From positions 1-43,133 of the forward strand of contig PUNC01000132.1 of assembly GCA_003551625.1 (NCBI GenBank): a DNA stretch of 43,133 nucleotides, in the 5' to 3' direction. This DNA is from PVC group bacterium. GTDB lineage: Bacteria > Auribacterota > Erginobacteria > Erginobacterales > PUNC01. The notes beneath the pieces are model-generated. The model did no database searches. It worked only from the letters and a program-made list of their open reading frames with translations, and was not told the DNA's origin. Of the stretch, positions 1 to 43,133 are shown in pieces. Numbering within the stretch: position 1 is the stretch's first letter; each line of letters starts with the position of its first letter. The position numbers were made by a program, and so were the translations under genes.

Positions 1-1412
1 GACAGCGCCGCGCGGGCCAACTGGCCGAACTCCTTGAAAGACCGCACCCGGGCCAGGCGCTTTCCGATATAGGCCGGCCGGTAATAAAAAGCCCGGAAGA
101 AACGCCGCTGCCAGGCGTCCAGCTCGTCCGGCGTGAAATCGGAACCGATCCCCGGCAGGTCCGAAAGCGCCTCCGTCCTCCCCAGGGTATATTCCCGCCA
201 GTAATCCACGCCCGTCCGCTCGACCAGCTCCCGGTAAAGCCGGGAGGGGGGCTGGGGGACCATCTTGTTGACCTGGATGAAGTCGCAGTCGAGTTCGATG
301 GCGAAGCGGATGGTCTTCTCCACCCCTTCCCGGGTCTCGCCCGGAAAGCCGATGATGAAAAAGCCCAGGGTGGTTATTCCCTCTTCCTTGGTCCAGCGGA
401 CCGCCCGGCGGATCGTCTCCAGGGGGATTGCCCGCTTCACTCTTTTTAGCGTCTCCTCGTCACCAGATTCGATTCCGTAGTTAATCTTGGTCAACCCCGC
501 CCGTTTCATCATTCTCAGAACCTCGCGATCGGCCAGGTCCGGGCGGGCGCGGATCGACCATTTCACCTTGATCCCCCGGGAAAGGACCAGCTCGCACAGC
601 TCCAGAACCCGCTCCCGGTCGATGGTGAAGGTCTCGTCCTGGAAGAGGATCTCCCGGATGCCGAAGCGGCTGACGCACTCCCCGATCTCGGCGGCGGTGT
701 GTTCCGGAGAGCGGGCCTGGTATCTCCCCGGCGGAACGTCGCAGTAGGCGCAGCCGAAGGGACAGCCGAGGGCCGAGAGCATCACCGTGATCGGCCACTC
801 CTGGGTCATCACCGTGGTGTAGCGGTCGTTGGGAAGAAGATGGCGGGCGGGGTAAGGCACGTCCTCCAGGGAAAGACCGGAATCGGGACGGGGAGGGGCG
901 GCGAAATAGACGCCTTTGCGGCGGCAGCAAACACCCGACACTTCCGCGGCGTCGCGGCCGGAAGACAGCGCCTCCAGGAGCTCCGGCAGAGTATGCCAGC
1001 CCTCCCCGATCACCCCGTAATCGATCACCTCGTGGGAGAGGACTTCCTCCGGGTAAAGGCTCATCTGGAGACCGCCGACGATAGAGGGAAGGCCAGTCCT
1101 TTCCTTTATCCCTTTCACCCAGGACAGATGATTGAGGAAATTCTGGGTGTAGAGGTTATAACAGACCGCCGTGGGTTCGAACTCCTTGACCCGGGCGGCG
1201 GTCTCGTCGATACTCCAGCCCAGGGCGAAGGCGTCCAGAATCCGAACCTCGAAACCGAGCTTCTCCAACCAGGCCGCCAGGTAGGCGATCGAGGTGTTGG
1301 GCAGGACGTAGGCGCTCTCCGAATATTGCTTGGCCACCCGTTTGGTGTAGATCTGCTCGGTGACCGTCTGCCGGGGATTGACGAAGAGAACCCGCTTTCC
1401 TGGCGATCGCAT
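1..1412 (-). CDS. B12-binding-type radical SAM protein, 3' end cut by window edge
   Basis: The reading frame starts at ATG 1412 and is still open at base 1, giving 471 residues. The N-terminal third resembles a cobalamin-binding domain of the BchE-like class (an IVGG-L-x-MSLYPEEVL stretch is visible). It is followed by a radical SAM core with the 4Fe-4S motif CPFGCAYC near residues 215-225. The closest relative in the window is the 467-residue protein at 13683-15086, which matches along its whole length and ends a few residues after the equivalent of base 1, so only a few codons should be missing. It is divergent from the gene at 1614. This class performs methylations, ring rearrangements and other radical chemistry; the substrate cannot be read from sequence. 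A glycan or lipid modification is plausible from context only. Confidence 0.85.
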   Translation of the reverse strand, partial: MRSPGKRVLFVNPRQTVTEQIYTKRVAKQYSESAYVLPNTSIAYLAAWLEKLGFEVRILDAFALGWSIDETAARVKEFEPTAVCYNLYTQNFLNHLSWVKGIKERTGLPSIVGGLQMSLYPEEVLSHEVIDYGVIGEGWHTLPELLEALSSGRDAAEVSGVCCRRKGVYFAAPPRPDSGLSLEDVPYPARHLLPNDRYTTVMTQEWPITVMLSALGCPFGCAYCDVPPGRYQARSPEHTAAEIGECVSRFGIREILFQDETFTIDRERVLELCELVLSRGIKVKWSIRARPDLADREVLRMMKRAGLTKINYGIESGDEETLKRVKRAIPLETIRRAVRWTKEEGITTLGFFIIGFPGETREGVEKTIRFAIELDCDFIQVNKMVPQPPSRLYRELVERTGVDYWREYTLGRTEALSDLPGIGSDFTPDELDAWQRRFFRAFYYRPAYIGKRLARVRSFKEFGQLARAAL

Positions 1413-1453
1413 AATCAAACCTGACAATAAACGTTATCGGTTAGGGGGAAAGT

Positions 1454-1482
1454 TTGCCTTACAGTGATGGCCGTCCTATAAT
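1454..1482 (+). promoter_or_regulatory. Candidate sigma70-type promoter for the 1614 operon
   Basis: TTGCCT at 1454-1459 is followed after 17 bases by a consensus TATAAT at 1477-1482. It would give a leader of about 120 bases before the start at 1614. Position and spacing are good, but the -35 box matches only partly and nothing else confirms it. Confidence 0.4.
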
Positions 1483-1613
1483 AAACCTATTGTCGTCTGA
1501 TTTTTCGCGGGAATCAACGGACGGTTATCGTTCGATAAATGTTATCAGCGAAAGAATAACACAATATTTCCCCGGTTTGACAGCAAAACGGACCTGAGCG
1601 CGGCCGGCTTTTA

Positions 1614-2987
1614 ATGAAGAAACATCTATTTCCCATATTGGCGTTGAGCGCGGCGGTATTCTTCCTGACCCTGCCCGCGGTTCATTACGGCTACCTGCTT
1701 GAAGATTACAAATATCTCCGGTCCTATTCTTTACCCGAGATCCTCCAGGGTTTTTATTCCCACTGGGAACCGAGCCTGGTTGAGAGCAAAGGTTACCGCC
1801 CGCTTCATTCCGTTCATTACGCGGCATTCCATTTCTTGATCGGCGCCGACCCGGTAAGAAATCACGTGCTGCAAACAGTCCTGCTGGCGATCGCCGCGCT
1901 GTTGATCTACCTGTTCACGTGGCGTTGCACCAACAACCGCTCCGCCGCCTTCTGGACCGCCTTGATATACAATTGCCTGGGAAGCAACGCCTGGCAGGCC
2001 TCCTGGATCAACCACCGGCATCATATTCTCCAGGCGCAACTGGTAATCCTGTCGCTTCTTGCTTTCGGACGATTCCTGGATCGGGGAAGAAACACAGCCT
2101 GGTTTCTCTCGTTCCTGTTCTTCCTCATCGCCTTCCTCTTCAAGGAGGAAGTGGCCACCTTCCCCCTGGTCCTGGCGGTGTTCGCCGTGGTGATCAAAGG
2201 AAAGAGATTAAAACAGCTTCTCCGGCCGCTCTTGCCGTTCTTTCTGCTGACGGTTTTCCTGGTGTTGATGCGTTCCGTGGCGATCGAGTCCCTTCCCAAA
2301 GACCACGACTTTCCGCCTCCGATTCCCCTTACCGCGGAATCGCTCCTGAACGAATACGGCCGCTCCCTCTTCTCCACCCTGGTCCAGACCTACGGAGTCC
2401 ACGATCCGGAGAACTGGGAATTCCCGATGTATGGCAGCGGATTAAAGATCGCTCGTGACTATATCGGATTTTTCGCGCTGCTGGGGTTCCTGGCAATCGG
2501 GGGGGTCTTTTTCTTGCGTCAAGGCAGCCCCGAGGAAAAGAAAACCATCGTTTTCGGCCTGGCGCTCCTGCTGTTCGTCACCGTAATCGTAGCCGGCTGG
2601 TATCGTAACAACCGCTTGCATATCAGCTCCATCGGCGTCGCCTTGATGCTGGGGCCTATCGTTTCCTCTTCTTTTCAAGCCATATGGCTGAACCGACGGA
2701 GAATCATTCGTTGCGCGGCCGCAACCCTGGCCGTTCTTTTCTTTCTGACCTTCCTGGCTTCCAATCTGGCGTCGTTCTTCGAGATCCAGCACGCGCTGCG
2801 GCCGGACGGAACTCTTTCCTTGCTCTGGGATACCTGGGTTTATGAAGAATACCTTACCTGGATGAAACCGGAACAGATGGAAATATTCAGGGACAAACTG
2901 CTACGCTCGAGCCGGACGGAATGGGCGGCGCAGGTTACGCGGCTTTTGGAGTTGTTTAGAGACGGAAAGATAAGTCCGACTACTTAA
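1614..2987 (+). CDS. Polytopic membrane protein, GT-C/PMT-like glycosyltransferase
   Basis: This 457-residue protein has an N-terminal membrane segment (residues 5-25), then a short loop carrying LLEDYKYL, and about nine further hydrophobic segments. An acidic pair in the first outer loop is typical of GT-C enzymes such as the PMT/ArnT group, which use polyprenyl-phosphate sugars. A charged FKEEVATFP stretch follows a central helix. The C-terminal 60 residues are soluble. It is the first gene of a plus-strand set with radical SAM genes 38 bases and then 21 bases apart. Glycosyl transfer is inferred from fold-like features; donor and acceptor are unknown. Confidence 0.6.
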   Translation: MKKHLFPILALSAAVFFLTLPAVHYGYLLEDYKYLRSYSLPEILQGFYSHWEPSLVESKGYRPLHSVHYAAFHFLIGADPVRNHVLQTVLLAIAALLIYLFTWRCTNNRSAAFWTALIYNCLGSNAWQASWINHRHHILQAQLVILSLLAFGRFLDRGRNTAWFLSFLFFLIAFLFKEEVATFPLVLAVFAVVIKGKRLKQLLRPLLPFFLLTVFLVLMRSVAIESLPKDHDFPPPIPLTAESLLNEYGRSLFSTLVQTYGVHDPENWEFPMYGSGLKIARDYIGFFALLGFLAIGGVFFLRQGSPEEKKTIVFGLALLLFVTVIVAGWYRNNRLHISSIGVALMLGPIVSSSFQAIWLNRRRIIRCAAATLAVLFFLTFLASNLASFFEIQHALRPDGTLSLLWDTWVYEEYLTWMKPEQMEIFRDKLLRSSRTEWAAQVTRLLELFRDGKISPTT

Positions 2988-3025
2988 AGGCTTTCGGAAT
3001 CGGCTTCGGGCGAAATCCCGGTATT

Positions 3026-4147
3026 ATGAGAAAAAAATACCTTAGAGTCTTCCAGGACAATCTGCGACGGCGAGGGCCGGCCTGGGTGACGCGGCAGGGA
3101 TCGCGGTATTGCCGAATCCTGCTTTCGGCGGCGCGGAAACGCGCGTTTACCGGTCCGATCTCCGCGGTGATTATGCCCACCTACCGTTGCAATCACGGTT
3201 GCGTGATGTGCGACTTCCCCTCCCGCCACCTGGCGGAAAAAAAGGAGATGAGCACCTCGGAGATAAAAAGCTTGTTGGACGAGCTGGCCGCGCTGCCGTC
3301 CGCAGGCGTCTCTTTTTACGGGGGAGAACCTCTTGTCAGACCGGATATCATCGAGCTGATGGAGCACGCGCGCCGAACAGGGATGCTGGTTCATCTGGCC
3401 ACCAACGGATTCCTGATTGACCGGAAGATGGCCGAGCGGATTGTGCGTGCCGGCACGGACGCGGTTTCGGTTTCACTGGACGGGGCCACGCCGGAGGTTC
3501 ACGACCGGCAACGGGGAGTCGCCGGCGCGTTCACCCGGGCGGTAAACGCGATCCGCTACCTGGCCGAAAGCAAAAAAACATCGTCCGCCGAAGTCCGTAT
3601 CATCGCCACCACCATCCTGACTCCGGCCAATATGGGGGAAGTTCGACAAATGGTTGAGCTGGGAAGATCCTTGGGCGCCGACAGTCATACTCTGTATGAA
3701 GCCCAACCCCTGATATCGTTACCGAACAGATTGAATATCGAAGAGATCGATACGCTTAAACGGACCAATCGTCTGATCGGTCGTCTCAAAAATGAATATC
3801 CGGACTATATCGACAACTCATCCCAATACATCAGAATTGTCGACAGAATGTTGGCGGGCGAAACTGTCCGGCTGAAGTGTTTTGCTCCCTACACAGATCT
3901 TTTCATTGACCCATACGGCAACCTGTACCCCTGCAATCACCTGTTGGGAATGGCTATGCCCCAGGGCCGATACCGGACCGGACGCCTGAAAGAAATATGG
4001 TATTCCGACGAATACCAAAAGACGCGGGATCGACTGGCCGATTGTGCCGATTGCGATTATATGTGTCATCGCGAACTCAGCCTGCTGTTCAATCGTCTCT
4101 GGCCGTCGGGGAAAAGACCGATCTTTTCCGCTTTTCGGCGACCATAA
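3026..4147 (+). CDS. Radical SAM protein with SPASM-type C-terminus
   Basis: This 373-residue protein has the radical SAM motif CNHGCVMC (Cys55, Cys59, Cys62) and a FYGGEPLVRPD segment typical of the family. Its C-terminal region is cysteine-rich (CFAPYTDLFIDPYGNLYPC, then CADCDYMC), which fits an auxiliary Fe-S cluster binding SPASM or twitch domain. Such proteins modify peptides, sugars or lipids or serve as maturases. Here the flanking genes are a GT-C protein and a B12-type radical SAM gene, so a surface-glycan or lipid role is more likely than peptide maturation. No short precursor peptide gene is evident beside it. Confidence 0.8.
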   Translation: MRKKYLRVFQDNLRRRGPAWVTRQGSRYCRILLSAARKRAFTGPISAVIMPTYRCNHGCVMCDFPSRHLAEKKEMSTSEIKSLLDELAALPSAGVSFYGGEPLVRPDIIELMEHARRTGMLVHLATNGFLIDRKMAERIVRAGTDAVSVSLDGATPEVHDRQRGVAGAFTRAVNAIRYLAESKKTSSAEVRIIATTILTPANMGEVRQMVELGRSLGADSHTLYEAQPLISLPNRLNIEEIDTLKRTNRLIGRLKNEYPDYIDNSSQYIRIVDRMLAGETVRLKCFAPYTDLFIDPYGNLYPCNHLLGMAMPQGRYRTGRLKEIWYSDEYQKTRDRLADCADCDYMCHRELSLLFNRLWPSGKRPIFSAFRRP

Positions 4148-4168
4148 GCGTCAGAAGATCGCTCTGAA

Positions 4169-5647
4169 ATGAAACTCGGCCTGATATCCCCCTATCCCGA
4201 CTTCAGAACCTACGGTATCCGCAGCCTTTCCACGTATCTCAGAAAGCGCGGCCACCAGGCTTCAACGTTCTACCTAATGCGGCCTTATTCCGTTCCTTAC
4301 CCGGACTCCGTTCTCGAGCGTTTGACCGAACTGATCAAAGATTGCGATCTGGTCGGCATATCCGTGATGTCGAATTACTATATGAACGCCGCCCAGATAA
4401 CAAAGAAGATAAAAAGCAAGCTTAACGTCCCCGTGGTATGGGGCGGGGTTCATTCCACCGTTATGCCCCGGGAAAGCCTTGAACACGCCGATATCGCGGT
4501 AATCGGCGAAGGCGAAGAAACGACCCTGGAAATATTGGAAAAGATTCGGCGCGGCGAACCCCCGGTGGATGTTGCCGGAACTTTCGTTCGACGCGGCGGA
4601 AGAGTTATTGAAAACCCGCCTCGGCCCTTGATTCCGCCCGGGGACCTTCCGGTCATCGATAATGATTACTCTTCGGATTACGTCATCTGGAAAGGTCGCG
4701 ACATTCTCCCCATCGACGGAAATATCCTCCGAAAATGCCTGACCCGGGATTATATGACACTGACCTCGTTCGGATGTCCCTTCAGCTGCGCTTACTGCAT
4801 CAACAATCGCTTGAACAGGATGCATCCCGGCCCGGTCAGGTTTCGAAAAATTGAAGACGTGCTTGAAGAACTGGTCCGGGCCAAGTCACGAATGCCTTTC
4901 ATCAAACAGATTACCTTTGACGACGACGCGTTTATCAGCCGCGATGGCGCCGAACTGAAAATATTCGCCCGTGAATACCGGCGGAGGGTGAATCTTCCAT
5001 TCTTCGTGTCGGGGGTCAACCCGGTGTATGTATCCGAAGAGAAGATTCGGATACTTCTCGACGCCGGGATGAACCGGATCAAGATGGGAATACAATCCGG
5101 CAGCAATAAATCCAAACTGCTCTACAACCGGCATATCTCCAACGAGAAGATCATCTCTTCCGCGCGCGCGATCAATAAATACCGAAGGCGAATGACGCTG
5201 GTCGCTTACGACCTGATTCTCGACAATCCCTTTGAAAGCAAAAAAGACATTCTGGAAACCATCGATCTTCTGAGCCGCCTCCCCTCACCCTACACCCTAA
5301 ACCTGTCATCGCTGACTTTCTTCCCGGGAACCAGAATGTATGAGCTGGCCCGGGCGGCCGGTTACGTGAAGGACAATGTCCGGGACGTTTACCTCAAACT
5401 CTACCACGGCGTGGACAATAACTATCTGAACCTGATTATAGTCTTGTTCAGCATCGGGAAAGTCCCGCCCCGACTGCTGAAACTGCTTACCGCTGAAAAA
5501 ATGGTTAAACGGCTAAACCGGGTTCCTTCCCGGATCTTCGGCTTCTTTCTGCTGATGGGATTCGCGAGGAGAGGAATCGATTTCATAATCAAAGGGGATC
5601 CCCATACCCTGTGGCGGCTGATCCGGTACAATCCGCTTAAACCGTAA
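4169..5647 (+). CDS. B12-binding-type radical SAM protein
   Basis: This 492-residue protein has an N-terminal Rossmann-like cobalamin-binding region (VVWGGVHSTVMPRE at 89-102, GEGEETTLE at 113-121), then the radical SAM cluster motif CPFSCAYC (Cys203, Cys207, Cys210). The C-terminus continues through a conserved FFPGTRMYELA segment and a basic, hydrophobic tail. It starts 21 bases after the previous gene and is probably co-transcribed with it. It is more distant from the close pair at 1-1412 and 13683-15086. The gene ends 87 bases from the convergent GT2 gene. Substrate unknown. Confidence 0.82.
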   Translation: MKLGLISPYPDFRTYGIRSLSTYLRKRGHQASTFYLMRPYSVPYPDSVLERLTELIKDCDLVGISVMSNYYMNAAQITKKIKSKLNVPVVWGGVHSTVMPRESLEHADIAVIGEGEETTLEILEKIRRGEPPVDVAGTFVRRGGRVIENPPRPLIPPGDLPVIDNDYSSDYVIWKGRDILPIDGNILRKCLTRDYMTLTSFGCPFSCAYCINNRLNRMHPGPVRFRKIEDVLEELVRAKSRMPFIKQITFDDDAFISRDGAELKIFAREYRRRVNLPFFVSGVNPVYVSEEKIRILLDAGMNRIKMGIQSGSNKSKLLYNRHISNEKIISSARAINKYRRRMTLVAYDLILDNPFESKKDILETIDLLSRLPSPYTLNLSSLTFFPGTRMYELARAAGYVKDNVRDVYLKLYHGVDNNYLNLIIVLFSIGKVPPRLLKLLTAEKMVKRLNRVPSRIFGFFLLMGFARRGIDFIIKGDPHTLWRLIRYNPLKP

Positions 5648-5734
5648 CTTTCGAAGGCGGTGGGCCGGGAGGAAAATGGCGAAAACGCGTGAGGAATAAG
5701 CGGGAGCAACAAACCACGGAAATCTCTTGTATTC

Positions 5735-6472
5735 CTACCGCGGACGGCGGTTCCGTAATCGTTCTACTTCCTTCTTTAATCGTGGGAAGGAAGATAACGT
5801 CCGGAATACCACCCGGGGGATCTTCTCCACGGGCATCCCCCGCGACTTTCCCTGCCGGAGATGGTAAGTCACCGGCACCTCGGCCAGACGGACTCCGAGA
5901 CCGAGCATCCGCAGAGTGAATTCCGACGTTATCAGATCCTGAAAAATCAGCCCATCCTCGACCGCCCGCCGGGCCAGCCAACGCGGAAAGATTCGAAATC
6001 CGCTGTCGATGTCCGTAACGTCCACGCGAAAGTAGCTTCGAACCAGGAGATTGAACACGCGCGTGATGAACCGCCGGTAATACTGGTCCCGACGGTTCCT
6101 CTTGACCCCGATGATCAGGTCGGCCCGGTCCCGGAGGTGTTCCATCTTCCAGAAATTCTGGGGAAAGAACTTCCCCCCGGTATCGCTGAAGAGGATCCAC
6201 TCGTGGCGGGGAAGCTTGAGGGCGTCGAGCAACGCCTGCTTGTAACCCTTCCGCTCTTTGCCCTGGACCAGGCGGATGGGCAGGCGCCCGGCCAGCTTTC
6301 GCAAGATCTCACTGGTCCCGTCGGTGCTGCCGTCTTCGGCCACGATCAGCTCCGAGCCGGGAAGTTTCTCGATGATCTCGCGGTAGAAACCCTCGACTTC
6401 CTTCTCGATCACCTCCGCCTCATTGTAGGCGATCAGTATGATGGAGACGGGCTCTTTTTCGGAAACACTCAT
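5735..6472 (-). CDS. GT2 glycosyltransferase, polyprenyl-phosphate type, with altered DXD
   Basis: This soluble 245-residue GT-A protein has the start IILIAYNEAEVIE, the nucleotide-binding EDGSTDGT at 46-53, and the acceptor-side region DIDSGFRIF. It aligns along its length with the GT2 at 15311-16039. The metal-binding DXD position reads DTG (97-99, inside FSDTGGKF), whereas the paralogue has DSDGQ. It lacks the C-terminal membrane helices of GtrB-type enzymes, so it resembles DPM1-type synthases. It is convergent with the radical SAM gene and has repeats directly upstream of its start. Confidence 0.78.
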   Translation of the reverse strand: MSVSEKEPVSIILIAYNEAEVIEKEVEGFYREIIEKLPGSELIVAEDGSTDGTSEILRKLAGRLPIRLVQGKERKGYKQALLDALKLPRHEWILFSDTGGKFFPQNFWKMEHLRDRADLIIGVKRNRRDQYYRRFITRVFNLLVRSYFRVDVTDIDSGFRIFPRWLARRAVEDGLIFQDLITSEFTLRMLGLGVRLAEVPVTYHLRQGKSRGMPVEKIPRVVFRTLSSFPRLKKEVERLRNRRPR

Positions 6473-6494
6473 TCCTGATTAACAAAGCTTTCTT

Positions 6495-6790
6495 CCCCGG
6501 GCTGACGCCCCGGGGCTATTCCTGTGCCGCCCCCTGCGGGGGCTTGCATTGTTTTATTAATTCGCTCTTCATCCCCGGGCTGACGCCCGGGGCTAACCAT
6601 ATGCCGCCCCCTGCGGGGGCTGAGATCACGGCTGAAGCCGTGGACTACGAACAGAGCTGAAATACTCCCGGGGCCATCCCCTGCGGGGATTTTTTTAGCC
6701 TCCGCAGGAGGCGAAACTTCTTTAGCCCCCGGTGTAAACCGGGGGGAAAGGGAAGTTTATAATATTCCCCAGCCCCCGCAGGGGGCGACA
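6495..6790. repeat. GC-rich hairpin repeat block, copy 1
   Basis: A mosaic of short palindromes occupies most of the gene-free stretch 6473-7001. The modules are CCCCGGGCTGACGCCCGGGG hairpins, CCCCCTGCGGGGG hairpins, a GCCTCCGCAGGAGGC element and CCCCCGGTGTAAACCGGGGG. Very similar blocks lie at 13418-13646 and 17738-17886, with a remnant at 41862. Short open frames inside it are artefacts of the repeats. Confidence 0.9.
6676..6696 (+). terminator. Terminator-like hairpin with T-run inside the repeat block
   Basis: ATCCCC-TGC-GGGGAT is followed directly by six T residues, the form of a Rho-independent terminator on the plus strand. Equivalent hairpin plus T-tract units occur in the other two blocks near 13530 and 17773. 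No plus-strand gene lies just upstream, so a terminator role is uncertain and this may only be a repeat module. Confidence 0.35.
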
Positions 6791-6806
6791 TAAAGTTTAT
6801 TTTTTC

Positions 6807-6870
6807 CCAGCGCCTCCGCGTCTCTGCTTGTCCGCCTCTCCTGCACAAAGTAATGGAGGGCGGGCGCGAG
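6807..6870. repeat. CGCCTCCGCGTCTCTGC module plus hairpin
   Basis: This module ends in a hairpin whose arms contain CCGCC and GGCGGGC around a loop with CACAAAGTAATGGAG. It recurs in the same orientation at 17902-17965, and its hairpin recurs reversed at 13257 and 17423. From 6871 to 7001 I see only a run of short AAATCT-type repeats (about 6941-6965) and no gene. Confidence 0.85.
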
Positions 6871-7001
6871 ATCGGGAATTTTATTTTTACTCCTGTTTTC
6901 CTGAGATGAATAATGGGGCAGGGGCGGGTTTGACTGGGATCTAAAATCTCAAATCTGAAATCTGTCTTATGAAGCTTGAACCCGAATAACCTAAATTCTC
7001 T

Positions 7002-7688
7002 TTATCGCTTGATCTTCAGTTTCCGCGCGTCGGCAAGAAACATCCGGACGGTTTCCTTGGTATAGGGATGGACCAGCATCCCCTCCAGCAGACGGGGCAC
7101 TACGGTAACGAAGTGGGCGCCCGCGTCCAGCCATTCGACCACGTTCGATATCTCCCGGGTCGAGCCGACGATGATTTTCGCCTTGAGTTCGAAAACATCG
7201 AGCAGGTCGCGCAGTTTCCCGATCTCCTCGGCGCAATCGTGTCCCATATCGTTGACCCGCCCGCCGAAGATGGAGACGTAGGAGGCCCCGGCCAGGGCGG
7301 CCAGCAGACCCTGCTGGGCGCTCATCAGGGCGGTAACATTCACCCTGACGTCGTGCCTGGATTCCAGCTGGTGGATGACCTCCATATTCACCGACTCGCC
7401 TTCGGGTCCGTGAACCGGGATCTTGATCACGATGTTCTCGGCCCAGCCGCTGAACTCGATGGCCTGATCGAGCATCTCCTTCTTGTCGTTGCTGGTCACC
7501 TCGACCGAGAGAGGGAAAGGTTTGATGAGGGAGGCGATCTCGGTCTCGAGCTTCTTCAAGCCCTTCATCCCGCCACGGCAGCCGTCCTTGCAGAGAATGG
7601 TGGGGTTGGTGGTCACGCCGCGGATGACGCCCATTTTCATAAAGCGGCGGACCTGTTTCAAATCTCCGGAATCCAGGAATATAGCCAT
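7002..7688 (-). CDS. Transaldolase / fructose-6-phosphate aldolase family protein
   Basis: This 228-residue protein starts at ATG 7688 behind a good AAGGAG ribosome site. It has the family signatures FLDSGDLKQVR at the start, GVTTNPTILCK (24-34), and the Schiff-base lysine in NIVIKIPVHG (Lys89). Length fits the short FSA/TalC-type subfamily of class I aldolases. Beside gmhA, gmhB, hddA and hddC it could supply sedoheptulose 7-phosphate, the substrate of the isomerase GmhA; that is inference, and an F6P-aldolase activity is equally possible for this subfamily. It follows the GxxExxY cassette on the same strand. Confidence 0.85.
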   Translation of the reverse strand: MAIFLDSGDLKQVRRFMKMGVIRGVTTNPTILCKDGCRGGMKGLKKLETEIASLIKPFPLSVEVTSNDKKEMLDQAIEFSGWAENIVIKIPVHGPEGESVNMEVIHQLESRHDVRVNVTALMSAQQGLLAALAGASYVSIFGGRVNDMGHDCAEEIGKLRDLLDVFELKAKIIVGSTREISNVVEWLDAGAHFVTVVPRLLEGMLVHPYTKETVRMFLADARKLKIKR

Positions 7689-7758
7689 TTCTCGCTCCTT
7701 GTTTTGAAAGGATAAATGTTGCCTAAACGCTCCGCACCCTCTCCCCCCTATTGTTTGG

Positions 7759-7783
7759 GACAGGATAACAGGATCAACAGGAT
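7759..7783 (+). repeat. Left inverted flank of GxxExxY cassette 1
   Basis: A direct array of ACAGGAT units (GACAGGATAACAGGAT plus a third unit). Its reverse complement, with 23 of 25 bases matching, lies at 8447-8471 on the far side of the GxxExxY gene. Confidence 0.85.
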
Positions 7784-7822
7784 GTAAATCAGGATGTTAA
7801 AAATAATTGTGAAAAACTCGGG

Positions 7823-8194
7823 TTAGATCAGTTTGTTCAACTTTCGTTTCACTTCAACTTCCTGTTCGCCGAAGTTCAACAATAAACCAACCGGTAGATC
7901 AGTGGCTACAAGATAATTAACTAATTGGACTTCGTGGACTTTTGACAGTTTACTCACCGATTTAAGCTCCAAGATGATAACCCCTTCAACAACAATATCG
8001 GCAACAAAATCGCCCACAACCTCACCCTCGTAAAAGACTTTTATGCTTTTCTGGGATTCAACTGGTATCCCCGCTTTTCTCAACTCGATCAGCATACATT
8101 TTTCGTAAACGCTCTCGAGAAAACCGTATCCCATCCGATTATAAACCCGGTAAGCACACCCAATTACTTTTTCAGTTATCTCTTTGAATTTTAT
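7823..8194 (-). CDS. GxxExxY family protein, copy 1, with ATA at the homologous start
   Basis: This is a GxxExxY-family protein with the name motif in GYGFLESVYEKC and a nuclease-like DFVADIVV...ILELK pattern (PD-(D/E)XK-type core, inferred). It is nearly identical to copy 2 at 19045-19419. In copy 2 translation begins at ATG; the exactly aligned codon here is ATA at 8194, preceded by AGGGGAGC. If ATA is not used, the nearest upstream in-frame start is TTG at 8251, adding 19 residues encoded partly by repeat-like DNA. The gene sits between gmhA and the transaldolase gene and is enclosed by inverted repeats. Function of the family is not established. Confidence 0.75.
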   Translation of the reverse strand: MKFKEITEKVIGCAYRVYNRMGYGFLESVYEKCMLIELRKAGIPVESQKSIKVFYEGEVVGDFVADIVVEGVIILELKSVSKLSKVHEVQLVNYLVATDLPVGLLLNFGEQEVEVKRKLNKLI

Positions 8195-8269
8195 CTTTGC
8201 TCCCCTAAAACACCGAGCGATTGATTTAGTCAGTCGTGACTGTCCAAGCAATTTTCATCAGCACTACAA

Positions 8270-8500
8270 AAGAGGGGCAGGGTGCGGAGCTGGTCATCCT
8301 GGTTATCCTGTTAATCGTGCCTGCCCCGATAGTATCTCATCGGGGGTCAAGAAAGGGGGAAATGGGTGCGGAGCCACCTATCGTGCCTGCCCCGATAGTA
8401 TTTCATCGGGGTCTAATATAGGGGGGGCGAGGGTGCGGAGCAACCTATCCCGTTAATCCTGTTATCCTGTCAAATATATGGGGGGAAATGGGTGCGGAGC
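8270..8500. repeat. Mosaic of GGTGCGGAGC, CCCGAT hairpin and CAGGAT modules
   Basis: Roughly 70-base composite units repeat here: GGTGCGGAGC, a run of ATCCTGTTAATCC, then CCCGAT-8 bases-ATCGGG hairpins at about 8325 and 8393 preceded by CGTGCCTGC. The same composite lies upstream of the other GxxExxY gene (19450-19600), and its hairpin half occurs upstream of hddA. No gene is seen between 8252 and 8527. Confidence 0.85.
8447..8471 (-). repeat. Right inverted flank of GxxExxY cassette 1
   Basis: Reverse-complement counterpart of 7759-7783 (23 of 25 positions). The adjoining CAAATATATGGGGGG is the reverse complement of the outer edge of cassette 2 at about 18969-18983, so the shared element is longer than the CAGGAT units alone. 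Confidence 0.85.
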
Positions 8501-8527
8501 ATCACCGGAACTAAGCGAATGCCAGAC

Positions 8528-9127
8528 TTAGTCTTCCACGCTTTCCCACTTTCCCTTGCTCTTCCGCAGCAGGGGGTGGGAGACGAGGAGATGGGAGATC
8601 ACCGCCTGAAAGGCCTCGGTTTGCGGGGTGACCGTGGCCGGGTTGACCGTCGGAACGACCAGGCAGGCGTCGGCCTTTCGGGCGGTGTATCCGCCGTCGC
8701 GGCCGACAATGCCGAATACCTTCGCCCCCACGCTTTTGGCGTAGTCCACGGCTTCGGTCAGGTTAGCGCTGATCCCCCGTTCCCGGTCGCCGCCGCCCAC
8801 GGAGAAGACAAAGACAGCGTCTTCCGGTTTCAGCCGGCTTCCCTTAAGCCACCCGGCGAAGACGCTCTCCCAACCCTCATCGTTCGCCCGCGCGGTAAAC
8901 TCGGCGATATTATCGGTGGGGGCGTAGGCCTCGAAACCCGCGAGCTTGCGGAAGTCGTTGACCGCGTGGGAGGCCGCGGCGGCGCCCCCGCCCACGCCCA
9001 GGAAGAAAAGGCGCCCTCCGCGATCGCGGATATCCGAGAGATTCCGGGCCATTTCTTCCACGGCGGAGACATCAAGCCGGTCGATTATGGCGCGCGCTTC
9101 CTTTAGATACTCCTCGGTGTAGTTCAT
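8528..9127 (-). CDS. gmhA: SIS-domain isomerase, GmhA-like phosphoheptose isomerase
   Basis: This protein has 199 residues from the ATG at 9127, chosen because GGGAGA lies just upstream; an in-frame ATG at 9166 lacks a ribosome site. It is a single SIS domain: FFLGVGGGAAAASH (41-54) matches the sugar-phosphate loop, and VFVFSVGGGDRERG the second binding loop. By context it would convert sedoheptulose 7-phosphate to D-glycero-D-manno-heptose 7-phosphate. The canonical GmhA residues differ in part: the His of the metal pair is kept (His54) but the glutamate four residues later is Asp, and the C-terminal Gln-Glu pair is replaced in TEAFQAVISHLLVSHP. It may be a divergent subfamily or act on a related sugar. 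Confidence 0.72.
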   Translation of the reverse strand: MNYTEEYLKEARAIIDRLDVSAVEEMARNLSDIRDRGGRLFFLGVGGGAAAASHAVNDFRKLAGFEAYAPTDNIAEFTARANDEGWESVFAGWLKGSRLKPEDAVFVFSVGGGDRERGISANLTEAVDYAKSVGAKVFGIVGRDGGYTARKADACLVVPTVNPATVTPQTEAFQAVISHLLVSHPLLRKSKGKWESVED

Positions 9128-9223
9128 CTTGCTTTCTCCCAGACAATCGTCTGCTTTTTCAGACATATTTTGTCACGAATGCGCATAAATTCTGAGAAAA
9201 AACTTGTGCCGCCCCCTAAAAGC

Positions 9224-9383
9224 CCGTAATCAGTCCCGATAAACAGCTATCGGGATCTTCGCTTCGCTGCGATAATCCGTGATCCGATTAAAGATCAAGA
9301 TCAGGCCGATCAGACGAATCGGACCGATCGATAAACCAAGGTTTTAAGCGCTATGCGCTCTGCCCTTTGCGCTATGCGATATT
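9224..9383. repeat. Composite repeat C1, copy 1
   Basis: Ordered modules: GTAATCAGTCCCGAT hairpin with ATCGGGATCT, TTCGCTGCGATAATCCG, AGATCAGGCCGAT with GATCGGACCGATC-like units, and GCTATGCGCT...CTATGCGATATT. The same order recurs at 30013-30163. It fills most of the gene-free stretch 9128-9475. Confidence 0.88.
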
Positions 9384-9400
9384 ACCCCCTCACCCTTTTT

Positions 9401-9423
9401 CCCTCTCCCCAGCGGGGAGAGGG
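9401..9423. repeat. Perfect 10-base stem hairpin
   Basis: CCCTCTCCCC-AGC-GGGGAGAGGG is followed by ATTTTATT on the plus strand. It lies beyond the 3' end of gmhB, which runs on the other strand, where the hairpin is not followed by a T-tract, so terminator function for gmhB is not supported. Confidence 0.6.
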
Positions 9424-9475
9424 ATTTTATTCTTCCCGACACCGACGGCTTCTCCTTAACCGCACCGCTCATAAA

Positions 9476-10000
9476 TCAATGTTCTTTTCCGATGATTATC
9501 GTGACCGCCTCGGACAGGTCGGCCGCTTGGTGGTCGGCTTCCACCCCCCGGTTGTAGGGCGCGTCAATCAGTATCGTTTCGCAGTCCGCCGACCGGCCCG
9601 CCTGGACGTCGCTTTCCCGGTCGCCCACGATAACCGACCGGGCAAGGTCTATTTCCCATTTTTTCGCCGCACGGAGGAGAAGGCCCGGACGCGGCTTGCG
9701 GCAGGAACAGTTGTCGGCGTTGTCGTGCGGGCAGGACAGGATATCGTCAAGTCTGAGTTCCTGGCGAAGGAGGTCGTGCATCCGCTCCAGGTCCTGGCTG
9801 GAGAGCAGACCTCGCGCGATATCCGGCTGGTTGGTAACCACTATCGCCAAAAAACCCGCCTCCTTGAGGCGGGCGACCGCTTTCCGGACTCCCGGAAGCA
9901 GTTTGAATTCATCGAACGATCGGGCGCCGCCGGGCCTGCCGCCGCGATCGATCACCTCGGCAATAACCCCGTCCCGGTCAAGGAATACAGCCCTTTTCAT
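9476..10000 (-). CDS. gmhB: HAD phosphatase, GmhB-like heptose bisphosphate 7-phosphatase
   Basis: This 174-residue protein has the HAD nucleophile motif FLDRDGV (6-12), motif II VVTNQPDIARG, and the GmhB-type zinc loop CPHDNADNCSCRKP, followed by the motif IV region VGDRESDVQAG. These are the hallmarks of D-glycero-D-manno-heptose 1,7-bisphosphate phosphatase, which yields the 1-phosphate used by HddC. Length is close to that of typical GmhB. It lies between the gmhA-like and hddA-like genes. A CAGGAT repeat begins about ten bases upstream of its start and no Shine-Dalgarno sequence is visible. Confidence 0.88.
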   Translation of the reverse strand: MKRAVFLDRDGVIAEVIDRGGRPGGARSFDEFKLLPGVRKAVARLKEAGFLAIVVTNQPDIARGLLSSQDLERMHDLLRQELRLDDILSCPHDNADNCSCRKPRPGLLLRAAKKWEIDLARSVIVGDRESDVQAGRSADCETILIDAPYNRGVEADHQAADLSEAVTIIIGKEH

Positions 10001-10009
10001 ACAATTTTT

Positions 10010-10173
10010 GACAGGATTAACAGGATCTACGGGATAGTTTTGTTAGTTTAGCCGGAGTTTAGGCAATGGTTTTGTAGATATGTTATTACTCGTAGAAAAA
10101 ACAGAGCAATCTAAAACCGCTAACCACTGTCCCACCCTGCAACCCCCTATCCTGTAAATCCTGTTATCCCGTC
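10010..10173. repeat. CAGGAT inverted-repeat pair without an ORF (solo element)
   Basis: GACAGGATTAACAGGAT at 10010 faces its approximate reverse complement ending at 10173. The ~113 bases between contain no convincing gene. It has the same flank design as the GxxExxY cassettes and lies between gmhB and hddA. Confidence 0.7.
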
Positions 10174-10221
10174 TAAAAAAAAGGGGGCGAGGTAGGGGGC
10201 AACTATAATCAGGGCATCCCG

Positions 10222-11220
10222 TCAAAAAGAGGAGTCGCGGAAGTTGACCATTACCTTCGTCCCCTCGAAGTCGAAGCGGTAGCGCATCGGACGCAGGCCC
10301 AGCTCCTTCATCTTCTCCTTGAAGCGGGCCTGTTTCTCCTCAACGTAGAAGACGAAGAAACCGCCGCCGCCGGCGCCGGTGATCTTTCCGCCCAGGGCGC
10401 CGTTCTTACGGGCGATCTCGTAGATCTCGTCGAAGCGGGGATTGGTCATCTTAGCGGAGATTTTCTTCTTGTGCTCCCAGTGCCGGTGGAAGAGCTTGCC
10501 TACCTCGGTCAGGTTGCCGCTCTCCACCGCCGCCAGCACCTGGTGGCCGATCTCCTTGATGACGTGCATATTCTCGACGACTTCCTTCTCCGACCGCTCC
10601 ACGCCGCCGCTCTGGCCGGAAAGGATCTCGTTGGCGTCGTGGGAAGTGTGGGTGTAGAAAAGCAGAAGATTCCGGTTAAGCTCATCGACGATCTCGTCGG
10701 CGACGACCGCTCCCTTCTCCTTGACGGTTCCGTCCTTGTCGATCTCCAAAACCGTCAACCCACCGAAGGCGGCCATATACTGGTCCTGCTTCCCGATCGG
10801 GGAGCCGAGAACCTCGATCTCCAGACGACAGGCTTCCTCGGCCAACTCGTGGAGACTTATATGGTCGATATTGTAAGCGTGCAGGGCGTGAAGCAGGCCG
10901 ACGGTGTAGCAGCTGGAGGAGCCCAGCCCCGTCCCGGCGGGAATGTCGGCGATGGAGACGATCTCGATCCCGCTTCGGATTCCCGTCATCTTCAGGGCTT
11001 CCCGCGCGATGGGATGCTTGACCTCATCCACGCTGGATACGGTCTCCGACTGCGAATACTTTACCCTGACCAGCCCGTCGAACGGCTGGTTGAGGCTGAT
11101 ATACATATACTTGGCGATGCCGGCGGCGAAGACGAAACCGCCGTAGCGGCGATAGTAGGCGGGCAGGTCGGTACCGCCGCCGCCCAGCGTCACTCGAAAG
11201 GGCGTTCTGGTTATGATCAT
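10222..11220 (-). CDS. hddA: GHMP-family sugar kinase, HddA-like
   Basis: This 332-residue protein starts MIITRTPFRVTLGGGGTDLP, the N-terminus typical of D-glycero-alpha-D-manno-heptose 7-phosphate kinases. It has the GHMP ATP loop PAGTGLGSSS (94-103) and a C-terminal GGKITGAGGGGFF motif. ATG 11220 is preceded by AAGGGAA. The frame continues upstream to 11301, but that extension is encoded by the CCCGAT hairpin repeat and is not believed. It would make the 1,7-bisphosphate for GmhB. Confidence 0.88.
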   Translation of the reverse strand: MIITRTPFRVTLGGGGTDLPAYYRRYGGFVFAAGIAKYMYISLNQPFDGLVRVKYSQSETVSSVDEVKHPIAREALKMTGIRSGIEIVSIADIPAGTGLGSSSCYTVGLLHALHAYNIDHISLHELAEEACRLEIEVLGSPIGKQDQYMAAFGGLTVLEIDKDGTVKEKGAVVADEIVDELNRNLLLFYTHTSHDANEILSGQSGGVERSEKEVVENMHVIKEIGHQVLAAVESGNLTEVGKLFHRHWEHKKKISAKMTNPRFDEIYEIARKNGALGGKITGAGGGGFFVFYVEEKQARFKEKMKELGLRPMRYRFDFEGTKVMVNFRDSSF

Positions 11221-11320
11221 ATATTTTTCCCTTATTAGATCCCGATGAAATACTATCGGGGCAGGCACGATTCGCGGGATATTATTTCTCCGCCATCCCA
11301 CCTGCCAAAGCCTTGTGCGG

Positions 11321-11400
11321 CGCGCGCGAGATAATCTTTCAGACCGGTCCGTCAGCCGTTACCTAATAGCCTACAGCCTAATCTCCTAACAGCCTATTAC
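11321..11400. repeat. Composite repeat C3, copy 1 (GCCGTTACCTAATAG / CCTACAGCC)
   Basis: GCGCGAGATAAT, TTTCAGACC, GCCGTTACCTAATAG and then CCTA-type 7-8 base units appear in the same order as at 17956-18031. Directly next to it, TTCGCGTAATTCGTG-type repeats run into the last codons of the hddC-like gene. Confidence 0.85.
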
Positions 11401-11423
11401 TCGTGTCATTCGTTTCCATTCGA

Positions 11424-12161
11424 CTATTCGCGTAATTCGTGTTCGCCTTTAATGCCTTTATCTCGAAGGTGGGCTTCCAGCTCCCGCAGGCCTTCGATCG
11501 AACCGATCTCGTAGAAGCGCTCGGTGACCTCGTAACCCGCCAGGCGTCCCTCGGCGGCCAGACGGTTATACAGATCGGCAAGATTATACCGCCCTCCGGA
11601 GGGGATTTCCGCCAGCAATTCCTTCGACAGGACCGACAGCCCGTAATCGATCCATTCCATCCCCGGCAAGGCGATCTGTTTGTCGAAGACCTCCACTCGA
11701 CCGTTTCCGAAAACGACGTTGTCGCGGCCGAAGCGACCCCGGTTGCGGAAGACGGTCATCAGGGCGGGGGCCCCGCAACCGGGAAACCGGCGATGGACCT
11801 CCCGGTAGTCAAACTCCAGGTATGAGTCCCCGTAGAGAACGAGAAATACGTCTTCGAGCAGATTCCCGGCCTTTTTCAGCGCTCCCCCTGTCCCCAGAGG
11901 AGCGGACCCGTCGTGACTGTAGCGGATCTTCATCCCGAAAGAGCGGCCGGTGCCGAAATGTTCCTCGATTCGATCTCCCAAGTAGCCGGCGCAGATGACG
12001 ATGTCGCCGATGCCCCGATCGCGCAGAAGTTGAAGCTGGTGATAGAGAAAAGGCTTCCCCGCCACCAGGACCATCGCTTTGGGCCGGTCGGCGGTAAGCT
12101 CCCCGAGCCGCGTACCCCTTCCACCGGCTAAGATCACGCACTGTATTTTTTCAGACTTCAT
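11424..12161 (-). CDS. hddC: Sugar nucleotidyltransferase, HddC-like
   Basis: This 245-residue protein has the nucleotidyltransferase signature LAGGRGTRLGELTADRPKAM (11-30), including the catalytic lysine, then GKPFLYHQLQLL, LGTGGALKKA and a metal-site YGDSYLEFD region. In this context it most likely makes GDP-D-glycero-alpha-D-manno-heptose from the 1-phosphate, as HddC does; the nucleotide (GTP) is inferred from the neighbouring hddA and gmhB. The final residues (about GEHELRE plus stop) are encoded by an ATTCG-type repeat. Confidence 0.85.
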   Translation of the reverse strand: MKSEKIQCVILAGGRGTRLGELTADRPKAMVLVAGKPFLYHQLQLLRDRGIGDIVICAGYLGDRIEEHFGTGRSFGMKIRYSHDGSAPLGTGGALKKAGNLLEDVFLVLYGDSYLEFDYREVHRRFPGCGAPALMTVFRNRGRFGRDNVVFGNGRVEVFDKQIALPGMEWIDYGLSVLSKELLAEIPSGGRYNLADLYNRLAAEGRLAGYEVTERFYEIGSIEGLRELEAHLRDKGIKGEHELRE

Positions 12162-12222
12162 CCCAAAGAGCAGATTCCGGATTGGAGATTCTAGATTCCG
12201 GTTATGCTCCGCACCCTACAGC

Positions 12223-13155
12223 CTAACTCTTCAGCATCTCCCGGATCGAACGGCGGACGGCCCCGGCGGAACCGAGACGCGCCCGCCACCCCAACCGGCG
12301 AATCTTTTCCAGGTCGAAACGAACCACCGGGACGTCGCCCTTCCAGCCCCGGTCGCCTCCGGTGTATTCCAGCTTCACGTTCTTCAACCCCATCTCCTCT
12401 ATTACAATCGCGGCGATGGAGGCGACCTCGAGGTAATCGTCCGTGGCCACGTTGTAAACGCCGACCTTCTCCCGGGAATTGGCGGCGACAAAAAGCATCG
12501 CCTCCACGGCGTCGGAGACGTGAAGGTAGGATTTGCTCTGCCTCCCGTCCCCAAGCACGGAAAGGCCGCGGGGTTCGTTTTTCAACTTGCGGAGGAAGTC
12601 GTAACCGACGCCGTGGGTCTGGCGCCCCCCCACGACGTTGGCGAAGCGGAAGATATGGCCGCGCATATCGAAGAGGTGGCAGAAGGCGCTGAGAATGGCC
12701 TCCCCGGCAAGCTTGGCCGCGCCATACATCGAGACCGGAAGCAGGGGGCCGAAATCCTCCGGCGTGGGGAGATCGCCGACGTCGCCGTAAACGCCGGAAC
12801 CGGAAGCGTAAAGGATCTCTTTGACACCCGCGCGGCGCATCGCCTCCAGGACATTGTAGGCGAGGAGCGCCCCTTCTCTCAAGTCGAGATCGGTCTCCAC
12901 CGCGCCGCGGGCGATATCGGGGTTGGAGGCGAGATGGCATACCACGTCGTGGCCGGAAACCGCCGCGGCCAGGGCCTCAAGATCCCCGGCCTCGCCTTTT
13001 ACGAACTTGAAATTTTCCTTCTCCAGGTGCGGGAAGATAAACTCCATCTTCCCGGAGGAAAGATTGTCGAAGACCGTGACCCGGTGTTCCCCGATCAGGC
13101 GGTCAACCAGGTGGCTGCCGATAAATCCCGCGCCGCCGGTAATGAAGTATTTCAT
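12223..13155 (-). CDS. NAD-dependent epimerase/dehydratase (extended SDR), copy A
   Basis: This 310-residue protein has the NAD-binding GGAGFIGS (7-14), acidic residue in VFDNLSSG, the catalytic serine region YASGSGVYG and YxxxK (Tyr144, Lys148). A conserved DGRQSKSYLHVSD segment and a C-terminal GDVPVVRFD sugar-binding region complete a full-length extended SDR. It sits upstream of hddC in the heptose set, so GDP-heptose or another nucleotide sugar is its likely substrate. It is paralogous to 18015-18953. Its stop codon lies in a CCTACAGCCTAA repeat, and another repeat begins about a dozen bases upstream of the start. Confidence 0.85.
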   Translation of the reverse strand: MKYFITGGAGFIGSHLVDRLIGEHRVTVFDNLSSGKMEFIFPHLEKENFKFVKGEAGDLEALAAAVSGHDVVCHLASNPDIARGAVETDLDLREGALLAYNVLEAMRRAGVKEILYASGSGVYGDVGDLPTPEDFGPLLPVSMYGAAKLAGEAILSAFCHLFDMRGHIFRFANVVGGRQTHGVGYDFLRKLKNEPRGLSVLGDGRQSKSYLHVSDAVEAMLFVAANSREKVGVYNVATDDYLEVASIAAIVIEEMGLKNVKLEYTGGDRGWKGDVPVVRFDLEKIRRLGWRARLGSAGAVRRSIREMLKS

Positions 13156-13167
13156 AACGAGAATCCT

Positions 13168-13316
13168 GTAATCAGTCCCGACTTAAGACTGTCGGGATCT
13201 TCGCTACGCTACGATGATCCGTGAAAAAGCCCACCGCCTCGGCCCCCTATTCTCGCGCCCGCCCTCCATTACTTTGTGCAGGAGCGGCGGGCAAGCATAG
13301 ACGCTGAGACGCGGGG
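13168..13316. repeat. Composite repeat C2, copy 1, carrying a nested hairpin element
   Basis: Order: GTAATCAGTCCCGAC hairpin, CGCTACGATGATCCG, AAAAGCCCACCGCCTCGG, CCCCTATTCTCGCGC, then AGACGCTGAGACGCGGGG. The copies at 17571-17715 and 41911-42020 have the last two parts adjacent; here a ~40-base hairpin (13257-13292) separates them. Beyond it, 13352-13378 carries CGCAAAGACACGAAGGACGCGAAG-type direct repeats. No gene lies in 13156-13682. Confidence 0.88.
13257..13292. repeat. Nested GCCCGCC hairpin element
   Basis: The arms GCCCGCC-CTCC and GGAG-C-GGCGGGC enclose ATTACTTTGTGCA. Related copies are at 17423-17456 (same orientation) and within 6807-6870 and 17902-17965 (reverse). Confidence 0.85.
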
Positions 13317-13417
13317 TTAAAATTGCTCCGCGGCCGCGCCCCCTTCATTCCTCACGCAAAGACACGAAGGACGCGAAGAAAAAACCTGAAAATCTTATGT
13401 TTGATTTTACTCTTCAT

Positions 13418-13646
13418 CCCCGGGCTTTCGCCCGGGGCTAACCCTGTGTCGCCCCCTGCGGGGGCTTGGATTGTTTTGTTTGTTCGTTGCTTGTCCCCGG
13501 GCTGATGCCCGGGGCTAACCTTGTGTCATCCCCTGCGGGGATGATTTTTTAGCCTCCGCAGGAGGCGAAACTTCTTTAGCCCCCGGTGTCAACCGGGGGT
13601 ACGATAATGTTTAATAATATTCCCCAGCCCCCGCAGGGGGCGACAC
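13418..13646. repeat. GC-rich hairpin repeat block, copy 2
   Basis: Same ordered palindromes as at 6495-6790: two CCCCGGGC...GCCCGGGG hairpins, CCCCTGCGGGG units (one followed by a T-tract near 13545), GCCTCCGCAGGAGGC, and the CCCCCGG...CCGGGGG pair. Confidence 0.9.
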
Positions 13647-13682
13647 CCTATGCGATATTCAACCCGCGACCCGATCGAACCG

Positions 13683-15086
13683 CTATCTCAAAGACGCGGC
13701 GGAGAGGGCGAGATTCTTGAACTCCCGGAAGGAACTCACCCGTTTGAGGCGATTCCACACGTAAGACGGCCGGTAGTAATAAGCCCGGAAGAATTTCCCC
13801 TGCCATTCGTCCAGTTCGGCGGGCGAAAACGACGAACCCTTGCCGGCCAATTTCTCGATAATCGAGGCGTCGCCCCTGGTGTATTCGGCCCAGTAGTCGA
13901 TGCCGGACTCTTCGACCAGTTCGCGATAGATCGGCGAAGGCGGACAGGGGACGAACTTGTTGACCTGGATGTAATCGCAGTCCAGCTCCAGGGCCAGCTT
14001 GATCGTCCGACGGACATCTTCGGCCGTCTCGCCGGGCAGGCCGATCATATAAAACCCAAGCGTGGTGACCCCCTCTTCCCGGCTCCAGCGGACCGCCCTT
14101 CGGACCACCTCCAGGTCGGTCGGCCGGTTGAGCCTCTTCAGGACTTCCGGAGAGCCCGACTCGACGCCGAGATGGACCTTCATCAGGCCGGCGCGTTTCA
14201 TCAGTTTCAGCGTCTCGCGATCAACCAGGTCCGGCCGCGTCCGGATCGACCAGGCGACCTTCAACCCCCGGGAGAGAAGGGTCTCGCAGATCTCCCCGAC
14301 CCGCTTCCCATCGATGGTGAAGCTCTCGTCCTGAAACCAGATTTCGCGAATCCCGAAACGCTTGACGCACTCTTCCATCTCGGCGACGACGTGGTCGGCC
14401 GATCGGGCCTGGTAGCGGTCGGCGGGAACGTCGCAGTAAGCGCACCGGAATGGACAGCCCAGGGCCGAGACCATCACGGTGATCGGCCACTCGCGGCTCA
14501 TCACGGTGGTATAGCGGTCGTTGGGAAGGAGGTGGCGCGCCGGGAAAGGCACGTCCTCAAGCGTCAGGGTGTCGGGGCGTGGTTCCGTGGCCCGAAATTC
14601 TCCTTCGGCGCGGTAACAGATGCCGCGGACCGTTGAAGGATCGCCGCCTGCCGCGACGACCCGGATCATCTCCGGAAGCGTCCGCCATCCCTCGCCGGTC
14701 ACCCCGTAATCGATCTCCGGGTGAGTCATCGTCTCCCGGGGGTAAAGGCTCATATGCAGGCCGCCGACGATGACGGGAATGCCGGTGAACTTCTTGATCT
14801 CCTTTATCCAGGGCAGGGTGTCGAGGAAGTTCTCGGTGATCAGGTTGTAGCCGACCGCGACGGGGTTGAATTCTTTCGCCCGGCGGGCGGTCTCTTCCAC
14901 GCTCAGCCGCTCCGCGAAGGCGTCGATGATCCTTACTTCAAACCCCTCCTTCTCCAGCCAGGCCGCCAGGTAGGCCGAAGGCATATTGGGCAGGACCTGG
15001 GCCGAGCGGGTATACTGCCGCCATACTTTCTCGGTATACATCGGCCGCGGCACTTCCTGCTTGGAAATGATGAATAAAAAGCGCAT
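13683..15086 (-). CDS. B12-binding-type radical SAM protein, close paralogue of 1-1412
   Basis: This 467-residue protein has a B12-domain-like N-terminus (VIVGGLHMSLYPRE at 106-118, TGEGWRTLPEM) and the radical SAM motif CPFRCAYC (Cys211, Cys215, Cys218). Later conserved blocks are WFQDESFTIDG, HLGVESGSPEVLKRL and MIGLPGETAEDV. It matches the protein at 1-1412 along its entire length, including the C-terminal YYRPSYVWNRLKRVSSFREF region. It is divergent from a GT2 gene at 15311. Substrate unknown; association with GT2 and epimerases in both copies points to glycan or glycolipid chemistry. Confidence 0.87.
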   Translation of the reverse strand: MRFLFIISKQEVPRPMYTEKVWRQYTRSAQVLPNMPSAYLAAWLEKEGFEVRIIDAFAERLSVEETARRAKEFNPVAVGYNLITENFLDTLPWIKEIKKFTGIPVIVGGLHMSLYPRETMTHPEIDYGVTGEGWRTLPEMIRVVAAGGDPSTVRGICYRAEGEFRATEPRPDTLTLEDVPFPARHLLPNDRYTTVMSREWPITVMVSALGCPFRCAYCDVPADRYQARSADHVVAEMEECVKRFGIREIWFQDESFTIDGKRVGEICETLLSRGLKVAWSIRTRPDLVDRETLKLMKRAGLMKVHLGVESGSPEVLKRLNRPTDLEVVRRAVRWSREEGVTTLGFYMIGLPGETAEDVRRTIKLALELDCDYIQVNKFVPCPPSPIYRELVEESGIDYWAEYTRGDASIIEKLAGKGSSFSPAELDEWQGKFFRAYYYRPSYVWNRLKRVSSFREFKNLALSAASLR

Positions 15087-15140
15087 TTGAAAATCGGCTG
15101 TTTAGGTGTTTAGTCCTTTAAAATTGAATAAACAGGATAA

Positions 15141-15159
15141 CCCCGGTAAATAACCGGGG
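15141..15159. repeat. CCCCGG hairpin between divergent genes
   Basis: CCCCGGTAAATAACCGGGG forms a short hairpin, flanked by AACAGGAT- and AGGAACTAAACAGGAGG-like repeat pieces. No gene is seen in 15087-15310. Confidence 0.5.
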
Positions 15160-15310
15160 CAAGCAGGAACTAAACAGGAGGATCTAAACCATTCGGAAAA
15201 TACTGTCAATCCCTTCGGAATTAAGATATCTTGGATTTTGTTCAGCTCTCTTCCCCGACAGATTACACTATGCCGCGTCCAGCCGTTAACTATTGCCCAC
15301 CATAGCAATT

Positions 15311-16039
15311 ATGAGTTCTCCAAACACATCCGAATGGACCCTCCTTACGCTGGTCCATAACGAAGCCCGGGTGATCGAGGGAGTGGTCAGGGAGATCCAC
15401 GAAAAGATCCTCTCCCGCCTGCCGAGCTCGGAGCTGCTGGTGGTGGAGGACGGCAGCACCGACGGGACCAAGGAGATCCTGGCCCGGCTCCAGAACGAGT
15501 TCGGCTTCACTTTGCTGATGGAGACCGGGAAGCAGGGGTATACCGCCGCCCTGGGGAAGGCTTTTCAAGCCGCCAAAGACCGTGGTTCCTTCATTTTCTT
15601 TACCGACTCCGACGGCCAGCACGATCAGTCCGACTTCTGGAAGCTCAAGGACTTGATCGGGGAGGCGGATATGGTCATCGGGGTTAAGGAGCACCGTCAG
15701 GATTCCTGGTTCCGCAATACGATTTCCCGCGCGATGAACCGTGTCCTGGTACCCGCATTGTTCAAGACCCGCCTCAAGGATATCAACTGCGGTTTCCGGC
15801 TGATGCGGCGGGATGTGGTGGAGTTTCTGTCGAGAGAAAACTGGTTTTTCAAGGATTGCGTCTTCGCCGAACTGACGCTGCGGGCGAATAAGGCGGGCTA
15901 CCGGATAGCTGAGACGCCGGTCAGTCATTCGATCCGGAAATTCGGGTCGTCATCGGGGCTGCCGACCAGGAAGATGCCGGCGATCCTTCTCCGGATCGTG
16001 AAGAACTTCTTAAAGCTTAAGAAGGAATTAAAGAAGTAA
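15311..16039 (+). CDS. GT2 glycosyltransferase, polyprenyl-phosphate type
   Basis: This 242-residue protein runs from ATG 15311 (an in-frame TTG at 15293 is possible). It is a GT-A domain with EDGSTDGT (46-53), a canonical metal site TDSDGQHD (98-105) and a DINCGFRLM acceptor-side motif. There are no C-terminal membrane helices, so it resembles dolichyl/polyprenyl-phosphate mannose synthases and their bacterial relatives. It is paralogous to the GT2 at 5735-6472, which lacks the second DXD aspartate. It probably loads a sugar onto polyprenyl phosphate for the GT-C proteins nearby (inference). Confidence 0.8.
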   Translation: MSSPNTSEWTLLTLVHNEARVIEGVVREIHEKILSRLPSSELLVVEDGSTDGTKEILARLQNEFGFTLLMETGKQGYTAALGKAFQAAKDRGSFIFFTDSDGQHDQSDFWKLKDLIGEADMVIGVKEHRQDSWFRNTISRAMNRVLVPALFKTRLKDINCGFRLMRRDVVEFLSRENWFFKDCVFAELTLRANKAGYRIAETPVSHSIRKFGSSSGLPTRKMPAILLRIVKNFLKLKKELKK

Positions 16040-16076
16040 GTCCCATCCCCCCCCGGCCACTTTGTTATAGACAGGA

Positions 16077-17393
16077 TTAACGGTCTTTATTCATCCTCTC
16101 GGCCAGGAGGCGGGCCTTTTTCCAGACCGCGTCCATATTGAGATAGGCGAACTCGCCCCAGCGCCCCAAAGTTTCGATCCCGGTCTCCCGGCAGTATTCC
16201 AGGATCAGTTCCCGGTCCCGGGAATATCCGTGGGTGTTGACCACGTAACCGTAAGGCTCCCAGATCGCGCGCGTTTTGACCGGCACGCCGGAAGGAATCA
16301 GATCAAGCCGGCGCAGCTGTTCGGTGGTCTTCTTCGCGATGGCGTTGACGTCCGGGGCTTCGCTATCGGCGCCGCCGGGCAGCGTTATCTCCGCCATAGC
16401 CGCGTGGAGGTTGGGCGGAACCAGTCGTCCCCCGAGATAATTCACCCAGGAAACCCGATGCGGAAGGATCTCCGGGTCGGGGATATAGACCGCCAGCCGA
16501 TCGGCCGGCTCGGCACGGGGGTAGGTGATCAGGACCAGGACCAGTCCGTTGACCTTGAGTCTCCCGGCCGCCTCAAGAATCTCGGGAGGCGGCGCAGGCT
16601 TTAAGAAACCCAGCATCTCATTCACGGGCAGGCAGCAGACTACTTCCGGGTACTCGCGCTCTCCCTTAAAAGTCTTCACCTTCCAAATGCCGTTATTTCT
16701 CTCCAGACCGGTCACTTCCGCGCCGGTTATCAGCCGGGGGCGATTTCTCATCAACGCCCGGACCAGGGCTTCGATCCCGCCTTCGCGGGGATGGTAAAAG
16801 TGGAGCTGGTGGGTATAGCCCTCGGTCGAGACGCCGACGGCGGACTTGATCATATCGTCGGCTTCGATCCGGGGGATTCTCTCCACCCATTCCGTTCCCA
16901 GTTCCCGGGCGGGATGCTTCCAGATCTTCTCGTTGTAGGGAAGGAAGTAGGCTTCGGCCAGGGCGGGGCCGAACATCCGGTAGGACCAGTCCTCGAGATT
17001 GCGAACCTCGCGTCCGGCTTCGGGGTTGAAGAGAAATTCCTTCAGGCAGCGGTAACGATCCTCCGGCTCCAGGGCGTGAATATCGTTCTCGAACGGATAT
17101 TTTACGAAGCGGCCGCGGTAGAAGATGGAATTGCGGCGGAAGTGTTTCTCGACATTGACCCCGAGAATATCCACCATCTCTTTGAGCGTCTCCCCGTCCC
17201 GGGAAAACATAATGTGCGGGCCGCGGTCGCAGACCACGCCGTCCGCCTCCCAGGATCGGCACAGACCTCCCGGGCGGTCTTCCTTCTCCAGGACCTCGGA
17301 GGGGACTCTCAAAAAGTGCTGGAGGGCCACCCCCGCCAGCCCCCCGCCCAGGATCCCGATCCCCGGCGCTTCTTTGCCGGTATTCTTTTTCAT
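16077..17393 (-). CDS. FAD-dependent UDP-galactopyranose mutase-like protein
   Basis: This 438-residue protein has the FAD Rossmann motif GILGGGLAG (13-21), an acidic residue after strand two, and PGGLCRSW (41-48). The stretch SIFYRGRFVKYPFEN and the EAYFLPYNEKIW segment resemble UDP-galactopyranose mutases and the related amine-oxidase/protoporphyrinogen-oxidase superfamily. A mutase or nucleotide-sugar oxidoreductase role is likely in this setting, but substrate residues cannot be assigned confidently. Its TAA stop is part of a TTAATCCTGTC repeat. Confidence 0.7.
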   Translation of the reverse strand: MKKNTGKEAPGIGILGGGLAGVALQHFLRVPSEVLEKEDRPGGLCRSWEADGVVCDRGPHIMFSRDGETLKEMVDILGVNVEKHFRRNSIFYRGRFVKYPFENDIHALEPEDRYRCLKEFLFNPEAGREVRNLEDWSYRMFGPALAEAYFLPYNEKIWKHPARELGTEWVERIPRIEADDMIKSAVGVSTEGYTHQLHFYHPREGGIEALVRALMRNRPRLITGAEVTGLERNNGIWKVKTFKGEREYPEVVCCLPVNEMLGFLKPAPPPEILEAAGRLKVNGLVLVLITYPRAEPADRLAVYIPDPEILPHRVSWVNYLGGRLVPPNLHAAMAEITLPGGADSEAPDVNAIAKKTTEQLRRLDLIPSGVPVKTRAIWEPYGYVVNTHGYSRDRELILEYCRETGIETLGRWGEFAYLNMDAVWKKARLLAERMNKDR

Positions 17394-17422
17394 ATTTTTT
17401 CTTTCATTAACTACGAATCACA

Positions 17423-17456
17423 CCCGCCCTCCATTACTCCGTGCAGGAGCGGCGGG
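17423..17456. repeat. GCCCGCC-type hairpin element, solo copy
   Basis: Same hairpin as 13257-13292 with a slightly altered loop (ATTACTCCGTGCA), followed by GCAAGCAGATTTACGCAGATG. Confidence 0.75.
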
Positions 17457-17570
17457 CAAGCAGATTTACGCAGATGCGGACCGGTTTGTTGCTCCGCAGC
17501 CTCGCCCGATTATTTGACAGGATCACGAGATCAACTGGATAAAATTAATGCTCCGCGGCCCCATAAAGAC

Positions 17571-17715
17571 CGTAATCAGTGATCGGTGAACCGTCCCGAT
17601 GAACGACTATCGGGATCTCCGTCGAAGCCGGACAGGTTCGCTTTGCTACGATGATCCGGGAAAAGGCCCATTCCCTCGGCCTCTTATTCTCGCGCGGAGA
17701 CGCTGAGACGCGGGG
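17571..17715. repeat. Composite repeat C2, copy 2
   Basis: CGTAATCAGT, GTCCCGATGAACGACTATCGGGA hairpin, GCTACGATGATCCGG, AAAGGCCC..CTCGGCC, TATTCTCGCGC and GACGCTGAGACGCGGGG follow in order. It belongs to the gene-free stretch 17394-18014, which consists almost wholly of repeats. Confidence 0.88.
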
Positions 17716-17737
17716 AATCTTATATTTCACCCTTCAT

Positions 17738-17886
17738 CCCCGGGCTTTCGCCCGGGGCTAACCCTGTGCCGCCCCCTGCGGGGATTTTTTTTAGCCTCCG
17801 CAGGAGGCGAAACTTCTTTAGCCCCCGGTGTAAACCGGGGGAAAAGGAGAGCTTAGATTATCCCTCAGCCCCCGCAGGGGGCGACA
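17738..17886. repeat. GC-rich hairpin repeat block, copy 3
   Basis: A shorter version of the blocks at 6495 and 13418 with the same module order, including CCCCTGCGGGG followed by a T-tract (17773-17792). Confidence 0.9.
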
Positions 17887-17901
17887 CAAAGTTTATTTTT
17901 T

Positions 17902-18031
17902 CCAGCGCCTCTGCGTCCCTGCTTGTCCGCCTCTCCTGCACAAAGTAATGGAGGGCGGGCGCGAGATAATTATTTCAGACCTGTTCGTCGGCCGTTACCT
18001 AATAGTCTAACAGTCTAAGCCCCTACAGCCT
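17902..18031. repeat. Sugar-phosphate-locus repeat train: hairpin module and composite C3, copy 2
   Basis: CGCCTCTGCGTCCCTGC module with the reversed hairpin (to 17965), overlapping GCGCGAGATAAT, TTTCAGACC, GCCGTTACCTAATAG and CTAACAGTCTAAGCCCC units to 18031. The last part encodes the C-terminal residues and stop of the epimerase at 18015. Confidence 0.85.
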
Positions 18032-18953
18032 GTTTTACCCCCAGCGCCTTCTCCACCGCCTCGCGGGACGAATACTTCGCCCGCCAGCCCAGACGCTCCA
18101 TCTTGGCCACGTCCAGCAGCATCTTCGGCACGTCGCCCGGCCAGCCCTGCCTGCCGCCGGCATACACGATTTCAGCGGAAGAGCCGGACGCCTTGAGGAA
18201 AAGACGGGCGATCTCGGCAACCTTCATCCGGTCGCGGGTTCCGAGGTTGAAGATCTCGGCGTTTCCCGGAGAATGCTCCAACCCGAAGACCATCCCCTCG
18301 ACGCAGTCGCCCACCCAGAGATACGACTTGTTCTGGCGGCCGTCGCCCAGCACTTCCAGCTTCCGCGGATCGCGGCGGAGCTTGCGGGTGAAATCGAAGA
18401 GGATGCCGTGGGTAAGGCGGGGACTCGCCACGTTGGCGAAGCGGAAGATCCACGAACGGAAGCCGAAACAGTGAGTCCAGGCGCTGATCAATCCCTCGCA
18501 GGCAAGCTTGCTGGCGCCGTAGAGGGAGAGGGGGCGAAGCGGACCATAGTCCTCGGGAGTGGGAATCACACCGGGCAGTCCGAAGACCACCGAGCTCGAG
18601 GCGAAGACTACCTTCTTCACCCCGGTCTTCTTCATCGCCTGGAGCAGGTTGAAGGTCGCCACCGTCCCCTGCTCGAAGTCAAGCTCGGGTTTGGTCAGAC
18701 TGCCGCGGATGTCGGGGTTGGCGGCCAGGTGAAAAACGGTTTCGTGCCCGCGCAAGGATTTTTCCAGCTCCGCGCGATCGAGAAGATCGCCTTTCACCAG
18801 GGAGAAGTTACTCTCCCCGGTAAGATCCTTGATGAAAGAACGCCGACCGGAGCTGAAATTGTCGTAAACGGTGACACTGTCGCCCCGGCCGACCAGGTAT
18901 TCGGCCAGATAACTCCCGATCGATCCCGCGCCGCCGGTTATGAAAAAATTCAC
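18015..18953 (-). CDS. NAD-dependent epimerase/dehydratase (extended SDR), copy B
   Basis: This 312-residue protein starts at GTG 18953 behind the clearest ribosome site in the window (AAGGAGG, five bases away). GGAGSIGS (7-14) replaces the more usual GxxGFIG, followed by VYDNFSSG, FASSSVVFG and YxxxK (Tyr145, Lys149). A DGRQNKSYLWVGD segment aligns with DGRQSKSYLHVSD of the paralogue at 12223-13155, and both end in GDVPxxxxD-type sugar-binding regions. The final residues (about QAVGA) are read from repeat DNA. The substrate is presumably a nucleotide sugar. Confidence 0.85.
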   Translation of the reverse strand: MNFFITGGAGSIGSYLAEYLVGRGDSVTVYDNFSSGRRSFIKDLTGESNFSLVKGDLLDRAELEKSLRGHETVFHLAANPDIRGSLTKPELDFEQGTVATFNLLQAMKKTGVKKVVFASSSVVFGLPGVIPTPEDYGPLRPLSLYGASKLACEGLISAWTHCFGFRSWIFRFANVASPRLTHGILFDFTRKLRRDPRKLEVLGDGRQNKSYLWVGDCVEGMVFGLEHSPGNAEIFNLGTRDRMKVAEIARLFLKASGSSAEIVYAGGRQGWPGDVPKMLLDVAKMERLGWRAKYSSREAVEKALGVKQAVGA

Positions 18954-18981
18954 AACCCCCTCCTTTTCCCCCCATATATTT

Positions 18982-19006
18982 GACAGGATAACAGGATCAA
19001 CAGGAT
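18982..19006 (+). repeat. Left inverted flank of GxxExxY cassette 2
   Basis: GACAGGATAACAGGAT array, identical over 25 bases to 7759-7783, preceded by CCCCCCATATATTT. Its reverse complement (23 of 25) is at 19539-19563. Confidence 0.87.
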
Positions 19007-19044
19007 AACAGATAAAGTATTCATTGTGATTTCAGAACACTCTA

Positions 19045-19419
19045 TCACCCAACCAACCTTTTCAGTTTTCGTTTAACTTCAACTTTTTCTTCAGCAAAAT
19101 TCAACAATAACCCCACCGGTAACCGGGTAGCCACAAGATAGTTCACCAACTGCACTTCGTGAGCCCTTGATAACTGTTTTACCGATTTCAGCTCGATAAT
19201 AATGGTCCCATCAACAACCATATCCGCCACAAAATCGCCCACAACCTCACCCTCATAAAAGACTTTTATACTTTTCTGGGATTCAACCGATATCTCCGCC
19301 TTTCTCAACTCGATCAGCATACATTTTTCATACACGCTTTCCAAGAAACCGTAACCCATCCGATTATAAACCCGGTAAGCGCACCCAATTACTTTTTCAG
19401 TTAATTCTTCGTATTCCAT
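19045..19419 (-). CDS. GxxExxY family protein, copy 2
   Basis: This 124-residue protein begins at ATG 19419. It has GYGFLESVYEKC (the family motif) and DFVADMVVDGTIIIELK, a pattern suggesting a PD-(D/E)XK nuclease-like fold. About 100 of 121 aligned residues are identical to copy 1, with a 35-residue identical run near the N-terminus. The base composition looks lower in GC than the flanking sugar genes. The gene is enclosed by inverted CAGGAT arrays. Family function is not established. Confidence 0.85.
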   Translation of the reverse strand: MEYEELTEKVIGCAYRVYNRMGYGFLESVYEKCMLIELRKAEISVESQKSIKVFYEGEVVGDFVADMVVDGTIIIELKSVKQLSRAHEVQLVNYLVATRLPVGLLLNFAEEKVEVKRKLKRLVG

Positions 19420-19449
19420 AGCAACCCTGCATTGACGTTCAATTAATCA

Positions 19450-19600
19450 CAGGAGAGGGCGCGGAGCCACCTATCGTGCCTGCCCCGATAGTATTTCATC
19501 GGGGTCTAATAATAGGGGCCGCGGGTGCGGAGCAATTCATCCTGTCAATCCTGTTATCCTGTCTAATAATAGGGGCCGCGGATGCGGAGCAGCCCGGTCA
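19450..19600. repeat. Mosaic upstream of GxxExxY copy 2
   Basis: GCGCGGAGC or GGTGCGGAGC units, a CCCGAT-AGTATTTC-ATCGGG hairpin after CGTGCCTGC, TCTAATAATAGGGGCC twice, and the inverted CAGGAT array at 19539-19563. It parallels 8270-8500 module for module. Confidence 0.87.
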
Positions 19601-19622
19601 ATCCCCTCCATCCCTCCGGCAA

Positions 19623-21788
19623 TTACGGGGTCGGGGCGGGTATCGGATCGCGGGGCCGGCTTGCCGGATTCAGGTAACCCACGGAACGCAGCTGCCTCTC
19701 CACGTCCTCGCGCAGCCCCGGACGGCGGCGCGTCTCCCGGGCCTCCGGGATCCGTTCCAGGTATTCCCGGTACTCCTCCTTTATCCGCTCGACGACTTCC
19801 GGATGCGCCGCCGAAAGATCCCTCTCCCTTTCCGGGTCGGAGCGGAGGTCGAAGAGAAAGACGCTCTGCTCCCTCGGCCAGGAACTCCCGTGGCGGCGCA
19901 GCTCGGGATCGACCACCAACTGCCAGTCGGAGTCGATCACCGTATAGGACCATTCAAAATCCTCGCCTTCCGCGGCCGCCTCCGAATGGTCCTCCTCATC
20001 GGGCAAGAAACCGTGCTCGGCGACCACCGGCTCCGGCGTGATGAAGATCTCGGCCAATTCTCGCGAATCAAGCCGGTCCCGGTCGGCGGCGAGCGCCGCC
20101 ACCAGGTAAAAGAACCTGTCCAGCGAGACCGGCTCGGAAACTCGACGGGAGTCAAGATCGGGATGGACGATCATCAACGGCACCCGGATGACCGGCTCGA
20201 AGAGACCCTTGTGATGGCCGACAAGATTGAACTCCCCGATAAATTCCCCGTGGTCGGAGGTGACGATGAAGACGGTTCGCTCGATCTGCCCCAGGGATTC
20301 GACAAGACGGTAAAGCTCCCGAAAGCGGTGATCGGTGTAATGAACGCTTAAGTCGAATTCCCCGGAAAAATCATAGCGCTCCACGGCCTGCCCGGCGGTC
20401 CATTCGCCATAGGGATGATAGCGGTCGTGAACGTTCATCCAGTTCTTGAAGAGGAAGACGGGCCCCGTGCGGCGGGACCGGAGCAACAGTTCGGCGACCG
20501 CGCGCAGCTGGATGCGGTCCAGGGTGAAAGCGTAGAAGGGGTCGAACCGATACCGGATCCAGTCCAGCAGCATCCGGCCGGGAAAGCGGTCGGGGTAGCG
20601 ACGGAAAGAGACCCGGTCTCCCGCCCTCGCGCCCCCGCCCACGAATAGATCGGCGTGGACCGCGGTCTTCTCCAGAAACCTCACCTCGGAAAACCCCTTG
20701 TCCAGCGAGTGCACCCAGGAGTTTTCGGTAAATAGCGCGGTGCGGTAACCGATATCCTCCAGACTGTCGGCCAGGGTGAACTCCCCCCGGTAGCGCAGAA
20801 CGTCGGCGCCGTCGCCCAGATGGTAGCCGTGGGCGCGGTAGCTCAAACCCAGGAAAAAACTGGCGTGGGTGGGAAGAGTGTAGTTGGAAGGCGTGTAGGC
20901 CTCGTCGAATATCAAAGCTCCGGGAACAAGCTCGTTGAGGAAAGGAGTGGTGACCCTTCGGTAGCCGTAAACCGGCGACCGGCTGGAACGCATCGTGTCC
21001 CAGCAGGAGACGATTATGTGGGGGCGTCCCGACCTCGGCGGAGAACCGTAATAGAAAGAGGTAATTACGGCCGCCGCCGCCGCGGCCAGAATCGTCTTTC
21101 CGGCCAACCGTTCGACGCTCCAATCCCGCCGGAGAACATACCGGGAGACGGCGATAAACCCGATCGCGACCACGGCTAAACCCGGGTAGAGCGGACGCAG
21201 GAGGACCAAGCTCGATCTGAGCGGGACCTCAAGCTGGGTCGTCGCCATCGCCCGGTTAAAGATTACCGCCCAGACGGCGCCGGCAAGAAGAGCCAGCAAC
21301 CCCAGCTTCAACCCGTCCTTCCGGTAAGTTTCGGCGGAACAGCCCCGCCGAAAACGAACCACGAGAAATATTATCCCCAACGCCGCCAACGGCAGCGCCC
21401 AGCTCAACCAGCCGTCACGCGGCGGGGGCGCGGAATGGAAACGAAACAGGCCCCGCCGCATCATCACGTCCACCAGCGTCCTGCCCAGAACCGCCGCCAG
21501 GACGACCAGGGAGGCGGCCTGGGCCCCGCGATGCCAGGGAATACCACCCCGGGACAGCCGGCGAAAACCTTCCACCACCGCGCCGGCGAAAAGGAATAGA
21601 ACCGCCCAGACAACCATCTCCAACGCCGCCCCGATCGGAATGGCGGAGACCGGCCAGGCGGAAATGAAAAAATACACCGCGAAACGCCCGAAAAGGGCGT
21701 TGAAGAACACGACAGCGGCGCCGAAGATCGCGCCCAGGGCGACCCATTCCTTCAAAAAGCCAAATTTTATCGTTTTGTTGACGGGCAT
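19623..21788 (-). CDS. Membrane-anchored sulfatase/phosphotransferase-fold protein
   Basis: This is a 721-residue protein from ATG 21788 (TTG 21794 adds two residues). About six to seven hydrophobic segments fill the first 250 residues, then an alkaline-phosphatase-superfamily domain begins: CWDTMRSSRSPVYGY, TPSNYTLPTHASFF and VTSDHGEFIGEF with GHHKGLFEPVIRVP. The catalytic position carries Thr in TLPTH rather than the formylglycine Cys/Ser in CxPSR. That fits the LtaS/phosphoethanolamine-transferase side of the superfamily or related sulfatase-like proteins rather than a classical sulfatase. It may decorate an outer-surface polymer. The C-terminal tail (RERDLSAAHPEVVERI) resembles sulfatase C-termini. 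Confidence 0.78.
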   Translation of the reverse strand: MPVNKTIKFGFLKEWVALGAIFGAAVVFFNALFGRFAVYFFISAWPVSAIPIGAALEMVVWAVLFLFAGAVVEGFRRLSRGGIPWHRGAQAASLVVLAAVLGRTLVDVMMRRGLFRFHSAPPPRDGWLSWALPLAALGIIFLVVRFRRGCSAETYRKDGLKLGLLALLAGAVWAVIFNRAMATTQLEVPLRSSLVLLRPLYPGLAVVAIGFIAVSRYVLRRDWSVERLAGKTILAAAAAAVITSFYYGSPPRSGRPHIIVSCWDTMRSSRSPVYGYRRVTTPFLNELVPGALIFDEAYTPSNYTLPTHASFFLGLSYRAHGYHLGDGADVLRYRGEFTLADSLEDIGYRTALFTENSWVHSLDKGFSEVRFLEKTAVHADLFVGGGARAGDRVSFRRYPDRFPGRMLLDWIRYRFDPFYAFTLDRIQLRAVAELLLRSRRTGPVFLFKNWMNVHDRYHPYGEWTAGQAVERYDFSGEFDLSVHYTDHRFRELYRLVESLGQIERTVFIVTSDHGEFIGEFNLVGHHKGLFEPVIRVPLMIVHPDLDSRRVSEPVSLDRFFYLVAALAADRDRLDSRELAEIFITPEPVVAEHGFLPDEEDHSEAAAEGEDFEWSYTVIDSDWQLVVDPELRRHGSSWPREQSVFLFDLRSDPERERDLSAAHPEVVERIKEEYREYLERIPEARETRRRPGLREDVERQLRSVGYLNPASRPRDPIPAPTP

Positions 21789-21866
21789 TTCCAACCGGTT
21801 ACAGGTTTTGCCGTTCAGCCAAGCTTACCGCAAAAGTTATCCTTTGGAAAGACGGACGCCCCGATC

Positions 21867-23183
21867 TCAAGGCGCGGTCAAATTAGGCCAGGGGGAATGA
21901 AAGTAGTAAAAAGGACCCCAGAACATCACCAGCCAGAACAGCGCCAGGTGCAAACCGGCAAGAATCCAAAGGGGTGTTTTCAGTCCCGGCCGGCGGCGGA
22001 TAAGAGCCTGGAAACCAAGCGCCACAAAGGCAACCTGGCTTCCGATGGAAAAGAGAAGATGGCGAACGTGGCTTCCCGGCTGATAGAAAAATATATTGGC
22101 CGTAAACCACACCAGAATATACAGCAGCGGCCATATCGAAACCACAAAACAATCGGGGCGGGCGGGCGAAGCTCGAACCGCGGACGCCAGGCCGAAGATG
22201 CCGCAAAACGTCATTAACAGGGCGGTTGCCAGGAATAACGCGGTGACATTGGGATCCGGGGGATGCGGCAGGTGAACCGGCGGAACCCAGTTGGACAGAA
22301 ACATCGACGCCCAGAACGACCGGTCCGCCCGGTTGATGAACTCCGACGCGCGCGGTTCGACCTGGAAAGGCCTTTGAAATATCGGAACCAGGGGGAAAGA
22401 AAACAGGTCCGACTCGCGCGGGTGATCGTCGAGCCTCTCCCGGTGCGTGAACTCGATCGGATTAACGCCGAGAGTTCGAGGAAACCGAATTATCGAGGGA
22501 GCGTAGAACACAAAGCAGACCAAGGATAAAACAGCCGCCCGATTCAATATCGCTCTCCACCGCTCGCGGTAATACCAACGCCTCGCGAGCAAGCAGAGCG
22601 CCGCGGCCACAAGCATAGCCGGGGCCGTCATCTTCATCAGAGCCGCCACACCCAGCAGCACACCAAGAACGACTACCCGCGAATACGCCGGCGGGTCGGG
22701 ATCCCGCATTATTTGGATCGTCTGCAGCAGGGCCGCGGTCCCCCAGAAAGCAAACGCCATATCGTTGCTGACGGTGACGGAGATGACGACAAAACCCGTG
22801 AAGGACCCGAAAACGAGGAAAGCCGTCCCGCGGGCATCCGGATCGGCCACCAATCGACGAACGATCACCGCCACCAGCGAAATAACGCCGAGGGCGTAAA
22901 GCAGGGACAGCCCCTGGGCGGCTCTTTTGGTATAGAGCGCCGGTCCGCCTCGAACCAGCTCCGCGCCTCTAATCGCCAGGGCGGCGAGGGTATGATGAAA
23001 CAGCGGATGATTAGCCATTCTCATACCCGGTTCATCCGGTGCCGGCCAGCTCCAGGTCCGCGAGATTTCCCTGATGACGCTAAGATGGTCGTCCAACTGC
23101 AGCAGCGGAAAACGGTAGAAAGCCAAGAGACAGGCGATAGCCAGCGGCAGCAGAAACAACCAATCGCATTTATCGATCTTCAT
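21867..23183 (-). CDS. Polytopic membrane protein, GT-C-like glycosyltransferase
   Basis: This 438-residue protein runs from ATG 23183; a TTG at 23237 would add 18 unlikely residues. It has about ten hydrophobic segments. The first loop has LLQLDDHLSVI with the adjacent acidic pair expected in GT-C enzymes, followed by an HPLFHHTLA stretch. The end is short and hydrophobic, without a large soluble domain. It lies between the sulfatase-fold gene and the YfhO-like gene on the same strand. Donor and acceptor unknown. Confidence 0.62.
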   Translation of the reverse strand: MKIDKCDWLFLLPLAIACLLAFYRFPLLQLDDHLSVIREISRTWSWPAPDEPGMRMANHPLFHHTLAALAIRGAELVRGGPALYTKRAAQGLSLLYALGVISLVAVIVRRLVADPDARGTAFLVFGSFTGFVVISVTVSNDMAFAFWGTAALLQTIQIMRDPDPPAYSRVVVLGVLLGVAALMKMTAPAMLVAAALCLLARRWYYRERWRAILNRAAVLSLVCFVFYAPSIIRFPRTLGVNPIEFTHRERLDDHPRESDLFSFPLVPIFQRPFQVEPRASEFINRADRSFWASMFLSNWVPPVHLPHPPDPNVTALFLATALLMTFCGIFGLASAVRASPARPDCFVVSIWPLLYILVWFTANIFFYQPGSHVRHLLFSIGSQVAFVALGFQALIRRRPGLKTPLWILAGLHLALFWLVMFWGPFYYFHSPWPNLTAP

Positions 23184-23276
23184 TGATACACCGTGATGGT
23201 AATTTACGTATAACTGTATTTGTGAAGAAATCTCCAACAGTCCCGGAACAGACCGCGAAAAGCGACACGACCCGGA

Positions 23277-25580
23277 TTATGAACGATCCGGGACACCCGG
23301 TTCCCCTTCCCGTCTTAAACGGCGGTGACCGACAATTACGATAGCAATCAGGAGCAGGCAGGTTAAACCCGAAATCGCGGCCGGAAGAACGAATCTCCAA
23401 TGCCGGGAATTAAAGAAGAAACGAACTTGATGGCGGCCGGGCTCGACCCTTACCGCCTGCAGGGCGTTGTAGGCCCGCAGCAGCGGCGTCCGCCGGCCGT
23501 TGATTTCCGCCTGCCAGGGGAAGAACCAGATCTCGGAGAAAACTATATAAGCTTCGCGGGGAAGGTTTACTTCCAGGACCGCCTCGTCGGGTTTGCGCCG
23601 GACCACCCTGATCTCACCGCCTTCCATCGAATCCGCCGGAGGAAGGAGATGACGGCGATCGGCGGAGTTGATGTAAACGGTGGTCTGGGGGGAATAATCG
23701 CGGATCTTCAACCGCTCGAGAAACTCTTCGTCGTTCTCGATGAGTTCGCTCCGGTAGCGAAGGAAAAACTCCCTTTCGGCGTGCGGATTTACCCACAACC
23801 TTTCATCCACCCTTCGCAGGCGCTCCAGCCGGGAACCCGCTCCCACGGGCAGGTCAACAAAGTATTTGACGTTGAAGACGTCCCAGATCGGATTGGACCA
23901 ATCCCGGGCCGATTGAAGTTCATCCCTCAACCAGGCAACCGTGACCATTTCTTCATCCAGGGTCATAGGGAATACGGGACGGATGCCGTCGATAAAAGCC
24001 CCGGAGTAGCTCTGCTGGGAAAAGGCGAAGGGCAACTCTTCTCCCTTGAAATAAGCCCGAAAGTCCCGGTAGTCCGGGTCGGCCAGAATCGGCCTCACGC
24101 GGGCCTGAGTCGAGTAGATCTCGTCATACCGATAGAACTCAGTGGTGTCGGCCGGATTCGATTCGTAGAGGCTCACCCCGATGGTGGTCCGTTCCAGCAG
24201 AAAAGCGACAACTAATAGCCAGGCCGTCGGACGGGGCGCCCAACCAAAAGAAATCGCGAGGATGACCAGATAGGAGAAAATCATCCAGATCAGGTAACGG
24301 ATCGGAACAGCGAGCGGGTTGAAGACATAGAGAAGAATCACCCCGGCGGGGATGCAGGACAATGCCAAAATCGATACCGGGGAACGGGAACCGCGGAGGA
24401 GGCGCTCAAGGCCCAGGCCGGCCAGAACCGCGTAACAAAAATAAAGCAGGGCCGCCATCCGGGAAGGATTGCGCAGGGAGAAAACCGTCATCAACCTCCA
24501 GAGCGCCGGCCCCAGGGGGGTATGGCGTCCCATAATCCACACGGCGGAGACCAGCAGGGATATGATAATCGCCCACCGCCAGGGATGCCGCCGAAGCGCA
24601 AAGAAGCCGAGAACGACCAGCATAAACGCGCTCAACGAGAATTCCACCGAATGCTCCCAATGAAGCCCCCAGGGGTAGTACCTGGAAAAGGCGGTGGAGA
24701 CGTGAGTGAGAAGAAAGCTGACGGGATGAATCGAACCGACCATATCCTGGTAATAAGTGCTGTAAATGCCGCGTTCGATATAAGGAAGAGCGTAAACGGT
24801 GGGGAGCGCCTGGACCATAAAGACACCGGCGGCCAGCAGGAAGACGATTCCCAGCAGGGCCAGGTTACGAAGTACTTTCGTATCGCGGCAAAGCGCGAAG
24901 ACGACCATAAATATGCAGAAGTAAACGGTGGGCTTGACGTCTCCGTTGGAGATAAACGCGATTCCCAGAAAAAGGGCGGAAAGGGCCGCGAAAAGGCGAC
25001 GGCGCTGAGCAGAAGACGCTTCCAGCGCCTTAAAAAACGCCAGCAGGAAAAGCGGCGCGAGCAACCAGGCGGAAACGCGATCGGGACCGTGCCGGATTCC
25101 GTGGACAAAAGTTTGGTGGTTATAGGCGTAAACAAGACCCCCGAACGCCGCCGGGAGAAAACCCAGGCCCCCGTAACGAAGCAGAACGAACATTGTCGCC
25201 GCGCACGAAATCTGGATTAGGGCCAGAATCGCCAGCAGCGCGAGCAGCAGTAACCCGATCTCCGCCAGGCCGACCAGCCGATGAGTCAAGACCAGCGCTA
25301 TTGTTACCGGAGAATAGATCGGCGCGTGGGGAGCGCGGGGCGTGTATTGAAAGTAGTAAGGATCCCACAACAGGGTGCTTCCCCGGTCCACCGCGTTGAA
25401 ATAACCCTGGATCTGGGAGATCGCCGTCCTGAGCTCATATCCCAGCATCCCCTGAAAACCGGGGCTGAAGTAGGCGTTGAAATAAAACGCGAAAAACGCC
25501 AGGGCGGAGAGAAGAAGAACCCAGCATATTTCCCTTCCGGTGATAAGATTCCGGGATCCGTTGACGGTTTGGAGCTTCAT
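23277..25580 (-). CDS. YfhO-like large membrane protein
   Basis: This 767-residue protein has a dozen or so hydrophobic segments, then a soluble region (roughly 480-720) and a final membrane helix. The C-terminal soluble part (IVFSEIWFFPWQAEINGR, then LQAVRVEPGRHQVRF) matches the beta-rich tail of YfhO-family proteins. YfhO members take part in glycosylation of polymers such as lipoteichoic acid in Gram-positives. A glycosyl transfer role at the outer membrane face is inferred here. A second YfhO-like protein is at 37667-39997. Confidence 0.7.
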   Translation of the reverse strand: MKLQTVNGSRNLITGREICWVLLLSALAFFAFYFNAYFSPGFQGMLGYELRTAISQIQGYFNAVDRGSTLLWDPYYFQYTPRAPHAPIYSPVTIALVLTHRLVGLAEIGLLLLALLAILALIQISCAATMFVLLRYGGLGFLPAAFGGLVYAYNHQTFVHGIRHGPDRVSAWLLAPLFLLAFFKALEASSAQRRRLFAALSALFLGIAFISNGDVKPTVYFCIFMVVFALCRDTKVLRNLALLGIVFLLAAGVFMVQALPTVYALPYIERGIYSTYYQDMVGSIHPVSFLLTHVSTAFSRYYPWGLHWEHSVEFSLSAFMLVVLGFFALRRHPWRWAIIISLLVSAVWIMGRHTPLGPALWRLMTVFSLRNPSRMAALLYFCYAVLAGLGLERLLRGSRSPVSILALSCIPAGVILLYVFNPLAVPIRYLIWMIFSYLVILAISFGWAPRPTAWLLVVAFLLERTTIGVSLYESNPADTTEFYRYDEIYSTQARVRPILADPDYRDFRAYFKGEELPFAFSQQSYSGAFIDGIRPVFPMTLDEEMVTVAWLRDELQSARDWSNPIWDVFNVKYFVDLPVGAGSRLERLRRVDERLWVNPHAEREFFLRYRSELIENDEEFLERLKIRDYSPQTTVYINSADRRHLLPPADSMEGGEIRVVRRKPDEAVLEVNLPREAYIVFSEIWFFPWQAEINGRRTPLLRAYNALQAVRVEPGRHQVRFFFNSRHWRFVLPAAISGLTCLLLIAIVIVGHRRLRREGEPGVPDRS

Positions 25581-25662
25581 CTCGATAATCGCTGGAAGTC
25601 GGCTGAAAAAGTATCTTATACTAATCTCTACTCATCATCCATATTAAGCAATCAAACCAAAT

Positions 25663-26247
25663 ATGAGCGCCCTTTCATCACGACAAAAAGCTGTCCTGAT
25701 CGCGCTGTCCTTGATTATGGCGGCCCTAGCCGGGCAGATGTTTTTCAGAGTCGGAGTCTTCGGTTTTAATCAGGGCGTGGCGGCAACCGAAGAAGAGATC
25801 TCGATTCGCTACAACTTGCTTCACGAGCCGGGAGTCTCCCTCTCGGTTTCCTCATTTCTCGGCGACGATCAGCATCACGCGGGACCCGCGAGACTGACGG
25901 ACGGAAACCGCTCCAGCATCTGGCACGTGGCGCACGGCAGGATCCGGTCATCCAACTGGGTGAAGGTGGATTTCGGAGAAGGCCGGGAGAGAACGGTGCG
26001 GGCCGCGGCCGCCCTCCCCCGGCAGGACCTCCCCGATCAATTCTTCAGAAGGGCCGTCCTGCACGGAAGCCGGGACGGCGCTTCCTGGGAGCTGATCGGC
26101 GAGCTGCGCCTGCGCGCTCCCCCAATGGATGGCGGATGGAGATTATGGTCCTTCAACAACACCCGATCCTACCGATACTACAGGCTGACGATCAACGCCG
26201 GTTGGCCTTATTTTCACTCGATGGCCCAACTGGCCCTGTTCTCCTGA
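25663..26247 (+). CDS. Membrane-anchored discoidin-like (F5/8 type C) domain protein
   Basis: This 194-residue protein has a hydrophobic N-terminal segment (residues 9-30) as signal anchor, then one beta-sandwich-like domain. LTDGNRSSIWHV, WVKVDFGEG, SRDGASWELIGEL and YRYYRLTI are typical of F5/8 type C carbohydrate-binding domains. It clearly resembles the C-terminal domain of the GT-C protein at 33401-35308 (SMDGEVW, YRMYRLVF). It is a plus-strand single gene between minus-strand genes, divergent from the YfhO-like gene. It might recruit or hold a glycan next to the membrane enzymes. Confidence 0.72.
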   Translation: MSALSSRQKAVLIALSLIMAALAGQMFFRVGVFGFNQGVAATEEEISIRYNLLHEPGVSLSVSSFLGDDQHHAGPARLTDGNRSSIWHVAHGRIRSSNWVKVDFGEGRERTVRAAAALPRQDLPDQFFRRAVLHGSRDGASWELIGELRLRAPPMDGGWRLWSFNNTRSYRYYRLTINAGWPYFHSMAQLALFS

Positions 26248-26305
26248 GCGGTTCAGGCAGCGAACCCCCGCATCCGCTCCGGCACCGGATCATTCATAAT
26301 CCGGG

Positions 26306-26917
26306 TTACAAATAAGGCTTCCTGGCCAGCAGGCCGACAAAACAGCCCGCCATATATCTGATCCCGCCCACAATCACAAGTTTGTCGCGGAGGAAGAGTT
26401 TTTGGAGCCCGCGGCCGGAAAAAGGTTTTCCCAGCCATCTTCTAAACGATCTTATCGGAATAAGGTGATAGATTCCGAGCGGTCCGAACAGGTACGGCAC
26501 CCCGACGAAAACGTATCCCCCTTTCCCGGCGACGCGGGCCATAGCGCCGACGGCCGCCTGCGGGTCCGGCAGTTCCTCGACCGACGAGCTGTTCCATACC
26601 AGGTCAAAGGCGCCGTCACGGAAAGGCAGGGCGTAGATATCCCCGATCACCATCCGGCCCCGGCGGAGACGGGCCCCGCTTCGGCGGTGAATGTCAAGAC
26701 TGAGATCAAGACCGACGCTTAACCTTACGCGTTCATCCGAGGCCAGAAGTTCGGTGGCGTAACCGCTTCCGCAGGCGGCCTCGAGAACGGCGATATCTTT
26801 TCTGCCGGCAAGAACCGCCGTTTGAAAGAAAGCGGTTAATCTTCGATTTAATCGGTTCCGAACGCGCCGGAACAGGAGAGTATTTTCAACCGAGCGGAAA
26901 ATAGATCCCGATCTCAT
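26306..26917 (-). CDS. SAM-dependent methyltransferase (class I)
   Basis: This 203-residue protein has motif I VLEAACGSGYATELL (44-58), an acidic residue in GLDLS, and a post-I IGDIYALPF stretch. The C-terminal half has a hydrophobic VGVPYLFGPLGIYHLIP segment similar to lipid- or quinone-type methyltransferases. Its start overlaps the stop of the upstream radical SAM gene by four bases (ATGA), so the two are probably translationally coupled. Substrate unknown. Confidence 0.8.
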   Translation of the reverse strand: MRSGSIFRSVENTLLFRRVRNRLNRRLTAFFQTAVLAGRKDIAVLEAACGSGYATELLASDERVRLSVGLDLSLDIHRRSGARLRRGRMVIGDIYALPFRDGAFDLVWNSSSVEELPDPQAAVGAMARVAGKGGYVFVGVPYLFGPLGIYHLIPIRSFRRWLGKPFSGRGLQKLFLRDKLVIVGGIRYMAGCFVGLLARKPYL

Positions 26918-27897
26918 TGGAGCAAGCCGATCTTTTGGGCGAAAGCGATCAGGTTGCGCCGGGTAAAGTCATCCACAAAGACGGAGCCGAACACGAAAGG
27001 CCAGGCCACCGAAGGAGCGTCGCAACGGCCGCAAATGGCGTGCCGGGGGGCGAGACCGGCCAGATGCCGGCGGCGGACTTCCCGGTAAGCGTCGTTATCG
27101 ACGATATCCGCCAGGGCGTCGCGGCGGGCGTCGCCCATCGACTGGAGCCCTTCGATCTCCATACAGCAGAGAGGAACCGTCCCGTCCCAGTGAACGGTCA
27201 GCGAAGTCCACAGGAGGACGCACGGTTTCGTCGTCCGGCGCCGATACTCCCCCCCGACACTGCCGCTGAAGTTGAACCGGGGTTTGATCCGGATGAAATC
27301 CGCCCCCCGGCCCCGCCAGCGGCGCGCGAAGGCCTTCTCCTCACCGGCGTTCTCCGGCGCCCGCACGAACTGGACGGTGGTATGGGGCCTTTTCCGTTCT
27401 CCCCGCGAAAGCCGAAGGAAATTCTCGGCGTTTTGCAGCGCTTTCCCGTAATCGCCGCCCGGCTTGAGGCGGGCGTAGGATTCCGGCGAGGCGGCGTCCA
27501 GGCTGAGTATAATCCCGTCCAGGCCGACGCGAAATATCTTCCGGGCGGTCGTTTCGTCGAGCAGAAGGCAGTTGGTCTGTAGAATCGCCCGAACGTCGTG
27601 GCGGTGGCAGGTCTCGACGCATTCATCCCAGGCCGGATGAAGAAACGGTTCCCCGTCGAAAGAAAGATCGACCACATCGACAAAGGGGGAAACCTGCCGG
27701 AGCAGGCTGTCGAGAAGTTCCAGGGAGATGTCGCCCCGGGGATGACGGCTGATCCGGTTCGGGCAGAATACACAGTCGAGATTACACCGGTTGGTTATCC
27801 CGATGGCGATCTCGAAAGGAAAAGCGCCCAACCGCTCCCGGCCGAGCAGGTAGGAGCGCGCCACCTTGAAACGATTGTAAATATTGCGGGGAAACAT
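26914..27897 (-). CDS. Radical SAM protein with SPASM-type C-terminus
   Basis: This 327-residue protein has the 4Fe-4S motif CNLDCVFC (Cys38, Cys42, Cys45), a LSFDGEPFLHP segment and cysteines in VPLCCMEIEG and CGRC near the end that fit an auxiliary cluster. It lies 17 bases from the GT-C gene upstream and overlaps the methyltransferase downstream. It is the second SPASM-type enzyme in the window. It most likely modifies a sugar or lipid moiety; no peptide precursor gene is next to it. Confidence 0.8.
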   Translation of the reverse strand: MFPRNIYNRFKVARSYLLGRERLGAFPFEIAIGITNRCNLDCVFCPNRISRHPRGDISLELLDSLLRQVSPFVDVVDLSFDGEPFLHPAWDECVETCHRHDVRAILQTNCLLLDETTARKIFRVGLDGIILSLDAASPESYARLKPGGDYGKALQNAENFLRLSRGERKRPHTTVQFVRAPENAGEEKAFARRWRGRGADFIRIKPRFNFSGSVGGEYRRRTTKPCVLLWTSLTVHWDGTVPLCCMEIEGLQSMGDARRDALADIVDNDAYREVRRRHLAGLAPRHAICGRCDAPSVAWPFVFGSVFVDDFTRRNLIAFAQKIGLLQ

Positions 27898-27914
27898 CTG
27901 ATTATAAGAAGACC

Positions 27915-29891
27915 TTATTGCTTAACCACCCGGTACATATAAAACGCGTTCGGCGGCCAGTAGATCGACTGGTGAACGGCGTCGGGGACGTTGCCGGGCC
28001 GTTCGACCAGGGGGATCACCCGCTGGCGGGCGGAGATCATCCGGTCCAGCGGAGCGTAGAACTTTAAAAGTTCCGGCCCCTCGTGGCGGGCGTCGTGAGC
28101 GAGGAAGGTGTCGAGGTAAAGCATATTGTCGCCCTCCCGGGGGAAGTTTTCCGTCTCGACCCATTCCATCTCGTATCCCCTTCCTCCCAGCGTAAACGCC
28201 ACCCGCGGCCGGTCTTCCACCAGGTCCAGGTCAAGCACCTCCGATTCGTATGGGTGGCCCGGCCAGTGAACACCGCTGAATCGGGGATCGCTCATCATCG
28301 TCAGCTGAATCGCCTGGATCGAGTCGCGACCGGCCAGAATTCGTTCCGGACGGTATTCCTCGATGGCGGCGATTATGGCGTCCAGTTCCACACGGGTCAC
28401 CCGGTCGCGGTAGAAGCCGGGAAGCGAAAGGGCGAACGGAACCACGGTCAACGCCGCCAGGATCCCGGCCGCCGCCCTCCGCAACGGCCACGACCTCCGT
28501 TTCCAGAAGTCGAGAACGGAAGCCGCCGCCGATCCGTAACCCAACCACATCAGCGCGGCCAGATAGACGGTCTGACGCGTGCCGCCGAAGGTGATGAAAA
28601 GGGTCCGGTTGGCCAACAGGTGGCAGGCCACGGTGGCAATGATGACCAGGGGGAGACCGGTGCCGGAAAGAAAAAACCGTGATCCGTGATCCGTAATCCG
28701 TGATCCGTCCCGATGAACGACTATCGGGATCTCCGCTTCGCTACGATGATCCGTGATCCGTCCCGATGAACGACTATCGGGATCTCCGCTTCGCTCCGAT
28801 GATCCGTTCTTTGTTGTTTCCTGATTACTGATTACTGATAACCGATTACGTTTCCCGCGTTTTCCATAAGCGCCGGCAAACCAGCAAACTACGGCCCCGA
28901 GCAAGACCAGCAGAAACGGAAGCGAGGCCCAACTCCATTCCAGGGGCATATATATCCGGGGATGGAAGACCAGCGACCAGTGGTAGTTGAGAAAATCGTA
29001 AAGCCGGACCAGGTAGTAACCGAACCAGCTCCCGTCCCAAGCGGTTCCGGGGACCCCCTTCTCCAGCAAAAAGACGGGATAGTAACGATACATATACCAG
29101 CGGAAGGGCTCGTCCCGGGGGATCAGCAGAAAGGTGGCGTAGAAATGGATGAAGCTCAAGACGCAATAGGTCAGGCCGGAAAAAAACCACGACGCATACC
29201 TTCTCCATCCTCCGGCCGACAGGCTTATCTCCACGAAAGCGGCGACCAGGATGCCGGCGGTGACCAGAAACTGGGTGTACATCACCAACTGGGCGATGTA
29301 GGCGACAACCGCCAGGAGAAGAAAACCGGGCCACCCCCATTTTCCCCTGACCTGCCAGAGATAGATTCCCACCTGGGCGGCGGTCAGGATGGGCGTGAAC
29401 GAGAAGTTGTTGGCGAACTGGCTGAAGACGATCGAGGTAATGGAAAACGAGCCGAGCAGTATCGTCGACCAGGTCGGAGCCGTCCAGGGGCCCCAGAGAC
29501 GGGCGGCGATGAAACCGGTCAGGCCGACGCCGAGGGCGAAAGCGGCGGCAAACCACCACCTCATCGCGGTGAAGTCGTGGCCGGTAAAGAGCTTGATCGC
29601 CTGGCAGATCACGTTGTAGGTGATGGTCATCGTGGAGGCCATATAATAACGGGAGGATTCGTGGATCTGCCAGATCACCGCGCCCAATCCGTCGGAGATA
29701 TCGGGAACCGGGGCGGGGTGGAAAGCCCCCAGCCAATCGTCGAACTGGTATTGAATCTCCGGAAGACGCCAGGCGCGGGGAAGGAAGGCGACGGCGGCCG
29801 CCAGCAGTCCGACCAGAAGGGAGGCCAACAGGCGCCGCCTCGCCGCCGAATTATTTGGCGGCTTTTCCGGCATCATTTCCAGCTTTTCCAT
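27915..29891 (-). CDS. Polytopic GT-C-like membrane protein with an in-frame repeat insertion
   Basis: This is a 658-residue protein from ATG 29891; the upstream in-frame GTG at 29909 is part of a GTGCGGAGCA repeat and is not preferred. The first loop contains IQYQFDDWLGAFHP with an acidic pair, followed by several hydrophobic helices. Between two membrane helices, about 59 codons (28674-28850) consist of intergenic repeat DNA, giving a hydrophilic loop with SSGRITDHRSEAEIP. The frame is intact, so the protein may still be functional. The C-terminal ~170 residues are soluble. Family assignment is approximate. Confidence 0.62.
   Translation of the reverse strand: MEKLEMMPEKPPNNSAARRRLLASLLVGLLAAAVAFLPRAWRLPEIQYQFDDWLGAFHPAPVPDISDGLGAVIWQIHESSRYYMASTMTITYNVICQAIKLFTGHDFTAMRWWFAAAFALGVGLTGFIAARLWGPWTAPTWSTILLGSFSITSIVFSQFANNFSFTPILTAAQVGIYLWQVRGKWGWPGFLLLAVVAYIAQLVMYTQFLVTAGILVAAFVEISLSAGGWRRYASWFFSGLTYCVLSFIHFYATFLLIPRDEPFRWYMYRYYPVFLLEKGVPGTAWDGSWFGYYLVRLYDFLNYHWSLVFHPRIYMPLEWSWASLPFLLVLLGAVVCWFAGAYGKRGKRNRLSVISNQETTKNGSSERSGDPDSRSSGRITDHRSEAEIPIVVHRDGSRITDHGSRFFLSGTGLPLVIIATVACHLLANRTLFITFGGTRQTVYLAALMWLGYGSAAASVLDFWKRRSWPLRRAAAGILAALTVVPFALSLPGFYRDRVTRVELDAIIAAIEEYRPERILAGRDSIQAIQLTMMSDPRFSGVHWPGHPYESEVLDLDLVEDRPRVAFTLGGRGYEMEWVETENFPREGDNMLYLDTFLAHDARHEGPELLKFYAPLDRMISARQRVIPLVERPGNVPDAVHQSIYWPPNAFYMYRVVKQ
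28674..28850. repeat. Intergenic repeat block inserted inside a coding region
   Basis: GATCCGT 7-base units, two 54-base tandem copies of the GTCCCGAT-hairpin module, and TGATTAC-type 7-base units. It keeps the reading frame (about 177 bases). The same modules otherwise occur only between genes in this window. Confidence 0.85.
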
Positions 29892-29920
29892 TCCAGATAT
29901 GCTCCGCACTCCAAAGGATA

Positions 29921-30020
29921 GTAAGCAGTGAGCAGTGAGCAGTGAGCAGTGAACAGTGAGTAGTGAGCAGTGAGCAGTAAGCAGTGAGCAGTGAGCAGTA
30001 AGCAGTGAGCAGAAAACAGT
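29921..30020. repeat. 14-unit tandem array of 7-base GTGAGCA repeats
   Basis: Fourteen consecutive 7-base units (GTGAGCA, with variants GTAAGCA, GTGAACA, GTGAGTA) precede composite repeat C1 copy 2. The array is not CRISPR-like. It lies in the gene-free stretch 29892-30197. Confidence 0.9.
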
Positions 30021-30163
30021 CCCGACTTAAGACTGTGGGGATCTCCGCTGCGCTTCGATAATCCGGTTAAAATGCAAGATCAGGCCGATTTGACGGATCG
30101 GACCGATCGATAAATCAACGTTTTCAACGCTATGCGCTATGCCCTTTCCGCTATGCGATATTA
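30013..30163. repeat. Composite repeat C1, copy 2
   Basis: AGTCCCGACTTAAGACTGT, GGATCT, CGCTTCGATAATCCG, GCAAGATCAGGCCGAT, GGATCGGACCGATCGATAAA and CGCTATGCGC...CTATGCGATATT follow in the same order as 9224-9383. Confidence 0.88.
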
Positions 30164-30197
30164 TCCCAAACAGCCTATTTCCCATCCCCTGCGGGGG

Positions 30198-30803
30198 CTA
30201 TTGTTTATCGCCCTGCCCTTCTTCCCCGGCGCGGCCGGACATCACGATCAGCAGGTCGTAACCCTTGATGACGGAGGTGATCTCCGCCGAAGGGTCGGCC
30301 CGGCGGACCAGATCTTCAAGTTCGGCCCGGCTGAACCTGAAATCGCCGCTGCCGTTGCCGGGGTTGCTGAGAAAATGGTTGAGCCATTTCGGGAGCAGCG
30401 TGATCCGGTTTTGAACCTGCTCGATGAGGATAACTTTTTTGCGGGCGGAAGCCAGCAGCCGCTCCAGCAACTCACCGGCCCGATCGCAAAAGTGATACAG
30501 CGACTCCATCATCACCACGTAGTCGCTGACCGGGAGTTCCGCCTCGATGGCATTGCCTTCCAGGCAATACGCGCGGGTTTCTTGGGGGACCATACCCAGG
30601 CTCAAATCGATCCCCCGGTAAGAGCAGTTCTTGTCTTGCAGGTAATGGGTGAAAAGACGGCCGTCGCCGCAGCAGACATCGAGGACCGAAGATCCGGGTT
30701 CAATCAGGCCGGCGACCAGCTTGTAACGCCCCTCGAAGTCGGGATGGGAGCGGCCGTAGGTGTTGCGGTAGATACCGCGATGCCAATAGATCGGGCTGCG
30801 CAT
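30198..30803 (-). CDS. SAM-dependent methyltransferase (class I)
   Basis: This 201-residue protein has motif I VLDVCCGDGRLF (residues 39-50) and an acidic GIDLSLG motif II, then MMESLYHFCDR. No Shine-Dalgarno sequence is visible; a TTTTAG repeat lies about 15 bases upstream. The TAG stop belongs to a TAGCCCCCGCAGGGG hairpin remnant. It may be part of the minus-strand gene train from 37537 down, interrupted by the four-helix-bundle cassette. Substrate unknown. Confidence 0.78.
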   Translation of the reverse strand: MRSPIYWHRGIYRNTYGRSHPDFEGRYKLVAGLIEPGSSVLDVCCGDGRLFTHYLQDKNCSYRGIDLSLGMVPQETRAYCLEGNAIEAELPVSDYVVMMESLYHFCDRAGELLERLLASARKKVILIEQVQNRITLLPKWLNHFLSNPGNGSGDFRFSRAELEDLVRRADPSAEITSVIKGYDLLIVMSGRAGEEGQGDKQ

Positions 30804-30818
30804 AATAGGTGTTCAGCG

Positions 30819-30841
30819 TTTTAGACTTTTAGTCTTTTAGG
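30819..30841 (+). repeat. Left arm of the inverted repeat around the four-helix-bundle gene
   Basis: This 23-base array of 8-base CTTTTAGT-like units matches the reverse complement of 31227-31249 at 22 of 23 positions. Confidence 0.9.
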
Positions 30842-30859
30842 AAAAAATGCCGGCAAGGC

Positions 30860-31216
30860 TTACTTGTTTCTGGTGGATCTGATAAGAGCCCAAAGCACTT
30901 TTCCGGTCTCGGAAATCTTCTCTTCACACTCATCATAAACCTGACCGGTTAGATAACCCAAACGTTTTGCAAGATCTATTTGATAATGCAGTTCTCTTAA
31001 CGATCCAAAGGCAATCTCTAAAAAACGGAGATACTCAGGTTGGCTGCCTCTTACGCACCCTTCAACGATATTGGAAGGCACGGAGACCGCCGCTCTCCTC
31101 ATCTGGGAAGTTAATCCGTACAATTCGTCCTTAGGGAGTACCTTTGTTGCTTTATATACCAGAACAGCTACCTCATCAGCCAATTCAAACGCCCTGAGTT
31201 TTTTATGGTCCCTCAT
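30860..31216 (-). CDS. Four-helix bundle protein (23S rRNA intervening-sequence protein family)
   Basis: This 118-residue protein begins LRAFELADEVAVLVYKATK and contains the family hallmark LTSQMRRAAVSVPSNIVEGC and the FLEIAFGSLRELHYQID helix. This family is best known from ORFs inside 23S rRNA intervening sequences but also occurs as stand-alone genes. Here it lies between a GT-C gene and a methyltransferase gene, inside a 23-base inverted repeat. No clear Shine-Dalgarno sequence is visible. It has no obvious link to the glycan genes. Molecular function is not established; members form oligomeric helical bundles. Confidence 0.9.
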   Translation of the reverse strand: MRDHKKLRAFELADEVAVLVYKATKVLPKDELYGLTSQMRRAAVSVPSNIVEGCVRGSQPEYLRFLEIAFGSLRELHYQIDLAKRLGYLTGQVYDECEEKISETGKVLWALIRSTRNK

Positions 31217-31226
31217 CGCAAGTTAA

Positions 31227-31249
31227 CCTAAAAGACTAAAAGGCTAAAA
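31227..31249 (-). repeat. Right arm of the inverted repeat around the four-helix-bundle gene
   Basis: CCTAAAAGACTAAAAGG and further CTAAAAG units, extending to about 31262. The array encodes the final residues (SLLAF) and stop codon of the GT-C gene at 31244. Confidence 0.9.
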
Positions 31250-33388
31250 AGCTAAAAGACTGATATCGCCCTTGAATTCGCGGCTCCAAGCGGCATCGTC
31301 CTCCGACACGGAAACAAAAACCGGACCGAGCACTTCGAAGTCGGCCTCGCTCTCCACGGCCAGGCGCCAGCCGTTTTCGGACGAGGGCAGTCTAACCTTA
31401 AAAAGTTGCCACGACCAGCCGAATGTCTGGTCTTCCGCGAAGACCTTTCCGCCCGAGCCGTTCTTGACCGACACCCGGCAGGAGCGCAGGGGAAGAGGAA
31501 TCACCCGTTCCATCACGTCGTCCGGACCCGGCGGCATCAGGTCGGCCCGGACCGCGAAAAAGACGGTCAAAGCTTCAATCCGTTCTTCCGGAAAAAGAAA
31601 CGGCAGTTCCCATTCTCCCGGCGGCAACGCGGTTCGTTGCCGCTCGCCGAGCAAGCCGGGAACGACCTCCCCCCGAACTTCCCGTGAATCCGAAGCAAGA
31701 CCGACCTCTTTCCAGATCAATGGAGTCTCCTCCGGTTCCAAGGCCGAAGCGCGGATCCGTTCGAGGTCGTAAACGCGCCGGCCCGGCAGGTCCCAATAAA
31801 CGCCGGCGCGACTCTGATATTCCCCGGAATGCCGTCCGGACAGGGCCAGAAACTCCTCCGGTTCACCGATAAGATAACCGCGCTCATACAACCGCAGGTT
31901 AACAACCGGCAACAGCATCGAAAAGAGCTGCTCGGGCTCGTGGTTCCAGACCCGGAGCATAATGTCCCAGCGACGGGAGATGTCGAAGACGCGGGGCCGG
32001 TGGTAGGCGGTGTAAACCGGAACCGGCAACGCGTCCGCGGCGCGGAGGAGAGGCGGAAGGCCGAGAAGATCACGGGTATAAAGACGGGCTTCATCGTTGA
32101 ATCCGAAAGCCGACGGCAACTCGTCGAGTACCCTCGAGCTTTGGGTGTAATTGAGCAGACCGATTACGAGCAACGACAAGCACGCGAGCGACGTTCTCCA
32201 GCGTTTTCCCCCGGAAAACGATGCGGAGAGAAACGCGCCCAGGGGAAGTATAAACAGAATTATGATGGTGGAGTAATAGTAAACCGGCATCTCGACTGTA
32301 GCCGGAATTACCGGAAACATAAACAGGGCCACGGCGAGAAAATAAAGAACGGCCGGCAGCAACGGTTTGAGAGCGAAACGCAGGTATTTAATCCCGCCGG
32401 AGAAAAGCATCAGCACGGCCGCGGCGGGGCCGAACAGTCGCAGGTAAAACGGAAGGTTTTCTCCGGCGCCGAGATTCTGGTTTATCATCTCCCGAACTCC
32501 GACCAGGGCGAAATCACGCAATCGCGGGAAGATCACCAGCGGGTCGGCCAGCAGAGGCTCCAGACCGCCGGTCATCCAGTCCATCGGCGGCCAGCGGCCA
32601 ACCACCCGGCCGGCCAGGGGCGGCAGGATCCAGAACAAGGATGCCAGGTAAACGGCCCAGGCCGAAAGACAGGCAACGGCGGCGGGGAGGGCGTGCCTTT
32701 TCAGGGTATTCCACTCCAGGATAAAGAAGACCGCGATCAGGGGAACGAAAAGAAGAGCGAACTCGTGGGTGAAGATGGCCGCGGCCAGCGCCAGGCCTAT
32801 TCCAAGCCAGCGAAAACCGCCTTTTTCGAGATTCCGCAGCCTCACCGCCTCCCGGACGATATAGACGAGCAGAAAGGTCAGCAAGGCCATATTCGGGCGA
32901 ATCGGATAGTGGGCGTCGAGCAACGTCTGCGAAGTGGCCAACCAGAACGAGGCGGCCGCGAGCCCGGCCGGCAGGGAGCCGAACCACTCGCGGATCAAAT
33001 AAACCAATAAAAGCCAGGTCAGCAGGATAAGGATGAGGTTAACCGGTTCCCGCAAAGACGGCCCCCACCAGGAGTAAAAAGGCTGATAGAACTTGGGGAT
33101 CAGCGCGTCGAAGAGCATTATCGGGTAGCGGCCGTCGAACATTCCGCCCTGGGCTTCCCAGACCAGCGGCTTGAGCGGGTCGTAACGGTTGAACGAAGCG
33201 CTCAAGGGACCGTCCCGCAATCCCGCCTGAAGCCCGTAATAGCGCAACCTCAGCGTTTCCGGCTGGATCCAGTCCACCGGATGGTGGACGAGGAAAAGGG
33301 CAAAGATTCCCGCCGCCAGGACCGAAAAGATAACGGCCGTCGTCCTCGTTGAGGCGAATACCGGAATTTTCCGCGTAGGGATCTTCAC
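31244..33388 (-). CDS. Large GT-C-like membrane protein with soluble C-terminal domain
   Basis: This 714-residue protein starts at GTG 33388, 12 bases after the previous gene. It has about ten hydrophobic segments to residue ~400, a soluble region, and a C-terminal domain of about 200 residues that looks beta-rich. An outer-loop region after the first helix (HPVDWIQPETLRLRYYG) and the SLREPVNL stretch resemble neighbouring GT-C proteins in the gene train, but no catalytic motif is certain. The last residues and stop are supplied by the repeat arm at 31227-31262. Confidence 0.55.
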   Translation of the reverse strand: MKIPTRKIPVFASTRTTAVIFSVLAAGIFALFLVHHPVDWIQPETLRLRYYGLQAGLRDGPLSASFNRYDPLKPLVWEAQGGMFDGRYPIMLFDALIPKFYQPFYSWWGPSLREPVNLILILLTWLLLVYLIREWFGSLPAGLAAASFWLATSQTLLDAHYPIRPNMALLTFLLVYIVREAVRLRNLEKGGFRWLGIGLALAAAIFTHEFALLFVPLIAVFFILEWNTLKRHALPAAVACLSAWAVYLASLFWILPPLAGRVVGRWPPMDWMTGGLEPLLADPLVIFPRLRDFALVGVREMINQNLGAGENLPFYLRLFGPAAAVLMLFSGGIKYLRFALKPLLPAVLYFLAVALFMFPVIPATVEMPVYYYSTIIILFILPLGAFLSASFSGGKRWRTSLACLSLLVIGLLNYTQSSRVLDELPSAFGFNDEARLYTRDLLGLPPLLRAADALPVPVYTAYHRPRVFDISRRWDIMLRVWNHEPEQLFSMLLPVVNLRLYERGYLIGEPEEFLALSGRHSGEYQSRAGVYWDLPGRRVYDLERIRASALEPEETPLIWKEVGLASDSREVRGEVVPGLLGERQRTALPPGEWELPFLFPEERIEALTVFFAVRADLMPPGPDDVMERVIPLPLRSCRVSVKNGSGGKVFAEDQTFGWSWQLFKVRLPSSENGWRLAVESEADFEVLGPVFVSVSEDDAAWSREFKGDISLLAF

Positions 33389-33400
33389 TTCGAAACGGGT

Positions 33401-35308
33401 TTACTCGGTGAAGCTTAAGCCGGAAAGGGAAACATAAGGAACCGGGCGGCCGGAATGGCTTTCCTCGAATACCAGTCTATACATCCGGTAGGGCGCGTGA
33501 TTCCGGAAACTCCAGATCACCCAACGGTCGCCGGGCGGGCGCGACGGCCGCGAAAGTGGAGCGACCAGCGTCCACACTTCCCCGTCCATACTCCCCAGCA
33601 GTTCCGCCCGGCGGGGAAATTCTTCCGGCGCGGCCGGCCGGGGCAGCATCGCAACTCTCATCACCCGCGCGCCCTGCCTTTCCCCCCGGCCCCGAAAATC
33701 CGCCGTTACCCAGGGAGGATCTTCTCCGACGGGAGCCCGCCAGAAGGTGTCGGCGGAACCGTCGAGCAGGTTGGAAACGGGAGGATAATCACCGGGGTAT
33801 GGCCCCGAACTTAAGCGGAGCTCAGGCTCCAAGAGCAGTTGGCCCCGATCGGGCGGAGAATCGCTCAGCGACCCCTCTACGACGGCGGGTGGCGTCAATG
33901 GAAAGAACCAGAACCAGCGTTCCGGATAACTGGCAATGAACCTTTCGCGAACATCCGGATCGTCCCAAAACCGCCAGGCCCAGTAAACGTCGGAGAAAGT
34001 CAACCGGTGGAGGCGGTGGGAATGATCGCCGAAAAAGCCCCTTTCCTGCCGGTGGATGAAAGGAAAGTTATACATAAAAACAACGGCCATAAAAATAACA
34101 ATTGCCGCGTTGACCGCCCTCTGAAACGCCGGTCCCCGACGGGAGAACAGAACCGCCAGCGGAAACAATATGAACACCGAGAACAACGCCCCATAGTAAT
34201 AGGGGGTTTCCAGCGCCATCTGGTATTCATCCCCCCTGCTCCAGTAGAAGGTAATGAAGACCAGATAGGCGCAGAGCAGCAGGGTGGAGCGCAGCAACAT
34301 CTTTTTCTTTTCCGCGGAAAGATTAAGGAAGAGATAGGCCAGATACGGCAATACGAGCAGGTAGGCGGCGGCCCAGCCGGGCTTCTCCCAGGGGACGAAC
34401 TGACTGACGATCATATTCCTCGCGCTGGGGAGAATGTTCCCGACGTTCAACCATTCCCAGACGCTCGCGGCGGAAGCTTCTTCCGAACGAAGCATATAGG
34501 ACCAGAAATCGAATTCCCCCGAACCGTATCTTTCCACGAGGACCGGCGCGAGAAAGGTGACGAAGATGAGAAAGACCGCTATAAGCGAAAGATACAACCC
34601 CCTGAACAATCCCCGCCCTCTCGGCAAGAACAATGCCGGGAACATAATCGGAACAGCCGGATACAGAAACCAGGCGGTCTCGTCGACAAGAAACGAGACG
34701 AACAAAGCGGCCAGCATAACCGCGAACATTTTTAAGTTCCCGGCGCCGGCCGGTTCGCCGGAGATCCGGGCGGCCAGGTAAAAAGTGAATACCGTGAAAA
34801 AATTCACCAATGGCTTGACCGCGCTGTCGCGAAGGGTGATTCCCGACAACGATCCCGCGGAGAGAACAAGCAGGGTGACGCACAACCACGCGGCTGCCCG
34901 GTTTCCGGTGAGGAGGCGGATAAGCTTGAAAAAGAACAGCGGGGTGAGAACCAGGGTGAATATCCAGCCCAAAGACAGTGACGGATGGGGCGGCAGAAAA
35001 CGCGCCAGCCAGAGTAGAAACTTCGCGTCGAAAGTTTCAAAGGTCCAGCCGACGAACCTGACCCGGGAATGGCCGTCGTCGAAACACAGGACATCGAAAC
35101 CCCGCAACAAATCGCGGGGGACGATATTCACGCCGTGCCTCAGCACCCCCTGCTGAAACCGGATGGACCGGGACGACAAACCCACCGCGAGGGACGCTTC
35201 GTGATAATCGAAAATCCGGAAACCGATATATACCAGGGCAGCCGCAAACAGCAGCGGATAAAACAGCCTGCCGGATTTTCCGGTTATTCGTTTCAATTCC
35301 CGACCCAT
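33401..35308 (-). CDS. GT-C-like membrane protein with C-terminal discoidin-like domain
   Basis: This 635-residue protein runs from ATG 35308, overlapping the radical SAM gene by 16 bases; a longer frame from 35398 would overlap by more than 100 bases and is not preferred. It has about eleven hydrophobic segments, including LRDSAVKPLVNFFTVFTF, a stretch shared in character with the partial protein at 42077. The final ~150 residues form an F5/8 type C-like domain (LLDGSADTFWRA, SMDGEVW, YRMYRLVF) homologous to 25663-26247. A membrane glycosyltransferase carrying a carbohydrate-binding domain on the outer side is the simplest reading. Confidence 0.68.
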   Translation of the reverse strand: MGRELKRITGKSGRLFYPLLFAAALVYIGFRIFDYHEASLAVGLSSRSIRFQQGVLRHGVNIVPRDLLRGFDVLCFDDGHSRVRFVGWTFETFDAKFLLWLARFLPPHPSLSLGWIFTLVLTPLFFFKLIRLLTGNRAAAWLCVTLLVLSAGSLSGITLRDSAVKPLVNFFTVFTFYLAARISGEPAGAGNLKMFAVMLAALFVSFLVDETAWFLYPAVPIMFPALFLPRGRGLFRGLYLSLIAVFLIFVTFLAPVLVERYGSGEFDFWSYMLRSEEASAASVWEWLNVGNILPSARNMIVSQFVPWEKPGWAAAYLLVLPYLAYLFLNLSAEKKKMLLRSTLLLCAYLVFITFYWSRGDEYQMALETPYYYGALFSVFILFPLAVLFSRRGPAFQRAVNAAIVIFMAVVFMYNFPFIHRQERGFFGDHSHRLHRLTFSDVYWAWRFWDDPDVRERFIASYPERWFWFFPLTPPAVVEGSLSDSPPDRGQLLLEPELRLSSGPYPGDYPPVSNLLDGSADTFWRAPVGEDPPWVTADFRGRGERQGARVMRVAMLPRPAAPEEFPRRAELLGSMDGEVWTLVAPLSRPSRPPGDRWVIWSFRNHAPYRMYRLVFEESHSGRPVPYVSLSGLSFTE

Positions 35309-36756
35309 CGGTTGACAACCTTGCGGTAAGATAACAAGTATTGCCGGAACAGACGCAGAAAATCCCTCACCCCGGTCCGCCGCGGAATAAGTCTCCACAG
35401 ATAATACCCGTCGGCAAGATCCCCCAACGTGCGAAACAGACGGTTGGGAGGAAGATTGGTCAACCGGTTGTAAAGCGGCCAGAGACGGGGATGACGCACC
35501 CCCAGGTTGAAGAAGGAGCGTAGGTTCACCAGACGACGCTTATCCTCCTCCGACCGGAACGAAAGCAGCGTATAGTGCATATAATTTTCCGGAAAGTCAT
35601 CGACACCGCCGTCGTAAACCCCCTGCTCGATCGCGTATTTCGTCAGCTCCAGGCCGGGATAAGGGGTAAAATAAGATACCGCGGCGAAATCCGGCGCCGC
35701 CGCGATATTCAGGGACAGGGTTTTCAGGGCCTGCTGGTAGGTCTCGGTGGGCAATCCGACCATATTCTCGGTTAAAACCTTTATGCCGGCTTGCCGGCAA
35801 TCTTTGATGACTCGAACCAGATCTTCGTTCGACATTCTCCGATTCAGGACGCGGCGGCGGTATTCCTCATCACCGGATTCCACTCCCACGTGAATCAGCC
35901 AGCAGTTGGCCGCGGCCAGCGCCGATATGCAGTCGGCGTCCAGGTGCTCCACCCGGGTGTTTATTTGAAAAGGCAGCCCGACCTCCCGTCGATAGATCTC
36001 GCAAAAATCGATCGTCCAAGATTTGTTAAGAGTAAAACAGTCGTCCACGAAGCTGACCATCTTGACGTTCATCCGGCTTCGTTCAACGTTAATCTCGGCG
36101 CAGACGCTCTCCGGCCGGCGACTGTGATAACAATCCGCGCCGCTGACACCGTACATCCGGTTGTAGGCGTGGTTGAAACAGAACGTGCAGCGATAGGGGC
36201 AGCCGCGATGGGCGATGAAATGCTTTATTCCGTGCAGATCGGTAACCGGATATTTTTTTATAAACATCGTCCGATCCGGATAAGGCAGGGAGTCCGGGTC
36301 CGTGATCAGGGGACGAACCGGCCTTTTCTCCACCCGCCCGTTCCGCTTGATCCAGAAATTGTCCACATCGGAGGGAATATCTCCCCGGTCCCGATACTTC
36401 TCCATAAACTCGGCCAGGGCCAGCTCTCCCTCCCCGCGACAGACAGCGTCGATTCCCGGCTCGGCGACAATCTCCGGAAAAAAGGTTGGGTGCGGTCCGC
36501 CAAATATTCCGACAAACTCTAATTCCCTCTTCAGGGTTCTGAAGAATTCCACCAGACTCCGGTGAGTGCCGGATATCACGGTCGCCCCGACAACATCCGG
36601 GGCGTATTCCACCACTTCGCCCACGGATTTATCGGTCTTAATCCCGGCTTCGAACACCCGGCATTCAAAACCCCTCTCCTTGAGCACGGCGGCGCAGTAA
36701 GCCACTCCCAGGGGTATGGAATACTCAACCTGGCGGACAATGAACGCGACTTTCAT
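35293..36756 (-). CDS. B12-binding-type radical SAM protein
   Basis: This 487-residue protein runs from ATG 36756 (MKVAFIVRQVEYSIP), a normal family N-terminus; the frame upstream to 36891 overlaps the methyltransferase and is rejected. The B12-domain region has IFGGPHPTFFPE (84-95) and CRGEGELALAEFM. The radical SAM motif is CPYRCTFC (Cys186, Cys190, Cys193), then VSFVDDCF and HVGVESGDEEYRRR. It follows the methyltransferase by 25 bases and overlaps the GT-C gene start. This close packing suggests a shared pathway with both. Confidence 0.85.
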   Translation of the reverse strand: MKVAFIVRQVEYSIPLGVAYCAAVLKERGFECRVFEAGIKTDKSVGEVVEYAPDVVGATVISGTHRSLVEFFRTLKRELEFVGIFGGPHPTFFPEIVAEPGIDAVCRGEGELALAEFMEKYRDRGDIPSDVDNFWIKRNGRVEKRPVRPLITDPDSLPYPDRTMFIKKYPVTDLHGIKHFIAHRGCPYRCTFCFNHAYNRMYGVSGADCYHSRRPESVCAEINVERSRMNVKMVSFVDDCFTLNKSWTIDFCEIYRREVGLPFQINTRVEHLDADCISALAAANCWLIHVGVESGDEEYRRRVLNRRMSNEDLVRVIKDCRQAGIKVLTENMVGLPTETYQQALKTLSLNIAAAPDFAAVSYFTPYPGLELTKYAIEQGVYDGGVDDFPENYMHYTLLSFRSEEDKRRLVNLRSFFNLGVRHPRLWPLYNRLTNLPPNRLFRTLGDLADGYYLWRLIPRRTGVRDFLRLFRQYLLSYRKVVNRWVGN

Positions 36757-36781
36757 TCCCGAGGAGATTCCCGAAGCGATA

Positions 36782-37537
36782 TCAGTCCGCCGAAACGCGG
36801 CGCAGAAGAAGCGACGCGGTGACGCCGAAAGGAGCGGGCAAGCGACGGAAAAGCAGTCTCTCCATCGTTCCCAGCGACAGACTGACGGCATTGGTGATGG
36901 GATTTTCCAAGGACAGGTCGGTGGCGTTTCTTTTTGATAGCCTCCGAACGATCCACAGCGGCAAGAAAGCGAACATATGCAGATAGGTCCTGCGAAGACA
37001 TTCGACTGGTTGCCCCGAGAATAGTTCCATCAGCTGTTCGGTGGTGAACCGGCGGCAGCCACCGAACACTTCGTCGTGCCGGCCGAAGAGACAGGAAAAA
37101 GCCGGCTCCGCCGCCACCACCAGGCCGCCCGGACGGCAGACCCTCACCGCCTCCCGCGCGATCCGGCCAGGATCGTGGGCCTCGCGCTGGTGCAGCAATC
37201 CCTCGCAAATCACCACGTCGCAGATTCCGTCCTTAAGCGGAATCCGATGGGCGTCCCCGCATACCCGGACGCAGTTTCGGGATCGGGCGAGTTTTAAGGC
37301 CAGCGGCCTGATATCGAGCAGTATCCGGGAAACGCCGGCGGGAAGCCCGGCGGTGGACCAACCGGCGGCCGAACCCAGATCCAGAAAAGTCATTCCGGGC
37401 TTCACGTAGGGACGGACCATATCCAGAATCGCCGGATAATGAACCTTAAACCACCAATGGCGGTTCTGCAACTGTTGCATCTCCCGGTAGAGGGCGGGAT
37501 AATCAACCGGGGGCGGACCTATATCGGAATTATTCAT
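36782..37537 (-). CDS. SAM-dependent methyltransferase (class I)
   Basis: This 251-residue protein has an N-terminal RHWWFKVHYPAIL helix typical of sugar/lipid methyltransferases, motif I FLDLGSAAGWSTAGL (51-65), and the post-motif CEGLLHQREAHDPGRI region. The C-terminus has a membrane-associated look (AFLPLWIVRR). It is the first gene of the minus-strand gene train and divergent from the YfhO-like gene. Substrate unknown. Confidence 0.8.
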   Translation of the reverse strand: MNNSDIGPPPVDYPALYREMQQLQNRHWWFKVHYPAILDMVRPYVKPGMTFLDLGSAAGWSTAGLPAGVSRILLDIRPLALKLARSRNCVRVCGDAHRIPLKDGICDVVICEGLLHQREAHDPGRIAREAVRVCRPGGLVVAAEPAFSCLFGRHDEVFGGCRRFTTEQLMELFSGQPVECLRRTYLHMFAFLPLWIVRRLSKRNATDLSLENPITNAVSLSLGTMERLLFRRLPAPFGVTASLLLRRVSAD

Positions 37538-37602
37538 CTTGGCGATTGCTTGCCGAAAAATCGCGCGGGGATATTCACCGTTATTTTCTTCTTCAACCGG
37601 AG

Positions 37603-37608
37603 TATAAT
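37603..37608 (+). promoter_or_regulatory. Candidate -10 box upstream of the 37667 gene
   Basis: A consensus TATAAT lies about 60 bases before the start codon in the divergent intergenic region. The -35 region (TTATTT near 37581) is weak, so this is only a candidate. Confidence 0.3.
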
Positions 37609-37666
37609 CCGCAAACCGGCTCGGTTCCGCGCGCCGGCGGGAAGACAGGATCAGAAAATACCAAAA

Positions 37667-39997
37667 ATGACCATCCTCGGCATTCTTTTTCTGGCCGGCG
37701 GGATCTTCGTCGTCTCTTCATTGAGCCTGAACACGGCCCGGGGAATAACCGACTCGGCCGAAAAACGCTGGGTCACGATCGGGCTGCGCTGGATTTTCCC
37801 CGCCCTGCTGCTGGCGGCGGCGTTTTGGATTTCATCCTCCCACCCCGACGCGGCGGAACGTTTTCTGGCGTCACCCGCCAACGCGGCCCTGGTCTTCGCC
37901 GTCTATTGTCTTTTCGCCGCCGCAACGGTTAAAAGAAGCGGAGGAAAGACCAGCCCCGGAAACGGCTCAAGGCGGCCCCGGAACCAGCGCGCGGCCAAGT
38001 TGATTCTTTTTCCGACGGCACTGGCGGCCGGCGCCGTCGTCATCCAAGTTATCGGAAATCAAAATGACGCGATCTTCGCCGGTCTGCTGGGAGTGGCGGC
38101 GGTGTTTTCGCTTCCCTTGTTGAAGTTCGGCGGCGACCCCCTGGCTTTTTACGCCGCCTGCCTTCCCTATCTGGCGTTCGGCCTCTCCCACGTCCTGTCC
38201 CAGGTTATGGTCGAGGGCGACAGCTCGATCTGGCATTACCCGGTCTTTGAATTCATCGCCCGCTCCTTCGCGGCGGGAAATTTTCTTCCGCCCTGGCTTC
38301 CACAGAGCGGTGGAATAAGGACCGGCTTGTTCCATATCAACCTGTTTTTCGGCCTTCCCCAGAAAGCCGCGGGTTATTTTATCTATTCTCTCTTCCCGAT
38401 TCCGATACCGGTTCTCTACAAATTTCAATATCTCCTGGGAATAATCATCCTTTCACTGGGTTGGTGGCTGGCACTGAAAAAGATCACCGGCAACCGGTAC
38501 GCCGCTTATTTCGGAACCTTAATGGTCACGCTGGGGGGAACCGGCTTCACCTTCCACCAGGAACAGGCGGTCTCAACCGCCTACCTTTTCCCCTGGTTCA
38601 TCTGGTGCCTGCTGAAGCTCAAGGAATCGCCGCGCTGGCTTCTTCCCGCCGCGGCCGTCGCCGGGCTCGGCCTCTCAACCCATTATCCCCATATTCAGTT
38701 GATCAGCCTGCTGCTGGCGGCGGGAGCGCTGGCCGCGGCCGGCCGGTTTCGTCCGGTGGCGGCTCTGACTTCCGGCGGAAGGCTGATTTTGCCTTCTCTG
38801 GTCCTGGCTTTCCTGGCGATAGCGCCCGCGATCTACATCGCGCGCCACTCGCCGGAGCTTGCCAGCGAACTGCGGGGAATGGATGTCGCCCAAAGACCGG
38901 CCGACCTGCGGGAATACCTTCAACTGCAGACAGGCGCTTCTTCCGCCTCGCCGGGTTATCTCCGCCAATACCTCTTGCCGGAGTGGAGCAAAACCGGCGA
39001 GGAACGCCCCGTGGTGGACGTGCAGGACCGCTGCGCTTTCTTCGTGGGCCGGGCGGGTCTGCTCCTGGCCGGCGCGGGCCTGATCCTGGCGTTCCCCAAA
39101 TCGCTAACAGCCGGGCTGGCGGCGGTAATATTCTCGCTGCTCAGCCTCGGCATTAATTCTCCCATCCCCCTCCCCGGATATCTTTTTCAATTAGGAGTGC
39201 CCTTCTTCGACGTCTTCCGCCAGTGGGTCCATTTCTTCCCGATGATCAATTTTTCCCTTTCCCTCCTGGCGGCGCTGGCCATAGCCCGGCTGGTCGCTGC
39301 AGCGGGTGAACGTTTCCGGCGAGCCGCCGGGATCGCGATCGCCGTCCTGGTCTTCCTCCAGGTGGCCGACACCGCCTACTACGGGCATAAATACCTTTCT
39401 CTCTTCCCGGTTCCCGCGGAGACCCACGACCTCAGGGAGGAATTCAGCGAGCGGGGCGAACATTCGATCAGCTCCGTCTTTCAATATCGCGACCGTTTTC
39501 ATCTGGTCCGCGCCTGCGGTGAGCGGGCCATCCCCGAAAGCCCCTTTCTGGCGGAAAAGGTGCTGAACTTGGAGCCGGAAGACGCCTTCAACCCCGGCAA
39601 CGTCTGCCTGGCCCTGCGGCGGGACGCAGAAGTTTCGGCGGTAACCCGGATTCCCCGGGAGGCGCTGCCGGCCGGAGTCTCCGTCTTCGGCGAGGAAACC
39701 TCCAGGATCGATCTGCGGATCGGTTTTAACGGTTTGCGAGGCGACGTCGCTCTCGATCGCCCCGGTCTGCTGGTCACGCCGATGAACATCGGTTTGCGGC
39801 CGCGGGGCGGCGTTAACGGGGAACGCAAACCGGTATGGCCGGTAAACGCGGCCCTGACCGGGGTTTTGCTCGATGAGGGAAGCCATCGACTTGAATTGAG
39901 GGTCGGCCACGACATCTACCTGGTTTTATTTCTCCTGCAATGGTTACTTTTCGGATCTTTAGCCGTATTTTTCATCAAGACGAATAAACCGGGCTAA
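37667..39997 (+). CDS. YfhO-like large membrane protein
   Basis: This is a 776-residue protein from ATG 37667; the frame upstream runs over the divergent methyltransferase and is not used. It has about fourteen hydrophobic segments, then a soluble C-terminal region and one last helix. The tail (PGLLVTPMNIGLRPR, ALTGVLLDEGSHRLELRV) follows the YfhO pattern seen also at 23277-25580. A loop with VEGDSSIWHYP (acidic pair) follows an early helix. Probably a membrane glycosyltransferase-like protein; exact activity unknown. Confidence 0.66.
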   Translation: MTILGILFLAGGIFVVSSLSLNTARGITDSAEKRWVTIGLRWIFPALLLAAAFWISSSHPDAAERFLASPANAALVFAVYCLFAAATVKRSGGKTSPGNGSRRPRNQRAAKLILFPTALAAGAVVIQVIGNQNDAIFAGLLGVAAVFSLPLLKFGGDPLAFYAACLPYLAFGLSHVLSQVMVEGDSSIWHYPVFEFIARSFAAGNFLPPWLPQSGGIRTGLFHINLFFGLPQKAAGYFIYSLFPIPIPVLYKFQYLLGIIILSLGWWLALKKITGNRYAAYFGTLMVTLGGTGFTFHQEQAVSTAYLFPWFIWCLLKLKESPRWLLPAAAVAGLGLSTHYPHIQLISLLLAAGALAAAGRFRPVAALTSGGRLILPSLVLAFLAIAPAIYIARHSPELASELRGMDVAQRPADLREYLQLQTGASSASPGYLRQYLLPEWSKTGEERPVVDVQDRCAFFVGRAGLLLAGAGLILAFPKSLTAGLAAVIFSLLSLGINSPIPLPGYLFQLGVPFFDVFRQWVHFFPMINFSLSLLAALAIARLVAAAGERFRRAAGIAIAVLVFLQVADTAYYGHKYLSLFPVPAETHDLREEFSERGEHSISSVFQYRDRFHLVRACGERAIPESPFLAEKVLNLEPEDAFNPGNVCLALRRDAEVSAVTRIPREALPAGVSVFGEETSRIDLRIGFNGLRGDVALDRPGLLVTPMNIGLRPRGGVNGERKPVWPVNAALTGVLLDEGSHRLELRVGHDIYLVLFLLQWLLFGSLAVFFIKTNKPG

Positions 39998-40017
39998 TAT
40001 CAAATATCTCTTTCCTT

Positions 40018-40048
40018 TCATCCCGTTAATCCTGTTATCCTGTCAAAT
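40018..40048 (-). repeat. CAGGAT array (reverse orientation), solo
   Basis: ATCCCGTTAATCCTGTTATCCTGTC, the same sequence as the right flank of cassette 1, lies between the YfhO-like gene and the small membrane gene. Confidence 0.8.
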
Positions 40049-40072
40049 AATTGTATGCCTTTAAGGGGGATT

Positions 40073-40582
40073 ATGAATCCGTTTCCGTCAATCCTGATCC
40101 GGGGGACGATCACCTTCCTGGCGGCGCTGATCGTCCACATCGTTTTCTGGCGCGCGAAGCGCCCCCCCCGGGAGATGGCCTGGCTGGTTTTCCTGTTTCT
40201 GGCGCTGCCGCTTGCCCTTTATTCGTTTCTCTTCCTGGTTTGCCGGGATGCCGCGGCAACGAGCTGGGTGTTGGCCTTTATCTGGCATACCGCGCTCTCG
40301 GCCGCCTACATAATGACCTACCCACCGATACAGGCGGGATGCCCGTCGCTCAAGATCGTCCTGGCCGTCAACCGCGCCGGGAGGAAAGGGCTCTCGCTGG
40401 AAGAGATCACGGATCTTTTCTCGGAAGAGGCGATGTTCGGCGATCGTTTCAACGATTTGATAGAAGACGGTCTGATCTCCTGGAAATACGATACCTGGGG
40501 CATCAGCGGCACGGGGCAATTGATCGCCCGCTTTTTCATTTTTTACCGCAAACTTCTCAAGCTGCCCCTGGGAGAGGGATGA
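40073..40582 (+). CDS. Small membrane protein: three helices plus winged-helix-like tail (a)
   Basis: This 169-residue protein runs from ATG 40073, directly behind AAGGGGGAT; an ATG at 40055 without a ribosome site is less likely. Hydrophobic segments at about 5-25, 36-56 and 64-83 precede a ~80-residue cytosolic tail that reads like a winged helix: SLKIVLAVNRAGRKGLSLEEI, DRFNDLIEDGLI, then a GISGTGQLIARFF wing-like end. Its last bases overlap the next gene (ATGA). I do not recognise a named family. The pairing with the DPM1-like gene suggests an accessory role. Confidence 0.68.
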   Translation: MNPFPSILIRGTITFLAALIVHIVFWRAKRPPREMAWLVFLFLALPLALYSFLFLVCRDAAATSWVLAFIWHTALSAAYIMTYPPIQAGCPSLKIVLAVNRAGRKGLSLEEITDLFSEEAMFGDRFNDLIEDGLISWKYDTWGISGTGQLIARFFIFYRKLLKLPLGEG

Positions 40583-41121
40583 CGGCAGGCGGGAACATCA
40601 CCGGACCGGGGATTGCTTTTCCGGTCCTGATCGCCTTGAGCGTTCTCCTGCCGCCCCTCATCCACCTGATCGTTTCTCGCGGGATGGGGCTCTATCGCGA
40701 CAAGGCCCTGCGCCAGAAAGGGGCGATCGTCAGCGTCATCGCCGGCGCGGCGGTCTTGCTGATCCTTTTTATCGTTCTCGAACCGGCCCGAGCGCCGGGG
40801 TCCGGTTGGCCGTGGAAAATAATTTACCTGTTGGGGATTTACTTCCTGTTCGGTTATGTCTACTTCCATATCTTTAATATGAGCGAGACCGCCCGGCGGA
40901 TCCGCATCCTCGCCCACGGTCACCGCGAAGGCCGGATGGTGAAGGAAGAATTGACGCAGAACTACACCCGCCGGGAGATGGTGGAGATCCGGGTCGCCCG
41001 CCTGTTGGCGCTGGGGGAACTCCGGAAGAGGGATTCGCGCTATATCGGCGGTAAGGGACTGCTTATCCCGCCGGCGCGGGCGGTCTTCGCCTTCCGGCGC
41101 CTGCTCCGCCTGGACCGGTAA
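40579..41121 (+). CDS. Small membrane protein: three helices plus winged-helix-like tail (b)
   Basis: This 180-residue protein starts inside the stop of the previous gene. Its three hydrophobic segments at about 11-33, 48-68 and 78-99 precede a tail (101-180) with RRIRILAHGHREGRM, VKEELTQNYTRRE, RVARLLALGELRKRDSRY and GLLIPPARAVFAFRRLLRL. The layout matches protein (a), and the tail again resembles a winged helix with a basic amphipathic end. A longer overlapping frame from 40051 is not real. The DPM1-like gene follows after 12 bases. Confidence 0.68.
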   Translation: MTAGGNITGPGIAFPVLIALSVLLPPLIHLIVSRGMGLYRDKALRQKGAIVSVIAGAAVLLILFIVLEPARAPGSGWPWKIIYLLGIYFLFGYVYFHIFNMSETARRIRILAHGHREGRMVKEELTQNYTRREMVEIRVARLLALGELRKRDSRYIGGKGLLIPPARAVFAFRRLLRLDR

Positions 41122-41133
41122 CAAGCCAATCCG

Positions 41134-41844
41134 ATGAAGATTGTCGTAATCGCCACCTACAACGAACGGGAAAACATCGTCGCCCTGGTGGAGAGGATCC
41201 TCTCCCTCACGCCCTTATTCCACGTGCTGGTCGTCGATGACGATTCCCCGGACGGAACCGGGAAGTTCGTTGACGACGCCTTTTCGGGCGAGGAGCGCGT
41301 CCGGCTGATCAGCCGGAAGGGAGAGCGGGGATACGCATCCGCGGTGGAGCGCGGCTTCCGGGAGGCCGTCCGCCGGGGCGCCGACCGGGTCCTGACGATG
41401 GACGCGGATTTCTCCCACAACCCGGACGACCTGCCTCTCCTCGATTCCGCTCTTGACGAGTTTCCGCTCGCCATCGGGTCCCGCTACCACAATGGCATCC
41501 GCGTTCTCAATTGGTCGCCGGGGCGCCTGCTGCTCAGCCTGGCCGCGAACGCCTACGCCAAAACGATCCTCCGCCTGCCCTATGCCGACTGCACCAGCGG
41601 ATTCCGCGGATACCGGCGGGAGGCCGTCGAGAAGGTGATCGCGAGCGGCGTCAGATCCAACGGCTACGCGTTTCTGGTCGAAGTGCTCGCGCGGGCGGAA
41701 AAGGCCGGTTTCCGGTCGAAAGAGGTTCCGATCATCTATACGGAGAGAAGGGCGGGCCACTCCAAGATGTCGAGAATGACCATCCTCGAAGCGATTATTC
41801 TTCCCTGGCGGATACTGCTCCGCCCTTCGGGCGGCAAGCGCTAA
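41134..41844 (+). CDS. DPM1-like polyprenol monophosphomannose synthase (GT2)
   Basis: This 236-residue soluble GT-A protein has the strongly diagnostic VVDDDSPDGT (33-42) and MDADFSHNPDDL (89-100), then GSRYHNG, CTSGFRGYRREA and GYAFLVEVL, all typical of dolichyl/polyprenyl-phosphate mannose synthases. It lacks the extra membrane anchor. It would make a polyprenyl-phosphate hexose used as donor by GT-C enzymes such as those in this window. It forms an operon with the two small membrane proteins, which may be its partners. Confidence 0.88.
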   Translation: MKIVVIATYNERENIVALVERILSLTPLFHVLVVDDDSPDGTGKFVDDAFSGEERVRLISRKGERGYASAVERGFREAVRRGADRVLTMDADFSHNPDDLPLLDSALDEFPLAIGSRYHNGIRVLNWSPGRLLLSLAANAYAKTILRLPYADCTSGFRGYRREAVEKVIASGVRSNGYAFLVEVLARAEKAGFRSKEVPIIYTERRAGHSKMSRMTILEAIILPWRILLRPSGGKR

Positions 41845-41861
41845 TTGGACGGAAACTTCAT

Positions 41862-41881
41862 CCCCGGACTTTCGCCCGGGG
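41862..41881. repeat. Remnant of the GC-rich hairpin block
   Basis: CCCCGGACTTTCGCCCGGGG with one arm mismatch, followed by ATAACCCTGTGTCGCCCC. It begins just after the DPM1-like gene. Confidence 0.75.
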
Positions 41882-41910
41882 ATAACCCTGTGTCGCCCCT
41901 CATAAAAACC

Positions 41911-42020
41911 CGTAATCAGTCCCGATGAACGACTATCGGGATCTTCGCTTCGCTACGATAATCCGGTAAAGGCCCGGCCCCCCGGCCCCTATTCTCGCGC
42001 AAAGACGCTGAGACACGGGG
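41911..42020. repeat. Composite repeat C2, copy 3
   Basis: CGTAATCAGT, the CCCGATGAACGACTATCGGG hairpin, TTCGCTACGATAATCCGG, AAAGGCCC, CCCCTATTCTCGCGC, then AAAGACGCTGAGACACGGGG directly adjacent. It represents the uninterrupted form. CCTAATAGCCTACAGCCTAAG units follow at 42034-42064. Confidence 0.88.
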
Positions 42021-42076
42021 AAATTAATTTTTTTCCTAATAGCCTACAGCCTAAGCCCCTACTAACCTTACCACGT

Positions 42077-43133
42077 TCACCTCACCCCCCTGATCAGGTC
42101 CCTTCTCAGGTTCTCCCGCGCGGTAACTTCGATCTCCTGGATGTAGCTCCACGGCGAACGGAGGGGGAAGCGGGCTCTCAGCTCGGCGATCGCCGCCGGA
42201 CTGTCCCGGAGGCTGAACGCCTTCACGGCCACGCTTCTCTCCAGATGACCGAAGTCCGAGAAAGCGCCATACATATTCCTGATCTCCCGGTTGATATGAA
42301 TGAAATTGGCCGCCATAACCAGCGCGATGAAGCAGACTATGATCCGGTTGGCCGCCACCGAAAACCGGCTTTCTTCGCTGGCCAGCGGAACGGCGACGAT
42401 AACCGGCAAAAAGACCGAAAGCAAAGCGCCATAGTAAAAAGGAAACTCAAGAATATGACCTTCCTGATGAAGCGCCACCGCCATCCCCAGACTCTGGAAC
42501 ATAATAAACAGAATCAATGCGGCGAACCCGCGGCGCACGATATTCTTTTTTTCGTCATCCAATCCCGCGTACCGGCCGATCAGATACGGAACAATCAGGA
42601 GATAGATCAGGGCGGTCCAGCGCCGGCCGCGAAAGACCGACTGGCTCGACAGCAGGTTCCTGGCGGTCAGGATCACGTATCTCGGGTTATACCACTCCCG
42701 GATTCGCCTCAAAGATGGGGCATCCGGGTCATCCCGGGTTTCCCCGATGATGCTTATCTCCGGGCTCCCCGGCGAGGCCAGAGCGATCAGCCGGGGCGCG
42801 CCGTATAAAAGAGTGGCGGCGATCAATAAAACCACGGCCAGGGAAAGCCCGACCATAAAAGGCCGGAAATTCCGGTTGCGCAATATCCCGGAAAAGAAGA
42901 CCGGAATCGCGACGAGAGTGAAGACCCCTTCCCCATCCGTGAAAACGGCCGCGTAAACCGTCAGGGCCAGAAGAGCGGCTATCGCGACAGCCCGCCAGGT
43001 AAGCGGGGCGGGCGGCCGGGCGGCCGCGCGCAACTTCGCGCCCAGGTAGAGGCAGGCGCACATCAGAGTTGTCATCAGCGGCTTGCCGGGATTGCACAGC
43101 AGGGTCAGGTGGGAGAGATAACCGGTGGAAAAC
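42077..43133 (-). CDS. GT-C-like membrane protein, N-terminus beyond the window
   Basis: The frame is open at base 43133 (an internal ATG at 43075 is not the real start), giving 351 visible C-terminal codons. About eight hydrophobic segments are seen, including an outer STGYLSHLTLLCNPGKPLM region. The stretch EFPFYYGALLSVFLPVIVAVPL aligns with ETPYYYGALFSVFILFPLAV of the protein at 33401-35308, so the two are related, but the visible part ends without the discoidin domain. It is convergent with the DPM1-like operon. Confidence 0.65.
   Translation of the reverse strand, partial: FSTGYLSHLTLLCNPGKPLMTTLMCACLYLGAKLRAAARPPAPLTWRAVAIAALLALTVYAAVFTDGEGVFTLVAIPVFFSGILRNRNFRPFMVGLSLAVVLLIAATLLYGAPRLIALASPGSPEISIIGETRDDPDAPSLRRIREWYNPRYVILTARNLLSSQSVFRGRRWTALIYLLIVPYLIGRYAGLDDEKKNIVRRGFAALILFIMFQSLGMAVALHQEGHILEFPFYYGALLSVFLPVIVAVPLASEESRFSVAANRIIVCFIALVMAANFIHINREIRNMYGAFSDFGHLERSVAVKAFSLRDSPAAIAELRARFPLRSPWSYIQEIEVTARENLRRDLIRGVR

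What the first reader, a model, noticed from the sequence alone, without database searches (positions are those of the whole stretch)
30819..31249. Four-helix-bundle gene enclosed by a 23-base inverted repeat, between protein genes
The gene at 30860-31216 is bracketed by 30819-30841 and 31227-31249, which are reverse complements at 22 of 23 positions and built of 8-base CTTTTAG units. This mirrors 23S rRNA intervening sequences, where such an ORF sits in a stem-loop, but here the host is the space between a GT-C gene and a methyltransferase gene. The ~430-base unit could be an intervening-sequence-like mobile RNA or DNA element. The inverted flanks are seen directly; mobility is inferred.
Basis: partly seen in the sequence, partly recalled or inferred. 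Interest (0 to 1): 0.85.

Follow-up and report, generated by a model that had tools for sequence, protein, structure and literature searches.

The report
Tiny mobile gene flanked by heptamer repeats
A small gene of unknown function lies between mirror-image arrays of 7-8-letter repeats, and the same arrangement recurs across many bacterial phyla, so it looks like a very small mobile DNA element that may also explain the heptamer repeats scattered through many bacterial genomes.

Summary
The 118-aa ORF at 30860-31216 (-) is a 23S_rRNA_IVP (PF05635) four-helix-bundle gene, and the 23-base flanks are reverse complements at 22 of 23 positions. I scored 163 IVP loci from many phyla. 69-79% have inverted flanking arrays, against 1-3% of random windows and 0-5% of PIN genes. 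The units repeat every 7 nt (8 in some loci, this one included), usually differ from locus to locus, and match only the other flank of the same locus. The arms have fixed polarity: the G-rich strand reads towards the ORF. Orthologous sites at 88-98% identity lack the whole unit, and one subfamily sits at three unrelated sites, so the unit is mobile. The arm repeats also occur alone, dispersed in the same genomes. In 120 Xanthomonadaceae-family genomes, dispersed GGGAATC arrays go with IVP (29/55 against 7/65, p=7.5e-7). The layout resembles RAYT/REPIN, but with an Avd-like ring protein instead of a transposase. An RNA-stem reading is not supported by pairing patterns. The mobilising enzyme and the IVP's biochemical role are unknown. 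I found no description of this system in the open-access papers searched.

The parts
30860..31216 (-). IVP (four-helix-bundle) ORF, 118 aa, the only ORF of the element
   Evidence: PF05635 118 bits, TIGR02436; AF2 pLDDT 97, TM 0.95 to 2GSC
31218..31258 (-). 5' arm in gene orientation: array of 8-nt units, G-rich strand reading towards the ORF; overlaps the end of the GT-C gene
   Evidence: inverted-repeat search and TRF; pattern search
30812..30850 (-). 3' arm: inverted copy of the octamer array
   Evidence: inverted-repeat search; pattern search
30812..31258 (-). whole putative element, about 447 nt (family median span 467 nt)
   Evidence: exact ends not proven because the only orthologous IVP-less site is diverged
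31244..33388 (-). flanking GT-C-like gene; its stop codon lies in the array
   Evidence: ORF list; orthologue next to the IVP-less site in L060, 60% identical
30198..30803 (-). flanking methyltransferase gene
   Evidence: PF13489; orthologue in L060, 68% identical
17999..18015 (-). IVP-less copy of the same octamer type elsewhere in the window

Best explanation
This is a minimal mobile DNA element of about 450 bp: one four-helix-bundle (IVP) gene enclosed by inverted arrays of a 7-8-nt repeat that form its ends. SHOWN: (a) most IVP genes outside rRNA, across many phyla, are enclosed in this way, with locus-specific units of fixed polarity; (b) the ORF-plus-arms unit is present or absent as a block at otherwise similar sites; (c) the ORF is under purifying selection between copies at different sites; (d) the same repeats occur alone, dispersed in the same genomes. 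INFERRED: the IVP ring (Avd-like fold; its solved homologue 2GSC is a pentamer) binds the heptad array in DNA as a multivalent site and marks it for movement or copying by a host or trans-acting enzyme. Solo arrays and ORF-less inverted pairs would be the non-autonomous, IVP-dependent population, as REPINs are to RAYTs. The two arms of one element stay alike while diverging fast between elements, so some copying of one arm from the other (template switching or hairpin-primed synthesis) probably accompanies movement or replication.
For: Inverted arms in 79% (score >=13) and 69% (>=15) of 163 IVP loci, against random windows 1-3% and PIN genes 1/19 and 0/19. Period 7 in 99 and 8 in 14 of 114 loci; median arm 4.6 units. 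Fixed polarity 65:9. Sites without the unit at about 98% (site A), 92-96% (sites B, D) and 88-92% flank identity. One subfamily at three unrelated loci, coextensive over about 418 nt, dN/dS 0.10-0.14. Arm repeats dispersed without IVP: 59 against 2 control hits in the own genome, about 25 sites in a second genus. Xanthomonadaceae: GGGAATC arrays >=10 in 29/55 IVP+ and 7/65 IVP- genomes; ten close ORF-less inverted pairs read in four genomes all have the polarity of IVP arms. Avd-like fold, TM about 0.80.
Against: No movement observed directly. No fixed target-site duplication: 5 bp at one site, other sites ambiguous, no general signal in 67 loci. 21-30% of IVP loci show no clear arms. Seven IVP-less Xanthomonadaceae-family genomes have many arrays, and the association is not corrected for phylogeny. 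The match of arm type to the dispersed repeat within IVP+ genomes is weak (one-sided p=0.03). Arm sequence follows protein sequence only weakly (rho 0.11). The window's own IVP-less orthologous site is too diverged to read junctions.
Confidence: 0.62

Rival explanations
1. Passenger model: another enzyme (for example a Y1/HUH transposase of the RAYT type) moves DNA bounded by inverted heptad arrays, and IVP is merely the commonest cargo, perhaps a regulator or stabiliser.
For: IVP counts follow Y1_Tnp counts (rho 0.67, partial 0.60 with genome size; RVT_1 0.13, DDE_1 0.24, PIN 0.49). No catalytic domain is recognised in IVP. Dispersed arrays exist in some IVP-less genomes.
Against: Y1 genes are enclosed by other inverted motifs (mostly GGGGTCA-type), not heptad arrays. 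PIN genes, another common small cargo, are not enclosed. Two IVP-rich genomes lack Y1 matches.
Confidence: 0.22
2. IVS-like RNA element: the transcript folds into a long stem with the ORF in the loop, is processed by RNase III, and spreads by reverse transcription, as proposed for rRNA intervening sequences.
For: Same protein family and size as rRNA IVS with a 28-bp terminal stem (PMC4990558). The window RNA folds well (z -4.1). Avd-like fold.
Against: No G.U asymmetry in arm mismatches (91 against 102). No correlation with RVT_1, which was not found in the own genome or in seven other IVP-rich genomes. In plasmid pNe_5 the IVP gene is antisense to the nrd genes around it.
Confidence: 0.1
3. 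Not mobile: heptad arrays arise by slippage and quasi-palindrome correction at intergenic sites, and IVP genes simply tend to lie between them.
For: Arms of one locus match while differing between loci. Template switching is known to perfect inverted repeats (own knowledge). Arrays often abut start codons and supply stops.
Against: Present/absent polymorphism of ORF plus arms at 88-98% flank identity, and one subfamily at three unrelated loci. IVP genes interrupt operons such as nrdA/nrdB, cas10/cmr3, cas6/cas4 and accB/accC. Random windows and PIN genes lack such arms.
Confidence: 0.06

Closest known systems
23S rRNA intervening sequences (IVS) with an IVP/S23 ORF (Coxiella, Leptospira)
   Same: Same protein family, similar length (428 nt in Coxiella against a median span of 467 nt), terminal inverted repeats
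   Different: Not in an rRNA gene; ends are tandem 7-8-mers with locus-specific units; no evidence for an RNA stem under selection; the same repeats are dispersed alone in the genome
RAYT / REPIN (REP-associated tyrosine transposase and its REP doublets)
   Same: A single gene flanked by inverted copies of a repeat that is also dispersed without the gene, as solo copies and inverted pairs; one or few gene copies with many repeats in Xanthomonadaceae
   Different: IVP has no Y1/HUH domain; the repeat is a tandem heptad array, not a REP palindrome; IVP is multicopy in some genomes
Diversity-generating retroelement Avd protein
   Same: Fold (TM about 0.80 to 4DWL and 8UB7) and weak sequence similarity (bAvd, NF033474 below cut-off)
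   Different: No reverse transcriptase gene beside the element, none found in the own genome; no template/variable repeat pair known
Described heptamer repeats: Xanthomonas/Nostoc GGGAATC and GGGGAYT, Beggiatoaceae TAACTGA, cyanobacterial STRR, Geobacter paired octa/heptamers
   Same: Same unit length, intergenic placement, and in Xanthomonas and Geobacter opposite-strand pairs
   Different: The papers read describe them without linking them to IVP genes (PMC4692102, PMC4679880, PMC2700814, PMC6344855, PMC2670836)

Membership tests
23S rRNA IVS | Lies inside an rRNA gene | tested here: not met
   no rRNA in the window, nor in the 30 other loci scanned
23S rRNA IVS | Encodes an IVP/S23 protein | tested here: met
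   PF05635 118 bits
23S rRNA IVS | Terminal inverted repeats | tested here: met
   39-nt arms, 82% complementary
23S rRNA IVS | Excised from the transcript by RNase III | not testable with these tools
   needs RNA-seq or an RNase III assay
RAYT/REPIN | Gene encodes a Y1 (HUH) transposase | tested here: not met
   only PF05635 and weak bAvd matches
RAYT/REPIN | Gene flanked by inverted copies of a genome-dispersed repeat | tested here: met
RAYT/REPIN | Repeat is a short hairpin palindrome (REP) | tested here: not met
   units are tandem 7-8-mers of fixed polarity
DGR Avd | Encoded beside a reverse transcriptase | tested here: not met
   no RVT_1 match in the own genome
DGR Avd | Avd fold | tested here: met
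   TM 0.80 to 4DWL_D
Insertion sequence / MITE | Fixed-length target-site duplication | tested here: inconclusive
   5 bp at site A, others ambiguous, no general signal
Insertion sequence / MITE | Encodes a transposase, or shares its ends with an element that does | tested here: inconclusive
   no transposase in the element; Y1 counts correlate but Y1 flanks differ in kind; other transposases in the genome were not searched for matching ends

The most novel reading that the evidence does not exclude
IVP proteins are the drivers of prokaryotic heptamer repeats: a transposase-less, Avd-like ring protein recognises tandem 7-mers in DNA and spreads them as arrays and inverted pairs across bacteria. 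This would be a class of selfish DNA separate from IS, REPIN and retroelements, and a cause of the widespread 7-nt intergenic periodicity.
Probability: 0.45. Interest if true: 0.95.

Novelty: new variant of a known kind. Interest (0 to 1): 0.86.

Why it matters
[quoted passage not shown] The patchy spread of one of them was noted with 'no mechanism evident' (PMC4679880), and the Xanthomonas GGGAATC repeats were reported as generally not associated with mobile elements (PMC4692102). A single protein family enclosed by such arrays at most of its loci gives these observations one testable cause. It would also give a role to a protein family whose structure was solved in 2006 and whose function is still unknown.

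Tried and rejected
RNA-stem selection: no G.U asymmetry. Reverse-transcriptase dependence: no correlation with RVT_1, not found in several IVP-rich genomes. Y1/RAYT as the direct mobiliser: counts correlate, but Y1 genes carry other inverted motifs. Fixed target-site duplication: no general signal. Strict coevolution of arm and protein sequence: weak (rho 0.11); a shared AGNCYNN-like core is seen in many members of the window's own subfamily. Isolated phage records: no IVP match with one query. Chance or one-gene artefact: excluded by controls. Genus-level searches around named loci: handle type not accepted. A held paper that describes IVP genes with flanking heptads: not found in nine searches; preprints and most subscription papers are not held.

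Full report
Observation. The window ORF at 30860-31216 (-) is a PF05635 / TIGR02436 protein. Its flanks 30819-30841 and 31227-31249 are reverse complements at 22 of 23 positions; the ungapped search extends the arms to 39 nt at 82%. The unit repeats every 8 bases. The octamer pattern occurs six times in the window against 0.06 expected. The array overlaps the end of the GT-C gene and gives it its stop codon. No rRNA is in the window.

It is a general arrangement. The own genome has nine PF05635 matches at seven places, and nearly all show short-period repeats inverted across the gene, with a different unit each. I scored the local alignment of the 5' flank to the reverse complement of the 3' flank. 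In the own genome and relatives the median was 18.0, against 9.5 for the same orientation and 8.5 for mismatched pairs. In 77 named loci from many phyla, 57% reached 13, against 2.3% of random windows from the same loci. When arms may overlap the ORF ends by 45 nt, the fraction at 15 or more is 75% (relatives), 58% (named) and 85% (viral contigs), against 1% or less of random windows. PIN genes, a control for small mobile genes, gave 0 of 19 at that score. Over all 163 loci 79% reach 13 and 69% reach 15; the period is 7 in 99 and 8 in 14 of 114, and the median arm is 32 nt or 4.6 units. The median span is 467 nt, 5-95% 414-608.

Arms are DNA-like and polar. The 5' arm is G-rich in 65 of 74 loci. 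Mismatches between arms are G.U-compatible 91 times and A.C-type 102 times, so there is no sign of selection on an RNA stem. Arms diverge faster than the protein, yet the two arms of one element stay alike. Many members of the window's subfamily keep an AGNCYNN-like core.

Mobility. In cyanobacterial plasmids IVP genes sit between heptanucleotide arrays inside gene clusters: nrdB/nrdA, cas10/cmr3, cas6/cas4, beside a TraM-domain gene. Orthologous sites without the unit were found. Site A: empty AAAAAGTAATTAACAAAT; filled AAAAAGTAAT, element, GTAATTAACAAAT, with flanks about 98% identical, compatible with a 5-bp duplication. Sites D and E show gain or loss of a few bases, and sites B, C and F cannot be read cleanly, so no fixed duplication is claimed; 67 loci show no general signal. 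Site B also has an ORF-less derivative with arms (L220) and site A a truncated one (L217). One subfamily occupies three unrelated loci over the same roughly 418 nt at 78-82% DNA identity, with dN/dS 0.10-0.14. In another genus the unit L035 is missing at an orthologous site 88-92% identical, although some of the intergenic sequence differs as well. The window's own orthologous locus (L060) has both neighbours, 60% and 68% identical, and no IVP, with about 80 nt between them; its junctions are too diverged to read.

Dispersed repeats. In the window's genome the octamer pattern has 59 hits against 2 for the reversed control, and the arrays examined besides the IVP one are solo. The window itself carries IVP-less arrays AGTGAGC x13 and CCGTGAT x4.6, the unit types that form arms of IVP elements L035 and L048 in other genomes. 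In Xanthomonas, Luteimonas and Rhodanobacter the IVP lies between accB and accC (families confirmed for Luteimonas accB/accC and Xanthomonas accC; the rest read from translations), with arms of GGGAATC or GGGATTC type; in Xanthomonas only the 5' arm is clear. GGGAATC is the heptamer reported at 186 places in X. campestris with 70 inverted pairs (PMC4692102). Over 120 genomes of that family, counts of 10 or more occur in 29 of 55 IVP-bearing and 7 of 65 IVP-less genomes; this is not corrected for phylogeny. The ten close pairs that I read in the listed coordinates of four genomes all run + then -, the polarity of IVP arms. The match of arm type to dispersed count within IVP-bearing genomes is weaker (one-sided p=0.03).

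Protein. The AF2 model (pLDDT 97) matches 2GSC (TM 0.95), 2RLD, and Avd alone or in DGR complexes (about 0.80). Q38, S45, N49 and E75 are invariant, and R41, E52 and S72 are at 97-99%, in 151 sequences: an unusually polar conserved set for a pure scaffold (inference). No catalytic domain is recognised. In 59 genomes IVP counts do not follow RVT_1 (rho 0.13) or DDE_1 (0.24); they follow Y1_Tnp (0.67) and, less, PIN (0.49). Y1 genes have their own inverted flanks of other kinds.

Interpretation. Shown: a widespread, compact, mobile ORF-plus-inverted-heptad-array unit whose repeats also live alone. Inferred: the IVP ring recognises the array and makes it mobile, or copied, together with another enzyme. 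The layout works like RAYT/REPIN but is not a member of it, because the Y1 domain and the hairpin repeats are absent. It shares protein and size with rRNA IVS but fails the location test. Open: the enzyme, the target-site rule, how arms are kept alike, and whether IVP is driver or passenger.

Noticed in passing
window 29920-30012: AGTGAGC heptad array of 13 copies between the methyltransferase-side intergenic region and the GT-C ORF 27915-29909, without an IVP gene; the same unit type forms the arms of IVP element L035 in another genome.
   Followed up: partly
window 28677-28849: Heptad arrays (CCGTGAT, CTGATTA) and a 53-bp tandem repeat lie inside the coding region of the GT-C ORF 27915-29909, which reads through them in frame.
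   Followed up: no
window 6573-6621: Acido-Lenti-1 RNA (RF01687), just above the gathering score.
   Followed up: no
L058 and other places of genome G051: IVP-like ORFs occur as divergent head-to-head pairs about 180 nt apart around a hairpin, at several places of one genome: possibly another variant of the element.
   Followed up: no
L005/L009 (G000:C23): Two IVP domains are fused in one 265-aa ORF, enclosed by one pair of inverted GAGTAYGTGTAA-type arms.
   Followed up: no
L230-L249: Y1_Tnp genes of these genomes are enclosed by inverted copies of other motifs, mostly GGGGTCA(A/G)ACCTT-type (19 of 20 loci).
   Followed up: partly
L211, L213; PMC3936711: IVP genes sit inside cas operons with heptad arms, so reported associations of IVP with CRISPR-Cas loci may partly reflect insertion of this element rather than a CRISPR function.
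   Followed up: partly
PMC2700814 (Geobacter metallireducens): 'Global regulator binding sites' described as tandem octa/heptamers in opposite-strand pairs at variable distance have the geometry of these elements.
   Followed up: no
L271 (G038:C797): A different array (ACAACCTT-like) directly precedes the start codon at the site where G043 carries an IVP element.
   Followed up: no
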